Below are positions 1 to 64,000 of a stretch of DNA of 64,000 nt, piece after piece. The translations under genes were made by a program, and so were the position numbers. The notes beneath the pieces are model-generated. The model saw nothing but the letters and a program-made list of their open reading frames with translations. It searched no databases and was not told where the DNA came from. This DNA is from Utricularia gibba (taxonomy: Eukaryota; Streptophyta; Magnoliopsida; Lamiales; Lentibulariaceae), in the NCBI GenBank assembly GCA_002189035.1, contig NEEC01000023.1:682001-746000 (forward strand). Direction: 5' to 3'. Each line of letters begins with the position of its first letter. Positions within the stretch are counted from its first letter, which is position 1.

Positions 1-43
1 TATTGTTTTTTTATTGCTTTATTTTATTTTATTTTCTGTTGCA

Positions 44-100
44 GGAAAATTATGCTGATGGAGCAGGGACTTTTTTGTGGTCCAAAAAGAGTTGTTTTTG
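44..100 (+). CDS. Possible last coding exon of an upstream gene (partial)
   Basis: A long T-rich tract ends in TTGCAG just before position 44, a good splice acceptor. It is followed by 18 codons ending ...FLWSKKSCF and a TGA stop. If real, this is the 3' end of a plus-strand gene that begins left of the window. I do not recognise the peptide and nothing else supports it, so it could be chance. Confidence 0.28.
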
Positions 101-2696
101 AGGTACTCAGACATTACCATTTCCTGCTCTTATCCCCATGGACTGCACTCCAAGTCACATTATAATCTTACTTCATTCTTTCTATGAATCCAATCCAATG
201 GTTCCCAATCACATTGCTTGATTAATGTTTGAAAATCACTTTAATTCTATCATAAATTTAGTAAAATTTAAGAGTTACTTATGTGATTCTGATATATAAA
301 TTTACAATTTATATCTATATTTATTAAAATATGAGTATAGTTAAACGTGTCATCTACTTTAAACTCATTTTTATACATAAATATTTGAATTCAAATCTTA
401 TCGAATCATAATTTTGAAGTCATTTAGAATCACTCATGAAGTTATTTTAAGGCGGTTCCTTTCTATTAGGCATAGAATTGGTTTCATCTTCCCAGGCGAA
501 AATTGTGCCCTAACCCTAAGAGCAGCCCTAATTGCTGCTGATTGATGACGTAAGCAGCACCGGTAACAACTGACAAGTGAAAGGAAAAGAAAAACGCAGG
601 GGAGTAAAGAGCGAAGGGGGCGCGTCGTGTACCATGCACGCTCGGGGGGACGCAGGAGCGTGTCCAGTCCACCTTGTGTGAAAACGAAACAAGAAGGGGA
701 ACAATGTTGTGAGGAAAATGACCCTGCCACCCACTCCTCTTCTCTTACTCATCCATCACCCCTCCATTCCAATAGCGACTCTGTTTACCCCTCTACGAAA
801 TCACCAACAGGGACTGTGAATGCCATCCTGTTGATCTGATTTTTACATTTTTCACACCCTCTCTCCCTGGGATGATGCTGCTGTTTGTGTCAAGATGATT
901 ACTGTCATTTTCGATGTGGGATTAGTTTTTGAAGTTTTGATCATGTCAGTTGTTGAAAAAATGTCTCCTGATGATCAGCATTTACATATTCCTCAAGATC
1001 ATCCCAGATTTGTGTGCTTTTGGCTTTACATTCCGTAGGACAGCATTTTATTTTCCTTGTGGAGTGCTGTGTAATCCAATTCCCAGTTTTTCCTTTTCTT
1101 TTGTCATCCAAAAAAATAAAAAAGGAAAAGGCGTGAGTTCGTTTGGTGTTATTTTTTGTTTGCTTCTTGGGAAAAATAATGAATGATGGAATAATTCAGG
1201 TAGAAAATTGAAAGTGGGTTTCATGGTGTTGGTCCCCTACTGCCAGCATCTGATGATCTCGACGTATCAGGCTGTTAATGGCGGAAAAGAAAGAAAATGG
1301 TGATGGCAGTGGTTTCATCAGATCCCCGGGTCTCTCCGCTCGGAACCGAGTGAGTTTGATGATCATGGTGTTGACAGGGACATTGCCCCTGAATCTACCG
1401 CAAAACTACTACAACCCACGAAATATCGGTCAAAGTAGAGAGTACCCATGACTGTCACGCCACACATTTACTCTACTCCTCATCATGAAGCCCACTGTGC
1501 ACAGAATAATGCAGGTTTTTGCGACGGTTAGCCCTTTAGAGCAACTTGGAAGTGTGCTTCAGAGCAAAGCCAAGTGATGTCTGAACTTGCTCTGATATCG
1601 CACAAAAGGAAGGTCTCAACGAGCTCATTCATATGTTTGGAAGGCTTGTAGTACGATTGGTTCATGATGCAAAAAACCGAGTAGGGTAGATGTCCATTAA
1701 AACAACCAGAGTGGAGTGCACATACGTTTCTGCTTTTTTTTTCCGCGAAGGAGAGAATGAATCTTCAACCCCAACTCACAAAAAACCCTAATTTCAGTCT
1801 ATGGCATTTCACGGGTGTTGCATCAGAGTCAGAAAAAAGCCACACGCTATCCTACAGTTTTGTGTTGGAATCCAGTGTGTTAGAAAGCTGTTCCATTGCT
1901 TTTCACATCGTGACGTGTCGCATTAGCGGCAGGAGGTACAGAGAAGAAGCTTACAATTGCTTGGAAATGGAGAGGAAGGGGACAAAGTACAAGATTAGAT
2001 GTCTTAAGGGAACCCGTATGCTCCAATAGATATATTAATAAACGAAAAGGGTTTCAGACTTTCAGCAGCAGGTTTGACTACTAAGCTTAGTCACTTTTGC
2101 CTTGGAGAATACCACCAAAATACTACAGAATCCAGGCTTGGCAACCGGACAACACAGTAAGATGTAATAAGTACTTAAAGTAGTGTGGCATTAGGTTTGT
2201 GGAGCCAGGATTTTTAGGACCACTTCACATAGAAACTAATGCAGGTGCCCATCCCATGTTCCTGCAAATGAGAGGAGAGGGTTGGTTTGGTCTTACGTAG
2301 AGCAATGCCATCCTACTCCTGTGACATCAGGTTTCAGGGACTAAGTATTCACCTTTTACTTTTGAATGCCATTTTGTAAGAGGTTAAGAGAGTAGAAGAA
2401 TTGTGGATGAGCATGTAAGAAAGGGTCATTTTTGTTGGCTGATTTATCCTGTGGGGTGTTGATTTTTGAATGTTGATCCATGGATCTATCTCTCAAACAC
2501 TCCATTTCTAGGTCCCACAGCACAACTCATACCAACGACAGATCTCTTCCTCATACATACTTTCATATTCCGATATCTCCCTTCTCCTTTTCCACTTCCA
2601 AACTGCAGCTTCCCTCTTCCCCACTCTCTTTCAGAATGAACAGAAACCCATTAAACTAAAACCAACCCCCGCTTCTTCTACTCTCTTCCATCATCC
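101..2696. other. Intergenic, no supported gene
   Basis: Only short open frames without recognisable motifs or splice structure occur here. Roughly 240-430 is AT-rich. Bases about 2500-2696 hold the pyrimidine-rich (CT) leader and proximal promoter of the zinc-finger gene that starts at 2697. Confidence 0.6.
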
Positions 2697-3392
2697 ATGG
2701 AGAAAAAAGACAGAGAAACCCATGACTTCATGACTGTGAGCTCTTTCTCTCAACTACCCTTCATCCGGCCCTCCGCCGCGAAAGAAAAAAGCGGCGCCGG
2801 AGGTATCCGTCTCTTCGGGAAGGAATTCGGGGCCGTCGCTTCCAATGATCTATCAGATCAGTCCACTGAAAACAGCAGCAATGTTCAAGATGGCGAAGGG
2901 AGTAACAACTCTAAAACAGCTGTGAATGGAGAGAACAGCAGCAGGAAATTTGAGTGCCACTATTGCTGTAGAAACTTCCCTACTTCTCAAGCTCTTGGAG
3001 GCCATCAAAATGCGCACAAACGGGAGCGTCAGCACGCCAAACGCGCGCACCTTCAATCGGCCATGATGTCCGAAGCTGGGGGCTTTTGCAGCGTGATGAA
3101 CAACTACGGAAGAATAGGAACAACCCCAGGCTTCCCCATGCCGTATCATCATCCATGGAACAGCACCGCCACGGCTTATGGCTCCAATGCTTGGTTCTAC
3201 AACCCCCACAGCCAGAGACAGCCAATAAACGGCAGCCCATTAGCCATGTGGCGAATCCCAGCTTCTCAGAATTCAGTTACCACAGCAAGAGATGATCAAT
3301 TCAAATCAGCAATGGGAGGTCCCCAGATCCAGTTCGGGTACAAACCCAAGGTTACCAATCAAGATCACTTGAGCTTGGATCTGCATCTTTGA
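2697..3392 (+). CDS. Single C2H2 zinc-finger protein with C-terminal EAR repression motif (ZFP5/6/8/GIS group)
   Basis: Intronless gene for a 231-residue nuclear transcription factor. One Q-type zinc finger lies near residues 82-104: CHYC, then FPTSQALGGHQNAH, giving the C2H2 ligands and the plant signature QALGGH that contacts DNA. It is followed by the basic stretch KRERQHAKRAH typical of the ZFP5/ZFP6/ZFP8/GIS/GIS2 group, which controls trichome and root-hair initiation downstream of gibberellin and cytokinin in Arabidopsis. The protein ends in LSLDLHL, a classic EAR (LxLxL) motif that recruits TOPLESS-type co-repressors. The Ser/Asn-rich rest is typical filler. The start is the first ATG after a CT-rich leader. 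The trichome role is inferred from family membership. Confidence 0.9.
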   Translation: MEKKDRETHDFMTVSSFSQLPFIRPSAAKEKSGAGGIRLFGKEFGAVASNDLSDQSTENSSNVQDGEGSNNSKTAVNGENSSRKFECHYCCRNFPTSQALGGHQNAHKRERQHAKRAHLQSAMMSEAGGFCSVMNNYGRIGTTPGFPMPYHHPWNSTATAYGSNAWFYNPHSQRQPINGSPLAMWRIPASQNSVTTARDDQFKSAMGGPQIQFGYKPKVTNQDHLSLDLHL

Positions 3393-3824
3393 ATGATGAA
3401 TACGGTATCAATGAATCCGACGTATGAGCCTGTGGTGCGGGTTTTGTTCAGGCCACTTGCTACTGTTACTTTTCTTTCGATCGCGTTGTTGCGTCTCAGC
3501 TCAGGGGCCGCCACCCCTAAGGTGTTCTATGGATAAGTCCAAAGAAATAAGCTTGTGTCTGAATGCACTGTGTGTGGTCTGTATTTGTATCGTAATCAGA
3601 TTAACAAGATAGTTTTACGTTGTAACACCATGCTATATTTATATCAGTGGATGCAAATTGATGTTGAACAGCATAATTTGCATTTATTGAACATGATTGA
3701 GGGAGGCTCAAGGAGACAAAATTTTGATTGCAACCGTTTTCAAACTTAAATGAAGAAAAGACAAAATTTGTGTTTCTAAAAGCTTGTTTGAGGAATACAA
3801 TACATATAATGCAGATTCGGGTAA
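3393..3824. other. Spacer between convergent genes
   Basis: Holds the 3' untranslated regions of the zinc-finger gene (plus strand) and UTP11 (minus strand). No other feature seen. Confidence 0.6.
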
Positions 3825-5195
3825 TCACCGTTTTCTGCGTTGGCGCCATTTGTATACTGGTCCTGTGGTTGGGTTCACAATTTCATCTGGACGAAGCTTT
3901 CTTTTCTTTCCCTTCTTCTGTTGCATTCAAGTGATAATAAGCAAGAGGGGTGGTGATGAAGGGAAATGTGAACCTTACCTGAAGTTCCCTCTGCAAGTGC
4001 ATGTCCGAGTATATTTTCTCGAGCTCTTTCACCCGCTGTTTTCTAGCTTCCAACTCGCGATATGAAGAAGCCATAGCCCTGAAATTCGTGCGTTCATGGA
4101 GGTGGATACAGTGAGGAGCAAAAAATGGAACACACTACCGCAGTAGGGGTACAGCCTAATTTTATCAAACCTTTTTACACCTTCGGATAGATTATCACTG
4201 GTTTGGTTTTCTTCACTCTGAGAAACCTTGGCTCGCAGTTCTCTGGCTTCATCCCTGGAAACAAAAACATTCACAAACCATGTGCTTGGTATAGATTCAC
4301 TGGAGTGTCGGAAAGATGACTAAATGGGCAACCACTTGCATTTCCCATCCGCAGATTATTATTTGCTAGACATTACATGTTCCTTACCACAGTGCTGATA
4401 TATGTTTACAATCCATAGTATTAAAGATGAAAGCTAAAATAATCACCTGTCCTCCGCAAAGTAAACATGCTTGTTGGGCAGCTTGTTGCCAGTACAATGA
4501 AGAACTGAGCTCAGTGATTCGATTTTCTGTAAGATTAGAGAGCAACTGATCGTCTCATGGTGACAACATCTAAAGGAATATCGAACCTGAAACTAATCAG
4601 TTGAAACCTTTTTCTCTGATTGAAGCTTTAGCATGATGTAACTGCTATCTTGAGTCTTCATCAATGCAAGCTCCTCGCTGGTGTACTTGTTTGGTTCACC
4701 CCTTCACATCGCAGAATCTGTAAATATAACGAAGAAGCAACCTTTGAAATTAAAACGTGCACCTTACTTCGGTTTATGCACACCATCAACAGTCCTTGCG
4801 TTAATCATCTTGAAATAAAACTCATCCGGGTTTCTGGATAAAGCCTTTTCCTTGAGTTTCTGTAAGTAATATCATACAAAGCACAGAATATCATACAAGC
4901 CCTCAGATGTTCAATATTCAGTCATGCAACATTCTACAAAGTACAGCAAGAAAAAACCTGCAAAGCCTGTTCTTTCTTGTGATAGGCCTTTGCTCGCTCG
5001 ACATAATCCTTGTGCTTCTCGAGCAGGCCAAACTTCCTCCTTGAAGCACTAAAATGAACAAGGAAAGTTAAAGCTGACGACAAAGCGTGCACCTACAGTG
5101 TTCACAGACTAAACAAAACTCTAAACAGCAAGTACTCACGGTTGTGCACGCTCCTTGTGAGCTTTCCTAGGAACAGCATTCCTCAAAGATGACAT
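3825..5195 (-). CDS. UTP11: U3 snoRNA-associated protein 11 (UTP11), SSU processome
   Basis: Nucleolar component of the small-subunit processome, needed for 18S rRNA maturation. The start MSSLRNAVPRKAHKERAQP is the conserved UTP11 N-terminus. Exons (minus strand) begin at 5195 and 5048; later exons read KLKEKALSRNPDEFYFKM, KYTSEELALMKTQD, LHCTGNKLPNKHVYFAED, a charged coiled-coil segment, and the basic tail ending VYKWRQRRKR before the stop at 3825. The fourth exon must use an AG 16 bases downstream of the first AG (acceptor GTGAAG, then GGGTGAACC); the upstream AG would bring in a stop. It is head-to-head with the AHA1-type co-chaperone gene. All other joins are canonical. Confidence 0.93.
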
Positions 5196-5854
5196 TGTCA
5201 AGAAAATGATGCGCCTCCTGGAAGGCACCACCAAAAATATAAGAAAAACCAGAAAACAAGCAAGCATGAACTTTCTGCCTTCGTAAAATTCTGACAAATT
5301 TTGCAAGCCGAAAAAATGGTTCTGAACCAAAAACATGCACAATACTCATTCGAAGCGCGATAGCATAAGATCGAAAATTCAAATGAAAGAAGCCAAACCC
5401 GAGAGGAGTATCGTAGAAAAACTGTAAAGACTCAAAGCGTCAGCCCTTCAACGAGAAGATCAACCGCAATTCCGAGGATCACCTCCGGTCGTCGGTAGGG
5501 TTTATGAAATTTTAGGCATTCTGTTTGTTGGGCTTTCGACGGAAGGTTATTAGGCCTGGACCGCCGATTAAGTTCGTCCGCCCCATTTGACGTCATAATG
5601 ACAAGTATCGTATAAGAGGTGTTTATCATATATTTTGTGTGTTAATAATAAAAGTAATTAATAATAATGCGCGGAAAATAAACTGAAGCTCCAGCAGGTG
5701 CGTGATGCTTCTAGATCCTTCGGAACCCACAAGATAATCGCTCATACGCCGCCGACTCTCTACCGTTGTTCTTCTGCAGAAAGACATTGGGGGAATCGTT
5801 TGCTGATTTGCCTGAGACTCTTCATCCTCATCCCTTGACGGGGTCGTGTTAAAC
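5196..5854. promoter_or_regulatory. Shared promoter region of UTP11 (minus) and AHA1 co-chaperone (plus)
   Basis: About 660 bases lie between the two divergent start codons, including both 5' leaders. A TTGGGCTT and an AGGCCTGG element near 5527-5560 resemble site II (TGGGCY) motifs of plant housekeeping promoters. A bidirectional promoter is inferred from layout only. Confidence 0.45.
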
Positions 5855-7590
5855 ATGGCGAAGATGGGCGAGGGAGACAAGCGATGGATCGTGGAGGACC
5901 GGCCCGACGGCACAAATGTCCACAATTGGCACTGGGCGGAGACTGATTGCCTAGATTGGTCGCGGAAGTTCCTGAGCAATCTTCTTGCCGGAAAGCCCAT
6001 TCTCTCCGGGGAGGGTAATCTCTACATTAAGATTAAGAATGTGGAAAAGTTGGAGGGTGAGGCGTATGTCAATGTTCGTAAAGGAAAGATAATTCCTGGG
6101 TATGAGTTGAATTTGGCTTTATCGTACGAGGCGAAGGCGACGGATTCCGACGGTGGTGCAGTGTTATTGGTAACTGAGGGCTCGGTTGAAGTGCCGTATA
6201 TTTCCGATGAGAATGCAGGTGAGGATCCTGAAATTAGAATTACTATAAAAGATGATGGGCCAGTTGGGAGGAGGTTGAAGGAGGCGTTTGTTGTTAAAGG
6301 GAAGCCATTTGTGTTTGAGAAAATTAGGGAGTATGTAACTGCTATTGCGGAAGGAGGTCCTGCGAAGGACGATTTGCAAGTGAAGAAGGTAGTACCAGAG
6401 AAGAAATCAGCCTCTGGAACTGATGCTTCAACTAACAATCCGGGCTCGAAGGAGGTGAAGAAGAAGGAAGAGAAGAAAAAAGAGGGATTTAAGAGTATAA
6501 CAATGAGTGAAAAGTTCAGTTGCCGAGCGAGTGATCTGTACGATATTCTCCTGGATGAGAACAGGTGGAAGGGGTTTACCCAGAGCAATGCGAAGATCAG
6601 TAAAGAGGTTGGAGGAGAATTTACCATTTTCGATGGATCTGTGACAGGGAAAAATTTGGAGCTGGAAGCAGGAAAGTTGATTGTTCAGGAGTGGAGATTT
6701 GGGAGTTGGCCTGATGGCATTATTTCAAAGGTATAGCATTCACTAACTGCTTTTTCGCCATGACTGTGCATCACATTGACCTCCCCTCCATGTGCTGATA
6801 TTCAGTTGAATAATTGTTTCTTGATGTTTTTTGTGCCTTGCTCAAATGATCGGGGAAGTCTGGATTCGTATTCAGATTTCCTTTACCTAGCTGATAAATG
6901 AAGAAGCTCTATAAACTCTTGGGAATGTGATGTGACCCTCATTGCTATAAAAACAATCCTCTGTGCCAAGGATGAACTCAGTTATTGGTTCTGCGTAGTT
7001 TCTCAATATGGTTCTCTAGTTTATTTGTTTCGCTCATAGTTTCATTGAATTCAATGTAATCGTGTCTACTTGCAAACACCACCACCGAGATCTCGTATCT
7101 TTTCATAGATTTTTCACATCCACTGCTGTGTTATAGCCATGGTAGTGAGCTTGCATAGTTTCTGGTCCTTAAAAGCTCAACACCTTTCCCAGTTATCTTG
7201 TTGGTTGATGAGCACGAATGTTCATATTCGTAACTGTGAATGATCATTGATCCTACAGGTCCGGATTACTTTCGAGGAGCCTGAATCTGGAATCACACGC
7301 ATCAAGCTCACTCATACAGACATTCCCGAGGAAGACAGGTTAGTAGAATAACTTGTTGCCCATCGATTCATTGGTTTTTGGATGAGGGAGCAACGTAAGA
7401 GACGCTAACATGAAATGATCCCAGGTATGGTAATGCTTCGGTTGTTGAGAACACTGAAAGGGATGGAGAGACCATATCTTTCACAGGATCCGGGCTGTTT
7501 TCGGGTTTGGTCTTTGAAGTTGCTAGTGGGAGACGCATTGTGGGATGCTGCGTGTACGAGTTTTTTGGGGCTGGCTTATCACATCTCTGA
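5855..7590 (+). CDS. AHSA1: Activator of HSP90 ATPase homologue (AHA1 type), with an apparent frameshift near its end
   Basis: Cytosolic co-chaperone that binds HSP90 and stimulates its ATPase. Three exons: 5855-6730, 7259-7338 and from 7425. The N-terminal Aha1_N domain starts NVHNWHWAETDC; a Lys/Glu-rich linker (about residues 180-210) leads to the AHSA1/START-like domain (KSITMSEKFSC... VQEWRFGSWPDG). The ATG at 5855 is the first in frame. As sequenced, exon 3 reads NTERDGETISF and stops at 7590. One extra G in the run 7460-7462 instead gives the conserved ending TERGWRDHIFHRIRAVFGFG with stop at 7515-7517. I take the second ending as the true one. Confidence 0.9.
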
Positions 7591-9400
7591 AATCTGTTCG
7601 CTTAAACGCGTGATTGGTTAGTTGTAGTTCTTGTGCTGCTATTAGACCTTGGATTGGCACTCAGCCCCTCAAGGGACAATATTCAAAAGGCTTTGTTTCG
7701 AGGTAAAAATAAAATAAAAGGAATATAACCAATCGGTCCCTCACGTTTCACGAAATTGCTAATTATACACCTCAATTTATTGGGTATTACCTTTTTGGGC
7801 ACCCAATGTTCCATAAATACCCCAATTTGCACAGAATCGTCCCCGCCAAACGGAGTTTTGAATTTTCTTATCATTTCTCTCCGAGTCTCGGAAATCACGA
7901 TTATCCTCTTTCTGAATCGAAGAGGTTTTGGAGATCTGATAGTTTATCGGAAGCGGTACTGTGATCGGATCTATTAGTGGTTTCGTGCTGCTTTCCAATG
8001 GTGAGATCCAAGCCTCCTAATGATCAGACCGGATCGATGAAGGTTTGTTTAACGCTGTGGCGTTTTTTTGACTAGTATTCATCATGCACATGGTCTGAGA
8101 GATACTCGAAGCCTACTCATCACATTCATGCATTTGGTTGCGACGATTTGATCGTTGTTCATGCATTCAAATTCGAATGTGTCTCACGATTTCCTGAAAT
8201 GTTGCGGTTGTTACAAGTTTTTCTTTCTTCTATCAATTCCGATCCTTCGGATCTCTACTAGTTATTTTTTTACCTAATGAGCGATTGCTGTAGAATAATC
8301 AAGATTTTCGGTTCTAATCTCTGTATTGAGGATCTTTTTTATCATTATTCGCGCTTTCTAAATTGCTGCAAGGCGTAGTTTCTTACTATCGTTCCAATTT
8401 ACAGTTCCTAAAATCGACGTTTCTGGAGCTGTACCATACGTGTTTGATGTCTAGAATCCTAAAACAAACCGGGTGAAGTAACTCAGAGGATCGTGCTTTT
8501 TGAGGTCTGAAGTTTTATAAGGTACTGAAGCTTAGTTATCATGTCAATACTTTTATATGGATGGAACTGGAGCTTATTCTTCACATCGACGCATTTTATT
8601 GAACGGAATCTTGACATGAAGACCACGGATTTTGATCTTTGTTCTCTTTTTAATTTACGATTCGTTCCATGAACTAAGGATTTTTATCATCATTATTGTT
8701 TTTCAGTTTGTTATACAAAGGCTGAACTCCTCTTTTGAATGTTTGCATTTTTAGGTCCCTGAACTGAAGAATTCTACCACGTTAGTAGGGAAATGACCTG
8801 GTGCCTGGATTCATTCGATCTAACCGAACAACGACGCAAGGCTCGACAACACAGATCTCTGTTAACCTACTGCCTGTGGTAAGAGTCCTTCAAAATATAA
8901 ATGCGCTCTACTGCATTGATAATGCCCTCCGGGATTAATCTACACTGATTCACACACAGTTTCAGCTGAAATGTTTCCCTGAAGACTAACCTTTCGTAGA
9001 TACATGGCACGCGACACACATTTATGAGTATCCTTTTTGAGATATCCTTCGCTGATTGCCCTCGAGTGAGACTATTGACTTCACTGTAAATGCTAGCAGT
9101 AGAAGCATGGCTAAACCTATGTTGCACGGGTACCTTACCTAAACCGGCTCCCCCCACCGGCAGGTCGGTCTTTAACCGGTTTGCCCTTCCACGTGATGAT
9201 TCCATCACCCGTCTTCAATCGCAGGTTAGTAATGAATCATCATACATTAAGAAGAGTAGGATGAAAAAAACTCAGGTCCGGTTTCTCATCCAGAAATTCA
9301 TATTTATATTTTCGCACCTTCACAGTTTACACTTGAACCTAAATATGATACATAGCTCAAGAAAAAGGATATAATGTTATGAGTATGCGTTGATTAGATT
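7591..9400. other. Gene-poor stretch with a possible non-coding or micropeptide transcript
   Basis: Nothing recognisable. The 7900-8040 part looks like a spliced leader (see the 28-codon frame at 7998). The 113-codon minus-strand frame at 8867-9208 has no family features and is probably chance. Confidence 0.4.
7998..8796 (+). CDS. Possible spliced micropeptide (28 residues)
   Basis: ATG at 7998 opens MVRSKPPNDQTGSMK, ending at a GT donor after 8042. A T-rich tract and TTTTTAG acceptor precede 8755, where VPELKNSTTLVGK and a TGA follow. The two parts join in phase 0. I know no matching family, and the transcript could equally be non-coding. Confidence 0.22.
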
Positions 9401-9796
9401 TAAAGTCACCACTTGGTTTTAAATTCGTCAGTCAGAACAAGGAAGTTTTCGAATAGGATGCTCTTTAAGAAATGGTTTAGGTAGTAAATTACCGACGAGT
9501 GCTGGTTTATGTCTTAAATCATTGTTAGGGAAACTGAAAAAGTGCTATCTTCACACTTGTATGCTTTTCGCTCAGATGTATAAGTAAATTATCTGCATTT
9601 TTTTTGTTTTACTTTTTGAAAAATATTTATTTATAATTTCTTAACAAGTAATCTTTGATTCATGTTATTTTAGCTTGTATTTTCTAGGATTATTTATACC
9701 TTTAAATATATGTATACATTGAGAATCATATTTTCTTATATATATTGTTTAGCATGTACGATATGTAAGATGGCTACCGAAAAATTTATGCTTGAG

Positions 9797-9967
9797 TTTC
9801 AATCAAATTATAAATTTTAGATAAATTATAAATTATAAAAAAATATTTATTTATAAATATAATGATATATTTATTTATAAAAAAATAAATATGTATTTCA
9901 ATCAAATTAAATTTCTTATTCAATTTTAGATAAATTATAAAAAAATATTTATTTATAATGATATATC
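9797..9967. repeat. Imperfect tandem repeat of about 100 bases, AT-rich
   Basis: The sequence starting TTTCAATCAAATTA, running through TTTTAGATAAATTATAA to AAAAATATTTATTTATAA and ATGATATAT, occurs at about 9797-9870 and again at about 9896-9967. It lies in a very AT-rich block (about 9590-10260) with no coding potential. It may be a relic of a non-autonomous element or simple AT expansion. Confidence 0.55.
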
Positions 9968-10599
9968 TGGTAAATCAAGCGATGAATATGTAATTTTATG
10001 AGAAATATGCATTTGGTATACGTGTTTAAAAATGAAAATTTATAAATAAATTACTAAACAAAAATATTATTTGAGTTTATAGAAATTAATCTATTTTTAC
10101 CAAACATGGTTTAAAGAATAAATCTCCTTTTTCACCTACATATATTTTAAATAATTTAATATATGTATATGTTACACAATGTATATTTAATTTATTATAT
10201 GATATATGTTTATTTACATATGCATAGATAATCTATTTTAATAGACATAATTATAACCAGATTTTAAATTTTTAAACGATTCGCGAAAAGCCCACAACAA
10301 ACCCATAGAGCGCATGCATGTAGCCCATGTAAAAGATGAAATTGGATGCCATATTTCAAACGGCACAATGACATCCCCATGAGGAATCACATGTGAAAAT
10401 AGAGCCTTAGTAAACTCATGTTAACATGTCACCCCATAAAGAATCATATCTGGGCTTTCCATAAAATATAAAAGCCTCGCAATGACATATTTAAGCTCAT
10501 GATAATCATAAATGGGCACAGTTGGCCGACAACAAACCCATTGTTATTGCCCCAATAAGAAATTAACAGAGTTCACAAAAAACATATGAAATCTATTAC

Positions 10600-11872
10600 C
10601 TCGGCCGGATGTTAGGCGGAGAACCGGAGTTTCTGTTCAGGCGCGCAGTTGATAAGGATGACCATAAAAAAAAAAAAAAAAAAGCTATCGGAACGTTGTA
10701 GCCGAACTAACAAAGCCCATTATTAACTTTGCTCAACTCCGACGTAGCACTTTTTTTTTTTTTTTTAAGAAGTGGCATTGGGCTCAAGTCCGACGTACCG
10801 CATTCCCTCTTTATCTTTCCACTACAAAACGTTACGCGGAAAGCAAAAGCGAGATACTGGTCGCTAAAGAGTCGCCACACAAGGATGAAATTACTAGAAA
10901 CAACCTAAATGACTTCGTAGAACAATTCATAATCACTAACCTGAGGGCAGATAACACATGATCAGCAAACTACATACTGAATTCATCATATAAACGCATG
11001 AACTATCTTTCGAAAATTCATAGTCACAAACCTAAATGCAGGTAGCATCTTGAACAAACTAGACCAAGAGAGTAGAGACTGCGGTCTGAATTGATCATGA
11101 AAACACAAGGACGCTGTTTTCAACCGAAATTCACCATTACAAAACTAAATCCACAGATCGCACCAAGGAAGAGGAACAGACCAGATCCATATACTAGTAT
11201 TTGAATCGATATCTAAAGCTCATGGAAGCGTTCGAATTAAGAAAAACGAAAACTATAATCTAGATTGCACAGACTGCATGACGAGAAGCGGATGCCGATA
11301 TAACTGGCGAATTTAATAACTCTCTAAAACATCCGTAAACCGGATACATATACCATACTATTGATCATCGGAAATCAAGGACGCGCTCCTTAAAAAAACG
11401 AAAGGCAGAATCCCAACCCTAAATCGCACAGATCGTACATACGGAAAACCAAATATCGACCGGAACAATTTAACTCATGTAACTGTTTCAAAACAAGATG
11501 CACCGATTGCATCTATACAAGGGAAACAGCGAAATGCATGCTAGTTCTGTACGACAGAATCACCAAAATCAGATCCAGAGACGACGACATTAATTTAAAA
11601 TCACTGATATTTCATAAAAAAAACTAATATACATACCGATTGACAAGGATCGGATGTGCAAATCTAGAGAAGAACGGAACCTAAGGAAGAGATGTAGTCA
11701 TGTAACTCCTAAAACATGCGCAGATCTGTTCGATTATAAGACGATTTCGCATGCTCACCGCGATCCAGAGATATTCTCCGCCCTGCACATCGATCGTATC
11801 GGAAGCATGGAGAAGAAGCTAAGAAGTTGCGAGGGAATGGAATTTTTTTGAGTGAGGCGGTGGTATTTATAC
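10600..11872 (-). promoter_or_regulatory. Minus-strand promoter and leader with no visible coding region
   Basis: On the minus strand a TATA box (GTATAAATACC, about 11862-11872) is followed about 30 bases on by a CT-rich leader. A donor CGCG/GTGAGC near 11759 then starts a long run of intron-like sequence. This arrangement is typical of strongly expressed plant genes with a 5'UTR intron. No open frame over 60 codons follows on this strand until the dubious frame at 9208-8867. A very short product or a non-coding RNA are both possible; a lost coding region is another. Confidence 0.35.
10666..10797. repeat. A-run and T-run with near-perfect flanking direct repeats
   Basis: An A18-type run (about 10666-10683) and a T16-type run (about 10751-10766) lie 68 bases apart and could pair. 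The 16-mer GCTCAACTCCGACGTA at 10731-10746 recurs as GCTCAAGTCCGACGTA at 10782-10797, flanking the T-run. This resembles a short retroposed insert with a target-site duplication. Confidence 0.4.
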
Positions 11873-12202
11873 GCACTTCCTCGCATATTCAGTCAACCTT
11901 TAAAAAATATTTAATTATGAATAATATTTGTTTACCATATTCTCTGATTTCGCATTTTTGTTTACACGTGTGTAAATGAATGATTCTATTTTTCCTATTT
12001 TATAATTTTTATATAAATTTTTTAAAGGTAATATTATTCTAAAATACATATATAAAATGATGCATCAAACATATTTTTAATTTTAATCATATATTTATTT
12101 AAATATAAATAGATTAAATAAAAGTTGAATTATATCATTACACAACTCTTTGTAGCGCGATTTTCTTCTGAGGCTTCATTTGCGACAGCTGAGTTTCCCG
12201 CC

Positions 12203-14996
12203 ATGGACGGAGCGCCGATGGAAACCGAAGCACTCCACCGTGAACAATCCTCTTACAATTCATTGGTAGGAGGATTTGTTTTGTTGGCCTCTATGCTGTG
12301 TTTATGCTCTGAATTTCTATTGTATCTGTGGTAGCTATGACTTTGTAGTTTCTACTTCGGGCGTTCTTTTTGTTTCTTTTCAGGATGAGAGTTTCGCGAT
12401 CGATAAAGAGATGTACAGAGGCCAACAGTTCAGTCAGATATATTTCGCGCGACTTCACCTGATGAGAACTCTACTTTACTCTCTTCTGCCAAATTGGAAG
12501 CCCCATCTGCCAGGTAAAATTCTAAAAGGGCGTTATTTTGTGGCAATCTCTATATATAATTTCTGGGTTTCTGCAAGTGATCATTTCTGTCTTTTCACAA
12601 GCATTCAAACCAAAGATGCAATTTTTGTGTGAGTGAATTACATTTTGGATATTACTAGTCTCTCCAGAGTCTTCTCTTGCGGTGTTACTTAGTCCACTGG
12701 CTAATAGTGGTGACTTGAACGGCTTTATAGATAAAACTTAGCATTAAGAGAAAATGGCGGGATTGCTTAAACAACTTGCTCTCAAAATAGAAGTAGAAGT
12801 AAAAGAAGAATAGTGACTCTTCAGGTTTTGATGGGTGTTTGAACGGTCCTTTTAACCTGGAAGTGCAAAAAGTATGTTTCTCTGTAATTGGCTTCTCAAA
12901 TTTCTTGTTTGTTGCAGTTTGCACTGTGCTTGGACTTGTAGAAGGAAAGGACTGCATTATTGTGGAACTCTCTTTAAGCACATGAAGCTCAAGCCTACAA
13001 TATTGGATGAATACTCAAAGGAGGTACCATGACTGTTTCTGATGTTTCAGATTTCCTAGCCTTTTCCTGGCCCAAGATTGCCTTCTATCTTGTGCATATC
13101 GCATTTCAGAGATCTGCAGTCCCACTTGTACAACCTCACAATTTCATACACTCGGATGATTATTTAACTTTGGAAGATGAGAGTGGAAGAGTTAAGCTCC
13201 GTGGGACTATTTTGCCGTCCAAATATGTGACAGGTATTCATCAGTGGGCCTGTGCATAAGTAGCTCCGATTTCTTTTAATGCCCATCTTAATGCTAAGAA
13301 AAAGTGCACCTGAACTTCATATTTAGTATAAACAAGGAACCCTTATGAGTACTCTTGCAGGTATAGTAGTTGCACTGCATGGAAAAGATACCGGAGAAGG
13401 AGATTTTTTGGTAGAGGATATTTTTGAAGCTGGCATACCTGATCAGATAGAGCGTCCGCTTACTCTGGGTAACTCTTCAATGTGTTTTGTGGTACTTGTC
13501 GATCCATAAGTACGGATCAAGTTATTCTTCAGTTTTATATGCTGATACGAAATGGAAATGTGGCACAGGTGAGGATAAGTTTGTCGTTTTTGTATCGGGT
13601 TTGAGGATTGGAAGCAGCTCTGTAAATCCTCTCCATCTTCAGCTTTTTGTGGACCATGTAACAGGGCATCTTGGGGATGAACAGGTTTCATTCCTCTTTA
13701 TCTGTGTTCCTCAAGACATTGCATTGTTGGTCTCTCTGATTTTCATCTTTTTCATGACGGCATCAGGAGCAAGCCATCGCTGCCAAAATTGTTCAGATTG
13801 TCATTGCTGGTAATTCCGTTGAGATTCCTCGTGTTCTCCTCGGTGGTCAGGTACTTTCAGAAACACGCTAACTCATCACTATAAGATGGTTTGTGCTGTT
13901 GTTAGTGATGCTCTTCAGTGCTGCATTGTTTTAGAATTTGGGTTCAAAGGATCATTCTGAACTATCCGAGCCCATAAAAGAGCTGGATATTGTTCTCACT
14001 CAGGTGCTAGTCATGCCTCCTGTGATGCATAAATCATTTAAGTGAAATGTTTTCACAGCATAGAGTGTTGCAGATTGTTGCAGGGGTGCCTCTGGACATA
14101 ATGCCAGGAAACAAGGACCCAGCGAATTTTTCTTTGCCACAACAGGTGCCCATTTCATTTATTTATCCACAGTGAACACAGAAAGTACTGAATTCAGCTT
14201 ATTTTTCCCCTCCAAGCCTTTGCATCGATGCCTTTTTCCTGGATCAAGAGCTTTTAACACCTTCAGATCATGCCCTAACCCTCATTCTTTCGAGCTAGAC
14301 AACGTGAGGTAAGATTATCCTTAAAAGGGAAGCATTTTCTATTCTTTTGAGCATTTTCTTGCCCTCACATATGTCTCCTTTATCAGGTTTCTCGGAACAT
14401 CTGGTCAGAACATTGATGACCTTGAGAAGTACAGCGATGCGGAAAGCAAACTTGAATTCATGGAGAGAACTTTGAAATGGAGGCATCTTGCACCAACAGC
14501 ACCGAACACTCTAGGCCTGTTATATTTAGCTGTGCATTACGAAACCTCATGGTTTCCTTTCTGACATGCATTTTGCTGCTGTCCAGGATGTTACCCTTTC
14601 ACTGATAGAGACCCTTTTTACATTGAGACGTGCCCTCATGTCTACTTCATCGGGAACCAAGACAAGTATGAGACCAGCATGATAAAGGGTATGTTTACCC
14701 TTTCACTACATGTGTATCGGTTTCGATACAAATATTCATGTTCACTCAGCAGAATAAGGTGACGGTGCAGGTTCTGAAGGGCAGGTTGTTAGACTCATCT
14801 GCATTCCTAAATTCGCAGAAACAGCAACTGCCGTTGTGGTGAGTTTCTGAAACCCGCGTATAATGCAAATAAGAAGGCCCTTTTTCTGTCCTTGTTCTCT
14901 CATCAACGTCCAAAATGCTGCTACATCATGCAGTTGAATCTTAGGAATCTTGAATGCCATGCTCTCAGTTTCGGAGCTAAGTTCGATTCATGGTGA
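12203..14996 (+). CDS. POLD2: DNA polymerase delta small (regulatory) subunit, with one apparent base missing
   Basis: Subunit B of DNA polymerase delta, nuclear, for lagging-strand synthesis and repair. Many exons read [43 protein letters not shown], the OB-fold segment ([16 protein letters not shown]), the inactive phosphoesterase core ([42 protein letters not shown]), [19 protein letters not shown], and the C-terminus [15 protein letters not shown]. Two oddities appear. At 12964-12965 one G is missing: [17 protein letters not shown] needs GTGGGAACT where GTGGAACT is present. The exon ending at 14514 is followed by GC rather than GT (CTAG/GCCTGT). The stop at 14994 is followed by an echo of the last exon. 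Confidence 0.93.
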
Positions 14997-15024
14997 ACAG
15001 GTACTGTACAATATATTTTGCAGT

Positions 15025-15060
15025 CACTTAGGAATCTTGGATGCCATACTCTCAGTTCCT
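15025..15060 (+). repeat. Degenerate duplicate of the last POLD2 exon
   Basis: The sequence CTTAGGAATCTTGGATGCCA and following bases match the last POLD2 exon (14939-14975) at all but a few positions, about 90 bases downstream. It then diverges. The acceptor-like CAG is also copied. It cannot encode the polymerase C-terminus. Confidence 0.7.
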
Positions 15061-15427
15061 TGGATCGCTGTACTGTAACACACGTTCATGGAAATCTTGG
15101 GGTAAAATGTTGTGGATATACCAGTTGCAAATTGATATGATAATGAGTTTGTGATCAATATGGGAACTCAAATCTGACCAAGATGAGCAAAATCTGTGCT
15201 ACATGTATCATCAACTGAGTCTGCCCCTTCACCAATTTTGAACCCCACCAGCTCTCAGTTTCTCGTGAATCTATCTCTACATTTTCGTTCAGTTACCAGC
15301 GTAAGATTTCCGCACCGCCGCCCCTTGAAGCCAGGGTATGACCCATGCTTTTCGATGACTCGATCGGAAGTTGCTAGGTTCGAGCCAACTGCAAGGATTC
15401 CATCCAGTGCCCAGAAGGTTAGAAGTG
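15061..15427. other. POLD2 3' flank
   Basis: Contains the presumed 3' end of POLD2 transcripts. The plus-strand open frame running into the VQ gene has no family features. Confidence 0.5.
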
Positions 15428-15859
15428 TCAACCAACTGATGGAACCTCGGGATCGTCATGAGCTGTCATCCATACGAGCGCTAATAGTGCCTTGTACGAA
15501 AGGAAAGCGATCAACCCCTTCGGCACGAATCCATCAGGGAGGTAAACGTTGGTCAGTAAGAAACCGTCTCCGGCTATCTCCTCCGGCATCGTGTCCTTCA
15601 TCATTCTCCCCATGGTATGCAAGACTCCGTTTGGCGCCTGCTTTCGCTTGTCGACGCCGTGCGTAATAATTTTTTTTTCCGGCGAGACCTTCGACGAGTT
15701 CCGGAAGCTCGCAGCGTCGGTTTTGATGATCTCTGGAGCGAAGATGTGTAGTATCCGGGTTTTAGCGACGTCTCCATTCTCCGCGGGGATTGGGGAGGAA
15801 TGGGGAGTGATATCGGGAAATTCACGTGACGGTCCAAGCGTGATCGTTACGATGCGCAC
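15428..15859 (-). CDS. VQ-motif protein gene with disrupted frame
   Basis: VQ proteins are small nuclear partners of WRKY factors and MAP kinase substrates. The frame contains LHIFAPEIIKTDAASFR, the characteristic lead-in to the VQ motif. Directly after it the frame reads NSSKVSPEKK, whereas one extra C on the plus strand at 15701-15702 (G on the coding strand) would give FRELVEGLAG, matching the FxxxVQxLTG pattern with E for Q. A run of nine A/T about 10 codons later is another likely place for a slip. No in-frame ATG precedes the motif in the open frame (it opens with GTG), so the start is unresolved. Either a sequencing artefact or a decaying gene. Confidence 0.6.
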   Translation of the reverse strand: MRIVTITLGPSREFPDITPHSSPIPAENGDVAKTRILHIFAPEIIKTDAASFRNSSKVSPEKKIITHGVDKRKQAPNGVLHTMGRMMKDTMPEEIAGDGFLLTNVYLPDGFVPKGLIAFLSYKALLALVWMTAHDDPEVPSVG

Positions 15860-16301
15860 GCGTGTCGTTGGGATTCTCCGTGCTTTTTGCTAAGTTGCGC
15901 CGAGTATTTTATTTTTTTCGATCGTTTATTTTAATATAAAATCACAACCCACAACATCAAACAATGTTTTAAAATTCGGTTAAAATGGGATTAAACTGGA
16001 TTCAATTCAAATTCATGAATAAATCGGAAAATCGAAACCGTAAAAATCCCCACACAAACAATTTTGAAGTTATATAAAATATTATTAAAATAACGAAGTA
16101 TGTTGATGGTCTACTTCATATATTTGAACGGAACAACCAACTCAAGCTACGACTCGTGGAATGAAGACTCGATAATTTATTGAAACATTACGGTACAACG
16201 AAGTATACGTATGCGGGCTGGCTCGAATGATGTGCGGAACGCAGAACAATGCTTTAAAGGTCAAAAGTTCCGATCAGATGGCGACGGTGCCTGATGTTCG
16301 G
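15860..16301. other. Promoter side of the VQ gene; no other feature
   Basis: AT-rich from about 15900 to 16200. Nothing else recognised. Confidence 0.5.
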
Positions 16302-16547
16302 TCACATAGGGGTGGGTGCAGAGGACGGCGGTGGCGTAGTAGACGGTGGTGGGGGAGGGCAAAATGGGAACTTTGGGACAGGAGGAAATGTCCAAGATGG
16401 CATGGGGGGCATTCCGGGTAGGTTTGGTATCGGAGGTGGCCATGGAAATGAAGGTTGCGGGGACTCTGCATCGCAAAACCAAGCTTTGGTGTTCATCGCA
16501 AGGGTCGCAAAGACGAGCATCCACGCAACGCAGAGGCTGCTCCTCAT
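16302..16547 (-). CDS. Small secreted proline-rich peptide (81 residues)
   Basis: Starts with a signal peptide (MRSSLCVAWMLVFATLAMNTKA), then WFCDAE and a Pro-rich body with PPP and PxxP runs, two cysteines and a PPPPPSTTPPPSS tail. This fits a small apoplastic or cell-wall peptide of unknown role. I chose the ATG at 16547, not the in-frame one at 16604, because a TATA box (CTATAAAT on the minus strand, about 16607-16615) sits directly upstream of 16604, so transcription should begin below it. No introns. Function unknown. Confidence 0.65.
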   Translation of the reverse strand: MRSSLCVAWMLVFATLAMNTKAWFCDAESPQPSFPWPPPIPNLPGMPPMPSWTFPPVPKFPFCPPPPPSTTPPPSSAPTPM

Positions 16548-16995
16548 ATTCTTAATCGAAGTAAAAGTGAGCTGTGGGGTTGATGCAATGGGTGGTGTTT
16601 TCATGAAGGATTTATAGGCATGAAAGCGTTGAATCTTGGCATCAAATTAATGCAACTCTCGGGAACAAATATAGGTTGTTACCAGTTCTATCTCATTATG
16701 GGTATAGAGAGTTTATTGCCATACACATCAAGCGCCATTAATTCTACATTCTATCAAAGTTGAGAAGGAGATGGAGAGAGATATGGTGTTCTGTGTTGCT
16801 TGTTGACGGCTTCAGATCATGCCACACATCTGCTTTCTTTGGGAAGTCTTTTTTGTGTACAGAGTTTGTGGGAGCAAAGCTGATGCGGCAGTTCTCTGCT
16901 TTCAACAGATTCTTCTGAAATCAAACAATTCGCTGCTTCCTCGTTTCTAGCTGGGAGACGGAGTTGGAAATTTCAATGCGCGCCAATAAGAAGAA
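16548..16995. other. Spacer: promoter of the proline-rich gene and OPA3 3' flank
   Basis: Includes the TATA box noted for the proline-rich gene. No further feature. Confidence 0.5.
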
Positions 16996-17782
16996 TCATG
17001 CGAATATGGTTCGGCTTCCAGTTCCAGAAGGCAGCCTGAAGCTGATGGCAGCCATTGGACGAGTCTGTGGTGCCAGTGCCTGCTTAAGATTCTCCAGCTC
17101 TCTTTCCAACTCATCCTGCCGGCACTTTATCACCTGAGGGTCAGCCATTCATCGACTAAACAATGGTTGGAAACAGAATCGGATGGTTTGGTTCGATCCT
17201 GATTCAGCCATCCAAACACCATTGATGAATATGAGAAAATCACTAACCTCTAGCTCCTCCTTACGTGCCGCCTCTTTCCTGGCTTCTGATCTCGAACTTC
17301 TTTGCACCTCAAACGTCACACCCAATCCTGCAACCTACCCACCAGCAAACAAGCAAGTTCGTCAGAGCAGGATTGCCGGACCCGCGGAGACGAAAACACA
17401 AGTTTCCGAAACCATGGATCAAAGCTCGAGTTGTACCCACCGTGAAAATGAAGCCTTCCCCAAGGAGATCGGCGGCAGCCTGAACCGCTTTCTCTTCGTT
17501 CAGGGGACGAATCTTGGTGTCGGTTGCTTGAGCATATATCTGTCGCTGTATCTTCGTGCTCAACCGATGGTTTGCCTGCCATCCCATCAATCCAGAATCT
17601 ACGATTTGGGGTTCACTTGCAGAGGAGATCGCTAGGGCTAGAAAGTAGAATACCTGGGCAAGATTTATTATCGATTGCCTGAACTTGGGGTTCGAACCTG
17701 CCTCCTTCTTGATGCGTTTTCCGATGGGTTTGCAGATCGCTTTGAGTGCCAAGGCGCCCAGCTTGAAAACCGGCAGTATCAT
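16996..17782 (-). CDS. OPA3: OPA3-like protein
   Basis: Mitochondrial protein family of poorly known function (human OPA3 is linked to optic atrophy and 3-methylglutaconic aciduria). Four exons, 17654-17782, 17437-17575, 17248-17327 and 16996-17133, total 486 bases (161 residues) and stay in frame. Landmarks: MILPVFKLGALALKAICKPI at the start, FRQSIINLAQ, NHRLSTKIQRQIY, the hydrophobic AADLLGEGFIFTV segment, FEVQRSSRSEARKE, and a coiled-coil C-terminus (DELERELENLKQAL). Length and exon phases match plant OPA3 genes. Confidence 0.9.
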
Positions 17783-18300
17783 CTCACCAACAACACATCC
17801 GCACGCACCCCGCGCGACGTGGTTTCTGTTCTTCCTGCCTACAGATTGCTGAGACGTGGAGAACGGAGCAACCACTCACCAATCACCATCCATCCATCAC
17901 ATGCCTTCTCCTCAGTCTCGCCCACCACTGGCATATGCTACTTTATGTCCTCTTCTTCATAAGATTTGATCCGTTCATACAACCAAAGTGTGCCACTTTA
18001 TCTTGGAGTTCTGGGTTTTGTCAAATATGCTTGGAGAGGATGTCAAGTTGACAAAAGCTTTACATTCTTGTGAAGCTGCCGCTGGCATATTGGGAATGAG
18101 CCAGACGAATAGATACACAGACAGTCAATGCGTTTTGAAGTACTTAAAGTTTACACAGACCGCAGCAATACTCAGCCTTGAGATTCAATGGCTGTCACAT
18201 CCATATAATGTTTCGGGGAAATGAAACAAACTATCTACTACTTAAAACCAGCTTTACCGACGGGCTTCAGAGCATGATGGATGAGCATGGACGCCAAGAC
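17783..18300. other. Spacer between OPA3 and eIF1
   Basis: OPA3 promoter and leader plus the eIF1 3' untranslated region. Nothing else seen. Confidence 0.5.
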
Positions 18301-18879
18301 TTAGAAACCATGAATCTTTATGTTATCCTTCTTCACGATCCCAGCCTGCTCATGAGGCGGCAAGATTAGTTGCTGAAAGAGCTAAAAGCTACAGTGATGA
18401 GCCTCAGTCGTCATTACCTGAACAAGGAAGGAAGACACGTTCTTTCTCTGATCACCTTGCAGCTGAATAACCTAGGGGCGAGACGGGATCGTAAAGCATC
18501 AAACACCCATTGATGCAACGTGTTCAAAGCAAGGAATGACAGATCAGACACCAACCTGGCCTAGTTCAGGGTCTTGAACGACAGTTCCATTGCAGCAAAA
18601 CTCTTTCTTGAGATCCTTCAAGATTTTGCTGTAGCTGAACTCTTTCTTCAACCCCTGCACAGTCGTTAGGCTTTTTCGACCATTACGCTGCTGCACACGA
18701 ATATGAATGTAGTCTTTTGACCCTGCCCCAGAATCCTCAGCGTTTGCATCAGAAAAAGGATCTAGAATCGCATGAAAGAATCATGCTGTCAGTTAGGAAG
18801 ACACACAAAGGCACTCCTCAGGATTCATTGAAGAAGCCATACCATAGGTAGCGGGAACCACGACGTCAAGTTCAGACAT
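18301..18879 (-). CDS. SUI1: Translation initiation factor eIF1 (SUI1)
   Basis: Cytosolic factor that binds the 40S subunit near the P site and enforces start-codon selection. Exons at 18843-18879, 18556-18761, 18418-18471 and 18301-18345 total 342 bases, giving 113 residues, the usual plant length. Conserved blocks: IHIRVQQRNGRKSLTTVQGL, FCCNGTVVQDPELGQVIQLQ, FLVQAGIVKKDNIKIHGF. If the intron after FLVQ were retained, a different ending (VMTTEAHHCSF) would result. The minus-strand leader continues into an intron-rich region upstream, common for SUI1 genes. Confidence 0.96.
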
Positions 18880-19990
18880 GAAAAGAATGTTAAACCCACC
18901 TTTGTCCTTAACCTTGAAATCTGAAACACACAAAAAAAAAAACGAAAATCAAGAAACCGCATAAATCTAACGGGCATCACGATGTAACAGCTGATCCAAT
19001 CTCGTTGGGGGCAAAATGAATATTAACACCTCACAAAAAACCAGGCTCCGCAGTCGCCTACTCCTACAATTTACCCTAAAACGTAAATTATGTCGAACAA
19101 CGCAATAAAATTCCAAAGAATCATCGAGAAAATCGAGGAAAGAGATTTTCGCACAGTTGATACAACACCAGAAACATGATCAAAACCCCAACCTTTTTAT
19201 GAATCTCATCAACGAAAATAACATACAATCAACGAGATTACGAGACAATACTTCTCAGCGTCCCAGAAAAAGCAAATCCCATGGACATACACAAACAAGG
19301 AATCAAATCAACAATTGAAGAACAAGTAAAGAAAAAAAAACACCTTCAGAGAGGGGAAGAGAGGACACGAGAGTCGGCGATGAGGACCGTACGTAAAATA
19401 GAAATGGGAGGAATCGGGAAATACCAGAAAGTTGGATTAATGGGCCGGTGGATTGGTGGAATTAATCCAAGAGCTTCTTTAGAAGGCCCAACAACGTGAA
19501 AATAGAATCTTATTTTCTTTTTTAAAAAATAAAGAAGAATAAGATTCATCCCCAGTGACAGGAATGTTAGAATTTTGAAAAATTTTGGATTTTGAATTTA
19601 ATAAAAAAAATAAATTTCTGAAAAATTTTAGAAAAGAATGACAGAATTTCAGATAAATTTTAGGAATATTTCATGAAATTTAAAAGGAAGACTTTGGATA
19701 GACACCTGAAATTTAAAATCACCACATTTGTGCAGATAAACACTCCCATTTTTTCTGTCTTTTTTCCATTTTTTGTCATCACTTTTAAAAGTTATTCGGA
19801 ATATTTCATTTTCGGCATTTCTTTTTTAAGTGTGTGCGAATATGGTTTAGGGTACCGACATGGCGAGAATGAATTAAATATGCCGCGGAATGTCAGCATT
19901 CCAACGCGTAGGCAGTGCACCGGGTCTGAGTCATTTCTTTGGCTCTGATACTTACTCGCATTTGCAGCACCAACCAGCAGCTGAGCCGCC
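18880..19990. promoter_or_regulatory. eIF1 leader/promoter and LEA14 upstream region
   Basis: A leader intron of eIF1 is likely between about 18880 and 19370. Site II-like elements occur at about 19440 (TGGGCC) and 19484 (AGGCCCAAC). From 19510 to 19850 the sequence is AT-rich and belongs to the LEA14 promoter side. Confidence 0.45.
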
Positions 19991-20502
19991 ATGGATCTGC
20001 TGGAGCAAGCCAAGAAGTTCATCGCGCAGAAGATCTCGGACATCCCGAAGCCGGAGGCCTCGCTCAACGACGTCGATTTCAAAGGCTTCGGCCTCGACGG
20101 CATAACCCTCCTCGCCAAAGTCGCCGTCTCCAATCCTTATTCCGTCCCCATCCCCATCTGCGAGATCGCCTATGTCTTCAAGAGCGCCAACCGCCGCGTC
20201 GCCGCCGGAACCATACCCGACCCCGGATCTCTCGTGGCGAACGGCAAGACAGTGCTCGATGTCACGGTTAAGGTGCCGCACAGCGCCATCGTCAGCCTCG
20301 TTCGCGACATCGGCGCCGATTGGGACATCGATTATCTCCTGGAGCTGGGGCTCATCATCGATCTTCCCATGATTGGGAATATCACGATCCCAGTGTCCTA
20401 CCCGGCGTCATGAAGCTGCCCTCGATCACTGACTTGTTCTTCGGGAAGTCGCCGGAGGAAGTGGAGAAAGACAGAGAAGCACTGGTAACGGAGAAACAGT
20501 GA
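19991..20502 (+). CDS. LEA14: LEA14-like desiccation protein (LEA_2), with one apparent base missing near the end
   Basis: Folded, cytosolic late-embryogenesis protein of the LEA_2/WHy type linked to drought and cold. MDLLEQAKKFIAQKI, KPEASLNDVDFKG, VAVSNPYSVPIPICEIAY, AGTIPDPGSLVANG, VKVPHSAIVSLVRDIGADWD and DYLLELGLIIDLPMIGNITIP match LEA14. As written the frame ends ITIPVSYPAS at 20413. One extra C in the run 20401-20403 continues it as YPGVMKLPSITDLF, which corresponds to the conserved GEIKLPxxxDxF ending, plus about 20 more charged residues to the stop at 20500-20502 (170 residues). The gene is intronless and clearly GC-rich, unlike its AT-rich flanks. Confidence 0.9.
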
Positions 20503-22998
20503 GCTGACTTCGAGCCATGTTCACTAGCCTGAGACCTTTTCCCTTGTAATTCCGTTGTGTACGGGGCATAAATAAGATACAGAGAGGAAACTACTGTGCT
20601 TCCCTTGGTATGAAGTTGTCATTTCAGAGCTTGCTTTGCTGTCTTGAATCATCCATCAGAATCTGCGAATTTCACATTTAGCCACTTCATGACTCAGAGG
20701 TTGTTGCCTACTTTGCGTTGATAAAAGAATTAGAAGACAACTAGCCCAAGCTCAATCATCGACGTTAGGAGCGGGTCGCCACATAAGGTTACCTTGAGAT
20801 AGCTTTTTTTTGCGAGAGCCGGTCATCAGGGGATCGATTTTCTGCAAAAATGATGCGTCGTTGTTGTGTATGTCAGCGAGACTGGAGTGGAAGGAGACTA
20901 CAAAACTGTTACTAACATTTTGAATTGCGCTTCATTCGTGCTGATCATTCTTCCCTGCTGCTGCCATTCACACAGCCCAACCATCACCCATTCGTTCATC
21001 TTGAGATGTGTTCATCAGACAGCGGCTCATGCCTCTTGCCGTGGGCTTCTGCAAGAGAGTTTTTTCTCCTACGCTGAAGATGAGAAAGTTTCAGCAGCAC
21101 ATCCTGAAGAATCGCTTGCCACAGAAACCAGACTCAGAATATACCTTTCATGGTCACCTAGGCTGCGGTAAGCCTTTCCATAGTGAAGCAATGAAAACTA
21201 CACCTTTCCAGGACACATTAAGCAGACCCACAAGAGTACCATCATTATTGCAGCAACAGTCCCCAGTCCACATAATTTATTGCAACAGCTATGAAGATCG
21301 CTCTGTTATTCAGCCACCTTACATCGATTTCACTTTCACCTTCTTTCCCTTGGCAAGTATCCCACTGAACCACATTAGCAAAGCAGTCATGTTGAACAAT
21401 TGATGAGCATGGGATCAAGCTTGTAAGCCAGAGAACCGTGAAAGACAGGGTTATATTTCATAAACAATAATATGAGAATAACAACAGGGAAAAACAGAAT
21501 TCATCGCCTTTCGAAGTATTATTTATTTCCAGAATGCAACGGAGATGATCAGTCAAGGCATAGTTGTGCCCATTTCAAAACAGGGAACATCACCTGCTAT
21601 AAAAAATAGTCATGAATAATCCTACCTATAAGAAGATGAAGTGCATCTGCAAGAAATTCCCTTCACAGAATTCCAGGTCTCTTCACATGCAATGGGATAC
21701 TATTACAGAATCGACTAGGTATTTCGCTGATGTCTTCTACTTTGATTTCCAATTTCTCCAATTCATGAAACTACTGCACGTATTATCCAATAGGATACTG
21801 AACCCGAAACCTAACCTTGAAACATCAAGAGTAACCAAAATGAACTCAAAATGAAAACCCTAAGAAAAAAATTCGATACGTACTCGCCTGAGTAGAAATG
21901 CCGGAACTCTCCGATTGTTCTCACACTCTTCCTCCTCGTTGAGCTTCGGATCTTCCCCGTTTCGGAAAACGACAGGACAGTCTGCGCACCGATTGCACTC
22001 TCCCCGCGTTCCCGCCAAAAAGAAAAATGTGCATTTTTCTGATATTCGTATTTTTTTTAAAGAAAATATTTATATTAATTGTTAAAAAGTGATAACTTAA
22101 ATTGATCTTCATGTGGGCAGTGGCATGACGTGGACGCCACCATACCATAAAAGAGCATGTTACATCACGTAACACACACACACATTAATCGCCATCTAAT
22201 TTACTAATAATCATAATAGCGTATTATCGTGCAATTACATTGGACAAGGATTGAACATAAGCAGACTGTGACGGCAGCAATGACTAGTTGCGCCCTAACA
22301 TGGCCACTTGACATGATTTGCTACAATCACATTGAGGGGCAATCAAAAATTTAAGATCCTTGAATCATCAAATCGACTCTAACCATGTTGTTCGTCTATC
22401 TCTTTTAGATGAATCGTCTTAGATTTCGAAACTTATGTATCAATTAATCGATTGTATAAAACAAGTTGAATGTCAATCATCGATAAAATGCAATTTACAA
22501 ATCAGTGGATACGGGTGATGAAAATTAATATATTTGATGAGTTAAATTGCTATGATTCAAGAATTTATTTATTGAAATGTTTTGAAAAATTATAAGCAAT
22601 AATGTCCTTAAATTTTATAATCACGATTTAGTAGTTTCAATTCTTTTTTTTTTACTTCGGGAAGTAAAAAAAATAAAAGAATTAATAGATTAATTGATAA
22701 TTTGTTATTGTTGCCCTTTGTAAGTACATGTGTTTGTATTATTGGCTTTCTGCATTCGACGTACAACCGAAACAGTAAAGCGGCTCACGCTGTAAGAATA
22801 GAGACCTGAACTACAACAAGCACTACGTGTGTTTTTGTGGAAGGACAGCTGTGTAAGTCTAGAGAAATGACTTGGCACACAAAGCTGCAAAGAAGAAACG
22901 TTGGACAACACTTGAGTTGCTCCGGCTGAGCTGAAGCAGGTCCCGAGGTTGCACGATCTGTGGATTCATTCTCTGTTGTAGTAACATGTGTATATATG
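20503..22998. other. Uncertain region, no supported gene
   Basis: Plus frames at 20866-21171 and 21008-21403 have no family features. On the minus strand there are exon-like pieces (for example LLMWFSGILAKGKKVKVKS ending at a GTAAGG donor near 21310, and a leader-like segment at 21890-22010), but I cannot join them into a protein. 22060-22700 is AT-rich and empty. Confidence 0.4.
22011..22021 (-). promoter_or_regulatory. E2F-type site TTTGGCGGGAA
   Basis: On the minus strand the sequence matches the canonical E2F/DP site TTTSSCGC(G) found in promoters of S-phase genes. It faces the unresolved minus-strand exon-like segment at 21890-22010. Single motif, so weak evidence. Confidence 0.3.
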
Positions 22999-24575
22999 CT
23001 AGCATTGGCTGCCTGGGTAGCAGACAAGGGCTCCGGCGGCTGTGGTCAGAGAGCTAACAAGTTGGGAAGGTTTGGCCCCAAGCTTGAAGCTCTGGCGTAG
23101 CTGGATGGAGCTCCAGTTCCAGACTGTACAAAGTAAGCTCCATTGAGCATTAGATCGCCATCTGATCTCCAATTCCAGTTCTTCCAATCGGCCGCGCCGC
23201 CGTCTGCTCTCCTCGTTACCTGAACGGAACCCGATCGTAAATTGGCACTACGTCATAGTAATGAATGTTGGAGAGAACAAAGAGAATGGCTTACTTCCTT
23301 GGTGAAGGGTTGAACGAGGCAAGGAATCTGTTCCCCTGGCTGAGGATGGTGGGCTCTGCACTCCCGCCGATAGCATACATTTCCCAGCGAGTGTAATCGT
23401 TGTTCACAACATGGAAGTATCCATGCCTGCACCTGAAATAAGATAAAACCAGATGTATTGCATCCTTTCCTTTCCAGCAACAGTTATTCCCCAGGGTTCT
23501 TGTTTGTTGTACCTGGGCATCCTCTGCGAGAGCTTCTCATCAAAATGGTTGAACGCTATGGTAGCTTGCATTTGCTTATCCTTGACGTAAGTGTCGCTGT
23601 GTCCCAACAGCATGACCTTGTCATGATCGGTGAAATGGTTGTTCGAGATCGTCAAGGCGGTAGACCCCATGATGGCATCGATGAGGCCGTCGGCGGATCT
23701 CGCGAGGGAGTTATGGTCCACCCAGACATGGCTGGATCCAAAGATCGAGATCGCATCCCCATCAGCGATGGTCCTCCACCCGTAGTGAGACGGCGAGCTT
23801 CTGACCATGGCATTTCCGGTCGGCACACAATCGTGGACATGCAGGCCGTGGATGATGACATGGGATATGAACTGTATGGTGATGCATGCTCCGTACGCGA
23901 TGTGCACATTTGCGCCGCGACCGTCGATTGTCTTGAAGCTGTTCATGATCAGTTCCTGCTTCAGGGTGATGACCATGTCTCGCTCGAATATGATCCACAG
24001 GGGCTCGTCCTGGATGACGGCATGACGGAGCGTCCCAGGTCGGGGCTCACCGGGTCGTCGTCGCTCGGATCCGTGACAACGTAGTACCGGCCATCGCGAC
24101 CGCCGATGGCGTTTCGACCGAAGCCGATCGCGCAATCGGCGAGCAGCTTCCTGTTGTTGTGCCAGTTGGGATCGCACCTCCAACAGTCATCGATCGGGTT
24201 CCCTGTTCCACAGGAGAAGTATCCCAGCTTCCGCCTCTGCGTGGCGTTTCTTCTAGCCCTGCGTCATCGAACACACGGGAGATTTTAAATCCTCTGTCAT
24301 GTTTTCTATCGGGTTCAATCCACAGCACTTACATTTCTAGATTCACCATCTTTGCGACTCTTTCTTGATCTTGATGGTTGGCGGATCTCTGCAACGCCTC
24401 TTGCTCGCAACCTCTGAGAAGACAGACAAATGGAAAACACAAGGTTCAGCTGTATGACATCGGATTCTATCATTCGATGAAAAGGAGCATTTCTAACACG
24501 CAGTTACCCGAATTTCGTTGCAAGAAGAAGAACAAAGAGCAAGGAGAGGTATCTAGAGGAACACCACTGCCTCAT
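22999..24575 (-). CDS. Pectate lyase (PL1 family), secreted, with three apparent missing bases
   Basis: Cleaves de-esterified homogalacturonan in the cell wall by Ca-dependent beta-elimination. Exons: 24508-24575 (signal peptide [20 protein letters not shown]), 24333-24413, 23513-24258, 23295-23432, 22999-23219. Landmarks: [56 protein letters not shown] (Ca ligands), [31 protein letters not shown] (catalytic RxPxxR), [32 protein letters not shown]. The frame breaks at 24034-24036, 23307-23309 and 23076-23079; one extra G/C at each restores [23 protein letters not shown] and [11 protein letters not shown]. With all three restored the length is a multiple of three, about 418 residues, normal for the family. 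Confidence 0.9.
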
Positions 24576-26246
24576 TGTTTCTGAGAGTTCAGTCTGTTCT
24601 ATTGTGCTCTACATTCCCATTCCTTGTGTGTATATATATAAAAAGAGGAGCTGGAAGAGGCTGTATGTAGAGGCGAGCGTGATAGCGAAGTCGGGAGCAA
24701 GGACAGACAAATGGGAGCGGACGAGGAAGATGCACGAGCAGCTGATGTGATTCTGTTCCCTGATTTTGTGACTACTTGCATGGAGAAGAAATATCCCTTG
24801 TATGTTTTTTTTTTCTCCATCTGATAAAAAAATATATTTTCAAGCAAAAAAATGTTTTTTTTTTTCTGGACATACGGAACTGCCACTTGGAAAAGCAAGC
24901 CATGTGTAGACAATTAATTGGTTTCGGTGGGGACACCCCGCAGCGAGTTTGTAAGTTGCAACCGTAACTGCTGCCGCCATCAATAGTTTTATGCCTTGTC
25001 GCACGTGCTACTGTCGGCCCACCACGTGGCAGACGTATATATGACGTCATCAACTGGCAATGGTTTATGAAGAGGATGCTTTGTAAATAATCAAATATCG
25101 CAGAAAATTTTTACCCTCTTATAAATTGTTTGTGCGAATTTTTATAGTCCGACATTAAATTATTGGAAAATTCATTAATTGTTTCAAATAATGATCACCA
25201 TACGCAATTTTGGAAAAGATTAGGTATGCATTAGCAATATGCCGTTCATGGGTTTCAGAAAGTGGTTTTATTTTATATAATAAAAAAACACGTTTTTGTA
25301 GACAAATAATAAAATAATGGGATATTTCATAAATGCATTCCAACGTAACGGATTTCTGTTGTTGGACAAAGCAGACTGATTCGAGGAGCCGTAGACATAC
25401 ATACCACTCACGTTGTCACGGTCCAAAAAACAACTCGCGACACAGTGCAGTGCACCCATTCGGACACGCGGTGTCCACCCCTCCCAACATTTAAATCATA
25501 GAAGTTATTACACATTACTCGAATGCCAGACGCTTGTGTTTGATTGATGCGTATAATCCCAAGCTTGAAATTTCGAGCACAGATGAATTCTATTTTTTAA
25601 TATTTCATAAATTTCAAAACCGAAGAAATTTAAAAACGCTTATCATTTTTAAAAAAGATGGAGAAATCTGCTTTTTATTTTATTACATGAATTTCTTGAA
25701 AAGTAATTATCAAGAAATAGAATTAAAAATAATCTTAATCAAAATCAAATAATACTTTTAAATAGAGCTACATTATTATTTTTAATTGTATTTAAATGCA
25801 TTTTTTGAATTATAGTAAACTATTTTTTTTAATAAAAATAATTTCAATCCAAGATTTATCAAAATTAAAACTTTGTTAAAATCACATACTATCAAGATGA
25901 CCTTTTTGTTTTAATTTTGCAGGGAATCAAATGCTCTCGGTTTTTATTGGGTTGGGCTCTTGGCTTTCGCGTAAAACCAGGTTAATATTGCCCATTATAG
26001 AGGAGTATTTAAACTATTTTTAAAATGCATAATTAAAATTTTATTTCTAGAGCGGAATTGAGTAAAAGGCGTTTCTGCTCGGTGCTGGTGTTCTCTGTTA
26101 CCATTCTGTTTTCCTGGGAAAAGATATTCAGCGGAGGAGACCGTTCTTACCGGCGACCGAGTTCGTGCCTGTGACGCTTCTATCTCAGTTTCCGATTCGC
26201 TGATTTCCGGAAAAGGCTCCGGGACTTCACAATCTGGAAAGGGAAG
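24576..26246. other. Intergenic: pectate lyase and SPC3 promoters
   Basis: A TATATATATAAAA stretch at about 24631-24644 is the likely TATA region for the pectate lyase (minus strand). GCACGTGC and CACGTGG G-boxes lie at about 25001-25030. 25540-25920 is AT-rich and empty. Confidence 0.45.
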
Positions 26247-27285
26247 ATGCATTCCTTTGCTTACAGAGCCAACGCTCTGCTCACTTTCTCCCTCACTGTT
26301 CTCGCGCTAATGTGCGCCATGGCATCGTTCTCGGACAATTTCAATTCGCCGTCTCCCACTTCAGAAGTCCAGGTAAACTATAATTTCTGATTTTGAAATC
26401 TTGTTCATGGTTGGTTCTTTTACCCCTTTAATAACCCTAAGCAATTGCATTGTTAAGGTACTGAATTTCAATTGGTTCCAGAAAAGACCGGATGGTGACG
26501 ACGAGGTAACTCATCCGATAAACTTTTGGGATTTTTACGGTTCTTATGAGTTTATTCTGTATTTCTTCAAGCTGTGAGCCATGGACGTGCAAACTTGATT
26601 ATTAGATCATCAGACATAGCTGGGTACTTGTTGATGGCTTATTCTCTGCAGGTCAGCCTGACACTGAATGTATCAGCAAACTTGCAGTCCCTTTTCACAT
26701 GGAACACGAAACAGGTTTTTTTTTTTTTCACGTTTCGTGAAAGCCATTTCCTCATTTTGTTCTCCCAGTCTAAATTTTATCTGGGGATGAACTTGCTTGC
26801 GTAATGATAATCATGCATTAAAAACCTTTGTGCTATTTGCAGGTTTTTGTATTTTTAGCGGCTGAGTATGAAACTCATAAGAATGCCCTCAATCAGGTAT
26901 AATGAATCAGGTGTTCATTGTATCTGTGAGCTCTGCACTAGTTGGGTTTTGATTCCGTTGGAAATTGTGATGCATTTTTACAGGTGTCTTTGTGGGATGG
27001 CATTATACCTTCCAAAGAGCATGCAATATTTGCGATTCACACTAATAACAAGTATCGATTCGTGGATCAAGTCAGTGCCTCCATCCATCTCTGCTATTCT
27101 TTTAGTGCTGTAGCTATTTCTGATTTTTTTTTTTCATTCTTTTTTCGACAAATGTTTAGGGTAGTAACCTGCGCGGAAAGGGCTTCAACTTGACTTTGCA
27201 CTGGCATGTCATGCCCAAGACGGGAAAGATGTCTGCAGATAAGATAGTTATGACTGGTTTCCATCTGCCTGATGACTACAGATGA
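26247..27285 (+). CDS. SPCS3: Signal peptidase complex subunit 3 (SPC22/23)
   Basis: ER membrane subunit of the signal peptidase complex, single-pass type II with a lumenal domain. Six exons (26247-26372, 26458-26505, 26652-26714, 26843-26896, 26984-27070, 27160-27285) total 504 bases, 167 residues, all joins in phase 0. [20 protein letters not shown] gives the N-terminal membrane segment; [43 protein letters not shown] and [14 protein letters not shown] are the family signature. Length matches Arabidopsis. Confidence 0.96.
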
Positions 27286-27677
27286 GAAGAACTTTGCGTA
27301 GAGAATTCATTGCTAGGTTGGCCGCCTTGTTTGGTGAATGGAATCAAAACTTGCACTGCATGTTACTTTCATATTTGCACTTGAGGAAATTTGTGATGAG
27401 GCATTGCAGTTAAAGGCGTTTGCATGTAGACTACCCAAAGGCGGGGAGTATCCCAAAATGCAAAGCTCTTGGTAAAATCGTTCAAATGACTGTTCAAAGG
27501 ATCAAAAGAACAGGTAATCTATTTCTTCACTGCCCGTAGAAACTGATGAATCAACAAGACAGATCACAAGCATGCATAGCGGACAACACCGGCATGCCAC
27601 ACCAGAAACAAAGGCTTGATTTCTACCTTATTTTACAAACCAACGAGACACACATGCGTAGGAACAGAGTGTTGAGG
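27286..27677. other. Spacer between convergent SPC3 and EF-hand/TPR genes
   Basis: 3' untranslated regions only; no gene seen. Confidence 0.5.
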
Positions 27678-30080
27678 CTAAGAGACGCTTTTGGAGGAGC
27701 CAAACCAGAAACATTTGTCTTTCATGGCTTCTGCATGATTTCCGTATTCTTTGAATATGAACTCATCTTGCGTGGAAGCTGAAGAGGGAACTTTTCCTTC
27801 GCAGTAACACTGACTGCACAAGCTGAAGTGTGATTTAGTCTCCTTGAAGCGCAGACCGATGATGGGGTACCGACATGTAGCACAAACATGTCTGTCATGG
27901 CGGATTCTGTCGCACATCTCGAGTTTCACCAGGGTGGACAGAATGCTGAAGCCCCATTCTTCATCGTCAAACATTGTGACGAACTCGGGCGCAGTGATCA
28001 ACCTGTCATCTGTTTCTCCCCGTACTTCGAGCATTTCGCTATTCCCAGGGAGGGAGTGTAAATAGCCCTCAACAGTTTGATGTAACCTTGGGCCTCGGAT
28101 TTCTGAATCTGTGAGCTGCCTTCATTCACAGCGCGCCAAGCAAGGGAGTCGTATGCTGCTTGCTTCCTTTTCTCCACAGTGCCACCGCAGAGAGGGCGAT
28201 AACCGCAAAAAGCATGCCTAAATCTACCCTGCCCGACTCTGAATCGTCCAACACAGACAAGATCTTCTGGTTTATAGCTCTGATGGCTCCTACAAAAGTT
28301 TCAGGCTTCAAAAAAGACAGCAGCTTGCGAAGCACCTCCTCCAATGAAGCCTTGCGTATTGACTTCTCAGGTATACCACGACCCGAATAAGACACTGGCA
28401 CCTCTGTTTCCCTCATTTCCTTCTTTACAAGCTCAATATCACAGCGGTTTAGTCTAGTGACCCTCTGGAAGGCTCTGACCTCCAATGCCAGAGCCAGTAC
28501 TTGTCTCAACGAGGTTTTCTCACCAGAGGTTTTAAATCTCGATGCATCCACGGTAACAAATGCTGGCTCAACATTGCCATTCCCACTTCTCCTGGATTTT
28601 CTCCTCTGCAAATGTTTCAAGTGTGATATGGTGTCATGCAGTTCTACCCGGTTCGTCATTTTTAGAGCTTCCTTCAGAGCTTTCTTCACTTCCTCAGTTT
28701 CTCCTGCTCCTAATGATGAGACTGCCTTGTTCAGCTGTGCTCTCCAATGGTTTGGCCACACAGCCAGAACTCTAGTATACATCTCTGAGGCGCGTTGATA
28801 CCTACCCATATCCATGTACAGCCCACCCAAATTGTACAGTGCATCAGCATGCCCAGGTTTCAGATCAATGGCCTTCTGGAACTCTTTGATCGCGTTTTCG
28901 TCGTCTCCCATGGCATGCAAAGCGGAAGCCAAATCGCAGTGTGCATCTGCATAATCATTCTTCATGTAAATAGCCTCCTCTAAGGCCTTGACAGCAGCCT
29001 TGTACTCACCAACACCAAACAGAGCACTGCCCAGAAGCTTCAGAGCCCTGAAATGCGTGGGGCACAAGATGGCGGCTTCTCTGTAGTGCTCACAAGCACT
29101 CAGCACCATACCTTCACCTTCAAGTGCAATTCCCAAGTTTACATGAATCTGAGGCAGCAGATATGCCCACTGAGTACCACCGGTCTCTGCAGCATACAAA
29201 GCCTGTTGGAACTCAGCCTTGGCTTCAGTGTGCCTCCCAAGAACATATAAACAATTACCAGCTCTGAAATGTGGCTTCACGTCTGATGGATTCAACTCAC
29301 AGGCCCTCTTGAAGCACACCAAAGCTTCCTTATACAGATAATGTTCATATAACATGCGCCCCATGGCCATCTGTCCATCAAGAGCCTCTGCTCTTACTGG
29401 TGCTCGATCGGCTCTCGATCTCAAGACTCCCAATTCCTTCACAAAACTAGCATAATCAGCTCCAGACTCATCCCAAACGAACCTATTTTCTGAAGTTTCA
29501 GTAGATGGACCGAAATCCCTGGACCACCCTGGATCGGAAAAGGCATCTGAATTATCATTCTTTATCTTCCCATCCTTCATATGCTTTGTCCGCAGCCTCT
29601 TAATCAGAATCTCGAGATCATCAACAAGCTTCCATGTGTCATCAAACACAATGCCATGGTTAGGAGAAGCGGCCCACGCAGCCGTACGCTGGTCCTTGTG
29701 AGGTTCCACTGCATTTTCATCTACAATTGATGACGAGGATGCTGCCTCTTCTGATGCTCCAGATATACCAATCTTGTCTTCCAGCGGCTTAAGCTCCAAG
29801 CCGAGAGCATCAAAATCTCGGTCCACATCACCGGCTCCATCGTCATAAGTTCGAAGGAGGCCCTCAAAAGTGAGCCCCTTTTCGGCATCGATGAATCCCC
29901 GTAGGTTCGAAAAACTTCGTCAAGAATGGCGCTTATTTGCTCGTTGCTGAATTTCACCCTGGGGTTGACCGCCACCACCAGCGCGGCCATCTCCTCCCGG
30001 TTAAGGCCACCATCCCTGTTGGAATCGAATTGTTGGAAAATTCTCTTCACCTTCTCCGATCTGCTTCCACGAGTTGTCAT
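27678..30080 (-). CDS. EF-hand and tetratricopeptide-repeat protein (At1g05150/At2g32450 type), three apparent missing bases
   Basis: Intronless. The start MTTRGSRSEKVKRIFQQFD at 30080 matches the Arabidopsis homologues; the upstream in-frame ATG at 30137 is less likely. An EF-hand (FDSNRDGGLNREEM) is followed by a linker and TPRs (MGRMLYEHYLYKEALVCFKRA, KPHFRAGNCLYVLGRHTEA, IHVNLGIALEGEG, LYNLGGLYMDMGRYQRA), then a C-terminal domain with a CxxC pair (HVCATCRYPIIG, FSLCSQCY) resembling a ZZ-type zinc module. The frame is broken at 29897-29900 (RTYG then EFIDAEKGLTFEGL), 28194-28196 (VIAPLCGGT) and 28044-28046 (SLGNSEMLEVRGE); one base each restores about 801 residues. Function unknown; a Ca-responsive scaffold is a guess from domains. 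Confidence 0.88.
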
Positions 30081-30852
30081 ATTGCTCTTCAACCCCCTAA
30101 TCGCTTCTAGGGCTTCAAACCAACCAATGTAGTGCAAAATCGAAGCCTTCAGGGAGTAATTGATTTGGGGATAGGAAATGAAGAAGAAAAAGCAGGGAAA
30201 TCAGGGCGGAAGATTTGAAAGCCAATTACCCCCAAATCCAATCGCAAAGCCCTTGTAGAAATATCAAAAATTGCCATTTCGTTGAAACGAAAAAAAAAAA
30301 AAACAAAAGGGTAATCAGAGAGTTCGTCGACAGGGGAAATTCGAAATGAACGCAAAGGGCTTAAATTGGAATCGAAATACCCAGATGCTCGATCCCAAAA
30401 AGACGAAGAACAACTGGAATGAAGAATATACCCCCAAAAAAGATGGAAACTTTCGAACTGGCAGGAGCAGATAGATGAGAAAATTGATGAGATGCTTCCC
30501 TGGCACACCGGAGTACCTCCAAGTTGAAGTGGGTGGTGCCGAAGCGGAAATTCCAAGGCACTGTAGGGTGTGAGGAACCAAATGAAGGCGTGGGCCACAA
30601 GGATACAACTAGGCTCACATTTATTCCACCAAGTAACACGAATCTCTATTCCTTCTTCTGCTCATTTTTTGTGTTGTGTTCTATTCAATTCCAACTGATA
30701 ACAGAAGCCTTGTAACTGCTATATTTCAATCTTCATTGATCGGCCCGGGTTTTAAAAACATCAGAAATGATCAAGACTCCAGTTTAAAATTGCTTACAAA
30801 AATTATCACAGGATGTATACATTGAGGATAAAGGACCAGAAACACATCAAAA
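30081..30852. promoter_or_regulatory. Leader/promoter of the EF-hand/TPR gene and DPH5 3' flank
   Basis: The 149- and 97-codon minus frames here are hydrophobic, lack motifs and lie upstream of the conserved start, so they are read as leader or intron sequence. TTTTTGTG-rich 30650-30720 belongs to the 5' flank. Confidence 0.4.
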
Positions 30853-32268
30853 TCACTCATTTTCTTTGCACTTGTGGAGTGCGTAGAACTCCAGCATTTC
30901 TTCTTCCAGAGGGTGAGTTTCACCAACAATGACCAGGCAATGCAACGGCGGGCCAAAGTCCACATCCAGAAGCTCCTTCATCTTGCCGGAAACTATCCTC
31001 TGATCCTCCGAACCTATCCGTGCGAGCCCAACACAATTGGTGTCTTCATTATACACTGCAGTAATGGACAGGCCATGAGCATTAAGGTTTTAAATCATCT
31101 GCTTTACCACTGGAACCATGCTACCTGCTTTCCTATTATTTTCTTCCACCTCTAACAGTTGTTGTATTGCAGTTTGTATTGTCATAAACCTTGGGGTTTC
31201 GTATACCTTTTTCCCTCTGAAAGTCAAATTATAAAGGAGAATGTGTAAATGTTACACAGATGCAGGAGGAGAGTGAGTTATTTTGTGATGACACTCGTGA
31301 ACTTCAATGCTTACCTGCACAATGACTCTAGCGAAGGCTCCTTCACTCGTATATCTGGTTCAGAAAAGCTGCCCAGTGAGACTTGCATCTACATGTTACT
31401 ATATGTGCATTGAACTTTACCTAAGAGGCAGAGAGTGTGCAATCCCTGAGCCCTGTTCCATTTTATCCTATCATAAAAACTATCAGGCCTCCATGATTCT
31501 GTGAAGAAGGGAATGGAAACAGCCTCCCCAAAGCGATAGAGCTGCAGGCCACACACCCCGACTGCATTCATAACTGATGCATTGTGCACCACTTTAACAT
31601 CCACTCCCAGCTTCTTCGCTCGGACGACAAGGTCAGTGTGTGTGGTAGCTCTGCAATTGATCTTGAAGTTAGAACAGACTGTTCAACAAAAACCAGCAAG
31701 CACAGAGCGTTTCAGGTGTGCAGAAAATCACTATCGTTTAAACAGTGTTTTGTTACAGTATCATGAGACTAAGATGATTTTCTTATTTGCCTATGAAATT
31801 AAGCTGAATTACCTAATCTGATCAACAAAAACAAAACACAACACATCAAAACACTAAAGTTAAACTGATTCAAGCAGAACTAAAGGCGCACCGTACCCGA
31901 AAGGATCACCAACAACCAAAAATGCCACATCGGAAGACCGGGCTTCCACGAGCATGCCATCAGATTTTTCCTCAACAAACTCCCTGTCCGCAACAACTAA
32001 TGGCTGCCCATAAAGCTTTTCCTGTAGATATTCATAAAGATCGAACCTTTATACAGAAAATAAGTTCACAAAACACAGTAAGTTGGCAATTCAGGAAACA
32101 AGAAACAGATGGAGGTACCAAAGTGGAAAGCGCATCAGGGACGAGACCAAAGGAGAGAAGAGAAGTATAAGCCTCAATGTAGACCTTGCTGCATTTCTTG
32201 ATTGCTTCAAGTCCTCTCAAAGTTATATCCTTCTCATCACCCAACCCCAATCCAATAACATACAACAT
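30853..32268 (-). CDS. DPH5: Diphthine methyl ester synthase
   Basis: SAM-dependent methyltransferase of the diphthamide pathway; it methylates the modified histidine of eEF2 in the cytosol. First exon 32119-32268 encodes [19 protein letters not shown], the family start. Following exons: [18 protein letters not shown], the SAM-binding [94 protein letters not shown], and [20 protein letters not shown] to the end at 30853. All joins are canonical and no frame break was found. Divergent from AP2S with 381 bases between start codons. Confidence 0.95.
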
Positions 32269-32649
32269 TCTCCAAAACCCTAATCCTGAGTCCAAAATCG
32301 GATTCAAGCATAAACCTCCTTCCCGAACCGAAAGGAAAAGAAAGCCTATAGAGTTGGGCTCTTCGTTTAGGGCTTCATCGCTTTATGGGCCTCAATACAT
32401 CTTCACTTCAGCGATTTGAAACCCAGAACCCGTTTCACAATCAAGTGTGCCCGCAATGTTGGATTACAGCGGCCCAATGATGGATTTTGGGTGGAATACA
32501 GCGGCCCAATGTTGGATTTTGAGCTTCGTATCTTTAGGCTTGTTCATGAGCTTGTGTTCCTTCGACTGAGCAATTTGGATTGTCGTGGAGCCATTAAGGA
32601 TTGATTCCTCCCATTGTGGAGTGAAAAGGAACAAGGATCTTCTTCGATA
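32269..32649. promoter_or_regulatory. Compact bidirectional promoter of DPH5 and AP2S with a 32-base-period repeat
   Basis: Only 381 bases separate the start codons. A 24-base unit, TACAGCGGCCCAATG(A/T)TGGATTTT, occurs at 32465-32488 and 32497-32520 with one mismatch; each copy carries GGCCCA, a site II element. Further TGGGC elements occur at about 32355 and 32388. Confidence 0.6.
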
Positions 32650-33709
32650 ATGGTAAACCGTCGATTATCTGTTTCTCAATTTCTTAGCTGCGCGCTTCGA
32701 TTCGTTAGCTTCAATCTGGGGTTTTTGATGCCGCAGATCAGATTCATGCTGTTGCAGAACAGGCAGGGTAAAACTCGCCTGGCGAAATACTACATTCCTC
32801 TGGAGGAATCTGAGAAGCATAAGGTTGAGTACGAGGTAAATTTTAGCTTGTTCGGCGTCCTATCAAGGTCTCATGCTTTCCCTATTTGATGGCTTGGTCG
32901 CCACTTTTGATTTGAATTTTTGTAACTGGTGCTTCCACTGCTTCAGGTTCATCGTTTGGTTGTCAATAGAGATCCCAAATTCACCAACTTCGTTGAGGTG
33001 ATATATTCATCCTTCACAGTGTGTGCTGATATTAAGATTTTTTCCTGTCTAGCAACTCATCTCTTAGAATGTGTTGCGTCTTTTGGTCACCGTATTTGAA
33101 GTGGTGTGCTCCTTGTTTTCTTATTTGCCTTACGGTTTTTCGTTGCTGTAGATTTCATCTGGACGGTGCAGATGTCTTGTTCACTAAATGAACATTCTTG
33201 TTTTGCAGTTTCGAACCCACAAAGTTATCTACCGGAGATATGCGGGTTTATTCTTCTCACTCTGTGTAGACATCACAGACAATGAGTTGGCCTATTTGGA
33301 GAGCATACACTTGTTCGTTGAGATACTCGATCACTTTTTCAGCAACGTATGTGAACTTGATCTGGTCTTCAATTTCCACAAGGTTTGCTTCTGACAAAGG
33401 CATCTCTGTTTCGTTGTCTTAATGATTTACTCCATGGAAACTCGCTTGCTCTCTGCATCAAAAGCAGTCGAATCATCTATTCCATGCTCTTCGGATTATC
33501 TAAATCTTGTGTGTTTCCTTTCCGGTCGAAGGTGTATCTGATATTAGATGAGTTCATACTTGCTGGTGAGTTACAGGAGACCAGCAAAAAGGTATTCTTT
33601 TAGTTATCCGGGATTCTTGTTCTCTGTTCCGAGTAAATGGCTGTAAAGTGCTATGTGGAATCTGTAGGCGATAATTGAGAGAATGGGAGAGCTGGAGAAG
33701 CAAGAGTAG
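32650..33709 (+). CDS. AP2S: AP-2 complex subunit sigma
   Basis: Small subunit of the AP-2 clathrin adaptor for endocytosis at the plasma membrane. The only coding part of exon 1 is the ATG itself (32650-32652), followed at once by GTAAACC; exon 2 starts at 32737 with ATCAGATTC, giving [20 protein letters not shown] as in other plants. Further exons 32947-32997, 33209-33382, 33532-33591 and 33668-33709 encode [54 protein letters not shown] and [20 protein letters not shown]. Total 429 bases, 142 residues, normal length. Confidence 0.95.
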
Positions 33710-33914
33710 GAACATGGCATCAAACCCGATCAGGCCATCGTATCATGTAAAAAGTCGTTCACTTTTCATCTTGTTTGATAATCAAGTATTCAAAAGACCA
33801 TAGGATCCCACCTATCTGCTGTACATTGATCTGTGTCTACATCAACACTACACCTTTCATTTGCAAAACTGATGGCCGAAAACAGAAGGTGTTGGTGGTC
33901 AGGTGAACACACAG

Positions 33915-34313
33915 TTAGAAGAACCGAAAGCCCGAGTGAAACGAGGGGTGGTAATGAGCCATGATCAGCAACAGCAGCAGCACCAGAATCAGAGGCACAG
34001 CCGTGCTCCAGTCCTCTGGGGTCGTCTCCTGCAGCTCAGGCAACACCCCCATGTTGTACTGGACACATCTACGGCGGAGGGCCACCGCGCTGGACAGCAG
34101 AATCACTACCAGCGGCAGCAGAATGAGGCCGGTCTTGATTCCCGTCCTCTTACTCTCAATTCGTTCTTGGAACTCCAGGGAGGATGCCAAGTACAGCAAA
34201 GCTATCAACAGCAGGGAGAACACGAGCAGTGGCAACGGCGGCGGAGATATGGAGGCGAGGGCCTGGTCTCTCCAGCTTATGCCCGACGTTCTCCCTCCCA
34301 AGAACCACCCCAT
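33915..34313 (-). CDS. Small plant membrane protein of unknown function
   Basis: 132 residues. MGWFLGGRTSGISWRDQ, then three hydrophobic segments: about residues 30-45 (PLLVFSLLLIALLYLA), 62-77 (GLILLPLVVILLSSAV) and 108-121 (VPLILVLLLLLIM). The charged loop between the first two is EFQERIESKRTG. A TATA-like TTTATATT on the minus strand (34352-34359) lies about 40 bases above the ATG at 34313, so the in-frame ATG at 34373 is upstream of it and rejected. Intronless. I recognise it only as a generic multi-pass protein. Confidence 0.7.
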   Translation of the reverse strand: MGWFLGGRTSGISWRDQALASISPPPLPLLVFSLLLIALLYLASSLEFQERIESKRTGIKTGLILLPLVVILLSSAVALRRRCVQYNMGVLPELQETTPEDWSTAVPLILVLLLLLIMAHYHPSFHSGFRFF

Positions 34314-35280
34314 TTCTTCTTCGCGGGATGTGGAAAGAGATGCGGCGTGTGAATATAAAGGCTGACGTCTCATGGGAATAACTACTTTCTCAAATGGAAT
34401 ATTTATCCCGATGGCTCTATATTCGAATCCCGGTTCCCAGTGCAGGCGTGTCTGACCTTGAACATGACACGTGGACGCCTGGAAGTTCTCAATAGCGAGC
34501 CAAACCCAAAATTTCTCACTGGGCTTCTGCTTTACCTACGCTACGCATCCCCCCTGCGAATAGCGCAGGGTACGGTCCGGGCCGGGCCCCAATACGGGCC
34601 TGGGCACGCGGGCCATCAAAAAATTATTAACAGTTCGGTCGGTTTACTTTTTTAAAAAAAAAAAAGAATCAACATATAATTATTATTTTGATATATAAAA
34701 ATATATTAATGACTATTTAATTACACATTTGTGGGTTATTAAATTTACTCAAATTACAATGAAAAAAAACAAGGGTAAAACTCGAAAAATTGAACCCAAG
34801 ATAATGAATTAGCTTCCGTTTGATTCATTAGTCAGGACGGTTTATATTGAGGAAGAAACATGCCCACCTCAAATGTAAAAGCAGCCATTCTATTTTCTAC
34901 CATGTTTCCATGTATATATATATTTATTAATTGGAGGTGGATTAGAAGTCAAGTACCGGAGATGGGCACAGCGGATCTCCTTTGCATACAAATAGAAACT
35001 ATTTTGTGGCATGGCGCGGGAGGGCAGACAAAGAGTCCCGAAGAATAAAAACCCTAAAGGAGGGGGACTCCTCGCCTCGCCCAGGCGACACGTGGCAAGC
35101 ACAACTCCGCCTCTAAAACGAAACGAAATTACGCAAAATCTCATCCAATCCACTTCCACTACGCCCCCCCAACTCTTTCCATCTTCTTCTCTCTTCTGCA
35201 GTTTTCTCTCTCGATTTGCCGCCAGTTGAAGAATCCTGCTTCCGCTGAATCCTGAGGGAGGGAGGGGCGCTTCGAAGAGA
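34314..35280. other. Intergenic; GC-rich patch and upstream region of the EAR gene
   Basis: 34555-34620 is a GC-rich patch with several GGGCC/GGCCC words. 34650-34760 is AT-rich. CACGTGGC at about 35090 is a G-box; 35150-35220 is CT-rich leader for the gene at 35281. The 207-codon minus frame here is the shadow of that leader and first exon. Confidence 0.45.
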
Positions 35281-35984
35281 ATGGAGCAGGGGGATTTGTT
35301 GTCGGCGGATGAGTTGGAAGTCGCAGGTATCCTGTTTGATCTTCGTAAATCGGTTTTGTTGTTGGAACGGGGACCCAAATTGGTCGCCTGGGGCCGAAAG
35401 AGGAAGAGATCATGCCCTGCGCCGCCGCCCGCGCAAACAATGCCACAACTACAAACCCACTGGCCTAGCCCCGATACCCCTTTGCAATTCTCGCCCAGTG
35501 ACTGCGATGCCAATCAGCCGGCTTCATCCGAGAAAAAGGTATCTTCTTGCGCTATTGATCCGTGGATTTACTTTGATGCCACAACGCGTGGCTACGTGAT
35601 TCTTTTGTCACCGTTTTCCTTTGTCAAAGAGGGGAATGCTGTGCGCTGACTCGAGTTTTCTGATAGGTGACTCCCCGTCGCCACCGCGAAAAGGGGGTGG
35701 AACCCGGCGAGGCTCAGCCGTCTTCCTCTCGGGAAGACGACGGTCAAGGCGGAGAAAACGTGGGCCGCTGTGACCGACCCGGGCTGGTTAATGGGCCTCG
35801 CGCACATTTGATTGATCTCAATGTTCCACCTTTCGAGGAATCCCTGCCGTTGGATTTCCCCGCCATGGCCATCCTCCATCAACGGGCACGATCTGCCGAG
35901 GCCAGGAGGTACAGGAAACAAGTCCTCAAGAGAAAAAAAGCCTTGCGAACTAGAGTCAGCGGTGCAGTGACACCCTCTAAATAG
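35281..35984 (+). CDS. Plant-specific nuclear-type protein with LIDLNVPP (EAR/DLN) motif
   Basis: Two exons, 35281-35538 and 35667-35984, total 576 bases (191 residues). The N-terminal part is MEQGDLLSADELEVAGILFDL; a basic patch WGRKRKRS is a likely nuclear signal. The motif HLIDLNVPP fits the DLNxxP type of EAR repression motif. The C-terminus ARRYRKQVLKRKKALR is strongly basic. No DNA-binding domain is visible, so a co-repressor adaptor role is only an inference. I do not recognise a named family. Confidence 0.75.
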
Positions 35985-36224
35985 TATCTAGTTTTTTGTT
36001 TGAAATCATTCTATTCTTGTTGCCTGGTTTTGGTTGTTTTATTTGTTGTGATTCAATCCATTCAAATGAGCCCTAGGCCCCACAAACTTCAACTTGTGAA
36101 ATAGCTCTTGATCAACATCCAATAGAATTAAATTATTGGATGTATTCTAGAAAATTATTTTTTAAAAACATAAAGTTTTTTTGGTTGTTTGTTTTCGGGA
36201 GCTAACGATTACGGGGATGATGCT

Positions 36225-37845
36225 ATGCGAAGAACAAGTTCCTATCTTTGCGTTCGTGGGAGGTCCGTTTGCTTGGCTTCCAGGTGTCGGAGGGCCACGT
36301 TTCCGCCACAATGTAACCATGCCCTTGATTATGGAGTGCCGGAAATGATGTCACGGGACAGAGATTTGAAGTTCAAGGATTATGATGGTTTGTTATCCGA
36401 TGCCGTCAAGTTCAGGTCTTTGCGAGGGGGGCAATGCGTGCAAGCTCATATGATCAAAACCTTTTACCTACCCTCGCTGTTCCTCCGGCACAAGCTGATT
36501 TCGTTTTATCTGAAACTCGAGTCTCTGAATGATGCAAGGTTGGTGTTCGAGGAAATGCCTGAGAGAAATGTTGTGTCCTGGACGGCCATCATATCTGGGT
36601 ATTCTAAAAATGGGCTTCCTTTGAAGCACTCGGCCTTTTTATTCAAATGCTAAGATCAGGTATTCTGCTCTGCTCATGGCTGCAGTTTACTGCTCTGTAG
36701 ATTTGCTCTTTTGGTATGAGCTGTAACTTAAAAATGTGACAGGTATTGATCCCAATGCTTATACTTTTGCGACGGTTCTTGCGTCATGCGCGGGAGCTTC
36801 TGTTCTCGGGTTTGGAATTCAAGTTCATGGGCTTGCAGTAAAAACTCCTTTTGAGCTCCATATGTACGTTGGTTGCTCGCTCCTTGATTTGTATGCCAAA
36901 TCTGGCAGAATATATGATGCTCGACAGGTGTTTGATGCAATGCCTCTGAAAGATGTAGTTTGTTATACCTCTATTATTTCAGGCTATGCTCAATTGGGTC
37001 TTGATAGAGAAGCACTTGGGGTGTTTCGCGCGTTGCACGGACAAGGAATAACTTCAAATTATGTTACATACGCCATTGTTCTAACGACGTTATCTGGGAT
37101 TGCTTCATATGACTATGGAAGGCAAGTGCATGGCCATGCCCTTCGTTTCGAACAGTTTCATGTGATCCTTGAGAATTCTTTAATAGATATGTACTCAAAA
37201 TGCGGAAACCTCGAATCTGCTAGGAAGGTTTTTGATACCATGCCTGAAAGAACAGTTGTGTCTTGGAATACAATGCTCGCGGGCTACAGCAAACACGGTG
37301 ATGGAAAAGCACTACTTGATCTGTACAACATGATGAAGGTAGGCAGCAATGGAATTAATCCTGATAGTGTTACTCTGTTGACTGTTTTATCTGGCTGTAG
37401 CCATGGTGGGATGGAGAAAATAGGTCTTGAAGTCTTTGATGAGATGACTGCTAAGTATGAGCTTCAACTTGGAGTAGAGCATTTTGGCTGTGTCGTTGAC
37501 TTGCTGAGTCGAGCCGGCCAACTGGAGAAAGCGTTGTTGTTTATCAAAGAGATGCCTGTTGAACCAAATGCAGCTATATGGAGTTCTCTTCTGGGGGCTT
37601 GCACCGTTCACCGGAATATTTCAGTTGGTAAAGTTGCCGGAGAGAAACTTCTTGAGATAGAGCCTGATGTTGCAGGACATTACATTAATCTCTGTAACTT
37701 ATATTCTGGTGATGGAAGATGGGAGGAAGTGAAGAAAGTGAGGCGGTTGATGCAGGATAGAGGTGTACTGAAGAAGCCAGGTAGTTGTTGGATTCAGTTC
37801 GGGAGAAACTCTCATTCAAATGATGCTTCAAATCAAACAGCCTGA
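36225..37845 (+). CDS. PLS-type pentatricopeptide repeat protein with E domain, one apparent missing base
   Basis: Organelle RNA-binding protein of the type that specifies editing or processing sites. Exon 1 36225-36659 and exon 2 36743-37845. Repeats are visible as [74 protein letters not shown] and [19 protein letters not shown]; the E-type ending is [18 protein letters not shown] to KKPGSCWIQ. There is no DYW domain. Exon 1 breaks near 36620-36623: one extra T or G gives [13 protein letters not shown] joined to [12 protein letters not shown]. With it the coding length is 1539, a multiple of three. The longer frame upstream opens with TTG, so the ATG at 36225 is used. Target unknown. Confidence 0.9.
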
Positions 37846-38013
37846 AATGACCAAGAAGGTGCAGGCAGGCTGTCACAATATCTGATAAACAGTTGGATTG
37901 TATTTAAGTGGATACAGATTTTGCCTTAACAAACCGAAAATTACTACATAATCCAGAAATCGCAAACTGCAGGAAATAGGATAGATAAAGTGATGACAAT
38001 GTTTTTCTACGCC
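37846..38013. other. PPR gene 3' flank
   Basis: No feature recognised. Confidence 0.4.
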
Positions 38014-38640
38014 TTAGTGATGATTAACCACCTTGCAATCCAATCTTCCATTGATGCTGGTCATCTTGATCATAGACTCAAAAAATGTCTGAAAGCTTTA
38101 CTGTTCTGATGCTCAATATTACATCACCAAGGCTGTTTGTTTGTGAGCTCGACAGGGGAGTTTGGTGTGACTTTAAAATTATCTTCCGCTGAATAAGCTG
38201 ATTGAAGTAATCATTGTCAAGTTCTGTCGGTTTCAAATCTAGAAATGCGCCCGCATTCTTCTTCTGTTGTGCATTGGACAAGAACCCGTTAGACCGGCTG
38301 CAAATGATGGCTCCAGCGTGTGAACCTGTGATGAGTTGTTGAAGTTGTGCATCCTGTTTTGGAATGATAAGCAGTGGGAGAATCCTAGAGTGTGTGCCCG
38401 CCTACACACCGCAACTATTAGAATTCACATGTGAATGTGTGTTTATCTTTGTAATGTTACCATACCCAAGAGAGCCAGGGAAAGGCCTCTCTGGGAGAGG
38501 CTCTGCCGCATCGTGCTATGTTGAAAATGGGAATCAGAAGGATTATGGTTTCATCAGCTTTTGAAACTCTACCATCTTTTCTCTCCAAAGGCACTTGCCA
38601 TTTTCACTAGCGCTTCTCAGGATGCACTTTCATGACTGCT
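38014..38640 (-). pseudogene. Rearranged class III peroxidase relic (PER64/66-like)
   Basis: On the minus strand, in correct order but in different frames, appear KWQVPLERKDGRVSKADET (near 38560-38610), SLSQRGLSL (near 38490), GGHTL then GFSHCLSFQNRMHNFN around the proximal heme histidine (38340-38385, interrupted by TA), PSFAAGLTGSCPMHN, NAGAFLDLKPTELDNDYF and FFESMIKMTSING...LDCKVVNHH at the end. At least four frame disruptions are present, including a two-base insertion inside HTLG. The distal-heme piece LLRMHFHDCC, normally upstream, lies at about 38611-38635 on the opposite strand. The rest of exon 1 and most of exon 2 are missing. Non-functional. Confidence 0.75.
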
Positions 38641-40585
38641 GCATCACCTGTAAGCGAGTAAGTGGGGTTGGACATTCAGTACAGGACCGTGAGCAATCGA
38701 AATCAACCACCCTGCTTGGTTAAGAAAACCTATTAAATGCAATGTATGCCCTCGAGTTATCATTGAAGTGAGTGTATTGTGATATTCAAGGAACATATGT
38801 ATAATTGAAGTTGGTGGATGGAGCAACATTGGTGAGATTCATCACTTTCACTTTCGGATGTATATCCAGGGCACTGGAACAAGGAGCAGAACGCAGAAAG
38901 GTTTCATCTTTTTTCTCAAAGCAAAGTGTAGAAGAAAGGTTTCAACTCTTCGAGCTTTGTACAAACAAACAGTGGAAGAGAAAGTACCGCAGCAACCACA
39001 GTTTTGAAGTGGTGGGGGTCCTTTTCATTGATTGCAGAATACGAGTTAGATAAATGAATGCACACTCTCGTAACTTGTCATTAATGCTATAGCAGCAGCA
39101 GCAGCATTGATCATGACTCATATCAGCTCGTTTCTTGCCATCAATGATCTCGTTAGTCTGGTGTGGTTTCGGATGGAAAAAATTCAATAAAAGGGATTGC
39201 TTTCTTCACCATTTCCTCGCAGATCATTCTCCATCATCCCCAGAGCAAAAAAAATACGTCTTTGGTTTCCCAGTAGAAGATATGAGATGATCACTATGAT
39301 GTTGGCTCGGCTCACTCAAGGATCTTCAGCCTGTGTACTAATGCTTAGTAGACTCCTGTGTGGTGTTTGATTGAGCCGCGCCAATATCTCAGTGTCAACT
39401 CTCATTTCCTCCACAACACTCGCACATCCCAGGCAAGAAACCTCTTGACTTCCTTCTTCTCCTTTTGTTCGACAGGAAGCCATACATACAGTCATGAGAT
39501 ACACCATTCTTTCGATGATACAGATCCCTGTGATTCATGGGTTTTCATGGAGTCTATTGCAGAAAAAGATGCAGTCAGACCAGGAGGCTAGCAGAATCAA
39601 ATCCAACACAGTTCCACTCGCTGAGGTGCTTTCGACTGCAATTGAATCAGCAATTCTCTGCAAATGTTGGCATCAAAGTTGAAGCTCGTGCACCTCAATC
39701 CATGCATCAGACACTACTGCGTAGTAATTATGACATGGAGGAGGATGGTCGAAGAGCAATAATTTACAAAGGCACTTGTACAAACATCACTCATGGAGGC
39801 AGCTGACGTGATGACCTTCATTGAATGTTTCCTCTCTCAGACAAAGATTCCCACCCATTCATTTCCTGTCCCATCTCTTCTTCCTCCTTTTTCAATAAAC
39901 TATCAGCTTTCATTCCCGAAAGGTTCGAATCTTTAAGCAGACAGAAATGTTGCCAATGCTCTGCCGTACTTGAAAAAATGGAACTGCTTTGAAATACAAA
40001 AGGAAAAACACTGGTACCAACACAAGACTCAAAACCTTGAAATGGACCTCCAAAATTGGTATTCCCAAATAACAAAATGGAGCACACCGATAGTATTTAA
40101 CTGAGACGGAATCAATTTTGCCATATATTGAAATAACAAGACAATTAAATATAATAGTAATTAATTATTTAAATAGTAAAAAATATATTAAATAGAAAAT
40201 ATTGAGTACTAATTTTGTTTAATATGACAAAATTTAAGAATTAAACATATCTTATACGTCAAACAGCGGAAATCAATCGGATGTAAAAGTAAAATGTTGT
40301 AATTGGGCTTTATCACTAGTGAGCTTGAAAAGGCCCATCGGCCTTTTCTCAAGGAACAAAAATCGTATTGGGCCTAAATATTTAAATGCTCTAATAACGT
40401 TAGCAATAACTGCAGTGTCCTGCGTTCCCCCCCTCCCCTTAAGTCTCCCTTCTTGGTAATTGCATTGCGAGATTCTAGTCAACTGCACATTCTTGTTACA
40501 AAGAGAAGAGAATATTGGAATTCTGCATTTTGTGATTGTTTATGAGTTTCTGTAAGTTTTCTGGGCGGTGGAGGTGACGATCACG
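38641..40585. other. Intergenic, no supported gene
   Basis: Many short frames, none with family features. 40120-40260 is AT-rich. Site II-like elements (ATTGGGC, AAGGCCCAT, TTGGGCC) at about 40300-40375 and a CCCCCCTCCCC tract near 40427 form the likely promoter of the gene at 40586. Confidence 0.45.
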
Positions 40586-41768
40586 ATGATAACAAGATCG
40601 AATTTGGCGGAGCAACTAAGAGAATATCAAATGCGATCCAAGAATGAATGGGCCTCCATTTCCTTTCTGTATTCCAATTTCAGCCCCACGACTTCTAGGT
40701 AACGATTTCGGATTCTGATAACTCAACATTTTGTAGATGCATGTTCATAGTTTTGTATTCCCGGAGAGTTACGTTCGTTGACTCAACATATTTTAGATGC
40801 ATGTTCATAGTTTTTGTATTCCAATTAATCTCGTGGGGGGCTTTGTTCAATTTGGGGTAGTGATTTTACATGCATGCGTCAAACCCATTTTCTAGGATTC
40901 CATTTTTCTGTACCGAGTGTTTGTGAATCAGGTGATCATTGACTTTTCATTTGCTTCAATGGTAAATTCCTGTTATGAAAACGTAGGTGCATTGACTTGT
41001 AGCTTCCCTCATCTGCAGCTATAACATCTTTTTTATCTGATGTCTAGAAAGCCTGCCAATGAAATGATCCGTAATTACTCTGAGGCTCTAACTATTTCGT
41101 TTGATTCACATGAGTTTTCTGTGGGCGGTCAATTTTGAATCACAATCCTGGTTCTGCAATCTTCTCATTGAATGTTATCACTAAATATGTATTCTACCTT
41201 TACTTCTAGATTGCTTTGCAAGTCGCAACATATTCCAATTGTTGCAGTGCTTGTTAAAAGGGGAACTCTTTATCCTATCACTCAAAAGTTTTTGCGGTCG
41301 GTTGGTTGTTCATTAGGAACCGACTATGATCACTAAAAACATGCATTGTTTCCCTTCTGGACTGCTTTGTAAGTGGCAACACATTCGTTCATGGTTTACA
41401 GGGTTGATGTTGCAGTGTCTGTTACATGGGAAACTTTCATCCTATTGCTCAAAAGTTTTCAGTGTTGCTCTTTTAGGCGTTGACTATCAGCATTAAACAT
41501 GCATTGCTTCCCTCCTGGATTGCTTTGTAAGTGGCAACATACTCGTTTTCTGGTTTGCAGGGTTGATATTGCAGTGTATGTTATATGGGAACTCGTCATC
41601 CTATCCCTCGTCGTCTTCGCTGCGGTTTCATTGTACTTCAGGCATCTGAGGCTCGCCATGTTTCTGCTATGCGCCGCAGTGGTACTGCTTGTGTGCATGA
41701 AGGTGCTGAAGCAAGTGATGCTCGCTAGGAAGAAGAAACGAAGAATGCTTCTTCCACTGTCCATGTAA
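40586..41768 (+). CDS. Small conserved plant membrane protein, unknown function
   Basis: Two exons, 40586-40698 and 41561-41768, total 321 bases (106 residues). The N-terminal part MITRSNLAEQLREYQMRSKN is hydrophilic and helical. Exon 2 encodes two membrane segments, VDIAVYVIWELVILSLVVFAAVSLYF and LAMFLLCAAVVLLVCMKVL, separated by RHLR, then a basic cytosol-type end ARKKKRRMLLPLSM. It looks like a family seen across plants but I cannot give it a function. The intron carries decayed copies of the start of exon 2. Confidence 0.8.
40721..40822 (+). repeat. Two-copy tandem repeat, 60-base period
   Basis: ACTCAACATTTTGTAGATGC plus the following ATGTTCATAGTTTT(T)GTATTCC occurs at 40721-40761 and 40781-40822 with few differences, inside the intron of the membrane-protein gene. 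Confidence 0.75.
41208..41610 (+). repeat. Threefold repeat, about 150-base unit, that includes the acceptor and start of exon 2
   Basis: Copies begin at about 41208, 41357 and 41510, each starting with a GGA(T/C)TGCTTTGTAAGTGGCAACA-like word. Copies 2 and 3 share GGTTTRCAGGGTTGATRTTGCAGTG, the real acceptor and first codons of exon 2 being in copy 3. Copy 1 is the most decayed. Confidence 0.75.
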
Positions 41769-42081
41769 CAAATTAAGCCTCTGAATTTGTATATTATGAG
41801 TTTCTTCTTTGTAGGAGTCCCCATTTCTTCCCACTGAATGATTCAGACATCAAATGATAATGTAGTTATTACAGGGATGATTTGTTCTGGTCTGTGCCGG
41901 CCCAGTCAGCCATTTTTTTCTTGTCTGTTACGAGTACGGGCTTACGGGTCGGCCCATGTAGTTAAAAAGGTCAGTCCATTTCGAAAAGCATTCAACTGAA
42001 GTCCGATCAATAGGAAGGGCACTCCGAATTCCCAAATCGCCCTAACCAGTGAGCTCGTTCCATTGAAAATTCGTTCAGAAA
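41769..42081. promoter_or_regulatory. NDUFB2 promoter region
   Basis: Contains CCGGCCCAG and CGGCCCATG (site II type) at about 41897-41960, then a short leader to the ATG at 42082. Confidence 0.45.
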
Positions 42082-42844
42082 ATGGGAGGACACGGCGATG
42101 GCGTTACTTACAAAGGCATGACTTTGCATCGGCCGAAGCGCTGGCATACGGTGACTGGAAAAGGACTATGCGCCGTCATGTGGTAATGATTTGGATAAAC
42201 ATGGGTCATTATGCTTCTTGGTTGATTTTTTTTAATCTGCAAGGATGAGATCTCTCAAGGTGGGAATAATTTCTTTTTCTGGGATCTTTGTTTTTGTCAG
42301 CAAGATGTTGAAAGCGATTTGCGAATAGTACAAATGCATTTTATGTCCTGTCGTACTTCCTGACTGAATGTTCGGTGTTATCAGTCTCTTTGGTTTTGTC
42401 AACGAGATATTAGAACCCAATTTATATCTTTATGTTTTTATTTTGGGATCATGGGTGTATGCAATCCTTCATCGTATTATTGTGGCTTGGATGATGAATC
42501 TTGGAGATACTAATTCAGTTGGAAATGATGGCGAGCTTGTATATGCATTGCTAGCAAAACTAAACTGCAATATGTGCTGTCGCTGGTCAAAGCCATTCGG
42601 TTATATACATTGTTACGGTTAAGTTATGTGCACATTTTATATGGCCTGTTGCCTAACCTGCGATTTTTTTAATTACCAGGTTTTGGATTCTGTATAGAGC
42701 CAAGCAAGATGGTCCTGTGCTGCTGGTACGCTATGATGCTTCTTACCTGCTTCCGGAATCAACATTTTTTCACATCTTTGTAACTTTATTTCATTCTTTT
42801 AGGGTTGGAGGCATCCTTGGGAAGGCCACGATGATCACCATTAG
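42082..42844 (+). CDS. NDUFB2: NADH:ubiquinone oxidoreductase (complex I) subunit NDUFB2
   Basis: Small accessory subunit of mitochondrial complex I. Three exons, 42082-42182, 42680-42725 and 42803-42844, total 189 bases (62 residues). Sequence MGGHGDGVTYKGMTLHRPKR, then WHTVTGKGLCAVMWFWILY (the membrane segment), RAKQDGPVLLGWRHPWEGH and a His-rich end. This is the plant NDUFB2 pattern. An AG/GTAAAA donor right at the stop and an acceptor near 42919 suggest an intron in the 3' untranslated region. Confidence 0.93.
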
Positions 42845-43459
42845 GTAAAACCATGCCCTTTTCTCGACTTACATGAATCTCCGCTGTCTGTATATAAATC
42901 CTTCATCTTTTTTCTTCAGGCCAGATGCTACCCGAAACATGTATGTTGGCCGAGCCTAAATGGAGGGAGAAACCCTTCTCTTCATCTTTCTCATTCTGGA
43001 CTTGTATTCTTATGCATAATAAAGCTAGTTGAGGTCATCCTTTTTCTCTCCAGTGACCGTGTACTGGTTTCTCCTCGTTGTCTGATACGATATGAATGTA
43101 TGATCATGTGTTACATATCCATTACCCTATAGTTCAGCAAACCTGTTTTTCCAAAATATTGGTTCCAAACCGAACCGGATCCTGGTTTCAGCAGTCGAAC
43201 CGACGTTTATGAGTCCCTTGTTGCCTTCCGGAGGGATTAGCGGGGGAGCCCTTAAACGGAACTATATCACATAACTCCTCCTCTGTTCAGGATCAGAGCT
43301 GCAACCTGAAAGTACAGCGTTTGATTGGTGTGTGAAATTGGGTGGGTGAGTTAGGAGGTGCAATTACTAAAAAGCCCCCACGTGGAGAAATATTACCCAA
43401 TCGGGGATTTTCCTTGTTCATCTTCACCTTTTTTTTTTTGTCAGTACTGAAATCGCACG
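42845..43459. other. Spacer between NDUFB2 and GT14 gene
   Basis: NDUFB2 3' untranslated region (probably with an intron to about 42919) and the upstream region of the glycosyltransferase. CCCCCACGTGG near 43375 is a G-box. Confidence 0.45.
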
Positions 43460-45064
43460 ATGCGCCATCGCCGTCGAGCTTCTGGAGTTACAATTACGTT
43501 ATGCGTTCTTCTGGGCGCTACCCTTTGCTCCTTCCTCAACGCTTTTCCGATCACCAAGCCGCGGCGCGCTGGTGAATTTCGCCCTTCCCTCTTCTCACAA
43601 GGTGCGACCCCAAATGGGGGATCTGTGTCTTCGGCTCCAGCGCCTCCTCCATCCATAGCGTACCTTATTTCAGGATCCGTTAACGACTCGGGTCGAATTT
43701 TTAGGCTTCTTCACTCCATCTACCATCCCAAAAATCAATATTTGCTCCATTTGGATCGTTCTGCTTCCCAGACAGATAGGGAGTCTTTGGCAATCGCTGT
43801 CCAGTCGGTGCCGCTTTTCTGGGCTGTGCAGAATGTCCACGTCGTTGGAAACGCGGATAATGTCTTAGCCGGTGGACCTTCTGCGCTTTCGTCAACGCTC
43901 CACGGGGCATCTCTGTTGCTTCATGTGTCGTCTACTTGGGATTGGTTCATCAACCTCTCCGCTGATTTCTACCCGCTTGTTACTCAAGACGGTAAGCTTG
44001 CTTCTGTAACTGCCAAGTTCTATTTACATACAGACATGTGTCCGCCTGTCGTTTCATTTGACTTCTTTCCCTGTCTCTTGGAGAGCTTTAAACTTCGATG
44101 CAAACGTTTTTGGATTGGTGCCACGCATTTTCAGGAAAATTCATCATCATAGTCTGCTAGAAAAGGGATTAATACACTATAAATCTGCTCTTTAACTTGG
44201 CTTCATCATCTTCCTGTTTCCAGATCTTCTGCACATTCTGTCATATTTACCGAAAGATCTGAATTTTGTTAAGCATTCAAGTTATGTTGGCTGGAGAGAG
44301 TAAGGTTTCTCTGTTCCTTCTGTTTAGAATGGATACCGTGTAGTGCTTGAACTCCTTGTGCCATGATCTTTGCAGATCTCGGAAACTGAAAACAATAATA
44401 GTTGATCCAGCCCTTCATCGTGCAGAGAAGAGCTACACATTCTTTGCAACTGAGAAACGGCCGCTCCCAGATGCTTTTCGCTTGTTCATGGGTCAGTTTT
44501 TAATGACACTCCTCCCAATCCAGCACAGCTTAAACTGATAAACTCTCATAATTTTCTCGTACAGGTTCACCGATGGGGATCCTGAGTCGAAAGTTCATCG
44601 AATATTGTATTATGGGCACAGAGAACTTTCCAAGAACCCTGCTTATGTATCTATCCAACACAGCTTCCTCATCATCTGTCTTCTTCCCCACCGTTCTCTG
44701 CAACTCCCACAGATTCAATCGCACGACCGTCGACCACAGCCTGTATTACACATTATTCGACTCCAAGAAGCAGCCTAACCCACTAAATTCCACCATGTTT
44801 GATGATATCGTGTTGAGTGGAGCAGCTTTCGCTTCACCATTTGCTGCAGACGACCCTGTTCTTGATCTCATTGATAAAGAATTACTGCACAGGCATTCAG
44901 GGAAACCAGTGCCTGGAGGATGGTGTTTGGGTGAATCTGGTGAAAGGGAATGCGACATTTGGGGCGACTCGGAGGTGCTGATGCCGGGCCCCGGAGCTAA
45001 AAGGCTTGAGAGAAGTCTCATCGAAGTTGTATCCAGCCAAGCGGCTCAATGCTCTGACCGATGA
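43460..45064 (+). CDS. Core-2/I-branching (GT14) glycosyltransferase, GlcAT14-like
   Basis: Golgi type II membrane enzyme. Plant GlcAT14 members add glucuronic acid to type II arabinogalactan. Four exons (43460-43991, 44224-44299, 44376-44491, 44565-45064) total 1224 bases, 407 residues. RHRRR followed by TITLCVLLGATLCSFL forms the cytosolic tail and signal anchor; the domain begins PPSIAYLISGS, with HPKNQYLLHLDRSAS, WDWFINLSADFYPLVTQDD, KTIIVDPALH, SRKFIEYCIMGTENFPRTLL, FFPTVLCNSHRFNRTTVDH, DDIVLSGAAFASPF and GGWCLGES near the end. No frame breaks. The exact acceptor is inferred from the family. Confidence 0.9.
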
Positions 45065-45366
45065 AAGCAGCATCCTCATAGCTGTGAATTCTGATAATCC
45101 CACATCGTTTTTTTTTTTACCCCTTCTCAAGAATGTTGTCGTCATTGAATGGAGGTCCCAAATGGGCCTTGATCATTATTTGGGCCCCATTCCTCTTTGG
45201 GCCCAACAGCGACCTTTATTAAATTGGGCATTCGCAAGGTTGTGTGTATATATAATGCTTCCGTCTCCAGGCAGCGTTTCATTGGTTTTCTTTCTGATTT
45301 TGAACCGGAACAGCGATTTTGTTCTTCGGATCATATAGAAAACTATCGAATTTTGCTGTATAAAAC
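45065..45366. promoter_or_regulatory. Cap methyltransferase promoter with three site II elements
   Basis: TGGGCC occurs at 45163, 45181 and 45198, and a TATATATAA box at about 45244, about 120 bases before the ATG. The upstream GT14 gene ends only 302 bases before this start, so the promoter is compact. Confidence 0.6.
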
Positions 45367-47962
45367 ATGAAGCGAAGTTATCAAGATTCATCATCTTCAG
45401 GTTCTTTGGAGCCTCCTCATTCCAAGTTCAAGCACAATCCAGAAGGTATTGAGAAACGTACCGTTGCTTTCCTGGTGATCTTGATGTAATCGGCGTGCTT
45501 TTCGATTTGGGTATTGCTGTAGGTCATCAAATGTTGCCTCATGGACTTCAATTTAACTGGTTTATACGAAATTCGTGAAATTTGTTGATGTCTACGTGTG
45601 TGCTTACTTTGTCTTTGCTGGTGGAGTTGGCTTTTACCTCAAAACATGTACCGAAAGTTGAGATATTTTCTGCTCTGGATATAGGGGATGATGAGAATAC
45701 TAAGATAATTGCAAGGAGAGTTGCTGATCACTACAGCGCGAGGACGAACCAGACTCTTGAAGAAAGAGAAGCAAGTCCAATTATTCACTTGAAAAAGCTC
45801 AATAACTGGGTATTTTCTTCTTACTAAACATTTTTCTAATCCCAGTGTTGTTACTACTATTTTATTTCCAGCCCCTCGCTTATCTATTGTTGCATCCACC
45901 TTGACAGATAAAAAGTGTCTTGATTCAGCTTTATGCTAAGAGCGGTGATGCCGTTGTTGATCTTGCTTGCGGAAAGGTACAATAATTATCAACATTTTGC
46001 ACTAGCGTACCGAGGCTATATTCCTCCAATGGAGACCTGGCATGTTTTCTTTTCCAGGGTGGTGATCTTATAAAATGGGACAAAGCAAGGATTGCGTATT
46101 ATGTTGGCATAGATATAGCTGAAGGCTCGGTAAGAGGCAGAGTCTTGAGGCCTTTTGCATCCTTATGGAGTTAAAGACATGCTATATTTTTTTCATATTT
46201 GTGGCATCAGATAGAAGACTGCCGGACACGATACAATGGGGATGCTGACCATAACCAGCGACGGAAGAAGTTTTCCTTCCCAGCCCGGCTTATCTGTGGA
46301 GATTGCTATGAGGTTAATGCCAACTCTGGCTCATTAAGCATTCTGACCAATATGACACTCCGGAAAAAAAAAATGACTTGTTGGTTGCAGGCCAGGCTGG
46401 ATAAAATATTGGCAGAAGATGGTCCTTTTGACATTTGTAGTTGCCAGGTGGGTTATGCTTGTGCATTTTGTGGTACAGCATTTCCTTTTTGTGTTTTTAG
46501 CAGTGATGGGGCCCTTCATTTGTGTGTGGGTGTTCTCCTCTTTAAAGCAGACTTCCAACTTACAATGAGGATATGAGCATGTGCTTTCCATTTCAAAGTA
46601 GTAAAATTGTGATATTATTTTGATTTTCTACGTTTTTTAAATTGTAACCTTAGCGTCTGTAAAATCTGCAGTTTGCCATGCACTACTCATGGTCTACAGA
46701 GGCACGTGCCAGGCGTGCTTTGGCCAATGTATCATCCTTACTTCGGCCAGGAGGCTACTTCATAGGAACAATGCCTGATGCCAATGTTATTGTCAAAAAA
46801 CTCAGAGAAGGTTCTTGCCTGTCCAAAGCTGTTTGTGCATGGCCTTCTTATTTGGATGAGATTGACGTCTACCTTATAAACTGGTTATTTATAGATTAAC
46901 ATCCTACTTTTAAATAGTTAGTTCTGGATTTGAACTGCTTGTTCTCATGACATTTCTGGCTCACAATTGCAGCTCAAGGGCTGGAATTTGGAAATAGTGT
47001 ATACTGGATACGATTTGATGAAGAATACGAGAAAAAGGTGATTATTCACACGGAACTTCTTGCAAAAAAAGATGGGTTACTTCACTTGTCCTAGTGTTAA
47101 GATTTTCTATATGCAGAAATTCAAATCTTCAACTCCTTTTGGCATCAAATACAAGTTCCACTTGGAGGTATGCAAGGGAATTTATCAAGCTGCTACAAGC
47201 AAGCACCTTAGCCGTAGCCTATCACTCCTTGGGGTTTTATCTAGAAAATTCTGATTGTTAAACCTGCAGGATGCTGTTGACTGTCCTGAGTGGATTGTAC
47301 CATTTAACGTTTTCAAGGCATTGGCGGAAGAGGTTTTCGCTAGTCATTATTCATTTATATTGATATCATCTGCGTTTCACACACGTGACAATCACCTACT
47401 GTATCCAGATTTGATGAAAAATGTATCCCAAGCTGAATGTTGGTATTTGAACTTGCAGTATGATCTGGAGTTGGTTTTTGTGAAAAACTCGCATGAATTT
47501 GTGGATGAGTTTTTGAAAAAACCAGAATTCGTTGAGCTCATGAGAAGGCTTGGCGCCCTGGGGGATGGCAAAGATGACCGCAGTAAGTTCTGCTTGCTCG
47601 GAGGAGCTAGTTTTTGATGTTTCAGTAGAGATTCTATGCTCATAACCCGTCTCAGGTACGCTTATCGCCTGATGAATGGGATGCTGTCTACTTATATTTG
47701 GCCTTCGTCTTGAGAAAGGTATCCATCTTTTTTCCACCTCTTGGGCAGAAGTCCCAGCCATGGGATTTTTCCTCAGACGCTTGCATGCTTTCTTGGTACA
47801 CATTTGGAGGATCATGGTATTGCTGTTCTTGCGTTCTTAGAGGAGTGTATGTTTTCGCAGCGAGGAAAACCAGAGCAAGGCCAGGGCGGTGGCAAGCGGA
47901 TCAGAGGGAAAATGCAGCTGTTGTCAAAGGAGGACATCATGTACCTTGATGCGAAACCCTGA
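45367..47962 (+). CDS. CMT1: mRNA cap guanine-N7 methyltransferase
   Basis: Nuclear enzyme that methylates the 5' cap guanine from SAM. Exons read MKRSYQDSSSSGS, DDENTKIIARRVADHYSART, IKSVLIQLYAKSGDAVVDLA, the SAM-binding CGKGGDLIKW, VGIDIAEGSIEDCRTRYN, FPARLICGDCYE, GPFDICSCQFAMHYSWST, LRPGGYFIGTMPDANVIVKK, EFGNSVYWIRFDEEYEKK, TPFGIKYKFHLEDAVDCPEW, FVKNSHEFVDEFLKKPE and the final RGKPEQGQGGGKRIRGKMQL to LDAKP. After ALGDGKDDRS the next exon should read TLSPDEWDAVYLYLAFVLRK, but the bases give TLIA and a stop: the frame is off by one extra (or two missing) near 47655-47668. Confidence 0.92.
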
Positions 47963-48368
47963 AATCCCATAATTCAGTTGTGGACCTGCGACTCCGATGG
48001 TGGAGAACAAACCCATCCTACCGGTGTTTGTTCCCGGAAAAATTTCAAGGGAACATCATCCACACCGCGTTGAGGCAAACCATAGAATACACTGATGCAA
48101 CCGGCAATCTAAACCCATTGAAGCGAAGCGTGTTGTATTCTGCACCCCAGTGGCGAATCCAACTCAAATTTAAACTTCAAAGCTTGCTTTTCCTTGGAAA
48201 TGCCTTTGGTTTATTTTTTGAAGTTCGACCGCAGCAGTTCAAAATAGCAGCAGATATTCACAAGGTGTTGGAAGAAAGAAATCGTACAAACCAGAGTCAC
48301 ACATGATTTACAAAAAACAAAAAGAAAAGGAAAGAACACGTCCCACCATGTAGAGAGGAAGCACAGCT
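47963..48368. other. Spacer between convergent genes
   Basis: 3' regions of the cap methyltransferase gene and of the minus-strand unknown gene. No feature recognised. Confidence 0.5.
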
Positions 48369-49601
48369 TCAAAAAGCCCGCTTCAGAACAATCACTGATA
48401 CCACGATGACAGCGAGACCAAATATCTTCATCGCTTCATCATAAACTGGTGAGCTCTCACGAGCATTCGGGGAGGCCTTATCGCTTGCTTTTCCTCCAAA
48501 GAAGTTCTTGAAGTAGTCAGAGAATGTGCTCATCATGCCAACCACAGCATTCCTGATCTTTTGCAACAAATCTTCGTTGGTCGTGGTTGTACTTTCGTGA
48601 GGCTGGGATGGATGATCCTTGAAAGTTGTCCCCGCTGGCTGTTTCGGTGAGGCTACACCAGATATTGAATCTGTTTCTAGACTCACACCAAGGGTGGAGA
48701 GACCTTCAATGGAGAATGACATCGATGAAATCGAAAACCTACTGTGAGATAAGATGGAACTCCATTTTTGAACGAGTCCTTACAGGCTCCCTGTGACTCC
48801 AGATATCCCCGAAACTCGTGGTTTTGTAACACCGCATTCCACACATTTGGATCAGAGGCAACTGAAGCAACAACACTCTACCAAAAGCAGGTTAGACAAA
48901 ATGCCACTATCTAATATCATGAATGACAATTAACAAAGGACAGTCAACAGACTCAAGCAGATGATTTCAAACTTTAACAACTAAATGCAATGCACCAACC
49001 GAAGTGGGGAAACAGGGCAAATACCTTGGCCTTGGGGCTTTCACTAAGAAATCTGAATGCCGTAACAGCTGGCGCAGGTAACGCAATCAACGGGTTCTCC
49101 AGATGCTGCGTATTGGAAAGGGACAGGCTAGAATAGCTCTTATTTACCACAGAGTCACTACCTTCAGATACCGACGAATGATATGCCCTGAAAGTTAAGC
49201 GCATTGTGATATATGGTTTGTTGAGTATACACAAATCAGAGCTTTGAGATTCTACTGAAAACAAATCCGGAGATCGATCAGTAAATACCTCTCGAGAGCA
49301 GCAGAAAGTTCAGAAGTGGCCTCCTCCGCTTCTTGGCGAGACGGGACACCGCCGAATACAATTCTGGGAATCGGACCCGCCAAAACCTCTTCCTCGCCAG
49401 CAAAGACCCAATCTTCCATCTCGGAACCCGACCCATCAACAGAGTTGGAAGCCACGAGCCTAACATCCTCCGTCGTAGACGCCGCGGGCGAAGCGATACC
49501 GACCGTCGCACCGCCGATGACAGTGGATGATGATCCGCCGCGAACCCACGGAGACCACCGCCGGCAACCTTCGCCGCGGCCCTCATCACTCCACCGCCCA
49601 T
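48369..49601 (-). CDS. Plant protein of unknown function with C-terminal membrane segment; frame breaks
   Basis: Four exons: 49289-49601, 49025-49187, 48784-48877 and 48369-48741. Start MGGGVMRAAAKVAGGGLRG; exon 2 ends PAVTAFRFLSESPKAK, exon 3 has SVVASVASDPNVWNAVLQN, a block I associate with plant proteins of unknown function; exon 4 ends GLAVIVVSVIVLKRAF, a tail-anchor-like hydrophobic segment. Exon 1 changes frame at 49535-49536: one extra base on the coding strand joins GFAAG to SSSTVIGGATVGIASPAAS. The summed exon length implies one more missing base, probably in exon 2 or 3. The N-terminal Ala/Gly stretch could be an organelle signal, not certain. Confidence 0.65.
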
Positions 49602-50979
49602 GATTACCACGATCCGGTAAGCCGCGGATAAAGAAATGGTGGCTTATCCATCCAATCCCCCTCGGGAAGCCTACCCAAAAAAAAAAGATATCATTTACGA
49701 ACAAATGGGCCTGAAGCAATACATACAGCCCAGATATACCCGTTGCTACAATTGGGCCGCCCTTCAACAGCCCAAACGGATCCGGCTTCAATGCCACGTG
49801 TCCGAATGTTTATCTATTCCCTTACCATGACATCACCCTTCCATCATCATTCCGTTCCCTAATTCCTCATGCCATCCATCTATTACGTCACACGTTTGAG
49901 AGTGAATTATGTGGTAATTTTTATTTTTTTAAAAAAAACCAAAAAGACAGCAAAAGAGGGATTTTCCTACTGCTAGTGAATCATTTGTGTTTGTCTCGAT
50001 TACGTTACGGTCCGTTTGCTCTAGGGCTTGGCTTGGACGCGCGCGCGTGTGGATGGTGGAACATGTGGGGCCCACCACCCGCACGCGCACCTCCACGGGC
50101 CCCACCTGTTGACCTGATTTTGGGTGGCGACGACACCGCCGTCGTCCGGTCCTGGGCGGCGCGCCACACCGCCCCTTCCCGCCGCTCCTCCTCCGATTTC
50201 ACATGGGAAGGAAGTGGTGATTCGGTAGAGATAGAATTGATGCAACGTAATGAAATATCCTGAGAAAAACGAGATATATATTTATATATCGAGTTTCCTT
50301 TGGTGGTGGCAGCTGAATTGACCCCGGGAATCTTTCCCGACCGGGAAAAGCTAAAATCCCCATCTGCTGATGCAGCGTGTGCTTCATCTACGCATAGTTG
50401 CGTCTCCGAATGCTCGCCTCTGCTGCCCTCCACCCAAGCAGCTACACATATTCATATGATATGGGACGAAGGTGCTGCTGCGCCAGATGCCCCACCCACA
50501 TACGGCATCTTCCTCCTGTCAACGGGGTGGGGTGCTGGGAACAGCGCGCCCACTTTGCCGTAGCCTCACAACGCGCACCAGGCCAGGGGTTCATGTAGTT
50601 TGACTTTGGAGTTCAGGGTCCAACAGGAAGCAGTTGATTTGGTAATAATAATACCCCGTGCTGTGATCCATCCGATGGGTTACCGATGAGATGCCACTGC
50701 CGTGGAGAAGAAAACGGAAAAGAGTATATATAGGGTAAGAAAAGTCAAACGAGGAATTTCTCGATATAAATAATAATAATAAAATAATAATAGATTTTTG
50801 AGGGGGGTGTCGTTTGCTGCCGTTGTAGTATAAATTGTGGTGAAAATGAAGTGGACAGGGCGTGGTAAAGGGAGGAAAAGAGGAACAGGCTTGAAGCTGA
50901 AGCATCTGCCATTTTTTTCTTTTATTTTTTTATTTATTTATTTTTCGAATCAAACAAGCGGAGGAAGAAGGGAGACGCG
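49602..50979. other. Intergenic: promoters of the unknown gene and bHLH gene
   Basis: 49700-49790 has four TGGGCC/AGCCCA-type words on the unknown gene side. 50040-50170 is GC-rich without family features. 50755-50785 is AAT-rich and 50915-50945 T/A-rich, forming the bHLH leader. Confidence 0.45.
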
Positions 50980-52951
50980 ATGGCAGACGAGTTTCATCTG
51001 GGGAGTGGAAACTGGTGGGATACACCGACCACCAGTTCGGCAGCCACCGCCTCCTTCGATACTCCTCCTCCTCCTCCGCTGCCGCCGTTGACGCCGTCGA
51101 TTTCAACGACGCTCAATGCGATCGCTAGCTTCGGATGGGCGTCGGAGATGAAGCCCAACTCGGCCGTCGATTCCTCCTCTATGCTCCTCCGCCACAGCCA
51201 CTCTGATGCAGCTCCCGATCCCCACCTGCGGATACTGGGTTTCGCCCAACAAGCGCAGGCACAAGAATGGAACCAGGCTTCTTATTTTCTGTAATCTCAT
51301 CCTTCTAAGTTTCTTTGTTTCTTTTTTGGGTCGTTATGTGAATTGTTTCGTGTGTTTTGGTCTTATGGGTAATAGCAGAGGCGACAAACCAGAGACCGGC
51401 GATTTCCGGTCGAGCAGTTCTAACTTCAGCCAGGAACATTGGAGCGATTCCGCCCATTACCGTAGAATAATGAATCCGGGGTTTTCCAGTAGTGATTTCA
51501 GTTCTCAGTCCTCTTCGAACCAGGAAGGCTCACAGAGCCTGACCCCATACGGCGGCGGCGGCGTTTCGTTACACGAGGAGCCCCAGGCTCAGAATCCAAA
51601 CCAAAATCTGTCAATGATGACGATGATGAACAACTACGCGGCACCTGAGTGTTGGAACAGTTACTCTCCGTTGATAAGAGCAAGGCCTTCAAGGACTCAC
51701 TTGCATTTCACAAACAACACTCCCTTTTGGAATGCTTCTGCTTCTGCATCTCCTTCTTCGTCTTCCATGCCTGGACCCGATGCTGGAGACCCAGCTTTCA
51801 TTCCGGACCCCGATACACAGACCCGAATCCCTCCTCCTCCATCTTATGCGCAGAAACTCAAGGTAACACTCGCCAACTCAAATTAGGGTTTCTTCCTCTT
51901 GAAAACAAAAACTTCTTTCACTCGTCGGTGTCTACATTCAAGGGTTTCATTTGTTCTTTTTTATCAGAAAAAAACCCCCATTACAAAGAAAACCGACACG
52001 GAGCCGGCTTCCACCACCAAACGGCCTCGTCCCGAATCCTCTCCGCCTCTCAAGGTTCGGTCTCTGCAACAAGCTCGACTTAAGCTAACACTTGTCTTTC
52101 TTTGCGTACTGCCAGTTCCTTGAAAAAAATCTTGGAGCGCTGCTTATCAGTTCTTCTTGCAAAAATTTATTCAACTTGATGTTGCTTCCACTTGCAATTC
52201 AACCAGGTGAGGAAAGAGAAGGTGGGAGACAGAATAAGTGCACTTCAACAATTAGTCTCGCCTTTTGGAAAGGCAAGTAGGGAGTCTTGTAGTATGAATA
52301 TGTTATTTTCTACATTTTTTTTTCATTTCCAGCTGCTAGTAGTACTGCTACTTGGAGTAGTGGATTCCATCCATCTCATCTCATCTCATCATCTCCCTTT
52401 TTGTTTATTATTATTTTTTTTTTGTTTACTTCACCAGACTGATACGGCCTCTGTGCTCTCTGAAGCCATTGAGTACATCAAATATCTCCATGATCAAATC
52501 CGGGTACGTCTTCCCATCTGAAATACGAGCTCCGGCATGCGTCTCATCTGTCTTATAATCACTACTTTTCCCCCATTCTCGTCCCTTTTGTGTTTTTTGT
52601 TAGTCAGAGGAAAGCATTTTGTAACTGTACCTATTTCGTAACCCCAGGTCTTGACTACCCCTTACCTGAAAAATCAGACTGCAGTAGCTCCCACACATCA
52701 CCACCAGGTACTGAAAATCTCCCTTAATTTTCGAATTATGAAGTCAATCATCTGCTAATCATTAAGGCACAAGCACATTTTGCCTTTTCCAGAATAGTCT
52801 CACTATTGACAGATCAAAGGAGGAACAAGGCTGTCACTCGGATCTCAGAGCCCGAGGTCTCTGTCTGGTATCCGTGTCCAGCACCTTCCCGTTATGCCAC
52901 GAATCGTCTGTCGAATTTTGGACCCCAACCTTTGGGACTTCTTTCAGATAG
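50980..52951 (+). CDS. Atypical bHLH transcription factor (bHLH112/123/68-like)
   Basis: Nuclear DNA-binding protein. Seven exons (50980-51290, 51379-51862, 51968-52054, 52207-52272, 52438-52503, 52648-52707, 52793-52951) total 1233 bases, 410 residues. A Ser/Asn/Pro-rich N-terminus is followed by TKRPRPESSPPLKVRKEKVG, DRISALQQLVSPFGK/TDTA, SVLSEAIEYIKYLHDQIRVL: the helix-loop-helix with a basic part lacking the usual H-E-R triad. It ends DLRARGLCLVSVSSTFP and FWTPTFG as in the bHLH112/123 group. Intron 4 starts GC (GGAAAG/GCAAGT), and the length sum shows this donor is used. The family acts in stress and root development. Confidence 0.92.
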
Positions 52952-55071
52952 GAATCAGTTCACAGGAAACCAAAGATATTGTGTGTAGTCTAGTCAGCCC
53001 CCCTCACTGAGCCGTACACGACTTCTACTTACATGTGTATTCATGCAATAAGTAATGATGTACGAGGTTGAGCATTCGGTAACAGGATTTCCCACTCTCG
53101 ACCCTCACTAATCATACCGTGCTTGCCTTGATATCTTAACTTAGCACATAAGGGAAAGCTTTATTCAAGGAAGATGATGATGCGTAGAGAGAGAGGAGGG
53201 ATTCTCAGGTTAGTGCTTTCAGCCGAATGGTCGCATTCGGGTGCTTTCATTGGATGAGCATGCACATGAAGGGCCCTACTCCTCCAATACAAATACATAC
53301 ACAAATATCTTTACCCATTTGATTGGATGAGCGTCGCAAAAAGTTACAAAAAAAAAAAAAAGAACAGGGCTACTTTTTTGTACGACTAAACGAAAGAGTG
53401 GAAACAGAGTTACACTGTTTGTGGGAGTTTTGTTGTCGTTCATTTTTGTATGGTTTGGCTTCTGCTAAACCCCTTTTCTGTGGTCCTGAAATTTGGCCTA
53501 TAGCGCTGTTTAAGTAAAACAAGGCATGCGTCACGCATCAAAATTGAAACTGGTGAAGTTCTGCCTTGGTTTAACCATGCATCGTCACTGGGCCAATGAG
53601 CTCTTTAGTTATAGGGTAGAATCGGTGGTTCTTATTTTGAGGCCCCAAATCCGCCATCGCTCTCAAAGAAAGTCTGTTATGAGCCAAGTGTGTTTGTAGT
53701 GTATTGTGAACATGAGACTGAGATCTGTGGATACAGTTGTGAAGAGAGGTGGATCCTGCATGAGTTAACTGGAAAATGGACAGGACAGGAGATTTTTGAA
53801 GAGTAGAAAAATAAGGAGGAGGACCAGTTCATGACCTGCAGACGGGTTGTCATCCATGAGGTATTTCTACTCAAGGTGAATGTCGCAGAGGAAATCTGTG
53901 AAAAAGGCCTACACAGTCCAGCTGGGCCGACCGGTAGCCCCTGGAAATTCGAAGCATCAGTGAGTGAAACGACACATGTGCGTGCGGGCGTATGCCATTA
54001 CTCCTCAGTTCACTCACTCCCCTTGTCCCCATGGTGCATGTTCAAGGAAGTGTCGTGTGCATGGAAGACGCGGACGTGGACGCGGCCCGACAATTGTTCC
54101 CCATAGATTCATTCACCTGATTCTCTGGGAAGATGAAACCTGCCTGGCTGCTGCTGCTTAAACGCATCTTCCCTTTTCTTTCTTTCTTTTTTTTTTTCTT
54201 TTTCCGAAGGTAAAAGCAATGAATGATGTGTTACTCCTGGGGATTCGAATTTTGAATTTCACATGTGCTGAGGTGCCCCTGCAGGAGATTTTATTATTTT
54301 CCCATAAATAAAATGATATTAATCATCATCATCACAATGTCATCGGTCGAAACTAGTGGGAAGCCCAGCCGGGTAAGAGGAAAGGGCAAGAAGAGTTTAG
54401 GGTTTCTTTATTTACCCCACAGCCTCCATTGGCGCAATTCGCATCTCTTGCCCAATCCTTGGTGCGTCCGGACAAGAATGCGTGACAGTTATCTCGCGCC
54501 TTCTTTCCTATGGTTGCAAACTTCAATTGTTCCAAGTAATTTCCCAGGAGTGGTCCAGCCCGCAAGGGAGGATGTTGCATCCATTTGGACTAGTCAACTG
54601 CAATCCTTGTGCATGTCTACATGTTTTTCATGTGTGTTCTGTAGTCCCCCAGACGATAGTCTCTTTCAAGAATTGGTGGGTTTTTCATCTTTTTTTTTTG
54701 GTTCATCAGTATGTGCCGAAACATCTGATTTTGTTGAGTAGCCGGAAAGCACGTTACGTGCTTTTCTTCTGCTACCTTTTCTTCCTTGGGTGATCCGTTT
54801 AACGCATCCTGCTACGTTAAGGACTTGTTGCTCCTTCAGGATACTGGCTGATAGGCATTTGTGAGCCGTATGGGTATCTGAACCATGCTTAGAGAATTAA
54901 AGCTTCTGCTGCTGATGATTAGTAGTTTTTTTTTTTTTTCTCACGAAGCATTATTAGATCAGGTTTGGTGGCACTGCTTCCTTCACTGATCATTGTGTTC
55001 TATCTGCAGATTCAAACTTCATACATTCGCATGTGCTACTAGGAAAAGGGCTGCCAACACTCAGATGAATG
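52952..55071. other. Mostly empty spacer
   Basis: bHLH 3' region to about 53200, then nothing recognised. Simple sequence: (TTTC)n at about 54175-54200 and T-runs at 54690 and 54925. A possible short gene start lies at 54337. Confidence 0.4.
54337..54461 (+). CDS. Possible first two exons of a short gene
   Basis: MSSVETSGKPSR (54337-54372) ends at CGG/GTAAGAGG. An acceptor CCCCACAG precedes 54423, which continues PPLAQFASLAQSL and then a GTGCGT donor or a stop eight codons later. The composition looks protein-like but I cannot extend it or name a family. Confidence 0.25.
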
Positions 55072-56947
55072 CTATGATCTTCTCCTCTTTAAGCCCCACC
55101 ATTTCCACCGTTGTTTATCACCTTCATGCGGCCCCATTCGTCTTGCCCTTTCTCTGGCTTCTCTTAGCCGAAATCCAAAGTCTTTCTTCCATGCATCGAA
55201 CTTATGCTTGAGTGTCTGAACTTGCTCCAGAGGCTTTGGAGCAGATGGTGAATGCTTGGCCTCAACGATGGCTTGAGCTTCAAGATCAAAGAGCTGCTTG
55301 TGCTGCTCAAATTCATTAACGAGAGGAGCAACGGAATTCGAAGCAGACGCAGGAGTCTTGCTGTCTCGAAAGAGAATGTCCATGAATCTGACTGGCGAGC
55401 CACATCCTGGTGTCAAAGATCCCATAGATGTCTCTTCGGAATGAGGGGGTGACTGGGCTTCATATATGTGTTTTCGTAGTCCGTTTCCAGGATCCACAGG
55501 ATTCACTTTTGCTGTATCCAGTCTCATCTGCAAAAGCCAAAGAATTGCCTAAACCGGGTTGCAAGAGTTACAGAGGAGGGAAGTGACTTCTCCTACCTGT
55601 AGAAAATCTATCTTCTTTTGCCACATGTCCTCCATGGCCTTCATCTTGGACTCAAGATGACCAACTTGCTCCTTGAGAATTGTAATTTCCTTATCCCTTT
55701 CTCCAAGTGCTGTTTCCGCCATTAACACACGCCTTTGAAGTTCTTCAACAACCCCTGGTGCTGGAGGTGGCACATCCTGCTCCATTCACACAGAAGAAGG
55801 GTATCATTTGGGATGCTGCTTACACCCAAACCTACAATGTAATGGACATTTCTTAGGAATACTAACCTTGAACGGTGGTGCTGCTGGACTCTGTAGGCAA
55901 GCCAAAAGCTGCTGCCTTCTCACCAACCAACCACGAAGTACTGTAAAAGACAACATGGTGAGGGAAACGTTTACCCGATTCCCCAAAGCCGCTGCCTGCT
56001 ACAAGAACCTTACCAGACTGTATAAGCAGCACGGCTGCATCAGGCCGCTGATCACAATGTGACTTGCTACCATCCTCCGGCTTTCTCAAGTTTCGTCGGA
56101 TCTCCCTCCGTGCAATTTCACCGCGCACATCTGCAGAGTATTAGAAAGGATTTCTTCGGTCAAATAAAGGGGTGGACAGAAAGATTTAGCCTGTGATCAC
56201 CCTTACATGATTGCAATGTTGTTACTACTTCCTTCAGGTCATGAAATTCGCAATGTGCGTGAGGGGGAACTCGTCTTTCATCACTCTGTAAAACACCATC
56301 GGAAAGTTTTTGAAACACCGTGGATACGGACAGATCGAGACACAGAGATGATACTAGAAACAAAACAAGACTCCAACCCACTGTGCACAAACCATTAGAC
56401 CACAAACTGAACACTAAATAATGATGCAGATGATGCAAAAACATATGAAACTGGGCGATATTCGTGGCGTAATCTAGAGAAAAGAATCATGAATGTTTAA
56501 TTGTCGACAAAACAACATAGTGAATAGAGATCCAAGGAAAGATGAACGGATTACCAAAGGCCGGCAATATCCATTTTCATGTCTGGAGTCGCCGCCACCC
56601 GTAGCATCACAATCTGTTACTACTACAACTTCCTTCGGAGAAGCATTGGCTTCCTCCTGTGATTCCCCTGTCTCAATTTCCTTAGCCTGAAAACGGAAGA
56701 TACCTTTCTCCCACCCATTGCTCAAATCAGAACCTAATGGCCTCTGAGGAATGTCCGAATTTGCGGGAATGCAGCGCTTGGCAGACGACGGCGGCCGAGC
56801 CCGAGAATTAGGTTTGGGGCGCGCAGGAAGAGATGGGGGGTCGCAATTCTCGGGGTTTTCGAGCAACTTGTCCTTCCGCTGAAGAGACTCCAGCATTTCC
56901 TCCAAGGAACTACGAACGACAGGATTCGCGGAAACCGCAAACATCAT
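55072..56947 (-). CDS. Motorless myosin VIII-like protein (N-terminus, IQ motifs, coiled coil and tail only)
   Basis: Six exons (56555-56947, 56207-56285, 56014-56130, 55867-55940, 55597-55776, 55072-55527) total 1299 bases, 432 residues, in frame throughout. Residues 1-40, MFAVSANPVVRSSLEEMLES and PPSLPARPKPNSRARPPS, match the start of plant myosin VIII. Instead of the SH3 and motor domains, the next exons go straight to TTLQSYVRGEIARREIRRNL and AAVLLIQSVLRGWLVRRQQ (IQ, calmodulin-binding), then the coiled coil EELQRRVLMAETALGERDKE to KAMEDMWQKKIDFLQMRL, and the myosin VIII tail (VNEFEQHKQLFDLEAQAIVE, KFDAWKKDFGFRLREARE, WWGLKRRR). No intron is long enough to hide a motor. It could bind calmodulin and myosin VIII sites at plasma membrane or plasmodesmata without moving. 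Confidence 0.85.
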
Positions 56948-57219
56948 GTCCAGATTCACCAGTTCGCGTCAACGAAATCCCACACCACTTTAAACTGGAA
57001 AAGGCAACAGAAATAGAGAACGGGAACCCCACATGAATGGATTAATGAGCGCTCCCAAAAGGAGCAAAATAAAGAAACTGAGAGCAGCGAAGTGGGGGAG
57101 GAGCATGCCCGCCACCTAAAAGCACAATCTTTGTCGCGTAACACAAGGAAGCAGTGGGGACAGCAACAGCAAACTCAGATCAATCGGACAGCGAAGTGAC
57201 TAAATAAAGAGCAACGAAA

Positions 57220-57261
57220 TCAGTCGCCGTGCTTCAAGAACTTGCTCTTTTCATCATCCAT
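57220..57261 (-). other. 13-codon upstream open reading frame in ideal start context
   Basis: GCCGCCATGG surrounds the ATG at 57261, an ideal initiation context, opening MDDEKSKFLKHGD and a TGA. It lies about 270 bases above the motorless-myosin start, probably in its leader. It may limit translation of the main frame, or be the start of a separate short transcript. Confidence 0.4.
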
Positions 57262-58000
57262 GGCGGCAGCCGGCCGATAAACCCAGAGAAATCGAAAACG
57301 GAACACGTTGGCAGATTTGCGACCGAAGCTGTCCCAGAAAACAGTTTCTAACAAAATTATCCTCTTAATTATTCAGAAATTACGATTTTCTTAGCACGCT
57401 ACCCGTCCACACACGTCACAGGGTAGTTTGGGAAATCCAGCCCGGCTCCACGCTATCTATCAAAAAATTTCTAAGGAATTAAATTGAAAATCAAAAGTTT
57501 TTGGATTCGACTCAATTTTTAGAAAAAAAAATTAAAAATTAAAAATTAAAAATTAAAATTTCTAAATTCAAAATTCAATTAAATAAAAAAAATGAATTTA
57601 ATTTATTTTTAAAGTAGAAGATTTTAGGACAAGGTCACGAGGGTCAGGTTGGCCGCCGTCCACACTTGTCCGTATTCAAAATTCGAACGCCCACGTGATT
57701 TCATTATCTATTTATTTATCAAATTTGACATAAATAACATGATTTAATAATCAGAAATAAAATTTACGGTATTTCCAATGGATTTAATCTGCTTCTAATT
57801 TTTAAATTGTTTAATTAAAATATAATTCACAATTTTAAAATTGAGAATGCGAAAAGATCCGTTTTTTAAAATCCCATGCTCTCTCCCTGGAGTCGTCAGG
57901 CACAGCCACACCAGCGATGTGGACGGGACGGGAGTGTTGTCTTTTGAGATGATCTTCGTCATCATCATTAGCACGAATGCACCTTGGGCTCCCCATCCCT
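57262..58000. other. AT-rich spacer
   Basis: 57470-57610 is AT-rich with a TTAAAAA-type simple repeat (about 57525-57560). No gene seen. Confidence 0.5.
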
Positions 58001-60521
58001 TCACCTGCCTCGTGGGTTTACGAGTTGAGTGAAGACGGCGCTAGTGTCTGCATCTTCACCGAGTAAAGCAGCGTGTCGTTGCTGGGTTTCTTCTTCTTCG
58101 ACTAAACTCACGCCGCTGTTCTCATAAAGGGGGACTCCCATGATGTGATTCGTACTGTCATCGAACTCGTCCCTGTCCTTGAGGGCGGATGATGTCTCCT
58201 CCAGCTGCAGAGCATACTCCAGGTTCCACAGAACGTCTCCCATGGAAGGCCGATCGACGCTCTGATCCGCTAGACATTTCTTAGCCGTCTCCCCGAACTT
58301 CCTCAGAGAAGCTATATTCACTTTGCCGATAAGATTTCTGTCCATGATGTGCTCCAGCATTCCCTTTTTCTCCCAGCTCATTGCCCATTCCGCAATGTTC
58401 ACTTGATCTCTAGGGAGCACAGGGTTCAGAGCAGGCCTCGTGCAGACGACTTCCATCAGGACGACTCCGAATGAGTAGACGTCCGACTTCTCCGTCAGCT
58501 GCTGCCGCCGGAAATACTCGGGATCGAGATAGCCAAAGCTGCCCTTCACAGCAGTGCTTACGTGTGTCTGATCGAGGGACGGCCCTGTCTTCGACAGGCC
58601 GAAATCGGCGACCTTTGCGACAAAGTTTTCGTCCAGGAGGATGTTGGTGGTCTTTACATCACGATGGATGATGCTTTGAGGTCCTCCGGTGTGGAGATAA
58701 TGGAGCCCCGCGCGGCACCAATGCAAATCTCAAGGCGCTGCTTCCACGACAGTGGAGGGAGATCAGTGCCGTACAGATGGCTCCGAAGAGGGCCATTGGC
58801 CATGTACTCGTACACCAGTATCATCTCCAACCGCTCATCGCAATATCCGATGAGCGAAACGAGGTGGCGATGGCGAAGCTTCGACAGCATTTCTATCTCG
58901 GTTCGGAACTCTGCAAGTCCTTGTTCTGACCTTGGATTGCCTCTCTTGACGGCAACCTTCGTGCCACCTTCGATGGTTCCTTTATATACCCTTCCAAAAC
59001 CACCAACGCCAAGAAGCAAGCTTTCGTCGAACTTGTTGGTCGCATCCATTATCTCTTGGAATGTGAAGAAACGACCGAAGCTGGAGGGAGGAGCTGAGGA
59101 GTTGCAGCTCGGGGTGCCGCCCTTCTGTGGAGTGGTTGACATTTTTGTGACAGTGGAGGAGTTCCCATAGAAGGGAAGAGGAAGCCATGAATCCCGATGG
59201 GGCTCCTTAGACCTTCTAACCACTAAGCAAAGGCAACAGAATCCTGCCATCACTAACGCTGTGACAAGAGCCACAAAGGCAACAAGTATGCCCCTACTAG
59301 CGGCCTTGTGTGGCGACTGGAGAATAGCCTCCACAGCCTGAGATCCACTCAAGCTTCTAGCTCCATTGCTGATCTTCATGATCTCCAAACCATTCATGAT
59401 TGCATTGATCGAATCGCTGTTCGTATCCGGCCCAATGCTCACAGTTAGCGCATTTGAGCCAGCTGCAACTTTGGAGACAAAATCTCTGTAATATGGTGTG
59501 TCAAAATTCCCAGCAACATTCGACAAATCCAAGCTCCCAATGGCGATGTCAGTGTTGATGTAAACGTTGAATATCAGATCATTCAGCGATTTGCTCACAA
59601 TGTCACAAAAATGGACTCTCAACAAGTACAAGTAGCCTGGTTCAACAGGCAAGATCCAAGTGATGTTGAAGTTCACATTCACAACATCAGCATCCCCCAT
59701 GGTTTCTGCCGTGGCGTAAATGTAGTTTGGAGCTACTTCAGCTGAAACAGAACCGTATTTTATATCTGACGGATCGACGGAGACATTCACAGCAGCAGTG
59801 TTCATATGTAGATACTTGCCATCATTCTCCCATCTCCTTCCCAAAGTATCATTCTGAGGAGTGATCAAAGGACCCCCATATTCAAACGGTACACAGTCTC
59901 GAGTGCAAGGCTAGAGATTCCATGAAAAGAACCAAATGGAAACACTGTGATTGCCTGGTCAGGAATCAAGCTATTTGGAACAGATACAACTTCAATGGCA
60001 TTAACAAAAGCAGGTGAATTTTCCCCTGGAATGAACACAATAGACAAGGTATTGGAAGTCACGTTGATTGCATACTCCTTAAAAAGGTAAGAATCATTGT
60101 AACTCTGAAAACTGAAGTCGCGCAGAAGCACAAATTTCCCAGCAATAACGCTGATCGAAGAAGAAGACAGATTGTGGCCAGGGATGAGGTAGAAATGAAG
60201 GCGAATCCAATGCCGACCTTGCTGCTGAATATGGAATCTATAGGAAGTTGTGCTTGTAAAAATCCTTGCAGACTCAAGGATAGAATGTGGGGCTGTTGCG
60301 TTAGAAGTAACAGCCATAGAATTCCCTTGGGTCTTCATAGAAAACAAGGATTGGGCTGAATCTGGAGTGTAAATCTGACCAAGAAATGTCACATTTCGTG
60401 AAGATCCACAAGCAAGCAAATAGTTATCAGCAGGAACGAACGCAGCAAAGGATATATTACATTTCAGATAACCAGCGAACAATACGACTACAAGAGCAGG
60501 CGCCCACTTCCCTATTTTCAT
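58001..60521 (-). CDS. THE1: THESEUS1-like receptor kinase (CrRLK1L family), two apparent missing bases
   Basis: Plasma-membrane receptor kinase that monitors cell-wall integrity and binds RALF peptides. Intronless, about 840 residues after repair. Signal peptide from the ATG at 60521 (MKIGKWAPALVVVLFAGYL); two malectin-like domains (PADNYLLACGSSRNVTFLG, GRHWIRLHFYLIPG, FVNAIEVVSVPNSLIPDQ, DTLGRRWENDGKYLH, GYLYLLRVHFCDIVS); membrane segment GILVAFVALVTALVMAGFCC; kinase with GVGGFG, VAVKR, HRDVKTTN, DFGLSKT, GSFGYLDPEYF; and the C-terminal AVFTQLVNPRGR typical of THE1. Frame breaks at 59873-59877 (LNMGGPLITPQND) and 58706-58709 (GAARGLHYLHTGG); one C each on the plus strand restores a length divisible by three. 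Confidence 0.93.
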
Positions 60522-61082
60522 AGCTGCTGGCTCAATCGAGAAAATGAATGACAAGAAAACCCAAAAACATGAGCGCCAAGAAGAGCCCACTACTTCCCAG
60601 ATACAGCTCCCGCTACAGATTGATGCTAAATGCCAGAAACTAAGAAATAACTCCCAGATCTACATTACGGCAATGCTGTTTCGGAGTCATTATACAACTG
60701 CTAACGTATAGCAGCACAGCTCATCGCTGTTCAGAAAAAGGATCGAGCTTTGTAGCAAAAGAAAGCCAGCAATAAAGACCCAAGCGATGAGGTGCATTTG
60801 AGCGCCACTACGTGACACCAACACTAGTATAGATGACCGGAAAACGCGTTTCCGCCATTGAGCAAACTCGTACGGCCGCAAAACCAAACATTTATGATGC
60901 AAACTAAAACCAAACTACCCCACGATCGTGATTAGCTGTCAAAATGCTCAGCAACTGGGAAAGTGAAGTTTGAAGACAAAACAAACAAAAAGAACACTTC
61001 ACTAAAAAAAAAACTGAAACTTCAATCTCCAGAAAGCTAGAGACTTAAATAAAAAAAAAGTCATATCTACCGTTTACAATCA
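60522..61082. promoter_or_regulatory. THE1-like leader and promoter
   Basis: Upstream of the kinase start on the minus strand. No clear motif stands out. Confidence 0.4.
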
Positions 61083-61154
61083 GCGTTTGTAGTCCAACGG
61101 TTAGGATAATTGCCTTCCAAGCAATAGACCCGGGTTCGACTCCCGGCAAACGCA
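61083..61154 (+). tRNA. trnG-UCC: tRNA-Gly (anticodon UCC)
   Basis: 72 bases. Acceptor arms GCGTTTG/CAAACGC pair perfectly, with A as discriminator. The D arm has TAGTCCAACGGTTAGGATA, the anticodon loop is CTTCCAA (anticodon TCC), and the T arm is CCGGGTTCGACTCCCGG. The A and B boxes of the internal promoter are intact. A short T-run at 61157-61160 can end RNA polymerase III transcription. No intron. Confidence 0.97.
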
Positions 61155-61345
61155 TGTTTTGGTTCCTTTTGCTTTTCACGACCCGAGGGACTTGTCCGTG
61201 GCCCGCCGATCCATTTGGCCGCTTTGCTTGCAACTTTTGAATTACTATCAAACGGTGTGTTTGTAGCTTAGCCACGCGATTCAAAAATTTAAAATTAAAT
61301 ATTAGCAGACAAAAGAACAGTTTGGCACCCAAAGAATCGGGTTAT

Positions 61346-62420
61346 TTACAAAACACCCCCTCCAACAGCCCACGCTTCAACCCCAAGACTTGGGCAATTA
61401 GTAATACTGCCCCATAAGGCATCATACGACCCGGCGTAACCATGGGGCAACCCGCCTAACCTCTGATCGCACCAGGCATCGTCTGGGAACCCTGAGATCC
61501 CAACCCCACCTTGATGCTCTGCAGCCATTTCTGAAACTAAAGCGCCCATCGATGACTCATCCAAGTAGCTGCTTCCGGATCCGGATCCGAATCCGAATCG
61601 GTGGTTAAGATGATTCATCTGCAACTTCTCTTCCTCCATGTAGAAGTTCTTGAAAGAGTCCGATGGCCCGTTTCCGCCCATCTGCGGGAGGGAATCGGCA
61701 CCGTCGTCGTACTTGCAGGGTGACGCTAATGCGGTTTCGAAATCGGAAACCGTCTCCTGCTTTCGGGCTGCGGAGTTCTTCTCGTAGATTCTACACAGCA
61801 CCCAATCATCCAACTGCAGACAACGATTAATTATCGTAAGTACACGGTTTGATTCAATTCAATTCGAACTGCGTTTGTCTGGGATCCCTGAATTCTCACC
61901 CTGGCGCTCCCATGCTTCCTCGCCAGATCCGACAATCTGTACTCATGCATGATCCAGTTCGTCTTTACGCCTTTAGGCGCTTTCCCGGTGTAAAAAACCA
62001 GAGCTTTCTTGATCCCAACTTTTCTCCCTTCCATTGTAACCACCTTATCGGTGCCTGTCGCCTTCCAGTAGCCGGATCCAGCTACTCTATTAGGCCGCGA
62101 ACCATTCGGATATTTCCTGTCTCTGGGACTGAAAAAGTACCATTCCTTCTCTCCAAACAAAGCCTTATCTGCAAAAGAAGAGAATTAGAACCAGAAAACC
62201 AGAACAAAAACTACCTTCAATCTGTTCCAGTACAACTAACCTGGGAGATCCCACGGATTGAACTTATACAAATCGATTTCTCCAATTATCTGTAGGGAAA
62301 AATGATGCCCAGAAACCTTCCGGCACAAGTACTGGACCAAAAGCTCCTCATCCGTGGGGTAAAACCGGAACCCCGGGGCAAATGAAGCTTCGATCGTGGA
62401 TCAGATTCTCTTGCAACCAT
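61346..62420 (-). CDS. NAC transcription factor, stress type (ATAF/RD26-like), one apparent missing base
   Basis: Nuclear DNA-binding factor. Exons 62241-62420, 61900-62168 and 61346-61813. The NAC domain subdomains are visible: [20 protein letters not shown] (A), [16 protein letters not shown] (B), [20 protein letters not shown] and [10 protein letters not shown] (C), [19 protein letters not shown] and WIMHEYRL (D), [12 protein letters not shown] (E). The rest is an acidic Gly/Ser-rich activation region. As sequenced exon 1 reads [11 protein letters not shown]; one extra C in the coding strand at the C4G4 tract (62371-62378) restores [15 protein letters not shown], and the length becomes 918 (305 residues). 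Closest by eye to RD26/ANAC019/055/ATAF types, which respond to drought and ABA. Confidence 0.92.
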
Positions 62421-63795
62421 GTTCCTCTTATTCTTCACTCCTCAGGCAAGTTTACACCACTCCCAGGTTCCCCCTTCTCTTCCAGCGAAGAGGAGGAGAT
62501 GGGGAATATATATATAGAGAGGAGAAGGGTGAGAAAAGTGAATAGAGGATAAGAATGGCGGCCACTTTCGGGGAAAACATTGATCATGAAATAAACGACA
62601 CATAGTCTGCACTCTTCCTTTTTCTTTGGCGGTGGCGCAGCTGGTCTTATCGCAATTCCAAGGGAGCCCCTTGACGGCAGCTGGAGTCAAAAGGCGGACG
62701 TCGCGTGCGTGGATTTTGTTTACATATTAAAAATAGTTTTTTAACAGAACATAATTTAAAACTGCTAGAATTATTTTTAACAAAATCCATTCTCAAATAA
62801 TTTACACCTTTCAGCGGAATTTACAAATATAGTATTTATTACAAAAAATTCAATTTATGAATGAGATATGATTACGAATGAAAGTTATAAATATATTTAA
62901 TAATTTAAATTGATAAAAAAAAATACAAACGATATGCAATGATAAAAAAGATTGATGAATTAATTAATTTTAAACTTTTTTATTGATAATAAAATTACTG
63001 CAATCACATTTGCACCGAGCGACTCATGACTCTACCCACCTGATTTTAGGCGAAAGTGGATAAAGTTTTGAGGAGACGCGCCCAGGAAAATACCACGTGG
63101 GGAATATGCATATGAAACGTGGGAGTTCAAAGGACACGTGGAGAAGATTTGTCAAAAGCTAGAGTTTTGTCGTGTAGCGGAGCAGCTCCAATTTTCAAAA
63201 ATCCGAAATATATTTTTTCCAGAAAAAAAATCTTGTTTTTTTAAGCCTTAGCTTTCCTTCCTGGAAGAGAGACACGTGGAAAGGATTTGTCAAAAGCTAG
63301 CAGTTTTGTCGTGTAGCCAGACGAAATTCTAATTTAAGATCCAAATATTATTTATTTTATTTTTAGTTTTTAGAATAATATTTTTGCCCGAACCCAGGTC
63401 CTGAGAAATCGGGCGGCGGCGGCGGCTTCCAAGCTTCAGGAGTAACCGCGTATCTCCCGGCCGAGAGTTTCGTGTACGTTTCTTTTCACTAAACGATAGC
63501 TTTTGGATTATTCTCTGCTGTCCTTATCGAATTCTATGTGCCTCCCTCTCTTTTGTTTTGTCTTATTTTTCGACCGAAGTAATGGATGTGCTATTGCTAC
63601 TCTACTCTTCTCCTTAAATGGAATTGCTTGCTATTGGGATTTTTTTCCTTGTTTGAAATCGGTACTGGAACCTTTGTTTCTTCAATGGAATAGACTGAAA
63701 GATATACACTTGCAGAGCAAAGCGGTGTAGGGACTCATCGGACGAGAATTTTGAACCCTAAAGTCAGATTCTTTCTTAAAATGTTTGTCATATAG
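62421..63795. promoter_or_regulatory. NAC gene upstream region with repeated ABRE/G-box units
   Basis: TATATATATAGAG at about 62504-62516 is the likely TATA region (minus strand). 62720-63010 is AT-rich. CCACGTGG at 63093-63100 and two further CACGTGG copies inside the direct repeat make three ABRE/G-box cores in about 185 bases. A short GGC repeat lies near 63412-63426, in the leader of a plus-strand transcript. Confidence 0.55.
63133..63317 (+). repeat. 46-base direct repeat carrying ACACGTGG
   Basis: GACACGTGGAGAAGATTTGT plus CAAAAGCTAGAGTTTTGTCG and TGTAGC (63133-63178) recurs at 63271-63317 with about four differences. Period 138 bases. Each copy carries one ABRE core. Confidence 0.8.
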
Positions 63796-63850
63796 GGATC
63801 AGAAGGGTCAAGGAGCCCAGGAAAGAATTTGCTGTGACGCTTGAGGGATG
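63796..63850 (+). CDS. Possible internal exon of a gene extending right
   Basis: After TATAG (acceptor-like) the frame reads IRRVKEPRKEFAVTLEGW and ends at GATG/GTATGC. The GC-rich leader-like sequence at 63400-63480 would be its exon 1. I cannot identify the protein. Confidence 0.25.
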
Positions 63851-64000
63851 GTATGCGGTTTCGATTTTTCAAGTATTTGGATCAAGTCCAGTGCATGTGT
63901 TAAAGTCTGTTCCTTTTATTTTTTTTTTTTTTTGTTGAATTCATGGTTAGCGGAATCAGTTTACCTTGAGGAAAATTCTGTGCTGTGAACAAGAAGACTT

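Follow-up and report, generated by a model that had tools for sequence, protein, structure and literature searches.

Can a class VIII myosin do without its motor, and what part might such a protein play? The question is raised by a locus of Utricularia gibba, in a stretch of 64,000 nucleotides on contig C411 (943 kb) that we call the window. The preliminary description of this DNA had proposed that the beginning of a myosin VIII is joined there straight to the neck and tail. Its coordinates, motifs and exon count proved correct: six exons on the reverse strand, between positions 55072 and 56947, join in frame over 1299 nt and encode 432 amino acids (table 1). The start, the stop, the frame and ten of the ten splice sites are intact, and every intron is of the GT–AG type. 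Read from its N-terminus, the protein consists of a MyTH8-like extension, two IQ motifs, a predicted coiled coil and a class VIII tail; the motifs quoted in that description start at residues 13, 155, 193 and 393. The gene may be expressed, and would be spliced into six exons as modelled.

Table 1. Features of the motorless class VIII gene and its upstream region (window positions; exon counterparts refer to the full-length gene).
Feature	Position	Strand	Size or basis
Upstream non-coding block, 80% identical to the corresponding place before the second motorless gene	57061..57173	-	113 bp; copy comparison
Exon 1, MyTH8-like N-terminal extension, phase 0 end	56555..56947	-	393 nt
SSLEEMLESL motif	56882..56911	-	common to both full-length myosin-2-type genes of the U. 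gibba genome
Intron 1, occupies the place of introns 1 to 19 of the full-length gene	56286..56554	-	269 nt
Exon 2, counterpart of exon 20; acceptor predicted to lie some codons downstream of the original site	56207..56285	-	79 nt
IQ motif LQSYVRGEIARRE, residues 155-167, split by intron 2	56102..56216	-	Pfam and motif position
Exon 3, counterpart of exon 21	56014..56130	-	117 nt
IQ motif LIQSVLRGWLVRR, residues 193-205, split by intron 3	55915..56026	-	Pfam and motif position
Exon 4, counterpart of exon 22	55867..55940	-	74 nt
Exon 5, predicted coiled coil, counterpart of exon 23	55597..55776	-	180 nt
Exon 6, class VIII tail, counterpart of exon 24	55072..55527	-	456 nt including stop
WW at residues 424-425 (class VIII WW motif at the C-terminus), with the basic GLKRRRS after it	55096..55101	-	sequence

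To which class do these parts belong? Compared with full-length class VIII myosins, the protein gives E-values down to 2.9e-72; this, together with a second gene of identical six-exon layout in the same genome, excludes a chance match. The MyTH8 extension, aligned to full-length relatives, lies within exon 1, and the available text of PMC3850447 describes MyTH8 in class VIII myosins as a single-exon N-terminal domain. The same text gives the WW motif as a class VIII feature; exons 5 and 6 of the window gene supply both a predicted coiled coil and a C-terminal WW, the tail ending RWKWWGLKRRRS. In a Pfam scan IQ was the sole family above the cut-off (two stretches, E 1.3e-8); coiled-coil matches were weak and fell below it, and the DIL domain of class XI gave none above it. 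Class VIII myosins characteristically have three or four IQ motifs, although exceptional cases of one or seven have been recorded. With two, the window protein falls below that range, and the full-length myosin-2-type genes of U. gibba also have two.

If the neck and tail are those of class VIII, could the motor be concealed nearby? The missing stretch measures 713 residues in the Paulownia relative P0019. No intron has room for it, as had been claimed, the largest measuring 269 nt. The Pfam scan detected no PF00063 motor in the window protein, and a comparison with the motor of a full-length relative scored 42, the maximum of 30 shuffled versions being 47. A search of the genome with a motor HMM (516 contigs totalling 100,091,633 bases; scores were computed for 65 of the 105 first-look candidates) listed at least 104 exon-level matches; none of these 104 lies on C411 or on C505, the contig of the second motorless gene. 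The gene model, together with the matches listed in the whole-genome search, rules out a hidden motor exon. The window protein lacks the class VIII motor, the locus contains no motor exon and the remainder reads in frame, as in a headless myosin. The central proposal, a motorless derivative of myosin VIII, was thus borne out.

Is the gene alone in its genome? Searching the genome with the window protein located a second motorless gene at C505:3207538-3209339 (reverse strand), intact, with the same six exons and 408 amino acids; 255 of 399 aligned positions (64%) are identical to the window protein. Between 32.6 and 63.7 kb of the window, open reading frames have matches in the same order in the C505 region. 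Given this collinearity, the two motorless genes go back to a segmental or whole-genome duplication. Grouped by place, the listed motor matches amount to 12 genes. Four of these, spliced against P0019, gave motor-bearing class VIII models: B1 on C414, B2 at 2.07 Mb of C3, A1 at 5.21 Mb of C3 and A2 on C2. The remaining eight are read, from the pattern of their matches, as class XI.

B1 and B2 are of the myosin-2 type, which by the names in the sources is ATM2-like. Their regions are also collinear, in opposite orientation. B2 is one exon short of B1, probably an overlooked micro-exon, and exon 1 is incomplete at its start in the models of A1 and A2. IQ motifs number four in A1 and A2, three in P0019 and two in B1 and B2, the motorless copies having the same two as B1 and B2; our labels are independent of the A and B types in PMC3850447, which the IQ count would reverse. 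The motorless pair shares with B1 and B2 the MyTH8 N-terminus, two IQ motifs, the coiled coil, the WW-ended tail and the phases of the last five introns, but is motorless and has 408-432 residues against the 1152-1173 of the two full-length models. The block upstream of the window gene (table 1) is possibly a 5′ UTR or promoter element; the 900 bases upstream of B1 and B2 contain no match to it beyond 20 nt.

How was the motor removed? The model of B1 comprises 24 exons; intron 1 is of phase 0, and introns 19-23 have phases 0,1,1,0,0. The five introns of the window gene have these same phases, 0,1,1,0,0, from which it follows that the gene consists of exon 1 joined to exons 20-24. Because introns 1 and 19 are both of phase 0, their fusion, with loss of exons 2-19, preserves the frame in a single step. 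The 3′ end of the present intron 1 resembles the old start of exon 20, GVLQ preceding the splice site where relatives have IGVLED or IGALED. An earlier start of exon 2 was set aside, there being no AG directly before the old exon start in the window copy; this and the GVLQ remnant lead us to predict a shifted acceptor. Both motorless models use it, and if this is correct the shift predates the split of the two copies. In the C505 copy (within C505:3204500-3212500) an upstream AG before exon 2 is kept and could add HGGALQ in frame.

When did this happen? The NG86 synonymous distance is 0.45 for the motorless pair, 0.47 for B1–B2 and 1.10 for A1–A2, and 1.14 and 1.63 for the motorless copies against B1. 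These distances place the motor loss later than an older duplication and earlier than the latest one. The IQ counts add that one motif was lost earlier than the motor, since P0019 has three whereas B1, B2 and the motorless copies have two. In the tree the motorless pair is sister to B1–B2 (100/99), inside the Lamiales rows, and the segment from IQ to coil is shortened to 40-45 residues in all four, whereas the five other full-length rows shown from Lamiales have 55-56. The gene thus descends from class VIII genes; without the B1–B2 rows the exact sister is less firm, the placement still being among class VIII rows.

A scheme may be built on this. A myosin-2-type class VIII gene would have been duplicated within the lineage of this plant; one duplicate would have lost exons 2 to 19, and with them the motor, through fusion of the phase-0 introns 1 and 19. 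The product would be an in-frame gene for the MyTH8 extension, two IQ motifs, the coiled coil and the tail, which a later segmental or whole-genome duplication would have doubled, both copies remaining intact. The protein would dimerize via its coiled coil, its IQ motifs would take calmodulin-like light chains, and where myosin VIII sits, at the plasma membrane or at plasmodesmata, it would be a non-motile anchor, competing with motor-bearing myosin VIII or tethering its partners. We consider the scheme as a whole, from duplication, loss of the motor exons by intron fusion and re-duplication to a non-motile, calmodulin-binding anchor, reasonably probable.

What speaks for an anchor? A search for solved structures matching the window protein gave 0 matches. 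In the AlphaFold model of a motorless relative from Ilex (mean pLDDT 56, pTM 0.23) the long coiled-coil helix is the sole firm part; the helices of neck and tail are weaker, and the N-terminus is mostly unstructured, with one short helix at the SLEEML motif. There is a likeness to the laboratory IQ-tail constructs of ATM1 and ATM2, which have the same motorless neck and tail and form plasma-membrane clusters (PMC2275265 and PMC8750215, available parts). According to the latter, the clusters formed by engineered IQ-tail fragments of ATM1 are stable, coincide in part with remorin 6.6 and influence cortical microtubules; the former finds the ATM1 IQ-tail at pit fields and on endosomes, with spots in common with the ATM2 IQ-tail. 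These constructs are engineered and lack the N-terminal extension present in the window gene, and the one stable ATM1 line had little protein and no significant phenotype (PMC2275265, same excerpts). By analogy with them, a natural gene of such layout would most simply be a passive anchor or competitor.

Might the gene instead act on the remaining full-length myosin VIII as a dominant-negative regulator, and not be an anchor with partners of its own? Its retained tail and predicted coiled coil would heterodimerize or compete with the full-length proteins. Over-expressed class VIII tails do cut cell-to-cell virus spread, a dominant-negative effect that the authors attribute to cargo sequestration or non-functional heterodimers (PMC4199776, available text), and the excerpts of PMC2275265 voice the same expectation. 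However, the tail is just 43-47% identical to those of the U. gibba myosin-2-type genes, so that heterodimers may not form, and the one plant headless transcript of class XI described as tested in the accessible part of PMC3935558 was judged not dominant-negative; there the protein of the short headless transcript from the maize O1 gene, of class XI, was not detectable. A dominant-negative role is possible, but we think it rather unlikely, and we keep to the non-motile anchor.

Is the gene maintained, or is it on its way out? Decay had been foreseen as an objection to the proposal. Neither copy has the broken frame or splice sites of a pseudogene. Pairwise NG86 omega is 0.47 for the motorless pair (bootstrap 0.36-0.64) and 0.29 for B1–B2 (0.25-0.34); by region the motorless pair gives 0.46 for the N-terminus, 0.62 for neck and coil (bootstrap up to 1.09) and 0.35 for the tail. 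In a codon model of the four genes (371 codons) the two motorless tips together have an omega of 0.57, below 1 (p=0.0004) and above that of the full-length B pair (p=0.0096). Internal gaps between the motorless copies point the same way: seven of seven in the coding sequence are multiples of three, against two of seven in the introns. We conclude that the pair, taken together, is under selection.

Taken singly, the branches give an omega of 0.41 for the C505 copy (p=0.010 versus 1) and 0.82 for the window copy (p=0.63 versus 1). Relaxation on the window branch, where 1 is not rejected, is thus possible, and the objection is answered only in part, the frame being intact but the omega of this branch indistinguishable from 1. 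Might the window copy be a recently relaxed, dying duplicate, with function retained by the C505 copy? The difference between the branches would suit this, as would the adjoining receptor-kinase gene, which reads in three broken frames. On the other hand, separate omegas fit no better than one shared by both copies (p=0.24), the start, stop, frame and ten splice sites of the window copy are all intact, and both IQ motifs and the WW end are retained. Moreover, when unconstrained substitution was simulated over the length of the window branch (about 0.13 per base; substitutions alone, without indels), a stop-free frame was kept in 3 of 2000 runs, whereas many runs kept one when the change was cut to between a tenth and a seventh (644 of 2000 at 0.02 per base); only a recent release from constraint would therefore fit. 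A dying window copy seems to us improbable, and a maintained pair remains the preferred reading.

Do other plants have genes like this? Three protein searches were made. The first scored 7992 candidates, with a length filter that shut out full-length myosins, and listed at least 18 matches, 10 of 18 covering at least 90% of the window protein. The second (7996 scored, at least 63 listed) added full-length genes and the motorless Ilex protein P0041, and the third (7999 scored, at least 23 listed) six further motorless proteins, P0079 to P0084. No near-identical protein was among the listed matches, and no transcript of the window gene came to light; both count against the scheme. The search for motorless genes elsewhere, suggested in the preliminary description, thus yielded at least 18 similar proteins from other sources, eleven of them asterid and two monocot. 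Given these proteins and the C505 copy, the window gene is not a single case. The proteins are annotated as myosin-2-like, Myosin V or hypothetical, among other labels, and the named sources are Abeliophyllum, Salvia, Perilla, Apium, Daucus, Ilex, Withania, Impatiens, Dioscorea and Zingiber. Two Iris pallida proteins, P0013 and P0016, are class VIII-like and lack both the motor and the IQ motifs; the end of their C-terminal tail is repeated.

Aligned to a full-length protein from which the motor had been excised, 14 of the 18 pass clearly from the end of exon 1 to the start of exon 20. Since this alignment favours such a join, it is the residues and not the gap that carry weight: at the join they are usually K or Q, then IG or near it. 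Of the other four, P0080 and P0081 show the join less clearly, and P0082 and P0083 weakly. Are these proteins mostly errors of gene models, or exon-skipping isoforms of a normal myosin VIII? Several are known solely as predictions (for example P0002 of Abeliophyllum and P0041 of Ilex), P0006 and P0082 are named ‘isoform X2’, and with introns 1 and 19 both of phase 0 exon skipping would preserve the frame. Yet for the window gene and its C505 copy this is unlikely, there being no listed motor match on either contig. Five relatives (P0004, P0008, P0014, P0017 and P0018) lie on contigs that do not exceed 1.36-1.60 kb, as long as a spliced mRNA would be, with an uninterrupted frame of 325-429 amino acids, and the Apiaceae and Lamiaceae motorless rows form diverged clades of their own. 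We judge it quite unlikely that error or skipping explains most of them. The source code ‘lgn’ we take to denote assembled public reads.

Was the motor lost once or several times? The second search supplied 59 new full-length or partial motor-bearing proteins, 44 of which were used in a first tree and 35 in a 59-row tree; left out were the partial or motor-bearing P0001, P0003, P0007, P0009 and P0012, the neckless Iris pair, and the fragments P0085 and P0086. In the 59-row tree, which holds the sister pairing given above, a second Lamiaceae group lies close to the U. gibba genes yet apart from them, a first Salvia group pairs with Sesamum (91/77), and Apiaceae and Ilex fall outside the Lamiales, Solanaceae and Rubiaceae rows (92/83). 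The rows of Dioscorea, Zingiber, Withania and Impatiens are long, and their placement is unsure. The AU test rejects uniting all 20 motorless rows (p=6e-65), as well as joining the window pair to Lamiaceae group 2 (p=0.002), to Salvia group I (p=0.0004) or to Apiaceae (p=2e-5) and, more weakly, uniting the two Lamiaceae groups (p=0.03); these p values are somewhat optimistic, as the groups were named after a first tree. When B1–B2 are removed, the window pair drifts to the side of the Lamiaceae group 2 motorless rows, unsupported (55/0), so that the sister link leans on the B1–B2 rows. In group 2 the segment from IQ to coil is even shorter (of the two rows shown, one has 19 residues and the other 31), the last IQ motif being lost.

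With at least four groups separated by the trees and AU tests, motor loss looks recurrent, and at least four independent losses (U. gibba, Salvia I, Lamiaceae 2 and Apiaceae) are likely from these comparisons. One ancient motorless paralogue, ancestral to the window, Lamiaceae, Apiaceae and other motorless proteins and lost elsewhere, would account for their common layout, with its join clear in 14 of 18, and for the unsupported drift just mentioned, but is very unlikely given the AU rejections of the all-20 and pairwise groupings and given that long branches should draw fast motorless rows together, yet the rows remain separate. We lean, somewhat beyond an even balance, towards recurrent loss in its fuller form: flowering plants would repeatedly and independently have made motorless class VIII scaffolds by fusing the two phase-0 introns that flank the motor, MyTH8 thus being joined to the neck. 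The motor would be a removable cassette, and selection would have kept the product as a calmodulin-binding cortical anchor, the natural counterpart of the laboratory IQ-tail constructs.

How does this compare with headless myosins already known? The available text of a survey of 67 plant genomes (PMC3850447) gives two headless types, both of class XI: myosin-11E2, the headless XI-K of Arabidopsis (the XI-K link is from the accessible part of PMC3935558), and myosin-11E4 of Poales. These are likewise separate motorless duplicates, and 11E4 retains IQ motifs, coiled coil and tail. They have a DIL tail, however, and 11E4 an N-terminal extension of its own, of 40 residues, whereas in the window gene a class VIII N-terminus is joined to the neck. 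Headless myosin X of mammals (PMC6345916, in part) is also a natural motorless unconventional myosin, but of an animal class, and an isoform of a gene that makes the motor form as well, while the window gene is a motor-free locus. The preliminary description knew of no class VIII equivalent; nor did our searches of the open-licence literature (headless or motor-lacking class VIII, MyTH8, Utricularia myosin) find a described headless class VIII gene. In the parts available, PMC3935558 deals with a headless transcript from a class XI gene, ‘headless’ in PMC4199776 and PMC3203191 refers to over-expressed tails, and the Utricularia myosin of PMC4358910 is a class XI gene. Surveys that require a motor (such as PMC7397272, to judge from its available text) let such genes escape detection.

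Natural motorless genes would make it directly testable what myosin VIII does at the cortex and plasmodesmata besides moving. If their origin is recurrent, those parts of myosin VIII that lie outside the motor, among them the little-studied N-terminal extension, would be useful without the generation of force. They would also be a clean example of exon phases permitting the same domain loss repeatedly.

What surrounds the window gene? At 58001-60659 (reverse strand) a malectin-like receptor kinase, by its domain make-up presumably of the CrRLK1L type, reads in three overlapping stop-free frames, that is, with two frame breaks; it is a pseudogene or reflects assembly indels. The stretch of C505 that surrounds the second motorless gene showed no counterpart of this kinase. 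We rejected this kinase as a synteny marker, the match on C3 being on the wrong side and better kinase matches lying elsewhere. A NAC-domain exon at 61834-62184 (reverse strand) has 77 matches in the genome, the first being itself and the fourth sharing the strand of B1 and lying some 5.8 kb upstream of that gene; this fourth match, outscored by those on C375 and C412, is a weak hint of an older segmental duplication. At 43451-44146 (forward strand), inside the segment collinear with C505, lies an exon of a Core-2/I-branching enzyme.
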